34,817 nt of DNA, taken from NCBI RefSeq assembly GCF_001528745.1, contig NZ_BCNS01000131.1, forward strand, positions 1 to 34,817, written 5' to 3'. Positions 1 to 34,817 of this stretch are shown here, one piece after another (within the stretch, counting starts at the first letter, position 1; each line of letters opens with the position of its first letter). The translations under genes were made by a program, and so were the position numbers. The notes beneath the pieces were generated by a model that was not told the DNA's origin, did not search any database, and worked only from the letters and a program-made list of their open reading frames with translations. The DNA is from Marinobacterium profundum. GTDB taxonomy: Bacteria; Pseudomonadota; Gammaproteobacteria; Pseudomonadales; Balneatricaceae.

Positions 1-19
1 GCTCTCGCTACGGCCAGCA

Positions 20-38
20 TTGTCGGACAGCCTCCTAG
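20..38 (-). repeat. IS-like terminal inverted repeat, left end of window
   Basis: This 19-bp sequence, read on the minus strand (CTAGGAGGCTGTCCGACAA), matches 34799-34817 on the plus strand at 18 of 19 positions. The two copies face outward at the window ends. A CTAG sits at the inner edge of each. That would fit an IS5-like element (IS427 type) that prefers CTAG targets, with an IR beginning GAGGCTGTCCG, but this is inference. Positions 1-19 would then be internal IS sequence. No transposase is inside the window. Confidence 0.6.
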
Positions 39-70
39 GGCTTTACAGGTTCTGGCGCAGCAGCAGCTTT

Positions 71-670
71 TCAGGCGGAGGCGAGTGTCTCGGCCAGCAG
101 CTCAAGCCGATCCTGGCCCCAGAACTGCTCACCGTTCAAGACATAGGAGGGCGCGCCCAGGATACCCAGTGCAACGGCCTGCTCAGTGTTCTGATCGTAG
201 ATGGCAGAGGTTGTGTCTGAGCCTGCAGCGGCGAGAATGGCATCGGCATCAAAACCGCTGGACTCAAGTGCTTCGCGAATTACGCTGCTGTCAGAAATTC
301 TCTTGTCCTCCACCCAGCAGGCGGCCATGACGCGGCCGGCGAATTCGGCCGGGTTCTGTTTGGCAGCCAGCAGCGCAATCACGCAGCTGTCGGCAAGGGC
401 CGGATCTGAGGGGAAAAATTTGGGCTGCAGGTTCAGTGCCAGTCCGCGCTTCTTCGCCCAGCGCTTGAGTTCCACCAGACGATAGTCCTGACGAGCCTGT
501 GGCCGTTCACCCAGGGGCTTGGCGCCGGAGTTTGCAAATACCGGCCCCAGGCGCGTCGGCATAAAATTGATCTGCGCGCCGGCGGCCGCAGCGGTTTTGA
601 TTAGCAGGTCATGGCCCAGAAAGGTAAAGGGCGATATGCAGGTGAAATAGTAATCAATTTTGGCAGTCAT
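71..670 (-). CDS. DsbA-family thioredoxin-fold protein (2-hydroxychromene-2-carboxylate isomerase / kappa GST-like)
   Basis: A 199-residue protein, typical length for the HCCA isomerase/kappa-GST branch of the DsbA superfamily. The N-terminus reads IDYYFTCISPFTFLG; the Ser before the Pro occupies the catalytic position that replaces the DsbA CxxC. The C-terminal segment GAPSYVLNGEQFWGQDRL is the family's cis-Pro/active-site hallmark. Members bind glutathione and isomerise or conjugate small aromatic or aldehyde substrates; the actual substrate here cannot be read. The ATG at 670 is chosen over the longer open frame because it begins the domain directly and has a GAGG upstream. It is divergent from an AraC regulator 95 bp away, which may control it. 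The stop lies only about 30 bp from the IS-like repeat at the window edge. Confidence 0.85.
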   Translation of the reverse strand: MTAKIDYYFTCISPFTFLGHDLLIKTAAAAGAQINFMPTRLGPVFANSGAKPLGERPQARQDYRLVELKRWAKKRGLALNLQPKFFPSDPALADSCVIALLAAKQNPAEFAGRVMAACWVEDKRISDSSVIREALESSGFDADAILAAAGSDTTSAIYDQNTEQAVALGILGAPSYVLNGEQFWGQDRLELLAETLASA

Positions 671-765
671 GGGAGCCTCGGTATTTACACTGATGGAGTC
701 TATGATGCTCATACTAGAAGACCTAATGGCAAGTTTATTCCGGTAATCATGATTAAAAGTCCGAA

Positions 766-1536
766 ATGAGAGATTACGTTCAAAGACCCGACCGCCTGTC
801 GGCACTGCTGAGTCGATTTGAACTGCAGGCTTCGGCGCTGACCGATGCCACAGACCCCAGGGCCAATCTGTTGTTGCTCGCAGGGGCCGAGGGTCAGCTG
901 ATTAACGAAGTGCAGTTCTGGCCTGTGGCTGCGCCATTTGAGCGAGAGGTTGCACAGGAGCAACGGGTGTTGCTCGCGGCGTCCGTGTCGCTGGGCGGCG
1001 GGGTTAACCCCATGGCGCGGGCACTGCCTGCACAGCTGTATATGGCAGTGGAGCCCGGTGGCCTGGTGCATGACCTGGCGCAGCTGATTGGCCGTGAAGC
1101 CGCCGCTGCGCGTTGCGGCGGCTATTCCACCTTGCAGCGGCTGCTGGAAGTTTTGGTGATCATGCTGTTGCGCCATGCACTTGAACAGGGGGCCAGTCAG
1201 CCCGGCCTGATAGCAGGCCTTGCCGATGCCCGCATCAGCCGGGCTCTGGTGGCCATTCACGAAGCGCCGCAACAGCGCTGGCGCAGCGAAGATCTGGCGG
1301 CACTGGCCGGCCTGTCCCGCAGCCAGTTTATGGCCTGCTTTGCATCCCTGGTGGGCCAGACGCCTTTCAGCTACCTGCGCCAGTGGCGCCTGACCCTGGC
1401 GCGGCAGGACCTCGCAGCCGGCGCGCGCGTCAAGACTGTTGCTGCCCGTTATGGCTATGGCAGCCAGGAGGCGCTTAGCCATGCCTTCCGACAGCACTTC
1501 GGCCAGAGCCCGACGCAATTTCGGCAGAACGAGTAG
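766..1536 (+). CDS. AraC-family transcriptional regulator with cupin-type N-terminal domain
   Basis: A 256-residue cytoplasmic regulator. Residues about 1-150 look like the cupin_6 sensor domain common in AraC proteins (RLSALLSRFELQA start, later LARGL-like positions). Residues about 155-256 form the two-helix-turn-helix AraC domain: RWRSEDLAALAGLSRSQFMACF, then the typical YLRQWRLTLARQDL linker helix and VAARYGYGSQEALSHAFRQHFG-type second HTH ending SPTQFR. It is divergent from the DsbA-like gene with 95 bp between start codons, so that gene is the natural candidate target. The Shine-Dalgarno before the ATG is weak. The inducer is unknown. A 323-codon open frame on the opposite strand is only a shadow of this gene. 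Confidence 0.88.
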   Translation: MRDYVQRPDRLSALLSRFELQASALTDATDPRANLLLLAGAEGQLINEVQFWPVAAPFEREVAQEQRVLLAASVSLGGGVNPMARALPAQLYMAVEPGGLVHDLAQLIGREAAAARCGGYSTLQRLLEVLVIMLLRHALEQGASQPGLIAGLADARISRALVAIHEAPQQRWRSEDLAALAGLSRSQFMACFASLVGQTPFSYLRQWRLTLARQDLAAGARVKTVAARYGYGSQEALSHAFRQHFGQSPTQFRQNE

Positions 1537-1874
1537 CGAAGCCGTGAGACCTAAACTGGTATGTGATGGCGGCGGCCGTAATCGAATAAGTGCGGTCATT
1601 TTACAGTACTGCGGTAAATATCCATTACAGATCCAACGCGCTATTTCAGAAGTGACCGCTGGGGGATTTATAGCTGCCATATATGAAGAGTCACAATATT
1701 TTTTCTTGTCAGGTTGTAACCCGTCACGCAGAAACAGGAACCTATTGAATTGACAGAGGTTGTTGGTCAGCGGGGTCGCAGGATGCCTGTGTGCTATCTA
1801 AAAGGAGAGGGGGAGGCGCTGTCGGTAGTGGTACTTAGAAACTATCATGAGGACAACAATAGGGGGATTACTTC
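1537..1874. other. gene-free intergenic stretch
   Basis: No supportable gene in this 338-bp stretch between the AraC regulator and the GDSL esterase. Short open frames here are read-through of other frames and have no recognisable protein features. It presumably carries the esterase promoter, but I could not pick a convincing one. Base composition becomes more AT-rich from about 1600 onward, continuing into the next gene. Confidence 0.5.
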
Positions 1875-3125
1875 ATGGAAAGAATAAAAGGCTTAAAATT
1901 TGCGTTAATCGGACTCATTTTCATGATTCCTTCACTGGCCAACAGTGGTGGTTTTAATGGTATCTACACATTTGGGGATAGCCTGTCAGATCAGGGCAAT
2001 CTTTTCGACGCAACAGACTCTGTAACCGGAGTCGGAATTCCGCGAGCTGACTACTATGATTCCGGACGCTTTACCAACGGGGATAACTGGGTAGATGTGC
2101 TGAGCAGTCAGCTGGGCGTGAATTCGGAGTCTAGTTTTCATGGTGGCAACAACTTTGCTTACGGTGGGACCCGGACTGACTATAACACCGTTGAAGATAA
2201 CGGCTGCAAACCGGTACTGGTGGGTTTTCTGCCGAACCAGGGCAACGTTTTTCCCTGTCCAAACGGGCAGCCGTTGTTCCCATGGACATTCAATGCCCAG
2301 CGAGAGGCATTTAACTCCCTTGGTGTGAGTGATTCCCAGGCACTGTACGTGGCATTTTCAGGCTCCAACGACCTTATCGATATAACACTCCTGGCGGCAT
2401 TCGAATTGCTGCTCCCCGCAGACATACCTGTGTGGCTCAATGATGTCATTGTTGATATCAACGGCGCGATTGAAACCATGGTCGATGCCGGTGCGCAGGA
2501 AATTCTGGTACCTAACATGCCAAATCTCGGGGTGGTTCCGGGTTTCGCAAGTAATCCTGCGCTTGCCGGGGTCGCTTCGTCGTTGAGCATGCAATACAAC
2601 GCGGCCCTGGTTGAGATGCTGGCTACCTGGGAGAACGATGTAAATATCATCTGGTTCGATACCTTTTCTTTGACAACGGCTGTCATCAGTGAACCTATTT
2701 CTTTCGGCTTCACTAATGTCACTACCCCCTGTTATTCGGGTTTTGTCGCGCCCACCCCCGGTGAAGTGATCACCGTTTGCGAGAATCCGGACGATTATGT
2801 TTTCTGGGACAGTGAGCATCCCAGCGCTGCCTTTCACGCTTTGCTAGCGCAAAGTTTTTTAGAGTCGTTCGTGCCCGATATGCTGGATTATCTAAGGCTG
2901 CAGGTCAGTAAGCTCGATGTCCGGACCCGGAATCTTCTCAACAAAAAACTAAATAGTGTCAGTGATAAAATTGCCGAAGGAAAAAACGCAAGCGCTGTCT
3001 CTAAGTTGAGCGACTTTATTGAAGATGTTCAAAAAAAACAGGGGGATAAAATCCCTGATTACGATGCCGCATCCATGATCCTGCGTGCGGATAAGATAAT
3101 ATCGCTTCTGGAAACTGAGTTATAG
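1875..3125 (+). CDS. secreted GDSL/SGNH-family esterase or lipase with C-terminal FIMAH-like domain
   Basis: 416 residues. Residues 1-23 are a signal peptide (KFALIGLIFMIPSLANS). The SGNH catalytic blocks are visible: FGDSLSD with nucleophile Ser36, GSND at 163-166 (oxyanion Asn165), and block V DSEHP with Asp312 and His315 completing the triad. These enzymes hydrolyse ester bonds of lipids or acylated polysaccharides outside the cytoplasm. The last ~70 residues (about 346-416: LLNKKLNSVSDKIAEG..., FIEDVQKKQGDKI...) resemble the small helical FIMAH domain found at the C-termini of secreted hydrolases; that part of the call is softer. The RBS GGGGGA precedes the ATG. Codon use is clearly more AT-rich than in most of the window, suggesting transfer. 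No operon partner. Confidence 0.85.
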   Translation: MERIKGLKFALIGLIFMIPSLANSGGFNGIYTFGDSLSDQGNLFDATDSVTGVGIPRADYYDSGRFTNGDNWVDVLSSQLGVNSESSFHGGNNFAYGGTRTDYNTVEDNGCKPVLVGFLPNQGNVFPCPNGQPLFPWTFNAQREAFNSLGVSDSQALYVAFSGSNDLIDITLLAAFELLLPADIPVWLNDVIVDINGAIETMVDAGAQEILVPNMPNLGVVPGFASNPALAGVASSLSMQYNAALVEMLATWENDVNIIWFDTFSLTTAVISEPISFGFTNVTTPCYSGFVAPTPGEVITVCENPDDYVFWDSEHPSAAFHALLAQSFLESFVPDMLDYLRLQVSKLDVRTRNLLNKKLNSVSDKIAEGKNASAVSKLSDFIEDVQKKQGDKIPDYDAASMILRADKIISLLETEL

Positions 3126-3472
3126 CGCCGTTGGGAGTGCCGCAGCCGAGTCGGTTTTAAATTTATTTTGATCTGGGCGTTATCTGTGAGCGATGTGGTC
3201 TATTGCTTTAGGGTAGCGCTTTTTCTTTGACAGCATTTTCTAAAACGCCAATAAACATAGTGTAATCCCCAGATAATCAAGATCTCTTTCGTTAATAAAA
3301 TCGATTCAGACTCTGCATAAATAAGCCTGCTTGTTCAGAGTGTAGTTGGCTGCAAGCCGCTTTATTTAAGCCTTCTCGCTCCCGCTTTCTGATTCTAATC
3401 AGCATGCCGTCCATTTATTCAGTTACCTCCAACACTGGTCCTGCTTGAGCGCGGATCTTGGCGATACGGTAC
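3126..3472. other. AT-rich gene-free stretch
   Basis: The first half of a 749-bp gap between the esterase and the MarR gene. It is AT-rich, has many stops in all frames and no recognisable gene or RNA. Together with the hairpin chain at 3473-3650 and 3651-3874 (also gene-free), it is the longest non-coding stretch in the window. Confidence 0.5.
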
Positions 3473-3650
3473 TATTAACCCGGTGGACAAATAGGTTCCC
3501 TCCCTATTTGTCCGTCACGCCAGAAAAACTAGCGCAAGTGCATGGACTTGCTGGTTTTTCTGGCGTTCGCATTGGCCTGCGGCCAATGATGAAGCATCCC
3601 TGCTTCATGTATTAACCCGCCGGGTTAATATCAACCTGGCGGGTTAATAT
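3473..3650. repeat. chain of five or more consecutive perfect hairpins bounded by ATTAACCC/GGGTTAAT arms
   Basis: Nearly every base here lies in an inverted repeat. H1: 3485-3495 with 3503-3513 (11 bp perfect, 7-nt loop). H2: 3517-3529 with 3554-3566 (13 bp perfect), extended inward by 3535-3539 with 3546-3550 around a 2-nt bulge. H3: 3570-3577 with 3581-3588 (8 bp, 3-nt loop). H4: 3589-3596 with 3601-3608 (8 bp, 4-nt loop). H5: 3611-3619 with 3621-3629, or alternatively 3611-3621 with 3638-3648 (11 bp). The left edge 3473-3482 (ATTAACCCGG) is perfectly complementary to 3620-3629, so it could close H1-H4 into one multibranched fold. The pairing is seen directly. Function is unknown: structured RNA, recombination site or mobile repeat are all possible. 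Confidence 0.75.
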
Positions 3651-3874
3651 ATAAGCCGTAAAATATTCATTACCTCAAATACAGCTACTGCACGTGCTTG
3701 CGCTGGGCGCTGGCTTCGGAACCCAGCCGATACAGCCTCAAAGCCCCGTGGCTCAGGTATAAGCCTGGCTGGTGCTTATGTCTTATAACTGTGCGTATGG
3801 CTTGATAGATAGTTGACTGCGCAAGTAAATTGGTTGATAGTTGCTAGCTCAAGCATTCAGCAAGCAGGTGTGTC

Positions 3875-4294
3875 ATGTCGAACAAAGCAGAAGGCGATCT
3901 TGTGATAGGGCTCGCCAATCTCCAGAACAAAATCCAGAAGCGCCTGGGCGCTGCTCTCTCGGCACATGGAATTAGTGTGACTGAGTACATGGTGTTGCTG
4001 CAGTTGCATGGGGCAGCCAATAATCGAATGCGTCGAATCGACTTGGCCGAAAATGTAGGACTGAGTGCATCCGGCGTTACACGGCTGCTTAATCCAATGG
4101 TAAAGATTGGATTGGTACACAAAGAGGAGAATGCGCGCGATGCCCGGGTAAGCCTGGTGGCACTTTCCGATGCAGGGGCGCAGCTTTTTCAGGATGCCGA
4201 GGTTTCATTCAACCATGCAGCACAAACCATGCTGGAGCCTCTTGACAGGCAACAGCAGGGGGCTCTGGCTGGCATTATCAAAGCGCTGCTCTGA
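3875..4294 (+). CDS. MarR-family transcriptional regulator
   Basis: 139 residues, the usual MarR length, all one winged-HTH domain. Residues about 28-100 contain the recognisable pattern ISVTEYMVLLQLHGAANNRMRRIDLAENVGLSASGVTRLLNPMVKIGLVHKE, followed by the wing ARDARVSLVALSDAGAQLF, whose basic DxR residues contact DNA. MarR proteins bind as dimers to short palindromes and release DNA on binding phenolic or other small ligands, or on oxidation; there is no ligand clue here. The ATG has an AGGTG upstream. It is convergent with the beta-hydroxyacid dehydrogenase, with an inverted repeat between them, so control of that gene is possible but not shown. Confidence 0.9.
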   Translation: MSNKAEGDLVIGLANLQNKIQKRLGAALSAHGISVTEYMVLLQLHGAANNRMRRIDLAENVGLSASGVTRLLNPMVKIGLVHKEENARDARVSLVALSDAGAQLFQDAEVSFNHAAQTMLEPLDRQQQGALAGIIKALL

Positions 4295-4365
4295 TGCTAA
4301 GCGTATCAGTGGAAAGTTTTTATTTTTACCCATTTATTAAAATACAGGTATGAATTTCAGGGCGA

Positions 4366-4416
4366 AACCTTACTACGGCATGGCTTTATTACGAGTCTCA
4401 ACACCGTAGTAAGGTT
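4366..4416. terminator. 13-bp inverted repeat between convergent genes, possible bidirectional terminator
   Basis: AACCTTACTACGG (4366-4378) pairs perfectly with 4404-4416 around a 25-nt loop. It lies between the MarR stop (4294) and the dehydrogenase stop (4426). The position suits a bidirectional terminator. The long loop and lack of a clean T-tract are unusual, so it may have another role. Confidence 0.4.
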
Positions 4417-4425
4417 GCCTTCGAA

Positions 4426-5304
4426 TTACTTCTGGAGCTTGAGGAAATAATCGAAGATTTCCGGAACATTACCGTTACCCATACCTTCATCGAATGCGGC
4501 CTGAAGGTTAGACGAAGTGCCCTCGGCAATAGGTGCACTTGTGCCCAGATCCTTAACCATCTCGAGGAAATAGCCCAGGTCTTTGTTGGCATTGGCGATT
4601 GAGAAGCCCAGATCGCTTACGCCGTCTACAGCGTAGTTTTTACAGAATTGCATGAAGGGTGAATTAGACGGCCCCGTCGACATGATATCGAATAACTGCT
4701 GGCGGTCTACGCCTGCACGATCAGCCACGGCAAACGCCTGCGACATGGCGCAAACGGTGGTCATACCCATGAAGTTGTTGATCAGCTTGGTCGTGTGACC
4801 GGCGCCGAGTGTACCCAGATAGAATACATTCTCGCCTTGCTGCTCAAGCACAGGCTTTACCTTGTTGAAGGTCTCCTGGTCGCCAGAGGCCATGATGTTT
4901 AGTAGGCCGTCTTTGGCATGGGCTGGCGTACGGCCCAGGGGAGCGTCGATCATGCCCGCGCCTTTCTTGGCAAGGTCTGCGCCTATCTTGCGGGTAGAGG
5001 CTGGGATCGAGGTGCCGAAATCGATCAGTGTAGCGCCTGCTTTGATGCCGGCCAGGATGCCGTTTTCACCATAAACCAGCTTTTCAACAACGGCAGACGT
5101 GGTGAGGCATAGCATAACTATGTCGCTGGCCGCGGCCAGTTCGGCTGCTGAAGAGGCCTCGGTAGCGCCGCGAGCAACAACGGCCGCAACGGCTTCCTTG
5201 TCGAGGTCCATTACAACGGGCTTGTAGCCTTTCTTTTGCAGGTTCTCAACCATGTTGCCGCCCATAAGGCCAAGGCCGATGAAACCGATGACAGGCTTTT
5301 CCAT
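4426..5304 (-). CDS. NAD(P)-dependent beta-hydroxyacid dehydrogenase (3-hydroxyisobutyrate dehydrogenase superfamily, GRT subtype)
   Basis: 292 residues. Residues 5-17 (VIGFIGLGLMGGN) are the Rossmann dinucleotide motif of beta-hydroxyacid dehydrogenases. Asp33-like acidic residues after strand 2 leave NAD preference possible. The catalytic Lys is K173 in GHTTKLINN. The substrate loop at 119-130 reads IDAPLGRTPAHA, where most 3-hydroxyisobutyrate or tartronate-semialdehyde reductases have DAPVSGG. A Gly-Arg-Thr here is, from memory, what the sulfolactaldehyde reductase YihU carries, with its sulfonate-binding Arg. So a substrate with an extra anionic group is plausible, but no sulfosugar genes are nearby. 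The ATG at 5304 has AAGGAG six bases upstream and is preferred over the TTG two codons earlier. Monocistronic. Confidence 0.85.
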   Translation of the reverse strand: MEKPVIGFIGLGLMGGNMVENLQKKGYKPVVMDLDKEAVAAVVARGATEASSAAELAAASDIVMLCLTTSAVVEKLVYGENGILAGIKAGATLIDFGTSIPASTRKIGADLAKKGAGMIDAPLGRTPAHAKDGLLNIMASGDQETFNKVKPVLEQQGENVFYLGTLGAGHTTKLINNFMGMTTVCAMSQAFAVADRAGVDRQQLFDIMSTGPSNSPFMQFCKNYAVDGVSDLGFSIANANKDLGYFLEMVKDLGTSAPIAEGTSSNLQAAFDEGMGNGNVPEIFDYFLKLQK

Positions 5305-5516
5305 ATCCAACTCCTTAATGTCTTATTGTATGATTATTGGATTGTATTATTATTTGCTTGTCCAGGGCAAGTGCGAGAACTCTTTAGGAGCAGTTGTTTC
5401 TGAATTATGCCCGTACAGGCAGTAGAAAGGTGCGTATTCAGTGCTGGATATCTGGCCTGTTCGTCGTCGCAATGGGCGCAATTGGGCCTCTCTTTTTGGG
5501 TTCAGCCTGGAGTCCT

Positions 5517-5735
5517 GTCGATGGCCTTGCCGCTTTAGCCCATCATTTCAATGCAATTGATGATCCCTGCCAAGGCAGTAAAGTCGAGAACCTACTGTTC
5601 TATGAGCTCATTTTGACCCTGTCCGCGGTGATCACGGGTTGTGAAGGCGGGGAGGGCATCGAGGATTTGGTCAGTGTTGGTTGGACGGGCTATGTCGGTA
5701 TCGCCTCGCTTGACACCATGTTTCAGTCAGGCCAG
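5517..5735 (+). pseudogene. decayed ISAs1-family transposase, N-terminal fragment
   Basis: The plus-strand translation gives HFNAIDDPCQGSKVENLL followed by ILTLSAVITGCEGGEGIEDL. This matches the N-terminal H-repeat/DDE_Tnp_1-associated region of ISAs1 transposases (DPRxxxKxxHxLxxILxxxxCAVxxGAExWxxIE). Then, after an apparent small deletion, GIASLDTMF corresponds to the GIxSHDTxxR segment. Several hallmark residues are changed (Arg to Cys, His to Asn, Trp to Glu, His to Leu). There is no proper start codon, and the catalytic DDE domain is absent. Terminal repeats were not found. The fragment ends against the MFS gene's stop codon on the other strand. A 134-codon open frame covering it is not a functional gene. 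Confidence 0.7.
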
Positions 5736-7033
5736 CGGTTATGTTCATCATCAATGATAAAGATATGCTTGTGGCGCCGTTCGGTGCCCGTATCTTGAAG
5801 GTGGGGGTGATTTTTCGACAAGTTCTCATGGCTGTGTTCAATAACATCCAGGTCATGACTTGGATGCCAGATCCTCATGCTTGTCAGCAACGCCAGTGCG
5901 GCCAATATCGCGAGCACGGCAAAGGCCGCTGTCAGACCAAAACGGGCGCCGACCCAACCGGCCAATGGGTAGGTAATCAACCAACAGGCATGCGTAAGGG
6001 CAAACTGGGCGGCAAAGACAGCCGGGCGATCTTTTGCATGGGAAGATCGGCGCAATAGCCGACCACTCGGGGTTTGTGCCAGTGCATAGCCAACGCCCAG
6101 AAGGGCCCACAGTGGCAGCAAGAAACCATAGCTGGGCAGGCCTATGCCGACCATCAGGCCGGCTCCCAAGAGTCCTGCACCGCATAACATGGCATTACGA
6201 TCACTGATGACTTTGAGCAGGCCAGGTAACGCCAGCGCAGCAAGCATAGATCCGCCGCCGAAGGCCGCGAGTGCCCACGCGGTCGCGCTCTGTGACAGGC
6301 CGAAACGGGACTGCACGAGGACCACTGTATTGACAATGACCATGGCGCTGGCGGCGGCAACGGCCATGTTCAGGGCCAGCAAGCCTCGCAGGCGCGGCGT
6401 GGCAAGGAAGATGCGAAAGCCGCGGGTTGTTCGATCATAAATGCTGCGTCTGTATGTTTGCTGTGCTTTTGGCAGTAACACCGAGACGACCAGAGCCGCG
6501 GAGGCGAGAAAGCCAACGGCAGTGCCTGCGAATAGACTGTGGAAGCTGGTGGCCGTCAGTAACGCCGCCGCGAGCATGGGGCTGGCGACACTTTCCAGAT
6601 CATATGCCAGGCGCGATAGCGACAGAGCCAGGGTGTAATCTTCTTCCTCCGGGAGAACGTCTGGAATGATAGCCTGGAAGGTCGGGGTGAATGCTGCCGA
6701 GGCTGCTTGAAGAACAAAAATCAGTACGTAAACATGCCAGACCTCGGATACGAACGGCAACGCGAGTGCCACTAACGCCCGCACCAGATCCAGCGAAACA
6801 AGCATTGTGCGCCGGGCAAAGCGTTGTGCGAAAGCTGCCGCCACTGGGGCGACACCAATGTAGGCGATCATCTTAATCGCCAGCGCAGTACCGAGAACGG
6901 CCCCAGCTTGGGCGCCAGCCAGTTCATAGGCAAGCAGACCAAGCGCGACAGTGGCTAATCCGGTTCCAACAAGCGCAATAACCTGGGCGAGAAATAGATG
7001 TCGATAGATTCGGTTGGCAAGAATTTTCAGCAT
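5723..7033 (-). CDS. MFS exporter with His-rich C-terminal tail (NreB-like, probable nickel/metal resistance)
   Basis: 436 residues, about 12 membrane segments, major-facilitator superfamily. It starts RIYRHLFLAQVIALVGTGL and has the MFS loop signature between TM2 and TM3 (FAQRFARRTMLVSLD). The last ~45 residues form a soluble tail rich in His, Asp and Glu (HPSHDLDVIEHSHENL, NHPHLQDTG, RRHKHIFIIDDEHNRWP). His-rich tails on this MFS branch are associated with nickel export (NreB type). It would act in the inner membrane as a proton-driven metal exporter. GAGG precedes the ATG by six bases. It lies downstream of the anchor/HupE genes but behind a hairpin (7115-7140), so it may have its own promoter or depend on read-through. 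Metal identity is inferred. Confidence 0.8.
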   Translation of the reverse strand: MLKILANRIYRHLFLAQVIALVGTGLATVALGLLAYELAGAQAGAVLGTALAIKMIAYIGVAPVAAAFAQRFARRTMLVSLDLVRALVALALPFVSEVWHVYVLIFVLQAASAAFTPTFQAIIPDVLPEEEDYTLALSLSRLAYDLESVASPMLAAALLTATSFHSLFAGTAVGFLASAALVVSVLLPKAQQTYRRSIYDRTTRGFRIFLATPRLRGLLALNMAVAAASAMVIVNTVVLVQSRFGLSQSATAWALAAFGGGSMLAALALPGLLKVISDRNAMLCGAGLLGAGLMVGIGLPSYGFLLPLWALLGVGYALAQTPSGRLLRRSSHAKDRPAVFAAQFALTHACWLITYPLAGWVGARFGLTAAFAVLAILAALALLTSMRIWHPSHDLDVIEHSHENLSKNHPHLQDTGTERRHKHIFIIDDEHNRWPD

Positions 7034-7110
7034 CTTAAGCCTCGGATAGCCAAACCTATGGCATATCAGTATTTGAAGTAATTAGCCTTTCTTTAAACTT
7101 GATGGAAGAT

Positions 7111-7140
7111 TAAACCCCTCTCACCGGGCGGCGAGAGGGG
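7111..7140 (-). terminator. probable rho-independent terminator after the anchor-protein gene
   Basis: CCCCTCTC (7115-7122) pairs with GAGAGGGG (7133-7140). On the minus strand the stem is followed by TTTAATC. It lies 10 bp past the stop of the 7151-7810 gene and before the MFS start, so it probably reduces transcription of the MFS gene from the upstream operon. Confidence 0.6.
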
Positions 7141-7150
7141 CTGTATTAAT

Positions 7151-7810
7151 TTAGATCACGCGTTTGACGCTCAGGTATTCGCCTTTGGTTTTCAGCGTAA
7201 TGGTCACAACGCTGTTGCTGCGATTACGCCAGAACCAACCGTGGGTGCCGTCAAAAATGGCGGTGAACTCACCTTTATCGCCTTTAACCTGCTTTCCTTT
7301 GCTGTAGCTATGGTAGTAATCGCTAGGCCCGTCATAGGGCTCGCCGTGGGTGTCGTGGTTGACCGGAATACCATTGGTTGCCCACTCGTAGCTGACGGTG
7401 GCCTTGTCCAGCATTTCCAGCTTGATTTCACTGGCTTCGCCCGGTTTTAGCGTGACAGTCACTTCATCGGATTTTAGAGTGGTCTCCGGTTTCGCTACAG
7501 TCTTGATGACCGGTGCCGCCGCAACCAGTTCTTGAGATGCCTGTTCTGGTTCTGGGGTTGCTGTTGCTGTTAGCGAAGGCGATTGCACCCTGGCAGCAGC
7601 CGCTGCTTCTTGTGCCAGAGTTTCCTTAATTTCGCCCATTTGTGTCAGACCGAGTAACCGCCCCACGCCCGTGGGATCGATGGCGTATTCAGATGGCATA
7701 ACAACGGTGGTCAGCAATGCAGCGGCTACGCCCAGTGCGAGCATGGTGGAGCGCAGCAGTTGGCGGCTGGAGGGCAATTCATTGAGGGTCGGACGTTTGC
7801 TGTTGAACAT
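7151..7810 (-). CDS. transmembrane anchor protein of the metal-resistance cluster, unknown biochemical role
   Basis: 219 residues. One N-terminal membrane segment (about 22-42, TMLALGVAAALLTTVVMP) follows a short cytoplasmic Arg/Lys/Ser-rich stretch. Next comes an Ala/Pro/Glu/Thr-rich linker (about 70-115), then a beta-rich C-terminal domain of ~100 residues containing WATNGIPVNHDTHGEP, a Tyr/His patch (SDYYHSYSKG) and HGWFWRNRS. Proteins of this shape are usually just called transmembrane anchor protein and recur next to HupE/UreJ-like genes and DUF156 repressors. The His/Asp/Tyr content fits metal contact in the periplasm, but no activity is known to me. Start chosen at the ATG with AAGGAA about 10 bases upstream. 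It follows the HupE-like gene by 15 bp, so the two are co-transcribed. Confidence 0.7.
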   Translation of the reverse strand: MFNSKRPTLNELPSSRQLLRSTMLALGVAAALLTTVVMPSEYAIDPTGVGRLLGLTQMGEIKETLAQEAAAAARVQSPSLTATATPEPEQASQELVAAAPVIKTVAKPETTLKSDEVTVTLKPGEASEIKLEMLDKATVSYEWATNGIPVNHDTHGEPYDGPSDYYHSYSKGKQVKGDKGEFTAIFDGTHGWFWRNRSNSVVTITLKTKGEYLSVKRVI

Positions 7811-7825
7811 GATGGGAATTCCTTA

Positions 7826-8560
7826 TTAAGACACGATCAGGCCGGTGAGCTGGTAACCCATTAACAGGAAACCGGCGCTCATCATGGCGACGTTGGCGGT
7901 GTAGGCATGGCGCCAGAAACTGGCGCAGCGCCGCCAATAGCCCATAACAATGAGAATGGCGCTCAGGGCCAGGAGCTGGCCGATTTCGACGCCGACATTG
8001 AAGGCAATCAGGTTGGGTATCAGGCCATCTTCCGAGATCTCGTATTCCAGAATCTTGGTGGCCAGACCAAAGCCGTGGAGCAAGCCGAAAAGCAGGGTAG
8101 CTACCTTGGTGTTGGGCTGATAGCCAAACCAGCGCTGAAATGCCCCAAGGTTGTCGAGTGCCTTGTACACCACGGAGAAGCCGATGATGGCGTCAACAAT
8201 GTACGAGCTGATACTGATTTCCGTCAGTACGCCCAGTAGCAAAGTGACTGAATGCCCAACGGCGAACAGCGTGACATACACCCCCACGTCTTTCAGGCGA
8301 TAGAGAAAGAAGATGACCCCGAAGAGGAAAAGCAGGTGATCGTAACCGGTGATCATGTGCTTGGCACCCAGGTAGGTAAAGGGCAGCAGCATCACCCCGG
8401 AACTTTCCAGGATAAAGCCTTTGTCGCCTTCTGCCACAGCATGAGCCAGCGCATCCGGCATGCCAAGTAAGAGCAACATTGTGAAGAGTAACAAGAGTAA
8501 CTGTTGGCGATTTGGGCGCACGACACGTGCACCTATACCGCTCATGGATAGCGAATACAT
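7826..8560 (-). CDS. HupE/UreJ-family membrane protein (probable nickel/cobalt permease-like)
   Basis: 244 residues from the ATG at 8560, which has AGGA seven bases upstream. An in-frame TTG at 8605 would add 15 residues but has no better RBS. The N-terminal hydrophobic stretch QLLLLLFTMLLLLGMPDALAHA looks like a cleavable signal sequence. Next come about six membrane segments with the HupE/UreJ_2 signature: GAKHMITGYDHLLFLFGVIFF, then HSVTLLLG and LLHGFGLA, where the His residues probably face the transport path. Family members are linked with Ni or Co uptake or secondary transport. In this cluster the role is more likely resistance or homeostasis, which is inference. It lies between a His-rich small protein and the anchor protein in one minus-strand operon. 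Confidence 0.8.
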   Translation of the reverse strand: MYSLSMSGIGARVVRPNRQQLLLLLFTMLLLLGMPDALAHAVAEGDKGFILESSGVMLLPFTYLGAKHMITGYDHLLFLFGVIFFLYRLKDVGVYVTLFAVGHSVTLLLGVLTEISISSYIVDAIIGFSVVYKALDNLGAFQRWFGYQPNTKVATLLFGLLHGFGLATKILEYEISEDGLIPNLIAFNVGVEIGQLLALSAILIVMGYWRRCASFWRHAYTANVAMMSAGFLLMGYQLTGLIVS

Positions 8561-8607
8561 AGTTAAGTCCTGGTTTGCAGTGGTCTTGGGCCTTAAGGCG
8601 GCCAATG

Positions 8608-9018
8608 TCAGAGCACGAATTTGGAGCGGGGAGGACGCTCGATCAAGAAAACTGGACTGGCAGGAATGGAATAGCGCGGGGCTTCTATGCGCAGGGCTCG
8701 CTTTGGCTGTGAGACGATGCGAGGAAGCGTTGCGAGATAGGGAATCTCATGTACATGGTCGGCAGTGAGTGACGAGTGGTAGTGATCAGCGCATGTAATA
8801 CAGGGGGATGCCGTGTTGTCGTGCATATGGCCCACGTTACTTCCAATCATGGCCGGCTGACTCAGTCCAACCAGGCGCCCAGACGTATGCACAGCCCAAG
8901 CCATCACTATGGCTAGTGCAAGAACAATGATCACCTTGGCGTTGATGGGCTTGCTGTACATGTAGCTCTTCTTGGTGCTGCCTGGACGGTTCGCCCACTT
9001 TAGAGTGGAGGGGGACAT
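8608..9018 (-). CDS. small membrane-anchored His-rich protein of the metal cluster (hypothetical)
   Basis: 136 residues from the ATG at 9018. An internal ATG at 8961 (MYSKPINAK) has a better purine-rich upstream (AGAAGAG) and places the membrane segment right at the N-terminus; it would give 117 residues and may be the true start. A single hydrophobic helix (VIIVLALAIVMAWAV) is followed by a periplasmic-looking part with metal-ligand clusters: GHMHD, CITCADHYHSS (CxxC plus His) and DHVHE. No family recognised. As first gene of the minus-strand operon directly behind the predicted repressor operator, it is probably metal-induced and may bind or pass metal to its neighbours. The tail overlaps the upstream region of the HupE-like gene. 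Confidence 0.6.
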   Translation of the reverse strand: MSPSTLKWANRPGSTKKSYMYSKPINAKVIIVLALAIVMAWAVHTSGRLVGLSQPAMIGSNVGHMHDNTASPCITCADHYHSSLTADHVHEIPYLATLPRIVSQPKRALRIEAPRYSIPASPVFLIERPPRSKFVL

Positions 9019-9027
9019 GATTGACTA

Positions 9028-9046
9028 TATCCCCCCCAGGGGGATA
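9028..9046. promoter_or_regulatory. predicted CsoR/RcnR-family operator in the divergent promoter
   Basis: TATCCCCC (9028-9035) and GGGGGATA (9039-9046) form a perfect inverted repeat with a 3-nt centre. A/T-flanked G/C tracts are typical of operators for the DUF156 family (RcnR, DmeR, InrS, CsoR). It lies between the repressor gene (start 9085) and the divergent metal operon, so one dimer pair or tetramer could control both directions. Confidence 0.75.
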
Positions 9047-9084
9047 GCATTCAGAGTAAATCATCAAGGCGCGAGACTCAACAC

Positions 9085-9372
9085 ATGAGTGAGCAGGAAC
9101 ATGGACATCAGCACCAAAGTCATAGCGATATCATCAAAAGGTTGAAGCGTGCGCAGGGGCATCTGCGCAGCACCGTCGATATGATCGAGGAAGGGCGTGC
9201 CTGCGTCGCTATCGCTCAGCAACTGCATGCGGTGGAAAAAGCGATCTGCCAGGCCAAACGCATTCTCATTCAGGATCATATCGACCACTGCCTGGAACAC
9301 ACAGTCGAGGCGCTACACAAGGGTGAGCGCGCACCATTGGAAGACTTCAAGCAAATCACCAAATACCTTTAG
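9085..9372 (+). CDS. DUF156 metal-sensing repressor (CsoR/RcnR/DmeR family)
   Basis: 95 residues, an all-helical CsoR-family repressor. The helix-1 DNA-contact motif IIKRLKRAQGHLRSTVDMI is clear. The metal-site pattern is Cys40, His65, Cys69 (CVAIAQQ..., DHIDHC), the C-H-C spacing of CsoR and InrS rather than the C-H-H of RcnR. The N-terminal EHGHQHQSH adds His ligands of the kind used by Ni/Co sensors of the group. So the fingerprint is between Cu and Ni sensors, and the His-tailed exporter and HupE neighbours favour Ni/Co. Metal binding should release the protein from the palindrome at 9028-9046 and derepress both itself and the divergent operon. The Shine-Dalgarno before the ATG is weak. 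Confidence 0.88.
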   Translation: MSEQEHGHQHQSHSDIIKRLKRAQGHLRSTVDMIEEGRACVAIAQQLHAVEKAICQAKRILIQDHIDHCLEHTVEALHKGERAPLEDFKQITKYL

Positions 9373-9575
9373 TTCAATCTACTATGGGCTTTTTCAGGTG
9401 TGCGGTGGACGTTGCACGATAGTCTGCACTTCTTTGGTGCCTTATTGCTCGAAGCCTTGGAGCGATTGCAGCTTGGTCATGCTAACAAAGCTGCTTGTAC
9501 AATGGAGGTCTGTTGCTATACCCCTTGGCTGGTGACGCTCGTCACAACATGAATAAGCTGAAAAAGGAATTCGAC

Positions 9576-9710
9576 ATGAGAAAGCTTTCTGCGACGCTCA
9601 TCGCCGCTGTTATTACCCTGGCTTCACTTACTGCGTTTGCTCATAGTGGTGGCACCGACTCCAAAGGCTGTCATCGCAACCATACAACAGGCGGCTACCA
9701 TTGCCATTGA
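9576..9710 (+). CDS. small secreted His/Cys peptide (YHYH-like, GCHxNHxTGGYHCH motif)
   Basis: 44 residues from the ATG at 9576, which has AAGGAA just upstream; an earlier in-frame ATG at 9549 would add nine residues. It has a clean signal peptide (KLSATLIAAVITLASLTAFA) with cleavage likely after AFA. The mature peptide of ~22 residues, HSGGTDSKGCHRNHTTGGYHCH, splits into HSGGTDSKGCHRN and HTTGGYHCH, with five His and two Cys. This short motif recurs at the C-terminus of small exported proteins often annotated YHYH-domain. Its role is unknown to me; metal binding in the periplasm is a reasonable inference from composition and from lying 200 bp downstream of the metal repressor. Confidence 0.65.
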   Translation: MRKLSATLIAAVITLASLTAFAHSGGTDSKGCHRNHTTGGYHCH

Positions 9711-9928
9711 GTAACGCTCAAATTTGGCCGCCTTACATCTGGTGGCCAACTCTATGATTGGCTTCGGCGGCTCATGTGCCAAGTTTAAAACCCTCCGTAC
9801 TATTCAGTTTTACTGATCCTTTGCCTCAGAATGTTCCGGTTTTTTGCGCTCGCGGCTGTGTCTATAGTGGTTTCAGCAAAGGGGGCAGCAGCTTGCAGCT
9901 CTGAAATTTGGAACCCGAGGAGGTCGAG

Positions 9929-10381
9929 ATGAGCCTGATCAACCGCATTATCAATCCTGGTACCCACTGGTCCGGTCTGGCGCTGCGCCTGCCACTGGGG
10001 ACGCTCTTTGTGGCCCATGGCGCCCAGAAGCTGTTCGGCTGGTTTGGCGGCTATGGCCTTGAAGGCACCGGGCAGTGGATGGCATCCATCGGGCTGGAGC
10101 CCGGTGTGCTGATGGCAGCCCTGGCTGGAGGCGCTGAGTTCCTTGGGGGCGTGGCACTGATTCTTGGCCTGCTCACCCGCCCGGCGGCGCTGGTGCTGGC
10201 GGTGACCATGCTGGTGGCGATTTTCTCGGTGCATATAGGCAACGGACTCTTTATGAGCAACAACGGCTACGAGTTTGGCCTGGCGTTGCTGGCGGGCACG
10301 GTGTCGCTGCTGCTCTCCGGCGGCGGTCGTCTGAGCCTGGATGGAGCCTTCGCGAAGTCTGATCGTGAGGAGGCAGCATGA
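9929..10381 (+). CDS. DoxX-family membrane protein
   Basis: 150 residues, four membrane helices, DoxX family. The hallmark RLPLGTLFVAHGAQKLFGWFGG lies in the first helix-loop, then GLEPGVLMAALAGGAEFLGGVALILG and LTRPAALVLAVTMLVAIF. Family members are inner-membrane proteins tied to thiol/oxidative-stress handling (thiosulfate:quinone oxidoreductase small subunit and SodA-DoxX-SseA complexes in other bacteria); the reaction here is not known. The start at 9929 follows GAGGAGG by six bases. Its stop overlaps the pirin start by four bases (ATGA), so the two are translationally coupled, a common DoxX-pirin pairing. Confidence 0.88.
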   Translation: MSLINRIINPGTHWSGLALRLPLGTLFVAHGAQKLFGWFGGYGLEGTGQWMASIGLEPGVLMAALAGGAEFLGGVALILGLLTRPAALVLAVTMLVAIFSVHIGNGLFMSNNGYEFGLALLAGTVSLLLSGGGRLSLDGAFAKSDREEAA

Positions 10382-11070
10382 TCACTGTACGTTCAAGCGA
10401 GGCCCGTGGCCGGGGTAATCATGGTTGGCTCAATAGCCGTCACAGCTTTTCCTTTGCCGACTATTACGACCCCAAGCATATGGGCTTTTCGGCCCTGCGT
10501 GTTATCAACGAGGATCAGGTTGCGCCGGGGGCTGGGTTTGGTACCCACGGGCACAAGGACATGGAAATCATCAGCTATGTGCTGGAAGGAGTGATCGCTC
10601 ACAAGGACAGCGAAGGCAATGTGCAGCAGCTGCCCGCTGGCGAGTTTCAGCTGATGTCGGCTGGCAGCGGTATTCGGCACAGCGAGTACAATGCCTCTGA
10701 ATCCAGCGGGCTGCGCTTTCTGCAGATCTGGATTCAGCCGGATCAGTTCGGTGGCAAGCCTGGCTATCAGCAGAAGAACTTTGGCCGGCGCAATGGCCTG
10801 ACGCTGGTGATCAGCCCGGATGGCGAAGCGGGCAGCCTGACGCTGCGCCAGGATGCCAGCCTCTATCAGCTGTTGCTGGATTCCGAGCAGGGCCTGACCC
10901 ATGTACTTCAGTCTGGCCGGCGACAGTATATACACCTCATAAAGGGGGCGTTGACGATCGGCAATACACCGCTAAAAGCGGGCGATGGCGTCAGTATCGA
11001 AGGCCTGGCGCAGTTGGCATTGCAGGCCGGCACAGCACCGGTGGAGGCGTTGCTGTTCGATCTGCCCTGA
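10378..11070 (+). CDS. pirin-family cupin protein (YhhW-like)
   Basis: 230 residues, a bicupin of the pirin family. Metal ligands of the N-terminal cupin are visible in FGTHGHKDMEIISYVLEG (two His, and a Glu after the DM) with a later His in IRHSEYN; before them come RGRGNHGWLNSRHSFSFADY and the family's FSALRVINEDQVAPG. E. coli YhhW and some bacterial pirins cleave quercetin in vitro, but physiological roles are mostly unknown (redox or electrophile sensing is proposed). Co-translated with DoxX upstream. A strong terminator follows at 11104. Standard length, no defects seen. Confidence 0.9.
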   Translation: MITVRSSEARGRGNHGWLNSRHSFSFADYYDPKHMGFSALRVINEDQVAPGAGFGTHGHKDMEIISYVLEGVIAHKDSEGNVQQLPAGEFQLMSAGSGIRHSEYNASESSGLRFLQIWIQPDQFGGKPGYQQKNFGRRNGLTLVISPDGEAGSLTLRQDASLYQLLLDSEQGLTHVLQSGRRQYIHLIKGALTIGNTPLKAGDGVSIEGLAQLALQAGTAPVEALLFDLP

Positions 11071-11103
11071 TCCGCGCAGCTTATCTTTTACGGCACAACA
11101 GAC

Positions 11104-11136
11104 ACCGGCCAGGTTTATAAGACCTGGCCGGTTTTT
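11104..11136 (+). terminator. rho-independent terminator after doxX-pirin
   Basis: ACCGGCCAGGT (11104-11114) pairs perfectly with 11122-11132 around a 7-nt loop, followed by a run of T. It ends the doxX-pirin operon. Confidence 0.88.
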
Positions 11137-11201
11137 ATGTTGCTGCTATACCGGGAGGGGGTGGAGAACTTGGATATAGAGCCTGGATATAAAGAACCAG
11201 G

Positions 11202-11681
11202 CTAGTTTTGCGCAGCGCCCGCAGGCCTGTACGCCTGAGTGCCCCACAGCGGCACGGTGGACAGGCTGTGCTTGAAGCTGCCGGAGGTTTCCTTGGTGGA
11301 GTAGGACAGGTACATCAGGGTTTGGGAGTCGGCATCGAAGATGCGGCGAATCTTCATGGTCTTGAAGAAAATGCTTTTTGATTTTTTGAACACAATGTCG
11401 CCATCGGGGGATTTGTCGATGGCGGCGATCATGGCGGCGGTGATTTCGCCGGTTTGCCTGCAGGAAATCGATGAATCACTTGGATCGGAAAAATCCAGGT
11501 TGGCCTCAATGCTGGCCACATGACAGGTGACGCCTGGAATCAGCGGGTCGGTCAGGACATTGAGTTTAATGTCCTTGGTGGTCAGCAGGCCCAGGGATAC
11601 ATCCCCAACTTCATTATCAGAGCAGCCTGTCATAAGTACAGAAAGGGCGGCAAAGCCCAGTATCCAAAATCGTTTTCTCAT
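11202..11681 (-). CDS. creA: CreA-family protein, predicted lipoprotein
   Basis: 159 residues, the usual CreA size. The conserved pattern VTCHVASIEANL, DPSDSSISCRQTG, GDIVFKKSKSIFFKTMKIRRIFDA and TLMYLSYSTK matches E. coli CreA segment by segment, with two conserved Cys (VTC and ISC) that probably form a disulfide. The N-terminus differs from E. coli: SVLMTGCSDN resembles a lipobox with Cys20, so this version is probably lipid-anchored in the envelope. CreA is a periplasmic protein of unknown biochemical function, named for its place in the creABCD locus; no creBCD genes are near. AAGGAA precedes the ATG. Single-gene transcript facing the doxX-pirin terminator. Confidence 0.85.
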   Translation of the reverse strand: MRKRFWILGFAALSVLMTGCSDNEVGDVSLGLLTTKDIKLNVLTDPLIPGVTCHVASIEANLDFSDPSDSSISCRQTGEITAAMIAAIDKSPDGDIVFKKSKSIFFKTMKIRRIFDADSQTLMYLSYSTKETSGSFKHSLSTVPLWGTQAYRPAGAAQN

Positions 11682-11916
11682 CTACAGAATTCCTTGTCGG
11701 GCGCATTGCCCGCTTTTTTAGCGTCGTAAAAGTATCGCTCGCAAAAATATCAATCGCACCAAAATCGGTCGCCAAAAAGCAGTATTGCAGATGTGCCCTG
11801 GTGAATACATGGCGGGACAGGTTCGCGTGGGCGCAGCGAATCCTTTAAGTTAGCTACAGCAGGCCAAAGCCGGTCGGCGCAGTTGCTGATACGGCGGGTT
11901 TTATGAGGGCAATCCA

Positions 11917-12345
11917 ATGAAGGCGAGCAGAATGAACAGGTGCACATCGGTTAAGGCCTTGCTGGCCGGCTTGTTTGGCTTTGCAGGCCTGAGCATAGCG
12001 CAGGCCGGTGAGGTTGAGATCCTCGGGGCACAGTTTCAGAGCAGCGGTGCCGACCGCTGGTTGGTCAGCGTAACGCTGCAACACGGGGATAGCGGTTGGG
12101 ATCATTACGCCGACAACTGGCGTGTGGTGGATGAGGCGGGCGCAGTGCTGGGTGACAGGGTGCTGTTCCATCCCCATGTGGATGAGCAGCCCTTCACCCG
12201 TTCGCTGAGCGGCGTTATGGTGCCCGAAGGCACGAATCACCTGTTTATCGAGGCCCACGACAAGGTACACGGCTGGTCGACGAAGCGTCTGGCAATCGAC
12301 CTGGCAGAGGCCCGCGGTGGGCGCTTGCAGGTAACGGCTGAGTAG
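11917..12345 (+). CDS. conserved secreted protein of unknown function
   Basis: 142 residues. A signal peptide (KALLAGLFGFAGLSIAQA) is followed by an immunoglobulin-like beta protein of ~110 residues: VEILGAQFQSSGADRWLVSV, HGDSGWDHYADNWRVVDEAG, VLFHPHVDEQPFTRSLSGV, then FIEAHDKVHGW. The GWDHYADxW and HPHVDEQPFTRS motifs recur in a conserved but unnamed periplasmic family in proteobacteria, as far as I can recall. The many His/Asp residues in these motifs could bind a metal, perhaps copper, but that is speculation. AGGG lies upstream of the ATG; a second ATG five codons in is also possible. It is convergent with ccoG, stops 46 bp apart. Confidence 0.7.
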   Translation: MKASRMNRCTSVKALLAGLFGFAGLSIAQAGEVEILGAQFQSSGADRWLVSVTLQHGDSGWDHYADNWRVVDEAGAVLGDRVLFHPHVDEQPFTRSLSGVMVPEGTNHLFIEAHDKVHGWSTKRLAIDLAEARGGRLQVTAE

Positions 12346-12391
12346 CAATCCAAAGGCCATATTGGCGCTACGCTCGATTGGCTCAAACTTA

Positions 12392-13750
12392 TTAAAGCGC
12401 CCGCGTCAAAAAGGTCGTCAGCTGGGTTCTGTGAATGCCCTGACCCTCGAAACTGAACTGCACCAGGGTGCGTGAGCGTTCAATATCCCGGCCGCAGACC
12501 CGGTATGGCAGCCAGGTTGAGTTGCTCTCAATCAGATCGATGCTGGCCGGCCCGAACAGCTCGAAATCTCCCGGGCCCTGCAGCGACAGCGCAATCAGCG
12601 ACTGATCTTTCGCAAAGCCTTCCAGCTTGATGCGATAGCTGTTGCAGATGGTGTGCTCATCCTGCTGGGTGAACAGGGTGTCACGGTCGCGGCGGATTTC
12701 GACCAGCAAGTCAGTGGTGGTAGTAAAACCCCAGGCGACGGCGCCAATTGAGCCTAGCAGCACCACCCCGTAGCAGGCCAGCAGCGGGCGTTTGAGCGGC
12801 GACGGCTGGCCGGCCAGCTGGGCTTCGGAGGCAAAGCGGACCAGGCCCCGTGGGCGCTTGATCTTGTCCATCACCTCATCACAGGCATCGATACAGGCGG
12901 CGCAGTCGATACAGGCGGCCTGCAGGCCGTCGCGGATATCGATGCCGGTGGGGCACACCTGCACGCAGAGGCCGCAATCGACACAGTCACCACTGTCGGC
13001 GCCGGTATTGCGGAGGTTGGCGCGGGGCTCTCCACGGCCCGCATCATAGCTGACGCTGCGGGTATGGCGGTCGAACATCACGCCCTGAAAGCGGGAGTAG
13101 GGGCAGGCGTGCAGGCAGATTTTCTCGCGCACCAGGCCCGCATTGGCGTAGGTCAGTGCGGCCATGATCAGCAGCCAGCCCCAGAGTGCCGGCGACATTT
13201 CCCAGCCCATGGCGGCGGCCAGTATCTCGCGGATTGGCACGAAATAGCCGGTGAAGGTGGTCGCGGTGGCGCAGGCCAGCAGGATCCAGAGCAGATGCTT
13301 GGTGATGCGGCGCAGCAGGCGGGTGGCGCCCAGGGGCTGGTCCTCTTGGCGTGCGCGTTTGCTGGCACGGCCTTCGGTGAACTGCTCGATGCGGATAAAG
13401 AGCCAGGTCCAGATACTTTGCGGGCAGGCAAAGCCACACCAGACACGGCCCCAGGCGACTGCGAGAAAAAACAGCAGGCTGGCGCCTGCGATCATCAGGC
13501 CGGCGAGCAACGGCAAATCATGCCAGGACAGGGCTTTGCCAAACAGGATAATGCGGTGCTGTTCGAACGAGAACAGCAGCCAGGGCTGACCGTTGACCTG
13601 TACCCAGGCCAGACCGAAGAAGAGTGCGATCAATGGCCAGGTACTGAGTCGGCGCCAGTTCTGGAAGCGCCCTTCGGTGAGGCGCACGTGGAACTTTCCA
13701 TCCCGGGCAAAGGGTGGTGTGTAGTCTTGTACAACGGGGATCTGTTCCAT
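12392..13750 (-). CDS. ccoG: cytochrome c oxidase accessory protein CcoG (FixG/RdxA)
   Basis: 452 residues. Several membrane segments lie in the N-terminal two-thirds, with the family motifs WGRVWCGFACPQSIWTWLF and CLHACPYSRFQGVMFD. There are two ferredoxin-type [4Fe-4S] motifs: CVDCGLCVQVCPTG and CIDCAACIDACDEV. After the last helix comes a C-terminal periplasmic Ig-like domain of ~110 residues. CcoG reduces Cu(II) to Cu(I) for assembly of the cbb3 oxidase copper centre. It is normally beside ccoNOPQ or ccoS/ccoI, but none are here. The RBS is weak. The 120-bp upstream region holds an imperfect inverted repeat, GGTTAAATC...GATTAACC (13767-13790), a possible operator or half of an FNR-like site, not firmly assigned. 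Confidence 0.93.
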   Translation of the reverse strand: MEQIPVVQDYTPPFARDGKFHVRLTEGRFQNWRRLSTWPLIALFFGLAWVQVNGQPWLLFSFEQHRIILFGKALSWHDLPLLAGLMIAGASLLFFLAVAWGRVWCGFACPQSIWTWLFIRIEQFTEGRASKRARQEDQPLGATRLLRRITKHLLWILLACATATTFTGYFVPIREILAAAMGWEMSPALWGWLLIMAALTYANAGLVREKICLHACPYSRFQGVMFDRHTRSVSYDAGRGEPRANLRNTGADSGDCVDCGLCVQVCPTGIDIRDGLQAACIDCAACIDACDEVMDKIKRPRGLVRFASEAQLAGQPSPLKRPLLACYGVVLLGSIGAVAWGFTTTTDLLVEIRRDRDTLFTQQDEHTICNSYRIKLEGFAKDQSLIALSLQGPGDFELFGPASIDLIESNSTWLPYRVCGRDIERSRTLVQFSFEGQGIHRTQLTTFLTRAL

Positions 13751-13916
13751 GGCTGGCGTCCGCAGAGGTTAAATCGGCTGCAGATTAACCTTGTGTTGCG
13801 AATAGGATCAGGTATAAAAAAATTAAAGATAATAGGTACAGATTTCTGGCGGTCCGCATTAGTCTTAAAGTTTGCTGCCGTCAGGGTGCAGCGACAACGA
13901 CACAGAGGAAGCTGGA

Positions 13917-15338
13917 GTGACCCAGACGGAGTATCGCTATCAGCAGCTGGAAAACTGGCTGCTACAGGGCATTACCGAGCAACGCTGGCGCCTGGGTGAG
14001 CGTTTGCCATCGATTCGTGCGCTGTGCGAGCAGCAGGGGTTGTCGAAGGCGACCGTACAGCATGCCCTGCAGCGGCTCGAAGCCCAGGGGGTGATCGAGG
14101 CGCGCCCCAAAGCCGGCTACTTCGTGGCCTTACTGCCCAGTGCCGCCAGGGCACCGCGCAGCCTGGCCCGGATAGAGGCGCCGCGCCCGGTGACGGTGAG
14201 CGAGCTGTTCCTCGATATCATGCGTCGCAGTGCAGCCTTCGATCTGTTGCCGGATCTGCATGCCGGCGATTCGCCCCCGGGCATAGTGGCGCTGAACCGC
14301 GCCATCGGGCGGGCCTTGCGGCGCCAGAAAGGTGACGATCATCAGTACTATGACGCGCCGGCCGGGGATATGGCGCTGCGCGAACAGCTGGCGCTGCATG
14401 CCGCCAGACGCGGCTGGCAGGTGCTGCCTGAGCAGCTGTGTGTCACCTCGGGGTGCCAGCACGCGCTCTTTCTGGCGCTGATGGCCTGTTGCCGCAAGGG
14501 TGACGTGGTGGCGGTGGAGTCGCCCGGGTTTTATGGCGTGCTGCAGCTGCTCGAACAGCTGGAATTGCAGGTGGTTGAAGTGCCGACCTCCAGCGAGACC
14601 GGGCTCGATATTGAGGCCCTGGAAGCGGTGCTCAAACGCTGGGATATCAAGGCCTGCGTGGTATCGCCGGCCTTTGCCACGCCGGGCGGTGCATTGATGC
14701 CGCTGTCGGCACGCCAGCGTTTGCTGGTGCTGGCCGAAGAGTTCGATCTGGCGATTATCGAAGATGATATTTACGCCGATACGGCCTTTTCCCAGGTGCC
14801 TGATCCGTTAAAGGCGCTGGACACCCGCGAGCGTGTCATTCTGTGCAGCTCCTTTTCCAAATCCCTGTCCCGTGACCTGCGCCTGGGCTGGGTGGCCGGT
14901 GGCCGCTGGCATGATCGCATCCTGCACCTGAAGCTGGTGACTCAGCTGGCGAGCAGCCGTTACCTGCAGCAGGGGCTGGCGGATTTCATGCGCGATGGCA
15001 GCCTGGCTGCGCACCTGCGGCGTCAGCGCAGTGAGCTGCGCATACGACGCGACCGGTTGCTTGCGTTCCTGCATGCCTGGCCCGGCGAAATCCGGGTCAG
15101 CACGCCCCAGGGTGGCTTGGCGGTGTGGCTTGAACTGCCGGAGTCCGTCAATACCCTCAGCACCTATCCGCTGGCGCTGGCCCAGGGCGTGGTGATTACG
15201 CCTGGGCCACTGTTCTCGGTTTCGGGACAGTTTCGCAATTGCCTGCGGATCAGTTTTGCGCACCCCTGGGATACGCGTCGCAGTGAAGCCCTGGGGCGGC
15301 TGCCCGAATTGCTGCTAGCTAGCCGCGCAGCGACCTGA
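13917..15338 (+). CDS. MocR-type regulator (GntR HTH fused to class-I aminotransferase-like PLP domain)
   Basis: 473 residues from a GTG at 13917 with GAGGAA upstream; an in-frame TTG at 13872 is less likely. Residues about 5-75 are a GntR winged helix (RLPSIRALCEQQGLSKATVQHALQRLEAQGVIEARPKAGYFV). Residues about 110-470 are an aminotransferase fold: YDAPAGDMALREQLALHAARRG, VTSGCQHALFLAL, the IIEDDIYADTAF Asp/Tyr pair and the PLP-lysine motif SSFSKSLSRDLRLGWVAGG. MocR proteins bind direct-repeat DNA and sense PLP adducts of amino acids or vitamins. Repeats GGTATA/GGTACA near 13811 and 13834 could be its own site (weak). Its 3' end overlaps trpA by 20 bp, tail to tail. Whether it controls trpBA is unknown. 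Confidence 0.9.
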   Translation: MTQTEYRYQQLENWLLQGITEQRWRLGERLPSIRALCEQQGLSKATVQHALQRLEAQGVIEARPKAGYFVALLPSAARAPRSLARIEAPRPVTVSELFLDIMRRSAAFDLLPDLHAGDSPPGIVALNRAIGRALRRQKGDDHQYYDAPAGDMALREQLALHAARRGWQVLPEQLCVTSGCQHALFLALMACCRKGDVVAVESPGFYGVLQLLEQLELQVVEVPTSSETGLDIEALEAVLKRWDIKACVVSPAFATPGGALMPLSARQRLLVLAEEFDLAIIEDDIYADTAFSQVPDPLKALDTRERVILCSSFSKSLSRDLRLGWVAGGRWHDRILHLKLVTQLASSRYLQQGLADFMRDGSLAAHLRRQRSELRIRRDRLLAFLHAWPGEIRVSTPQGGLAVWLELPESVNTLSTYPLALAQGVVITPGPLFSVSGQFRNCLRISFAHPWDTRRSEALGRLPELLLASRAAT

Positions 15339-16107
15339 CCTGCTCCAAAGCAGCGCTGCGTCCACCGTGGTTAAAGGCATCCAGCAGGCCTGAACCCACC
15401 ACGGCGATATCGGCCATACCATGCAGGGCCTTTACCTGGACACCGGTGCGGATGCCAAAGCCAACCCCCAGCGGCAGCGGTGTAGTGGCGCGGATGGCGG
15501 CCAGGTAGTCCTCCAGTGGCACTTGCTGGCTGTTGCCGCTGTTATGGCTGTCGGCGCCGGTCACGCCGCGCCGGCTGACGCAGTAGAGCATGCCGCTGGC
15601 GGCATCGCAGATCTGCTGCATGCGGGCCGGTGGCGTTTCCGGTGTCAGCATCCAGATGGGCTCTATCCGGGCCTCAACGCAGCTGTGGCGAAAGTCCGCT
15701 GCCAGCTCCAGCGGCAGGTCGGGGATGATAAGGCCGGCGATACCGGCCGCGGCCGCATCGGCTGGCAGGCGCTCCAGCCCGTAGCGATAGAGCGGATTGA
15801 GGTAGCTCATCAGCAGGATGCGGCTGGCGGGGAAATCCTCGGCCAGCAGCGCTATATCTTCCAGGCAGCGCGCCAGGGTGGGCCGCTGCTGCAGTGCCTG
15901 GTGGCAGGCATGCAGGATGGAGGGGCCATCGGCGGAGGGATCCGAGAACGGGAACTGCACCTCCAGCAACTCAACGCCCTCATTCAGCAGGTCGCGCATC
16001 AGTGCGAGACTCTCGTCGATTGTGGGGTAGCCATAGACCACATGGGTCATCAGCAGGATGGGCTTTTCTTTGCGCTGCTGCTCGATAAATGTCTGAAGCT
16101 TGCTCAT
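15319..16107 (-). CDS. trpA: tryptophan synthase alpha chain, divergent type
   Basis: 262 residues, a TIM barrel that cleaves indole-3-glycerol phosphate to indole plus glyceraldehyde-3-phosphate. Catalytic Glu49 (LLEVQFPFSDPSADGP) and Asp60 are both present at canonical numbering. The phosphate-binding glycines (GVGFGIRTG, VVGSGLLD) and YCVSRRGVTGAD are recognisable. It departs from housekeeping TrpA in several places: THVVYGYPT replaces the usual FxTAGDP, and LLEVQFPFSDPSADG replaces xELGxPFSDPxADG. It starts inside the trpB stop (ATGA overlap, 16104-16107), so the pair is translationally coupled. Its 3' end overlaps the MocR gene. No trpC, trpF, trpD or trpE is near, so this is a stand-alone synthase pair, perhaps a second copy in the genome. 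Confidence 0.92.
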   Translation of the reverse strand: MSKLQTFIEQQRKEKPILLMTHVVYGYPTIDESLALMRDLLNEGVELLEVQFPFSDPSADGPSILHACHQALQQRPTLARCLEDIALLAEDFPASRILLMSYLNPLYRYGLERLPADAAAAGIAGLIIPDLPLELAADFRHSCVEARIEPIWMLTPETPPARMQQICDAASGMLYCVSRRGVTGADSHNSGNSQQVPLEDYLAAIRATTPLPLGVGFGIRTGVQVKALHGMADIAVVGSGLLDAFNHGGRSAALEQVRSLRG

Positions 16108-17339
16108 GCCTGTAACTCCCGCGCCAGGTAGCGCTGCAGGAAGGGGCCGAATTCGGCATCTTTCACCGCGCTGGCGACGTTGAAAATATCCTTGTCGCCG
16201 CGCCCGGAAATGTTGATCACCACCTTCTTGTCCGGCGACATGGCGGGGATATCCCGCAGCGCACCGGCCACGGCGTGGGAGGACTCCAGCGCCGGGATAA
16301 TACCCTCGAGGCGCAGCAGAGCCTGGAAGGCGTGCATGACTTCGTCATCGTTCGCCGCCGTCATGCGTACCCGGCCGGTATCATTCAGGTGCGCCAGAAT
16401 CGGCGATACGCCAACATAGTCGAGCCCTGCGGCAATTGAGTGGGTTTCCATCAGCTGGCCCTGGTCATCCTGCAGGAACATGGTGGCAAATCCCTGGGCG
16501 ATGCCGGGGCTGCCGAGATCGTCGGACAGGCGAATGGAGTGATCCCCTGGTGCCGGTCCACGGCCGCCGGCCTCAACCCCCACCAGTTCAACGCTCTGGT
16601 CGTCGATAAAGGGCAGCATGATGCCGGCGGCGTTGCTGCCGCCCCCCACACAGGCGTAAATGGAGTCGGGCAGAGTACCAAACTGTTGCAGGCTCTGGGC
16701 ACGCACTTCGCGGCCGATCACCGACTGAAATTCGGCCACCATCTCCGGATAGGGCGCGCAGCCACAGGCCGTGCCCAGCAGGTAATGACTGCCGGACGGA
16801 TCCGCGGACCAGTCACGCAGCGCTTCATCGAGCGCATCGCGCAGCGTCTGTCCACCACTGGTCACCGGCACTACTGTGGCGCCGAGCTGCTTCATCCAGA
16901 ACACATTGGGGTACTGACGTTCGATATCCCTGGCGCCCATGTAGATGGTGCATTCCAGCCCCAGACGGGCGGCGATAAGCGCCGAGGCCACGCCATGCTG
17001 GCCGGCGCCGGTTTCAGCGATAATGCGCTTCTTGCCCATGCGTTTGACCAGCAGGCCCTGGCCAATAACGTTGTTCATCTTGTGAGCGCCGCTGTGGTTC
17101 AGGTCCTCGCGCTTGAGAAAGACCTGGGCGCCACCGAGCTCACGGGTGAGGTTGGGACAGGGGGTCAGCGGCGTGGGCCGACCGGAGTATTGCTGCAGTT
17201 CGCGGTCGACCTCGGCCAGAAAATCGCTATCGACACGGGCCTGGTTCCAGGCGTCCAGCAGAGCCTGCTGGCTGGCGTGGAGTATTTCCGGAATGTAGCT
17301 GCCACCGAAGCGGCCGAAGAAACCCTTGTCACTTTGCAT
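16104..17339 (-). CDS. trpB: tryptophan synthase beta chain, divergent type
   Basis: 411 residues, PLP-dependent, condenses indole with serine. PLP lysine Lys87 (HSGAHKMNN) and catalytic Glu109 (ETGAGQHG) sit at canonical positions. The phosphate cup GGGSNAAG and GIIPALESSHA are intact, so it should be active. Unusual replacements: LLGTACGCAPYPEMV where most TrpB have xGSxxGPHPYPxMV; GVEAGGRGPAPGDHSIRLS in place of the usual GxxxGxHAA segment; and PGIAQGFATMFLQDDQGQ instead of PGVLHGxxTYLLQD. AAGGTG precedes the ATG. It is the first gene of a two-gene operon and is divergent from a TetR gene across a 21-bp palindrome. This regulation and isolation are unlike normal trp operons and suggest transfer or a specialised role. 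Confidence 0.93.
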   Translation of the reverse strand: MQSDKGFFGRFGGSYIPEILHASQQALLDAWNQARVDSDFLAEVDRELQQYSGRPTPLTPCPNLTRELGGAQVFLKREDLNHSGAHKMNNVIGQGLLVKRMGKKRIIAETGAGQHGVASALIAARLGLECTIYMGARDIERQYPNVFWMKQLGATVVPVTSGGQTLRDALDEALRDWSADPSGSHYLLGTACGCAPYPEMVAEFQSVIGREVRAQSLQQFGTLPDSIYACVGGGSNAAGIMLPFIDDQSVELVGVEAGGRGPAPGDHSIRLSDDLGSPGIAQGFATMFLQDDQGQLMETHSIAAGLDYVGVSPILAHLNDTGRVRMTAANDDEVMHAFQALLRLEGIIPALESSHAVAGALRDIPAMSPDKKVVINISGRGDKDIFNVASAVKDAEFGPFLQRYLARELQA

Positions 17340-17355
17340 GACGCACCTTAATTTA

Positions 17356-17376
17356 TTAACTATACCGTTTAGTTAA
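17356..17376. promoter_or_regulatory. predicted TetR operator between trpB and tetR-type gene
   Basis: A 21-bp near-palindrome with perfect 7-bp arms, TTAACTA (17356-17362) and TAGTTAA (17370-17376), around a TACCGTT-like centre. The AT-rich arms with a central CCG are typical of TetR-family sites. It lies 17 bp upstream of trpB and about 49 bp upstream of the TetR ATG, so binding could block both. Confidence 0.7.
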
Positions 17377-17424
17377 AATAATAGTAAAATTCCCTGCAGT
17401 CAACGACATTTTAAGGACCTATAC

Positions 17425-17982
17425 ATGGCCCGGGGCCGACCTTCCAAAAAACAGCTGATTCTGGACACGGCGCAGCGCCTGTTCAGCGAGCGGGGCTATC
17501 AGGGCACGACCATTGATCTGGTGGTGCAAAGTGCCGGGGTGTCAAAGCCGACGGTGTACAGTCATTTTCCCAGCAAACAGGCGCTGTGGCAGGCCATGCT
17601 GGAGCAGGCCATTGCGGCCTCCGAGGAACAGCGGGCGACACTCGATATCGAGGCTGTTGGCTGGTTTGAGCTGATTCCGGGCGGCTTCGCCCAGCTCGCA
17701 TCACAACCGCAGATGCTGGCCATTTATCGCATTATGCTGGGGGAACAGCACAAGATGGAGCCGGAGTCGCGGGCGCTCTTCAGTGCCTTTGAGGAGGATT
17801 TAGAGCACTGGTGTGACCGGGTGCTAAAGGCTCAGATGGTCAGCTTGACAGCAGAGCAGCGCTTTATGCTGCGGGCCCTGTGCCGTGAGGGGGTGTTGCA
17901 ACCAGCGCTACGACAGCAGACTGTTCCGGCTACAGGTGACCTCTCCAGCCTGATTCGGCGCGCGCTGGGGGCGCAGGGTTAG
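17425..17982 (+). CDS. TetR/AcrR-family repressor, likely controlling the divergent trpBA
   Basis: 185 residues. The N-terminal HTH is textbook TetR: ILDTAQRLFSERGYQGTTIDLVVQSAGVSKPTVYSHFPSKQALWQAML (residues about 10-60). The C-terminal ligand/dimer domain is of the TetR_C type with LAIYRIMLGEQHKMEPESRALF. The ligand is unknown; given the neighbour it might sense an indole- or tryptophan-related compound, which is speculation. AAGGACC lies before the ATG. The shared promoter region with trpB holds the palindrome at 17356-17376, the natural binding site. The next gene (CehA-like) starts 139 bp downstream and could be read through, but the gap suggests its own promoter. Confidence 0.9.
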   Translation: MARGRPSKKQLILDTAQRLFSERGYQGTTIDLVVQSAGVSKPTVYSHFPSKQALWQAMLEQAIAASEEQRATLDIEAVGWFELIPGGFAQLASQPQMLAIYRIMLGEQHKMEPESRALFSAFEEDLEHWCDRVLKAQMVSLTAEQRFMLRALCREGVLQPALRQQTVPATGDLSSLIRRALGAQG

Positions 17983-18121
17983 TCGCGGGCATAACGCCGA
18001 TCCTGGCCTGGTGGGGATTGTGACGCTGTGTGCGTTGACGCTTAACGGCAGGGGCGTATACACTCGATTTTGTTAATTGATTATCCAATTAAAAAACCCA
18101 ATAGCGCCGAAAGGTCCAAAA

Positions 18122-20395
18122 ATGATAAAAGCGTTGCGTAAGCCCTTTATGTCCAAGGCAATAATTCTGCTGTCGATACTTGGCGCGGCGGCCCAGAGCC
18201 ATGCAAGTGTCTCTATTAGCCAAGGCAAGACCATTATTCCGGCGGGCACGGCGTTGTCCGATCAGGACCTGACCATCAGAAACGACAAGCTGGCGTTCTC
18301 GCTGGCTGTGGGCACAGCACCGCCATGGGGTGTGGCGCGCGGCTGCATCATCGATATGGCGAACGTCAAAGCCGACGGCTCGCTGAGCAACGACCGGGTA
18401 GCCTTCGCCGACTTTATTCCCAATAACTGGTCGAGCTGGCCGAACACCTATCAGAAAGTCGATATTCTAAAAGACAGCCCCGAGGAAGCCGTGGTTAAAG
18501 TCACGCGCGACTTTGGCAAGGCGGTGATCAGCACCGAATACAGCCTCAAGGCGGGCTCCGATCGCATCAGTGTCAAAACTACCATGACCAACGAGGGTGA
18601 AGACCTGGTCGATCTGCAGTCGGGCTATACGCTGTGGCCTGAGGGTGGTTACAAGTTCGCGGTACCTGGCTATGCGGGCGAGGAAGAGGCGACTGTCGAC
18701 AAGCCGGTCGCCGATCGCTTCGTCGGATACGACCAGGACTGGGCGATCGCCCTGCACGCGCCTTACTTTACCGAACTGAAATACAAATCCCGCGACCTGT
18801 ACCTCAAGCACAGCCTGAAAAAATCGCAGTCAGTCTCGTTTGAAGGCGAGTACCAGGTGCTGGGCAGCGGCGATATCGCACCTGTGGTAAAAGCGGAAAT
18901 CGAGCGCAAGCAGCTGGATGCGGGTTCACTGTCTGGCAGTGTGAAAACCCAGGATGGAAAAACTGTCGAGGCACCGGCTGTCGTGATCCTGAAGGACGGT
19001 GTGCCCTACATCTGGGCAATCGGCAAGGACGGCAACTATAAGCTGGACCTGCCTGTCGGCGACTATCAGGCCTATGCTACGGCCAAGGGCTATTCCCAAA
19101 GCAAGAAACATGATATTCGCATCGAAAACAAGCAAGCTCTGAGCCTGGCGTTCGACGATCTTCTCGCCCCGGGCGAGGTGAGCATTCAGGTGACGGACGC
19201 CCAGAGCAAGGCGCCGCTGGACGCGAAAATCCAGATAGAAAGCGGCAACAAGCCCCTGATCGAATTTCTCGGCGCCAAGACCTTCTTCACCGGGCTGGAC
19301 GATATAGGCCAGGCGCGCTTTACCCTCGCCCCCGGCGATTACCAGCTCAAAGTCTCGGCCGGGGCCAACTTTGTGTCCAAGCCGGTATTGGTAGACGTGA
19401 GCATAGCGCCAAACAAGACGACAGACGTGACCAGCGAAGTGCCGATCAGCACTTATCCGACTCAGCACGGCTGGTACTCAGGCGACCTGCATCATCACTC
19501 CGATGTGCTGGAAGGCTCGACCCCTCCGCAGGACCTGGTTATTTCGCAGCTGGCTGCGGGCCTTAACGTTACCTTCGTCAGTGACCACGACTCGACGAAA
19601 AATCACGTCGAGATCAAGGCGCTCTCCGACAAGCGCGGCGTGCCCTTTGTACCGTCTATCGAGTTTTCGCCGTCCTGGGGGCATTTCAACCCCTTCCCTC
19701 TGGATATAGGCGCAGAGCTCTCCGTTGATCCTGGTGTTGACGATATACATACCCTGCTCAAGGACATGCGGCGCATGGGCGCGACAGTGGTTGCCTCCAA
19801 CCACCCGTACATCCCTTACGGCTATATGAGCAGTCTGGAAAAGAACACAGTGCCCGGCGGCTTTGATCCTGCGATCGATTTGATCGAGATCAATGCGGTA
19901 GTCGACTATCAAAAGGCAGTCGAAAAAGCCCGCCAGCTGTGGACTGATGGCTTGCCCTATTATTACACCGCAGGTTCTGACACCCATGATGTGTGGAACG
20001 AAACCACGGGCCTGGATCGGATGTTCGTTTACACCGGCAGCAAACCGGACGCCAAGGCCTTTGCCCAGGCGATGAAAAACGGCCGCGCTTACGTGTCCTT
20101 TGGCCCGGTTATCTATCCGAAAAACGTGATGTTCGGCGACACCCTGAAACTGGCGAAGGACCAGCCACAGACCCTCAGCTTCGACCTGCTCTCGGTCAAT
20201 GGCCTGAAGTCCGTGCAGCTGATCGGCAAGCAGGGCGTTATCAGCGAACAGGCGCTTGCCGGCGAGACCGCCTCGGTGCAATTCGACGTGCCCCAGGAGT
20301 CTGGCTGGGTGGGTCTGGTGGTCGAAGACAGCCAGGAAAACAAGGCGTTTACCAATCCGGTATGGCTGAAAATGGTCGAGGAGCAGCAGTTCTGA
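18122..20395 (+). CDS. secreted CehA/McbA-family PHP-domain metallohydrolase
   Basis: 757 residues from the ATG at 18122 (AAAGG upstream); an in-frame TTG at 18077 is rejected. A signal peptide (AIILLSILGAAAQSHA) follows. Residues ~25-270 are beta-rich with no clear family. About 275-350 is a carboxypeptidase-regulatory-like beta sandwich (LSGSVKTQDGKTVEAPAVV...DLPVGDYQAYATAKGY), then a second such domain to ~430. From ~450 comes a PHP phosphoesterase domain: GWYSGDLHHHSD (His457-459), VTFVSDHDS, SIEFSP, ASNHPYIPYG and the late GSDTHDVW. These His/Asp residues form the two- or three-metal site. CehA and McbA hydrolyse aryl carbamates; related periplasmic proteins are mostly uncharacterised. 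A terminator follows at 20419. Confidence 0.85.
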   Translation: MIKALRKPFMSKAIILLSILGAAAQSHASVSISQGKTIIPAGTALSDQDLTIRNDKLAFSLAVGTAPPWGVARGCIIDMANVKADGSLSNDRVAFADFIPNNWSSWPNTYQKVDILKDSPEEAVVKVTRDFGKAVISTEYSLKAGSDRISVKTTMTNEGEDLVDLQSGYTLWPEGGYKFAVPGYAGEEEATVDKPVADRFVGYDQDWAIALHAPYFTELKYKSRDLYLKHSLKKSQSVSFEGEYQVLGSGDIAPVVKAEIERKQLDAGSLSGSVKTQDGKTVEAPAVVILKDGVPYIWAIGKDGNYKLDLPVGDYQAYATAKGYSQSKKHDIRIENKQALSLAFDDLLAPGEVSIQVTDAQSKAPLDAKIQIESGNKPLIEFLGAKTFFTGLDDIGQARFTLAPGDYQLKVSAGANFVSKPVLVDVSIAPNKTTDVTSEVPISTYPTQHGWYSGDLHHHSDVLEGSTPPQDLVISQLAAGLNVTFVSDHDSTKNHVEIKALSDKRGVPFVPSIEFSPSWGHFNPFPLDIGAELSVDPGVDDIHTLLKDMRRMGATVVASNHPYIPYGYMSSLEKNTVPGGFDPAIDLIEINAVVDYQKAVEKARQLWTDGLPYYYTAGSDTHDVWNETTGLDRMFVYTGSKPDAKAFAQAMKNGRAYVSFGPVIYPKNVMFGDTLKLAKDQPQTLSFDLLSVNGLKSVQLIGKQGVISEQALAGETASVQFDVPQESGWVGLVVEDSQENKAFTNPVWLKMVEEQQF

Positions 20396-20418
20396 CCAGG
20401 GTGTTTGCGTTGTAAATC

Positions 20419-20445
20419 ACCGGGGCCCAGGCCTCGGTTTTTTTT
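20419..20445 (+). terminator. rho-independent terminator after the CehA-like gene
   Basis: ACCGGGGC (20419-20426) pairs with GCCTCGGT (20431-20438), with one G-T wobble and a 4-nt loop, followed by eight T. Confidence 0.85.
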
Positions 20446-20460
20446 GCGTGCGCCGGGCTG

Positions 20461-21066
20461 TTAGCGCTCATCCCTGTCGCGTTTGGGGAAGAGCCAGAAG
20501 GCCAGCAGTTTGGTCAGGGCCGGCATCAGTACATAGGTCATCAGCAGGGTTATCGGGATGGTCATCAGCAGGGTGCGCGGCAGCAGCGGAATCTGGCTAA
20601 GTTCGGCGCCGAGCAGCCAGCTCACAAGGGTGATCAGCGGAAATATTGCCAGCCAGGCCACCACCGCCATTTTGTATTTGGGGGGCGGTTTCACCGGGTT
20701 CTGGCCCGGCAGGGAAAACCAGGCCACAAGCCCCGACATTACTTCGGTACTGTCGGGCGCATCGAGGCAGTCTTCGATCGCATCCAGGTACTGAATACGC
20801 TGCGGTGATTGCTGCCAGTGCTCCAGGTCTTCCCGGCTGCGGAACTTGAAAAGGATACGGTACTCGGGGTCGGCGCTGCTGGCAGGGCGGAACAGGGTTG
20901 AGCCCAGAAAACCGGCAAAGTGCACGACTTCCCGGCTGAGTGCGCTGTTGAGCTGTTCGAAGGCTTTTTCCTTGCCGGGCTTGATACGTCTTGAGATCAC
21001 CACCGTGACGGCATCGTCGGCGGTGGTGTTGATGCTGGTGTCGGTCGGTTGTGGTGTCTGGTCCAT
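20461..21066 (-). CDS. antibiotic-biosynthesis-monooxygenase (ABM) domain protein with C-terminal membrane helices
   Basis: 201 residues. Residues about 18-110 form an ABM ferredoxin-like fold: AVTVVISRRIKPGKEKAFEQLNSAL, then HFAGFLGSTLFRP and YRILFKFRSREDLEHWQQSP. The region 130-195 has two or three membrane helices (MAVVAWLAIFPLITLVSWLL, TLLMTIPITLLMTYVLMPAL) and ends with a basic tail. This ABM-plus-membrane arrangement is common in bacteria, but the substrate is unknown; many ABM proteins bind haem or small aromatics without being true monooxygenases. It lies 55 bp behind pspC on the same strand and could be read from the psp promoter. An 8-bp inverted repeat (21077-21084 with 21105-21112) lies in that gap. 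Confidence 0.75.
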   Translation of the reverse strand: MDQTPQPTDTSINTTADDAVTVVISRRIKPGKEKAFEQLNSALSREVVHFAGFLGSTLFRPASSADPEYRILFKFRSREDLEHWQQSPQRIQYLDAIEDCLDAPDSTEVMSGLVAWFSLPGQNPVKPPPKYKMAVVAWLAIFPLITLVSWLLGAELSQIPLLPRTLLMTIPITLLMTYVLMPALTKLLAFWLFPKRDRDER

Positions 21067-21121
21067 GCCGGCAGTTCCTTCGGGCGGGGAAGAGCTCCAT
21101 GATACCCGAAGGTGTTGTTCT

Positions 21122-21511
21122 TTAGAGATCCTTGAATTCCTTGTTGAAACGGTAGCGGCTTGAGGTGACGTAGCGCTCCATCGACTGCAATCTGCGATCT
21201 ACCGCCTGCATGCGCTCATTCAGCTGACGCAGACGCGAGCTCATGGGTCTGCCGTAGTCGAACGCCGGCTTGCGGGCGCTTTCCCGTACGGCGGGTCCCT
21301 GGCGGCGATCCAGCAGAAAAATGCCCGCCAGATAGAGCAGTACAGCCAGGCTGCCGCTGAACAGGAACAGGGTCAGGAAGATAATGCGCGCCAGCCAGAC
21401 CGGCTGACCATAGCTTTCGGCCAGTCCTGCGCAAACGCCGCCGAGCCAGCCCTTGTCAGCACTGCGGTAGAGGTTGCGGTTATAGCCATTGCGCTTGGTT
21501 GGGTGATTCAT
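21122..21511 (-). CDS. pspC: phage shock protein C
   Basis: 129 residues from the ATG at 21511, which has AAGGAG upstream; the longer open frame has no PspC sequence before it. The N-terminal PspC domain is clear: NLYRSADKGWLGGVCAGLAESYGQPVWLARIIFLTLFLFSGSLAVLLYLAGIFLL. The C-terminal part (about 85-129) is a heptad-like coiled coil (SSRLRQLNERMQAVDRRLQSMERYV). PspC is an inner-membrane sensor that, with PspB, draws PspA away from PspF under envelope stress. Third gene of pspABC, 28 bp after pspB. Confidence 0.93.
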   Translation of the reverse strand: MNHPTKRNGYNRNLYRSADKGWLGGVCAGLAESYGQPVWLARIIFLTLFLFSGSLAVLLYLAGIFLLDRRQGPAVRESARKPAFDYGRPMSSRLRQLNERMQAVDRRLQSMERYVTSSRYRFNKEFKDL

Positions 21512-21539
21512 GCGGGGCTCCTTGTTCGGTTGCGTTGGC

Positions 21540-21791
21540 TCAATGCTGGCGGTCGTCGTCCCGGCTGGTGCGCCAGCCGGCGTGCTCGCTGTCCAGTATG
21601 GTTTCCAGCGTCTGCACACGCTGTTCCAGGCGTTCGGCCAGGGCGAGGGTTTCTTCCAGTTGCTGGTGCTCATCGCCCGACAGGCCCTTGTTGAGTCGGG
21701 CGCGGGTCCAGTAATGCAGCATGAGCCACATCGGCACCACGACGGCGAGGAAAATCACCGTCGGCACGAAGAAAAACACCATGGTGGACAT
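21540..21791 (-). CDS. pspB: phage shock protein B
   Basis: 83 residues, standard PspB. One N-terminal membrane helix (VFFFVPTVIFLAVVVPMWLMLHY) is followed by a cytoplasmic helix with the PspB leucine/acid pattern (LSGDEHQQLEETLALAERLEQRVQTLETIL). It works with PspC to relay envelope stress to PspA. Its ATG overlaps the pspA stop by one base (TGATG), so translation is coupled. Confidence 0.93.
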   Translation of the reverse strand: MSTMVFFFVPTVIFLAVVVPMWLMLHYWTRARLNKGLSGDEHQQLEETLALAERLEQRVQTLETILDSEHAGWRTSRDDDRQH

Positions 21792-22468
21792 CAGTCATGG
21801 CTCCGCTCGGTGGATTTCATGCGGGCCTTGAGCGCGGCCAGGGCATCCTCGACCTGGTCATTGCGCTCCAGGTCCTCGAACTGCTCGTTGAGGCCGGGAT
21901 TTCGGCCCAGATCCTGGGACTCAATTTCTGCTTCCATGTTATCCATGCGTCTTTCATAGGCCTCAAATTTTTGAAAGGCATCTTCCAGTTTGTCGCGGTT
22001 GCTGGCGCGACGCATATCCAGGCGCGAGCGGCTGGTTTGTTCGCGTACCCGCAGGGATTTTTGCTTGGCCTTGGCGTCGTCGAGCTTTTGCTGTAACTGG
22101 CCAATTTCTTCGTGCAGCACTGTCAGTTGTTCCTCTATTGTCGCCAACTCCTGCTGTGCCTGCTTCAGGGTCTCCTCAATGGCCTGTTGCTCACCCAGTG
22201 CCGCCCGGGCCAGGTCCTCTCGGCCCTTGTTGATGGCCAGGCGTGCCTTGCGTTCCCACTCGGCGGCTTCGTCGGCAAGACGCTCCAGACGACGCTGCAG
22301 GGATTTTCGATCAGCTATCACCCGGGCGGAGGTTGTACGCACTTCCACCAGGGTGTCTTCCATTTCCTGGATCATCATGCGGATCATCTTGGCCGGGTCT
22401 TCGGCGCGATCGAGCAGGGCGGTAATGTTGGCGTTAACGATGTCACCAAAGCGTGAAAAGATACCCAT
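21791..22468 (-). CDS. pspA: phage shock protein A
   Basis: 225 residues from the ATG at 22468 (GGGAG upstream), which gives the canonical start MGIFSRFGDIVNANITALLDRAEDP. Earlier in-frame codons are not used. The protein is an ESCRT-III-like coiled coil over nearly its full length: the amphipathic N-terminal helix, then the MIRMMIQEMEDTLVEVRT hairpin and long Glu/Gln/Ala heptads. PspA oligomerises on damaged inner membrane and otherwise inhibits the AAA+ activator PspF. First gene of pspABC. The sigma-54 promoter at 22508-22522 lies 40 bp upstream, and divergent pspF completes the classic arrangement. Confidence 0.95.
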   Translation of the reverse strand: MGIFSRFGDIVNANITALLDRAEDPAKMIRMMIQEMEDTLVEVRTTSARVIADRKSLQRRLERLADEAAEWERKARLAINKGREDLARAALGEQQAIEETLKQAQQELATIEEQLTVLHEEIGQLQQKLDDAKAKQKSLRVREQTSRSRLDMRRASNRDKLEDAFQKFEAYERRMDNMEAEIESQDLGRNPGLNEQFEDLERNDQVEDALAALKARMKSTERSHD

Positions 22469-22507
22469 GATATGTGGCTCCCGATGGTTGGTTTCCAAAG
22501 GTATAAA

Positions 22508-22522
22508 GCGATTGCTGTGCCA
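22508..22522 (-). promoter_or_regulatory. sigma-54 (-24/-12) promoter for pspABC
   Basis: On the minus strand TGGCACAGCAATCGC matches TGGCAC-N5-TTGC with one change. GG and GC are exactly ten bases apart, as RpoN requires. The predicted start is about 22496, within the pspA leader. The same bases take part in a 7-bp inverted repeat (22514-22520 with 22523-22529). PspF divergently encoded beside it is the matching activator. Confidence 0.8.
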
Positions 22523-22648
22523 GCACAGCCTATGCGGCTGAAAATAAAGGATTTTATGTTTTCGTGTAGTAACGGAAAAGTAAATGTGGCTTGTGATTGT
22601 GGTTTAAATGGCTAAGTTATAGCTAGATTAATCATTTTGTTGGTGTAT

Positions 22649-23683
22649 ATGGCTGAATCAGTGCCGGCGTTAATTGGCAGTTCCGAACTTTTCCATCAAG
22701 TATTGAATCAGGTGTCGGGACTGGCGCCGCTTAACAGGCCCGTACTGGTGATTGGTGAGCGCGGTACCGGCAAGGAGCTGATCGCCGCGCGGTTGCACTA
22801 TCTGTCTGGGCGCTGGCAGCAGCCTTATCTGCAGGTGAATTGTGCCGCCATGAGTGAGTCACTGCTGGAATCCGAGCTCTTTGGTCATGAGGCTGGCGCC
22901 TTTACCGGCGCCACACGCGCCCGCGCCGGGCTGTTCGAGCGGGCGGAAGGTGGCACCCTGTTTCTCGATGAACTGTCGACCGCTTCGGTGCGGGTGCAGG
23001 AGAAACTGCTGCGTATTATCGAGTACGGTCGTTTTGAGCGCCTGGGGGGCAGTCGGCCCTTGCAGGTGGATGTGCGGGTAGTCGCGGCCACCAATGAAGA
23101 CCTGCTCCAGGCGGTCGCGGCCGGCCGTTTTCGTGCAGACCTGCTCGATCGGCTGGCGTTTGATGTGGTGAACCTGCCGCCCCTGCGTTATCGAAAAGAC
23201 GATATAGCCGAGCTCGCGGAACACTTTGCCCGCCGCATGTGCCGTGAGCTGGGGTATGACTTTTTCTCGGGTTTTGATGCGGATGCGCAGACACAACTGC
23301 TGCAGTACGACTGGCCGGGCAACGTGCGTGAGCTGAAAAACGTGGTGGAGCGCAGTATTTATCGCAGTGGTAATCCGGCAGAGCCGGTACGACATATAGT
23401 GCTGGATCCTTTCACTACGCCCTGGGCTGATGTGCCGGTTTCTGCGCCGGCGCCTGGGCCTGGCATTGCACCAGGCGCGGCAACAATCCCCGCCGATGAG
23501 ATCGACGCAGCTTCTGCAGGCCTGAGAGCGCGGGTGGTCGCATTCGAGCAGGAGTTGATCCGTGATGCCCTGGTGGCGGCGCAATTCAATCAGCGCCGTG
23601 CCGCCAAGGCCCTGGGGCTCAGCTACCATCAGCTGCGGGCGGCTTTGCGCAAGTATCCCGAATTGCTGGCAGGGCGTGACTGA
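22649..23683 (+). CDS. pspF: PspF, sigma-54-dependent activator of the psp genes
   Basis: 344 residues from the ATG at 22649; a TTG four codons earlier is possible. No N-terminal sensory domain, as in PspF; the AAA+ domain starts at once. Walker A GERGTGKE (36-43), sigma-54-contact loop GAFTGA (83-88), Walker B GGTLFLDE (101-108) and the arginine-finger region RFRADLLDRLAFDVVNLPPLRYRKDD are all present. After a Pro/Ala-rich linker (about 255-290), the Fis-type HTH reads LVAAQFNQRRAAKALGLSYHQLRAALRKY. It binds upstream of pspA and hydrolyses ATP to open the sigma-54 promoter, and is held off by PspA. Divergent from pspABC with 180 bp between starts. Weak RBS, consistent with low expression. 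Confidence 0.94.
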   Translation: MAESVPALIGSSELFHQVLNQVSGLAPLNRPVLVIGERGTGKELIAARLHYLSGRWQQPYLQVNCAAMSESLLESELFGHEAGAFTGATRARAGLFERAEGGTLFLDELSTASVRVQEKLLRIIEYGRFERLGGSRPLQVDVRVVAATNEDLLQAVAAGRFRADLLDRLAFDVVNLPPLRYRKDDIAELAEHFARRMCRELGYDFFSGFDADAQTQLLQYDWPGNVRELKNVVERSIYRSGNPAEPVRHIVLDPFTTPWADVPVSAPAPGPGIAPGAATIPADEIDAASAGLRARVVAFEQELIRDALVAAQFNQRRAAKALGLSYHQLRAALRKYPELLAGRD

Positions 23684-23714
23684 ATCTTGCGTTATAGCAC
23701 TGTCTTATCATTAG

Positions 23715-23751
23715 ATAGCTAAAATCTATTAGTGTGTTATTTATAATTGAT
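23715..23751 (+). promoter_or_regulatory. OxyR-type binding site upstream of ahpC
   Basis: 23715-23729 reads ATAGCTAAAATCTAT, an exact match to the OxyR half-site ATAGntnnnanCTAT. After seven bases, 23737-23751 is a degenerate second half-site with 6 of 10 conserved positions. It lies about 73-109 bp before the ahpC start, as expected for peroxide induction. Confidence 0.7.
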
Positions 23752-23823
23752 TTAACAGAATAGTCTCGCATCACTACCATGGCTCCTGTGTTCAGACATC
23801 TCGTCAAACCCAAGGAGCTTTAC

Positions 23824-24393
23824 ATGTCGCAGTCCCTGATCAATACCACTATCAAGCCTTTCAATGCCTCTGCTTTTCACAATGGCGAATTCATCGAAGT
23901 GTCCGACACGGATATGAAGGGGAAATGGTCCATCGTGTTTTTCTACCCGGCTGACTTTACCTTTGTCTGCCCGACCGAGCTTGGCGACCTGGCAGATCAG
24001 TACGAAGAGCTGAAGTCGCGCAATGTAGAGGTTTACTCGGTTTCCACCGATACGCACTTCACCCACAAGGCGTGGCACGACACCTCTGACACTATCGGCA
24101 AGATCCAGTACCCGATGATCGGCGATCCGACCGGCACTATCACCCGCAACTTTGGTGTGATGATCGAGGAAGCCGGCCTGGCCGAGCGTGGCACCTTCGT
24201 TATCGACCCTGAAGGCAAGATTCAGATTATTGAAATCAGTGCCGGCGGTGTCGGTCGCGATGCCAGCGAACTGCTGCGCAAGGTCAAGGCGGCCCAGTAC
24301 GTGGCAGCTCACCCGGGTGAAGTCTGCCCGGCAAAATGGAAGGAAGGCGAAGCCACGCTGGCGCCGTCCCTGGACCTGGTTGGCAAGATCTAA
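23824..24393 (+). CDS. ahpC: alkyl hydroperoxide reductase subunit C (typical 2-Cys peroxiredoxin)
   Basis: 189 residues from the ATG at 23824 with AAGGAG upstream; the upstream in-frame ATG adds 15 residues not seen in the family. Peroxidatic Cys49 lies in [17 protein letters not shown]; resolving Cys168 lies in [10 protein letters not shown]. The helper residues Thr46 and an Arg in the Pro/Thr/Cys/Arg set are present. It reduces H2O2, organic peroxides and peroxynitrite, and is recycled by AhpF encoded downstream. Close to E. coli AhpC along its whole length. A predicted OxyR site lies upstream. The 84-bp gap to ahpF contains an 8-bp inverted repeat (24408-24415 with 24437-24444) that may tune ahpF expression. 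Confidence 0.96.
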
Positions 24394-24477
24394 GTGAGTT
24401 GAGTGTCCGGTCTGCTTTCTGCCTTGTGTATTGGGTGCAGACCGATCCTGTAAACGTCTGTCTGGAAGGAGTTTCCC

Positions 24478-26073
24478 ATGCTGGATGCGAATCTGAAGCA
24501 ACAGTTAGCCGCCTATTTGCAAAACATTGTTAAACCGGTCGAGCTCAGTCTGGCGCTCGATGATAGCGCCAAGGCGCAGGAGCTCCAGGCCCTGGCTCAG
24601 GATATAGCGGCGCTGTCGAGCAAAGTCAGCCTTGTTGATGCTAGCGGCGGCGCGGCGCGCAGACCAAGTCTGAGCATAGCGCCTGCCGCTGAGTCAGCGC
24701 GGGTGGAGTTCGCCGGTGTGCCCATGGGGCATGAGTTCACGTCCCTGGTGCTGGCGCTGCTGCAAGCCGGTGGCCATCCCTCCAAGGCTGATGCCGCGTT
24801 GCAGGAGCAGATCCGCAACCTTAAGGGCGAGTACCGCTTTGAAACCTACATTTCGCTGTCATGCCAGAACTGCCCGGATGTGGTTCAGGCGCTTAATCTG
24901 ATGGCGACGCTCAACCCGAATATCAGCCATGTGATGATTGATGGCGCGCTCTTCCAGCAGGAAGTAAACGAACGCAAAGTGCTGGCAGTACCTTCGGTCT
25001 ATCTTAATGGCGAACTTTTTGGCCAGGGACGCATGACCCTGGCCGAAATTGTGCAAAAAGTCGATAAAGGCGCGGCTGAGCGTGATGCTCAACTGCTGGC
25101 CGACAAGGCACCCTACGATCTGCTGGTGGTGGGTGCCGGCCCTGCAGGCGCGGCCGCGGCCATTTATGCTGCGCGCAAGGGTATCCGTACCGGCCTGGTG
25201 GCTGATCGTTTCGGCGGCCAGGTGATGGATACGGTGGGGATCGAGAATTTTATCTCGGTTAAATCCACCGAAGGCCCCAAGCTTGTGGCAGGCCTTGAGC
25301 AGCATGTGCTGGATTACGATGTGGACCTAATGAGCGGTCACAAGGCGCGTCGCCTTAGCCGTGGAGAGTTGGTTGAAGTTGAGCTCGAAAACGGCGCCGT
25401 GCTGAAAAGCCGCTCGGTAGTGCTGGCCACAGGGGCGCGCTGGCGCGAACTCAATGTGCCCGGCGAGCAGGAATATCGCGGCAAGGGCGTGGCCTACTGC
25501 CCGCACTGCGATGGCCCGCTGTTCAAGGGAAAATCGGTGGCCGTAGTCGGTGGTGGCAATTCCGGTATCGAAGCCGCAATCGATCTGGCGGGTATAGTGG
25601 CGGAGGTTACAGTACTGGAGTTCGGCGCCGAGTTGCGAGCCGATGAGGTGCTGCAGCGCAAGGCGCGCTCCATGGGCAATATTCGCATCCTTACCCAGGC
25701 CCAGACCACCGAGGTACTCGGTGATGGCCAGCGGGTGACGGGGCTGCGTTACACGGAGCGCGCCAGTGGTGAAAGTCGGGATCTGGCTCTGGCGGGCATC
25801 TTTGTGCAGATCGGACTGGTGCCCAATACCGAATGGCTCAAGGGCGATATCGGATTGAGCCCCAGTGGCGAGATCGAGATCGGTGCTCGGGGTGAAACCT
25901 CAGTGCGCGGCGTCTTTGCCGCCGGTGATGTCACTACTGTGCCATTCAAGCAGATCGTTATTTCCATGGGCAGCGGCGCCACCGCAGCACTCGGCGCCTT
26001 CGATTACCTGATACGCGAGCCTGTCAGTGGATCAGAAAGTGGAGCCGCCGGCGAGGAGCAGGCAGCGGCCTGA
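24478..26073 (+). CDS. ahpF: alkyl hydroperoxide reductase subunit F
   Basis: 531 residues, typical AhpF. An N-terminal double thioredoxin-fold domain carries CxxC at Cys129/Cys132 ([11 protein letters not shown]). Then comes a flavoprotein domain homologous to thioredoxin reductase: FAD motif [19 protein letters not shown], redox pair Cys341/Cys344 in [11 protein letters not shown], the NADH motif [17 protein letters not shown], and the final FAD motif [17 protein letters not shown]. It passes electrons from NADH through FAD and the two disulfides to AhpC. The C-terminal tail ([18 protein letters not shown]) is a slightly longer Ala/Glu/Gly extension than in E. coli. GAAGGAG upstream. Terminator at 26111. 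Confidence 0.96.
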
Positions 26074-26110
26074 TAGTCGCAATTAGAGCTTGATAGGTGC
26101 GTCTGGAAAC

Positions 26111-26138
26111 CAAAAGCGTGCCTTAGTGCACGCTTTTG
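26111..26138 (+). terminator. rho-independent terminator after ahpCF
   Basis: An 11-bp stem, 26111-26121 with 26128-26138 (CAAAAGCGTGC core), with a 6-nt loop. The A-tract before and T-tract within the stem could allow termination in both directions. 26139-26408 contains nothing further that I recognise apart from the lacI-type gene's upstream region. Confidence 0.85.
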
Positions 26139-26408
26139 TCGTTGTATTAGGTCCGTTGAGTGTGCAGGATGCACGCTCGCACTTGTGCGCAAGCGGCTGT
26201 GTAAGAATGCCAAAAAGGCACACCCAGCTGTGGAGGGCGTTGTCACACGCAGCAGTTATAACCCGGGCTTAGGCTTTGGGGTATTATTCTGGGCTGTGTT
26301 TATCGACCCGCTGGATTGGGATAAGCCGCTGTTCGAAGCGGCTTTGGGCGGCAGCACTTAGCGAATGTGCATTCAAACGGGACGTCAGGGAGCAGGAGCC
26401 CTCGTACA

Positions 26409-27449
26409 ATGAAGTCAAAAACCAAGTCAGAAAACGCCAAACTCACCCTGCGGGAGATCGCAGCGGAGCTTGGCATGTCGAAGGCGACGGTTTCGCTGGC
26501 GATCAACAATAGCCCGCTGGTGGCGGCGAAGACCCGCGAGCGGGTGCTGCAGAAAATTGAAGAGCTGGGCTACGTTTACAATCGCCGTGCGGCCAGTTTG
26601 ACAACGGGGGAGTCCAGAACCGTTGGTCTGGCGGTGCATGATATTACCAACCCTTACTTTACCGCCATCTGCGCGGCCATTGAGTCGGTGCTAAGCACCG
26701 GGGGGCGCATGTCCTTCCTGTGCAACACGGGTGAGTCCATTGAGCGCCAGGCCAAGTTTGTCGGTGCACTGATTGAGCACAATGCCGACGGCCTTATCCT
26801 GTGTCCGGCAGCGGGTACCAGTGTTGAATCCTTGCAGCCACTGATAAAGCGCAAATTGCCGACGGTGCTATTTACCCGAAATATTGTGGGTTCCGGGCTT
26901 GATTTTGTGGGTAACAATGAAGTTGCCGCCTTGCGGCTGGTGACTGCCCACCTCATCGGGCTTGGACATAAACGCATCGCGATTCTGGGCGGTAATCAGT
27001 TGGCTCTGGCAGCCCAGCAGCGTAGGGATGGATTTTTCGCTGCGATGGCTGAAGCCGGCCTCAGTGTCGAACCGGAGTTGGTTGTTGACTGTGACAACAA
27101 TCCAGGGGCCGGAGCTGATGCGGCCAGGTCGTTGCTGGCGCTCGAACATCCGCCCAGCGCGATTGTGGGTTATTCCGATCAGGTCGCTTTGGGAGCCATG
27201 TCTGGCCTGCTTGAAGCGGGTGTGACGCCGGGGCGGGATATTGCCGTGGTCGGTTGTGATGATATTGAAGAGGGCGCCCGTTCCTACATTCAGCTGACGA
27301 CCATTCGAGTGCAGAAAGCGGCGATAGGTCAGGCGGCGGCTGAGATGCTGTTGCGCAGGTTGGCCGATCCCGAGCGTCCGGCGGAATCTCTGTTGTTCGA
27401 ACCTGAACTCGTTGTTAGGCGCTCCTGTGGCGGCATTTTGGAAGGTTGA
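26409..27449 (+). CDS. LacI-family repressor of the downstream sugar-acid cluster
   Basis: 346 residues from the ATG at 26409 (GGAG upstream); the open frame extends earlier but without family sequence. The N-terminal LacI HTH reads LTLREIAAELGMSKATVSLAINNSPLVAAKTRERVLQKIEELGYVYNRRAASL, including the hinge helix. The periplasmic-binding-like effector domain follows (VGLAVHDITNPYFTAICAAIES ... RDIAVVGCDDIE). LacI regulators of sugar-acid genes usually bind the substrate or a pathway intermediate. The likely operators are the four AAACCGGTTT-centred palindromes before dctP, the enolase-family gene and the second dctP. No such site was found before this gene itself, so it may not be autoregulated. 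It reads in the same direction as the cluster. Confidence 0.93.
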   Translation: MKSKTKSENAKLTLREIAAELGMSKATVSLAINNSPLVAAKTRERVLQKIEELGYVYNRRAASLTTGESRTVGLAVHDITNPYFTAICAAIESVLSTGGRMSFLCNTGESIERQAKFVGALIEHNADGLILCPAAGTSVESLQPLIKRKLPTVLFTRNIVGSGLDFVGNNEVAALRLVTAHLIGLGHKRIAILGGNQLALAAQQRRDGFFAAMAEAGLSVEPELVVDCDNNPGAGADAARSLLALEHPPSAIVGYSDQVALGAMSGLLEAGVTPGRDIAVVGCDDIEEGARSYIQLTTIRVQKAAIGQAAAEMLLRRLADPERPAESLLFEPELVVRRSCGGILEG

Positions 27450-27513
27450 CCGACGTGGCTCGGTCAATGCAGGTGCCAGGATTGGGGACGGACGCAGGTA
27501 CTTCAACATTAAT

Positions 27514-27527
27514 TTAAACCGGTTTAA
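27514..27527. promoter_or_regulatory. LacI-family operator 1
   Basis: TTAAACCGGTTTAA, a perfect 14-bp palindrome of the class bound by GalR/LacI proteins (central CG). Its centre is 52 bp, about five helical turns, from operator 2, which suits cooperative or looped binding upstream of dctP. Confidence 0.8.
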
Positions 27528-27564
27528 TTCTGTTGATTATCCGGGCTCACTGGGTTATTGTTTG

Positions 27565-27580
27565 TTTAAACCGGTTTAAA
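27565..27580. promoter_or_regulatory. LacI-family operator 2
   Basis: TTTAAACCGGTTTAAA, a perfect 16-bp palindrome just before a TTGACA-like -35 element (27587-27592) in the dctP promoter region. Confidence 0.82.
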
Positions 27581-27683
27581 TTATGTTTTGACATCACTAG
27601 TGTGATCATTGGTTGTGACCTGGTTGAGTAGTAGCTGTTGTAGCATGGAACAAAAATACAATTACAAGAGTCGGGAGTGAGTT

Positions 27684-28661
27684 ATGAAAGTGCGCAAGGG
27701 TCTGTTCACCGCAATGCTGATAGCCGCCGCTGCGGTTTCCGGGTTGGCTAGTGCCGGCGAAAAAGTACGCTGGGCACATGTGTATGAGCCTTCGGAACCG
27801 TATCACCAGTGGTCCGAGTGGGCGGCACAGGAGATCAACAAGCGCTCTAACGGTCGCTTCGAGGTTGAGGTGTTTCCGGCATCGACGCTGGGCAAGGAAG
27901 TCGACCTGAATCAGGGTTTGACCCTGGGGACTATCGACATCATTTACACCGGTCAGAGCTTTGCGGCCCAGACCTATGGCCCTCTGGCCCTGTCTGATGC
28001 GCCCTATGTCTTTCGCGACTTCGATCACTGGCAGAAGTACACCCGCAGTGATTTGTTCGCCGAGTTTGCCGAAGGCTATCGCGAGGCCTCGGGGGGCAAC
28101 GTCATTCTGGGGGATGCCTACTACGGCCTGCGCCATGTGACCTCAAACAAGCCGATCAATACGCCTGCGGATATGGAAGGGCTGAAAATCCGCGTGCCCA
28201 ATGCACCCATGTACCGTCTTTTTCCGGAAGCTGCTGGCGCCCATACCAGCCCTATAGCCTTTGCCGAGGTTTACCTGGCACTGCAGCAGGGTGTGGTCGA
28301 TGCCCAGGAAAATCCGTTGCCGACCATCAAGGCGAAAAAATTCTATGAAGTGCAGAAGTATATCGATCTGACAGGCCATGTTACCGGGTCGAACCTGCTG
28401 GTGGCCGGAGGCATTTTCTGGAGCCGGCTGTCGGAGGAAGACCGCGAGCTGTTTCGCAGCGTGGCGCAGGAGTCTGCCGATCGGGTGAGCGCGGATATCG
28501 CGAAATCCGAAGCCGAGCTGGTGGAGTGGTTCAGGGGCGAGGGTGTCGAGGTGCTGGAGGTGGACCGTGCGGCCTTCAGGGAGGTCACGCTGCCGGTGTT
28601 GAATGGCGAGGCGGCGACCTGGACGCAGGATCAGTTTGATCGCTTGCAAGCTATTCGCTAA
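27684..28661 (+). CDS. dctP: TRAP transporter substrate-binding protein DctP, copy 1
   Basis: 325 residues. A signal peptide (GLFTAMLIAAAAVSGLASA) is followed by a DctP/TAXI-type binding protein: FPASTLGKEVDLNQGLTLGTIDI, DAPYVFRD, then the carboxylate-binding Arg segment GLKIRVPNAPMYR and QQGVVDAQENPLPTIKAKKFYEVQKYIDLTGH. It captures an organic acid in the periplasm and hands it to DctQM. GGGAG lies upstream of the ATG. Codons 25-320 are about 99% identical at DNA level to the second copy at 32093, but the signal-peptide codons are not (see repeat features). Preceded by two operators, so it should be induced with the rest of the cluster. First gene of dctPQM. Confidence 0.94.
   Translation: MKVRKGLFTAMLIAAAAVSGLASAGEKVRWAHVYEPSEPYHQWSEWAAQEINKRSNGRFEVEVFPASTLGKEVDLNQGLTLGTIDIIYTGQSFAAQTYGPLALSDAPYVFRDFDHWQKYTRSDLFAEFAEGYREASGGNVILGDAYYGLRHVTSNKPINTPADMEGLKIRVPNAPMYRLFPEAAGAHTSPIAFAEVYLALQQGVVDAQENPLPTIKAKKFYEVQKYIDLTGHVTGSNLLVAGGIFWSRLSEEDRELFRSVAQESADRVSADIAKSEAELVEWFRGEGVEVLEVDRAAFREVTLPVLNGEAATWTQDQFDRLQAIR
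27756..28643 (+). repeat. 888-bp direct repeat, copy A (within dctP copy 1)
   Basis: Aligns without gaps to 32165-33052, offset 4409. I count eight mismatches in 888 bp, mostly at third codon positions (one changes Pro to Ala). Identity falls abruptly to about 64% in the 72 bp before and to about 75% in the last codons after it. These sharp borders inside a gene suggest a gene-conversion tract. Confidence 0.9.
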
Positions 28662-28692
28662 ATGTTGGCTGTTTATTCCGGAGCATTCCATC

Positions 28693-29322
28693 ATGGGAAA
28701 TAGTAATAGCGCCAGCGTGCTTAGCGATAGCGAGGTAGCCACTGTTATGAATATCGAAAGCGGTGCCAGTGAGTTGAGCAAAGAGTCGGGGGCAGGGGAT
28801 GAGCACGGCTTTGTCATTGAAGATGACGATGCTCCGCTGAACTGGCGTGACTACGGTGTGGAGGACATTTTCGTATTCGTTACTTTCTGGGTGCTGGCTG
28901 TCGTGGTGTTTAGTCAGTTCTTTAGCCGCTATGTGATGGACTCCCCGCTGGCCTGGTCCGAAGAAGTCGCGCGCTACCTGTTGGTGTGTGTCGGCTTTCT
29001 TGGCGCCATTATGGGCGTACGAAGGAACAGCCATATTTATATTGAGCTGTTTCATCGTTATTTGCCCGCCCGGGTATCGAACGCAGTGTTTCTGGTGGTG
29101 GATGTGGTTCGTATTCTGTTTTTCGTCGCGCTGGCCTGGTCTGCCTACAAGATATTGCCAATGATGGGGCGCCAGACCATGACGTCGATACCCGTGCCGG
29201 TGAGTTATATGTACGACGTCATCCTGTTCAGTCTTGTGCTGATGTCGTTGCGCAGCGTGCAGCAGTTTTGGCTGCGGGTTCGGGCGACAGTATCGAGCGC
29301 CCGCGCTCTGTCCAGTCACTGA
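28693..29322 (+). CDS. dctQ: TRAP transporter small membrane subunit DctQ
   Basis: 209 residues from the ATG at 28693 (GGAG upstream). Four membrane helices: EDIFVFVTFWVLAVVVFSQFFSRYV, YLLVCVGFLGAIMGV, VFLVVDVVRILFFVALAWSA and ILFSLVLMSLRSVQQFW, with the DctQ hallmark WSEEVARYLLV and RRNSHIYIELF. The ~55 residues before the first helix (GNSNSASVLSDSEVATV..., EHGFVIEDDD) form an unusually long acidic, low-complexity cytoplasmic tail; an internal Met at codon 19 could be the true start. It pairs with DctM in the inner membrane. It follows dctP by 31 bp and precedes dctM by 36 bp. Confidence 0.9.
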   Translation: MGNSNSASVLSDSEVATVMNIESGASELSKESGAGDEHGFVIEDDDAPLNWRDYGVEDIFVFVTFWVLAVVVFSQFFSRYVMDSPLAWSEEVARYLLVCVGFLGAIMGVRRNSHIYIELFHRYLPARVSNAVFLVVDVVRILFFVALAWSAYKILPMMGRQTMTSIPVPVSYMYDVILFSLVLMSLRSVQQFWLRVRATVSSARALSSH

Positions 29323-29358
29323 TTCAGTTATAGCCGGGTTTAGTTAGAGGGTATTGAA

Positions 29359-30639
29359 ATGGTTCTTGCAGTTTTATTTGGCATGCTGGCTGTGTTGCTG
29401 GTAATTGGTACTCCCGTGATGATAGCGCTTGCCGGTTCATCCCTGGTCGCCATTTTGATTGATGGGCGAATTCCGGATTTTGTTGTCCTGCATCGTATGG
29501 TGGGGGGCATAGACAGTTTTCCGCTGCTGTCGATTCCGTTTTTTATTTTGGCCGGCAGCCTGATGAACTCGGCTGGCATTACCAACCGTATTTTTGATTT
29601 CGCCAAGGCGCTGGTCGGCTGGATGCGAGGCGGTCTGGGCCATGTAAATATCGGTGCTTCGGTTATTTTTGCCGGCATGTCCGGTGCCGCCGTCGCTGAT
29701 GCCGGTGGCCTGGGCGCAATCGAGATCAAGGCGATGCGCAATGCGGGTTACGACGCGGGTTTTTCAGTGGGGGTCACGGCCGCCTCATCAACCATTGGGC
29801 CTATTATCCCTCCGAGCCTGCCCATGGTTATTTACGGGGTTATGGCGTCGGCATCCATCGGCCAACTGTTTGCAGCGGGATTTATACCGGGTTTGCTGAT
29901 GGCCGTCGCGCTTATGCTGATGGTGGCCTGGTATGCCAAGAAGCGTAACTATCCGCGTGATGCGCGTTTTTCGATCGCCAATATAGGTTCCACTTTCAGC
30001 CGGGCATTTTTATCGCTGATGACCCCTGCGATCATTGTGGGCGGTATTTTATTCGGTGTCTTTACTGCGACTGAGGCGGCGATAGCCGCCGTTGGTTATG
30101 CGCTGATTCTGGGGATCTTTGTGTACCGCACCTTGACCTGGCGCAAGCTGGTGAAGGTTTCAATGGAAACCATCGAGACGACGGGTATTATTCTGATGAT
30201 TATCGCAGGTGCTGCGATATTCTCCTGGATCCTGACCAGTAACCGTATAACTGAAGACTTTGCCGCCTGGATTCTCGGCGTTACCGATAGCCCGGCAATG
30301 ATTCTGCTTATGATTACCCTGCTGTTGTTTGTGGTTGGCTGTTTTATGGAGACCATTGCGGCCATTACCATTCTGGTGCCGGTGCTGCTGCCGATCGTAA
30401 CGAGCCTGGGCATTGATCCGGTGCATTTCGGTGTGGTCATGGTGCTTAACCTGATGATCGGACTGCTGACGCCGCCGGTTGGGCTGGTGCTCTACGTGCT
30501 TTCCCGGGTATCCAATGTGCCATTTGAAACCTGTGCTGCCTCAACAGCACCATTTATTATTCCGCTCTTTGTTGTGCTGATGCTGGTGACATTCGTCCCG
30601 CAGATCTCCATGTGGCTCCCCACTCTTTTATATCGCTGA
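29359..30639 (+). CDS. dctM: TRAP transporter large membrane subunit DctM
   Basis: 426 residues, about 12 membrane segments, standard DctM. Characteristic segments: VLLVIGTPVMIALAGSSLVAIL, SIPFFILAGSLMNSAGIT, AVADAGGLGAIEIKAM, VTAASSTIGPIIPPSLPMVIYG, and the C-terminal IGLLTPPVGLVLYVLS. It forms the sodium-coupled elevator channel that imports the acid delivered by DctP. AGAGGG precedes the ATG. Last gene of the dctPQM unit; the next block begins with its own operator at 30690. Confidence 0.95.
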   Translation: MVLAVLFGMLAVLLVIGTPVMIALAGSSLVAILIDGRIPDFVVLHRMVGGIDSFPLLSIPFFILAGSLMNSAGITNRIFDFAKALVGWMRGGLGHVNIGASVIFAGMSGAAVADAGGLGAIEIKAMRNAGYDAGFSVGVTAASSTIGPIIPPSLPMVIYGVMASASIGQLFAAGFIPGLLMAVALMLMVAWYAKKRNYPRDARFSIANIGSTFSRAFLSLMTPAIIVGGILFGVFTATEAAIAAVGYALILGIFVYRTLTWRKLVKVSMETIETTGIILMIIAGAAIFSWILTSNRITEDFAAWILGVTDSPAMILLMITLLLFVVGCFMETIAAITILVPVLLPIVTSLGIDPVHFGVVMVLNLMIGLLTPPVGLVLYVLSRVSNVPFETCAASTAPFIIPLFVVLMLVTFVPQISMWLPTLLYR

Positions 30640-30689
30640 TAGTGGGGTTTGCAACCATTACCAATACTGGGACTTTTAACTATAAAATT

Positions 30690-30701
30690 TAAACCGGTTT
30701 A
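30690..30701. promoter_or_regulatory. LacI-family operator 3
   Basis: TAAACCGGTTTA, a perfect 12-bp palindrome with the same centre as operators 1, 2 and 4, 59 bp upstream of the enolase-superfamily gene in an AT-rich leader. Confidence 0.78.
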
Positions 30702-30759
30702 TATAAAAATACCCAGTGTCCATATATATAAAATCTGAGTTCTCCAGGAGAGTCCTTTG

Positions 30760-31875
30760 ATGAAATCATCGAGTATTACCCGCATCGATGCGCGCCTGTA
30801 CGCGGTGCCGTTAGCGGAAGTCTTGTCGGATGCAAAGCATGGTGATCATACCCATTTCGAGCTGGTGACTGTGACCGTCACACTTGCGGATGGCCGTGAG
30901 GGCACGGGCTACACCTATACAGGCGGCAAGGGTGGTTATTCCATTCATGCCATGATTTGCCATGATCTGGCGCCCGTACTTGCAGGCCGTGATGGTACTG
31001 ATATTGATGCCATTTACGATTTTATGGAGTGGCACCTGCATTATGTTGGCCGGGGCGGCATAGCGGCTTTTGCGGTATCGGCTATCGATATTGCCTTGTG
31101 GGATATCCGTTGCAAGAGTGCCGGCAAGGCGCTGTGGGAAATGGCCGGCGGAGCCTCTAATTCGACCAGGGCTTATTGCGGTGGTATTGATCTTAATTTC
31201 TCGCAGGAAAAACTGTTGGGAAATATTCAGAGTTATCTGGAACGAGGCTTCAATGGCGTCAAGATCAAGGTGGGTCAGCCGACTCTGGCTGAGGATGTTG
31301 CAAGGGTAAGGGCGGTGCGGGCATTGATTGGTGACAATACGACCTTCATGGTCGATGCCAATTACTCCATGTCGGTAGACCAGGCCATAGAGGCGGCCAA
31401 TCGATTCAAACAATACGATATTTGCTGGTTCGAAGAACCGACCATCCCGGATGATTATCAGGGCTATGGGCGCATTGCCAAGGCCACGGGAATGCCGCTG
31501 GCCATGGGGGAGAACCTGCATACAGTACATGAATTCGGCTACGCCTTTGAGCAGGCAGGCCTCTCATATATTCAGCCCGATGCGTCTAACTGCGGTGGCG
31601 TTACCGGCTGGCTGAAGGTAGCGGAGCTGTCCAGAAAGTACGGTCTTGAGGTCTGTACGCACGGGATGCAGGAGCTGCATGTCAGCCTGCTGTCGGCGCA
31701 GGAAAACGCCGGCTGGCTTGAGGTGCACAGCTTTCCCATTGACGAATACACCCTGTGTCCGCTGATTGTCGATAACTGTCGTGCCATCGCGCCCGATGTA
31801 CCAGGGATTGGTGTTACTTTCGATTGGGACAAATTACGGGCCTTCCTGATTCTCGCGACATCGGTTGGCGCCTGA
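30760..31875 (+). CDS. enolase-superfamily enzyme, mandelate racemase subgroup; resembles 3,6-anhydro-L-galactonate cycloisomerase
   Basis: 371 residues from the ATG at 30760 (AGGAGAG upstream). Catalytic residues of the mandelate-racemase group are visible: KxK at Lys168/Lys170 (GVKIKVG), metal ligands Asp199 (FMVDAN), Glu225 (WFEEP) and Glu251 (LAMGEN), and the His301/Asp274 dyad (CTHGMQ, QPDASN). The N-terminal capping segment [18 protein letters not shown]-like (here [14 protein letters not shown]) and [16 protein letters not shown] recall, from memory, Vibrio 3,6-anhydro-L-galactonate cycloisomerase, an agar-catabolic enzyme. A sugar-acid dehydratase or another cycloisomerase is the alternative; L-fuconate dehydratases are longer (~430). 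Its product should be a 2-keto-3-deoxy acid for the SDR and FAH enzymes downstream. Confidence 0.85.
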
Positions 31876-31965
31876 TAGGTGCGTCCAGCGGAGCAGCTAG
31901 AACCTGTGACGGCGATTGAGCTTTTTGGGGTTATGAGATTTTGGATTATGATCGGTTTGAAATTT

Positions 31966-31983
31966 ATTTAAACCGGTTTAAAT
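31966..31983. promoter_or_regulatory. LacI-family operator 4
   Basis: ATTTAAACCGGTTTAAAT, a perfect 18-bp palindrome, the most symmetric of the four. It lies 110 bp upstream of the second dctP and presumably controls the dctP2-SDR-FAH block. Confidence 0.82.
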
Positions 31984-32092
31984 CCATTCATTATGATGTT
32001 ACCCTCGATTTCAGCTCCTGTTCGATAAGGTAGCCCGAGATCGATCGGGTACTGATTAACAACAGCAATAATCAATGATCAGTGGAGTCTTT

Positions 32093-33070
32093 ATGAAAAT
32101 TGCAAAAGGTCTTTTAACTGCCGCACTGATGGCAGCAACGGCGGTGTCTGCATTGGCCGGCGCAGGCGAAAAAGTACGCTGGGCACATGTGTATGAGCCT
32201 TCAGAACCGTATCACCAGTGGTCCGAGTGGGCGGCACAGGAGATCAACAAGCGCTCTAACGGTCGCTTCGAGGTTGAGGTGTTTCCGGCATCGACGCTGG
32301 GCAAGGAAGTCGACCTGAACCAGGGTTTGACCCTGGGGACTATCGACATCATTTACACCGGTCAGAGCTTTGCGGCCCAGACCTATGGCCCTCTGGCCCT
32401 GTCTGATGCGCCCTATGTCTTTCGCGACTTCGATCACTGGCAGAAGTACACCCGCAGTGATTTGTTCGCCGAGTTTGCCGAAGGCTATCGCGAGGCCTCG
32501 GGGGGCAACGTCATTCTGGGGGATGCCTACTACGGCCTGCGCCATGTGACCTCCAACAAGCCGATCAATACGCCTGCGGATATGGAAGGGCTGAAAATCC
32601 GCGTGCCCAATGCACCCATGTACCGTCTTTTTCCGGAAGCTGCTGGCGCCCATACCAGTCCTATAGCCTTTGCCGAGGTTTACCTGGCACTGCAGCAGGG
32701 TGTGGTCGATGCCCAGGAAAATCCGTTGCCGACCATCAAGGCGAAAAAATTCTATGAAGTGCAGAAATACATCGACCTGACAGGCCATGTTACCGGGTCG
32801 AACCTGCTGGTGGCCGGAGGCATTTTCTGGAGCCGGCTGTCGGAGGAAGACCGCGAGCTGTTTCGCAGCGTGGCGCAGGAGTCTGCCGATCGGGTGAGCG
32901 CGGATATCGCGAAATCCGAAGCCGAGCTGGTGGAGTGGTTCAGGGGCGAGGGTGTCGAGGTGCTGGAGGTGGACCGTGCGGCCTTCAGGGAGGTCACGCT
33001 GGCGGTGTTGAATGGCGAGGCGGCGACCTGGACGCAGGATCAGTTTGATCGCCTGCAGGCAATCCGCTAA
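32093..33070 (+). CDS. dctP: TRAP transporter substrate-binding protein DctP, copy 2
   Basis: 325 residues from the ATG at 32093 (GTGGAG upstream); codons in front of it are not part of the gene. Signal peptide GLLTAALMAATAVSALAGA. The mature protein differs from copy 1 by only one residue that I can find (TLAVLNGE against TLPVLNGE), so substrate specificity must be the same. No second dctQM is present; it must share the one upstream or act through receptors elsewhere. Preceded by operator 4 and followed by the SDR gene after 35 bp. Possible functions of a twin: dosage, or it was once a paralogue with different specificity that was overwritten by conversion. Confidence 0.94.
   Translation: MKIAKGLLTAALMAATAVSALAGAGEKVRWAHVYEPSEPYHQWSEWAAQEINKRSNGRFEVEVFPASTLGKEVDLNQGLTLGTIDIIYTGQSFAAQTYGPLALSDAPYVFRDFDHWQKYTRSDLFAEFAEGYREASGGNVILGDAYYGLRHVTSNKPINTPADMEGLKIRVPNAPMYRLFPEAAGAHTSPIAFAEVYLALQQGVVDAQENPLPTIKAKKFYEVQKYIDLTGHVTGSNLLVAGGIFWSRLSEEDRELFRSVAQESADRVSADIAKSEAELVEWFRGEGVEVLEVDRAAFREVTLAVLNGEAATWTQDQFDRLQAIR
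32165..33052 (+). repeat. 888-bp direct repeat, copy B (within dctP copy 2)
   Basis: Partner of 27756-28643 with eight mismatches. The block lies in direct orientation, so recombination between copies would delete dctQ, dctM and the enolase-family gene (a 4409-bp circle). Confidence 0.9.
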
Positions 33071-33105
33071 GCAGCGGCGATATATTACTAAGGGGAACGA
33101 GAACG

Positions 33106-33849
33106 ATGTTGACCAAACGACTGGCGGGGAAGACCGCACTGGTAACCGCCGCAGCGCAGGGCATTGGCAAGGCTACCGTTGAGCTCTTCGCGGCTGAGGG
33201 TGCGCGGGTTATTGCAACGGATATCAATGCCCAGGCGCTTGAAGCGCTTCAGGGTGTGGCGGGTGTCGAAACGCGGGTGCTGGATGTAACGGATGCCGAT
33301 GCCGTCGCGGCATTGGCGCGGGACGTCGGTGCGCTTGATGTGCTGTTTAACTGTGCCGGTTTTGTCCACAGCGGCAACATTCTTGAAGTGTCGGACAAGG
33401 ATTGGGATTTCTCCTTTCAGCTCAATGTCACGGCGATGTTTCGCATGATTCGCACCTTTTTGCCCGCCATGCTTGAGCAGGGTGGCGGCTCCATTATCAA
33501 TATGGCCTCGGTGGCAGGCAGCCTCAAGGGTGTGCCGACGCGCTGTGCCTATGGTGCGACCAAGGCGGCGGTGGTTGGACTGACCAAGTCGGTTGCCGCC
33601 GACTTCGTGCAGCAGGGCATTCGCTGCAACGCTATTTGCCCGGGCACCGTTGAGTCGCCATCGCTTGAGGGCCGCATGCAGGCTACGGGTGATTACGCCA
33701 AGGCCCGTGCGGATTTCCTGGCGCGCCAGCCCATGGGGCGCCTGGGTCGGCCGCAGGAAATTGCCGAGCTGGCCCTCTATCTCGCCTGCGATGCTTCGGC
33801 TTATACCACCGGCCAAACCCACGTTATCGATGGCGGCTGGCTTAACTAG
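33106..33849 (+). CDS. short-chain dehydrogenase, DHRS6 / 2-keto-3-deoxy-acid dehydrogenase-like
   Basis: 247 residues, classical SDR. NAD motif TAAAQGIGK (Gly-rich loop) with Asp after strand 2 (VIATDINAQ), favouring NAD. NCAG-type motif FNCAGFVHSG, catalytic Ser in NMASVAGS, and YxxxK in CAYGATKAAVVGLTKSVAADF. The stretch QQGIRCNAICPGTVESPSLEGRMQA closely resembles human DHRS6/BDH2 and the bacterial 2-keto-3-deoxy-L-fuconate 4-dehydrogenases. Predicted reaction: oxidation of the 2-keto-3-deoxy acid at C4 to a 2,4-diketo acid. RBS AAGGGG. The pairing with an FAH hydrolase 29 bp downstream is the same as in the non-phosphorylative L-fucose and L-rhamnose pathways. Confidence 0.9.
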   Translation: MLTKRLAGKTALVTAAAQGIGKATVELFAAEGARVIATDINAQALEALQGVAGVETRVLDVTDADAVAALARDVGALDVLFNCAGFVHSGNILEVSDKDWDFSFQLNVTAMFRMIRTFLPAMLEQGGGSIINMASVAGSLKGVPTRCAYGATKAAVVGLTKSVAADFVQQGIRCNAICPGTVESPSLEGRMQATGDYAKARADFLARQPMGRLGRPQEIAELALYLACDASAYTTGQTHVIDGGWLN

Positions 33850-33878
33850 TTATTCATTTTTGAGTGCAGGAGAAAAGT

Positions 33879-34724
33879 ATGAAATTGTTACGACACGGTG
33901 CCAAAGGTCAGGAAAAACCTGGCATTCTGGATCAGGATGGCAACATTCGCGACCTGAGTGGAGTTGTTGCTGATATCGCCGGTGATACCCTGTTGCCGGC
34001 AAGTCTGGGCGCTCTGGCTGAGCTGGATCTGAGTACGCTACCGCTGGTGGACGCTTCAAGCCGACTGGGTGCCTGCGTTTCCGGCATCGGTAAATTTATT
34101 TGCATAGGTCTTAATTATTCCGATCATGCCGCCGAGGCGGGCCTGGAAGTGCCTGCAGAGCCGGTAATCTTCATGAAGGCGACCAGCGCAGTCTGCGGCC
34201 CCAATGACAATGTCGAGATTCCGCGCAAGTCCAAGAAGACCGACTGGGAAGTCGAGCTCGGTGTGGTTATCGGCAAGACCGCCAAGTACGTCAGCAAGGA
34301 ACAGGCGCTGGAGCATGTAGCCGGTTTCTGTGTGGTCAACGATGTCTCGGAGCGCGAGTTTCAGACAGAGCGCAGTGGTCAGTGGACCAAGGGCAAATCG
34401 GCGGACACCTTTGGCCCGCTCGGTCCCTGGCTCGTGACCCGGGACGAGATTGCCGATCCGCAGCAGCTGGACATGTGGCTGGATGTGAATGGCGAGCGTC
34501 GTCAGACCGGCAATACGCGCACCATGGTGTTCGATGTCGCCACCATAGTGTCCCACCTGAGCCAGTTCATGACTCTGCAGCCGGGCGATGTGATCTCAAC
34601 CGGCACACCGCCGGGTGTTGGGCTTGGCATGAAACCGCCGGTCTATCTGAAACCGGGCGATCGTATTGATCTGTGTATTCAGGGCCTGGGTCAGCAGCGT
34701 CAAAGCGTTGTACAAGGCGATTAG
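33879..34724 (+). CDS. fumarylacetoacetate-hydrolase-family protein, probable 2,4-diketo-3-deoxy-acid hydrolase
   Basis: 281 residues from the ATG at 33879 with AGGAG upstream; a GTG five codons earlier is rejected. Short N-terminal domain, then the FAH domain from ~72: FICIGLNYSDHAAEAG, PVIFMKATSAVCGPND, metal ligands in DWEVELGVVIGK (Glu, Glu) and VVNDVSEREFQ (Asp), then FGPLGPWLVT and STGTPPGVGLGMKPP. The family hydrolyses or decarboxylates C-C bonds of diketo acids; members beside DHRS6-like SDRs split 2,4-diketo-3-deoxy sugar acids into pyruvate and a hydroxy acid (lactate from fucose or rhamnose). The second product here depends on the unknown sugar. Last gene of the cluster; no terminator seen before the window end. 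Confidence 0.88.
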   Translation: MKLLRHGAKGQEKPGILDQDGNIRDLSGVVADIAGDTLLPASLGALAELDLSTLPLVDASSRLGACVSGIGKFICIGLNYSDHAAEAGLEVPAEPVIFMKATSAVCGPNDNVEIPRKSKKTDWEVELGVVIGKTAKYVSKEQALEHVAGFCVVNDVSEREFQTERSGQWTKGKSADTFGPLGPWLVTRDEIADPQQLDMWLDVNGERRQTGNTRTMVFDVATIVSHLSQFMTLQPGDVISTGTPPGVGLGMKPPVYLKPGDRIDLCIQGLGQQRQSVVQGD

Positions 34725-34798
34725 GTCGCTGTGATGCCGGCGCGTGAGCGGCATCGCTAATGAATAATTTTTCAGGCTTGCTCTTCTGCGACAGGAGA

Positions 34799-34817
34799 CT
34801 AGGAGGCTGTCCGAGAA
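34799..34817 (+). repeat. IS-like terminal inverted repeat, right end of window
   Basis: CTAGGAGGCTGTCCGAGAA, the inverted partner of 20-38 (18/19). If it is an IS tip, the element would extend rightward beyond the window. The window stops inside it, as expected of a contig broken at a repeat. Confidence 0.6.

Follow-up and report, generated by a model that had tools for sequence, protein, structure and literature searches.

How should a dense chain of hairpins in a gene-free part of a bacterial contig be understood: as a structured RNA, as an origin, or as a piece of mobile DNA? The question is raised by positions 3473-3650 of the window, that is, the whole stretch of 34,817 nucleotides from Marinobacterium profundum that was analysed. 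The initial annotation of these positions described five or more perfect hairpins in an AT-rich stretch, and listed a structured non-coding RNA (ncRNA) with switchable folds, a single-strand recombination substrate, a fold-back mobile element and an origin-like site as explanations. That the array belongs to a MITE with IS630-type ends is well supported, because its copies are dispersed, the empty sites fit TA duplication, and its ends are common to intact IS630-family elements. The new part is the conserved array, which is absent from the insertion sequence.

The chain lies where it had been described, and five stems, S1 to S5, could be located in it. The element has the formula TA-TTAACCYGGYGG...CCGCCGGGTTAA-TA, and its terminal inverted repeats, TTAACCCGGTGG and TTAACCCGGCGG, are 12 bp long and identical at 11 of 12 positions. 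The features of this region are as follows.

3473-3630, plus strand: whole element copy of 158 bp, counting the TA at either end; the insertion proper is 3475-3628 (154 bp)
3473-3474: left TA, judged from relatives to be a target duplication
3475-3486, plus strand: left terminal inverted repeat TTAACCCGGTGG; the comparison with the IS630-family end gives 22/23 over 3473-3495
3482-3516, plus strand: hairpin S1, arms 3482-3495/3503-3516; 11 bp perfect, 14 with wobbles
3517-3566, plus strand: hairpin S2, arms 3517-3533/3550-3566, 17 bp, 94%
3517-3529/3554-3566 and 3534-3539/3546-3551, plus strand: trunk and apical stem of S2, respectively
3570-3588, plus strand: hairpin S3, CATTGGCC-tgc-GGCCAATG, arms 3570-3577/3581-3588
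3589-3608, plus strand: hairpin S4, ATGAAGCA-tccc-TGCTTCAT, arms 3589-3596/3601-3608
3609-3630, plus strand: the other IS630-family end, 20/22 match
3610-3630, plus strand: hairpin S5, the palindromic right end TATTAACCCGCCGGGTTAATA, arms 3610-3619/3621-3630
3617-3628, minus strand: right terminal inverted repeat TTAACCCGGCGG
3629-3630: right TA
3631-3649: probably what is left of a second copy, with left end TCAACCTGG joined to right end CGGGTTAA, then TA

Folded as RNA, 3440-3680 reaches -114.3 kcal/mol where shuffles average -64.5 (z -10.96), and folding as DNA gives a z of -10.29; in neither case was any of 200 shuffles as good. The rival and closing pairings that had been predicted are present as complementarities between 3473-3482 and 3640-3649 and, at 81%, between 3473-3493 and 3610-3630. 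The 158-nt element folded by itself is closed via both ends, and a further palindrome lies around 3629-3649. The window copy overlaps no open reading frame (ORF) of at least 90 aa, in agreement with its description as gene-free, whereas "AT-rich" applies only mildly: the element has 50% GC, and 1-kb windows range from 47 to 66%. The extent first given, 3473-3650, also has to be divided, with 3473-3630 as the recurring unit and 3631-3649 outside it, as what is probably a second copy reduced to its fused ends. This 17-bp palindromic remnant abuts the window copy, and one TA is common to both.

How widely is the unit distributed? Counting the window copy, it occurs in its own genome (5.64 Mb in 226 contigs) in at least 40 places with E 1.3e-21 or better, a minimum because scores were obtained for 40 of the 102 candidates. 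Several copies are cut by contig ends. Six of the copies are identical over 158 bp and have unrelated flanks. Repeated copies had been named beforehand as the mark of a mobile repeat, and their presence by the tens at unrelated places speaks against a unique ncRNA or an origin-like site, which were both rejected. The transferred island that had been suggested for this region is not required for the repeat's presence.

The repeat was found in all six other genus genomes searched, with at least 14-28 matches each, while three other genera of the family have one to two matches among those listed. Among the fetched loci, profile matches mark 118 distinct places, of which 83 are full-length; 63 of these are short (150-165 bp), and in 19 longer ones, of at least 170 bp, the same S2 tip stands on a trunk that is different and more extended. 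A pattern scan of named genomes gave 27 stretches in Marinobacterium rhizophilum, M. sedimentorum, M. nitratireducens and one MAG called Oceanospirillaceae. With a covariance model (R1), the array was detected in 19 of 116 genomes across the family (4 of 16 genera) and in 20 of the 390 genomes drawn across the order (13 of 143 genera). Eighteen of these 20 genomes belong to eight other families.

Judged by their flanking ORFs the copies are intergenic, and short ORFs overlap some of them; according to a crude ORF call for the 32 copies that have neighbours on both sides, the flanking ORFs are convergent for 10, in the same direction for 19 and divergent for 3. Carriage by plasmids or phages was not seen by blastn among 72,556 plasmid and 50,697 phage records, and the first of two patterns run on viral contigs found nothing. 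The sole viral-contig stretch given by the second pattern (L324) was not counted, because it scores just 22.6 bits with the model and the reverse strand of the window copy, taken as a control, scores 25.5 bits; low scores in palindromic DNA therefore mean little. The weakest matches outside the family (8 of 45, with 53 to 61 bits) are less certain than the others. No description of the repeat was found in the literature covered, which was judged by titles and abstract openings and had most subscription journals outside it.

What do the corresponding sites look like when they are empty? At L065, a copy in genome G001 for which G000 (the genome of the window) and G003 are empty, the filled site reads GGTTAC-TA-[TTGACC...GGGTTAC]-TA-ATTCC and the empty site GGTTAC-TA-AACAC. 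At L014, a copy in G000, CT-TA-TTTAACTG...GGGCTAA-TA-CCGCC is found against T-TA-ACGCC in G001 and G003. At a third locus (L025, also in G000), the empty site in G001 and G003 consists of GGC followed by TATCAG; beyond a plain TA duplication, the filled site contains one additional TA, and GGC is missing nearby. The empty sites fit TA duplication, exactly at two loci and near-exactly at L025. At two other loci the entire intergenic region of the relatives differs and the sites are too rearranged to read; no relative spans the site at the window's own locus, and one further locus had no match at all.

In the 82 full copies with both flanks, TA is present on the left in 68, on the right in 76 and on both sides in 64, and outside the family it is present on both sides in 18 of 45 copies; these counts take the element's own consensus as its end and are therefore weaker evidence for the target than the empty sites. 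In 80 of the 82 full copies, C or T precedes the left end. Several insertions touch stop codons. In L065, around 1510, the TA of a TAA stop was hit, and the TATTGA end of the element gives a new stop one codon later.

Which transposase might be responsible for moving the element? Matches to PF13358 (DDE_3) occur in five of the seven genus genomes, and complete IS630-family elements of about 1.1 kb have TATTAACCCGGCGG at each end (L164 in the own genome; L163, L168 and L171 in G001; L165 in G003; a second subgroup in G001). Their reading frames of 350 and 348 codons are free of stops, and the proteins score 226 and 237 bits against NCBIfam NF033545 transpos_IS630 (cut-off 100) and also match Pfam DDE_3; the 350-aa frame and the 226 bits are those of L164, which has TATTAACCCGGCGG ends. 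The first 23 bases of the repeat agree with one end of the insertion sequence at 22 positions, and its last 22 with the other end at 20. By contrast, the repeat interior has no match to the insertion sequence at E below 0.1. The right end is a perfect palindrome in the genus and its counterpart in the insertion sequence is imperfect. In family genomes without a model hit (G013, G056, G060, G080 and G097), related transposases also have TATTAACC-like ends.

It is most likely that an IS630-type transposase mobilises the element. No IS630 relative was found by either search in the copy-rich genus genomes G004 and G006, nor at E 1e-60 in G077, so that a partner transposase was not seen wherever copies are many. 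At E 1e-60 or better, a relative occurs in 5 of the 19 element-bearing genomes of the family versus 10 of the 97 without the element. The partner may have been lost from the copy-rich genomes that have no relative. Its absence there therefore weakens the IS630 link, and the evidence from TA and the terminal inverted repeats is left as strong as before.

REP repeats, which are tagged by GTAG, suggest another route, in which a RAYT (Y1 transposase) would mobilise the array as a REP/BIME-type repeat. Both the ends and the TA agree with IS630 and not with a GTAG-tagged REP. Y1_Tnp matches are found in the three genomes searched (9, 4 and 4), and in G000 an element copy at a contig end has one pair of broken Y1 pieces no more than about 70 bp away. 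Yet no other of the 17 loci scanned, two of which are the same copy, has the hairpin chain; the same repeats were not found flanking a RAYT gene at the scanned loci, and four loci inspected closely have different repeats of their own. Mobilisation by RAYT is thus disfavoured by the ends, by TA and by the RAYT loci that lack the chain, and is highly improbable. The broken pieces (L115/L119, G000 C211:118556-118914) are parts of a Y1 transposase gene with stops. In L122, L111 and L120, RAYT-like genes are flanked by their own other repeats, for example GGTTGGGTGCAGGCCCGAAGGGCC in L122.

Is the fold itself conserved? A 58-pair structure was followed in three sets of copies: A1, with 63 short-form copies (56 distinct), all from the genus but for one from genus g13; A4, with 25 copies from nine genomes in three other genera of the family; and A3, with 45 copies (44 distinct) from 18 genomes outside the family. 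In A1, 92.8% of cells are paired and 27 of the 58 pairs change on both sides, compared with 13.0 in shuffles and 9 to 13 in slides, where the pairing partners are shifted. In A4 and A3, whose alignments were fitted to the model and are hence biased towards structure, the pairs that change on both sides number 34 (shuffles 16.6; slides 7 to 13) and 55 (shuffles 35.8; slides 25 to 35), and A3 has 486 double-change cells versus 124 in shuffles, with 90.8% of cells still paired. Because of this fitting, a structure-blind MAFFT alignment was made of the copy L001, all 25 copies of A4 and 19 hand-picked copies of the 45 in A3. In this alignment 44 of the 58 pairs change on both sides (slides 18 to 31), in 383 cells versus 118 in shuffles (slides 35 to 102), and 89.3% of cells are paired. 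For each of the four alignments, none of 500 shuffles reached the observed value. Compensatory changes in homologues, which had been proposed as a check on the array, are therefore found in the genus, the family, the order and the structure-blind alignment.

Folded singly against 30 shuffles each, 54 of 56 copies in A1, 25 of 25 in A4 and 39 of 44 in A3 have a z below -3, and the median is about -7 in all three sets. S5 is absent or different in several distant copies; the deep core of the array is S1 to S4. The order and number of hairpins persist in the A3 and MAFFT alignments. The unpaired letters best kept outside the family are CTGGCG and the tip of S2, in the upper part of this hairpin, and TCC in the loop of S4. 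The fold itself probably does something, since relatives across the order keep its shape despite many changed letters. Template switching, and not selection, could be part of the reason that the hairpin arms are kept alike.

In what form might such a fold act? The MITE may by chance carry a plus-strand structured ncRNA, whose fold would work as RNA and whose S2 tip would be a putative protein or RNA binding site. The deep covariation in the genus, the family, outside the family and in the structure-blind set would be expected of such an RNA, as would the fold z values and the unpaired S2 letters kept across the order. If the plus strand acted as RNA, G.T cells should exceed A.C cells. When pairs with G.T at 30% or more are left out, however, the G.T and A.C cells number 52 and 94 in A1, 29 and 53 in A4, and 65 and 70 in A3; over all pairs they number 99 and 94, 50 and 53, and 81 and 71, and the p-values for these counts are a guide only, as the copies are related. 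There is no sign in them of selection for plus-strand RNA. A minus-strand RNA fits the A.C excess of A1 and A4, yet the plus-strand fold is the more stable in 42 of the 56 genus copies (among distant copies, the minus-strand fold is so in 27 of 44). Moreover, the S4 loop is inverted in 2 of 56 copies of A1, 1 of 25 in A4 and 0 of 44 in A3, which is an event at the DNA level, and no Rfam family matches the element: the window (1-34817) had 0 matches at gathering, the best of 7 weak matches was at E 0.18, and 12 other loci gave just one S15 leader, outside the element. An ncRNA of this kind is thus rather doubtful; of the RNA first envisaged, the structured nucleic acid holds and the preference for plus-strand RNA does not appear.

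The same loop inversions, which occur between perfect arms, raise the question of whether the palindromes are passive, with template switching or hairpin correction in replication keeping the stems complementary and the fold not being selected. The perfect palindrome at the right end in the genus, against the imperfect one of the insertion sequence, would have a similar origin, as would the identical change in both S5 arms of the L065 copy. Passive palindromes do not account for the retention of unpaired letters in S2 and in the S4 loop across families or for the constant order and number of the hairpins, and they are improbable. GGA is present in some hairpin loops, on different strands in different hairpins; GGA in loops is a feature of CsrA/RsmA sites.

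The element is, very probably, a MITE with IS630-type ends that is moved by an IS630-type transposase and whose folded interior is probably selected. The transposase would excise the element and reinsert it at TA dinucleotides that have C or T before them. The interior of four to five hairpins is no part of the insertion sequence and, being absent from it, is not needed for the transposase. The folded form may be selected because it favours the persistence or spread of the element, and the acting form would be a folded single strand, either as DNA in replication or transfer or as RNA in the 3' parts of transcripts. Tentatively, the array might also be viewed as a structured nucleic acid with a function, and not as a side effect of transposition; it would represent a class of folded mobile elements that spans the order, in which the S2 tip binds a host or element factor and the IS630-type ends were borrowed to spread. 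This proposal is possible, though short of probable. As the array is missing from the insertion sequences that have these ends, the transposase does not account for its conservation across families, and some other reason is needed.

Bacterial MITEs have usually been described by sequence and predicted fold. Here, one architecture can be traced in eight families in addition to the window's own, most of its base pairs having changed on both sides, and insertion sequences with the same ends lack it. The old question of whether selection acts on the folds of miniature repeats, and to what end, is thus made directly testable, and the covariance model can be used to search other genomes of the order.

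Which known repeats does the element resemble? Pseudomonas fluorescens belongs to the same order as the window's host. Its R178 and R200 repeats are intergenic and some of the families are MITE-like, but at 101 and 320 bp they are set apart by description (PMC2718517). RUP of Streptococcus pneumoniae, associated with IS630-Spn1, is likewise a short intergenic MITE with TA ends and terminal inverted repeats that resemble a host IS630-family element (PMC2229807, PMC3049150). By its description, RUP differs in having 107 bp and 9-bp inverted repeats, in contrast to the 154 bp plus TA, the hairpin chain and the 12-bp inverted repeats of the window element (PMC2229807). The ERIC or IRU repeats of enterobacteria, of about 127 bp, are also intergenic, strongly folded and bounded by TA, but their inverted repeats are 7 bp and the account drawn on here gives no mobilising insertion sequence, whereas the window element has one in its own genome (PMC2229807). 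Correia or NEMIS elements of Neisseria are TA-flanked MITEs with transcripts that fold and have been proposed as substrates of RNase III; their inverted repeats are 24 bp, and the portion of that source used makes no mention of separate hairpins lined up in a chain with covariation across an order (PMC2229807). BOX of S. pneumoniae is a miniature repeat that is modular, folds strongly and exists in longer and shorter versions; as far as described, its similarity to the ISSpn2 ends is lower, in contrast to the IS630-type ends of the window element (PMC3049150).

Like BOX, the window element has variant forms, some with a longer S2 and some with extra hairpins between S1 and S2. The extra hairpins (GTACAGGAAGTAC, CGCATGGATGCG and others) are seen in L053 (1660-1990), L076 (1240-1620), L072 and L073. 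In L078, from genome G002, two elements at 1510-1709 and 1708-1880 stand head to tail and the TA at their junction is common to both. A related but distinct repeat, with hairpins like S1 and S3 and a different middle, is present at 1150-1380 of L080 in the same genome.
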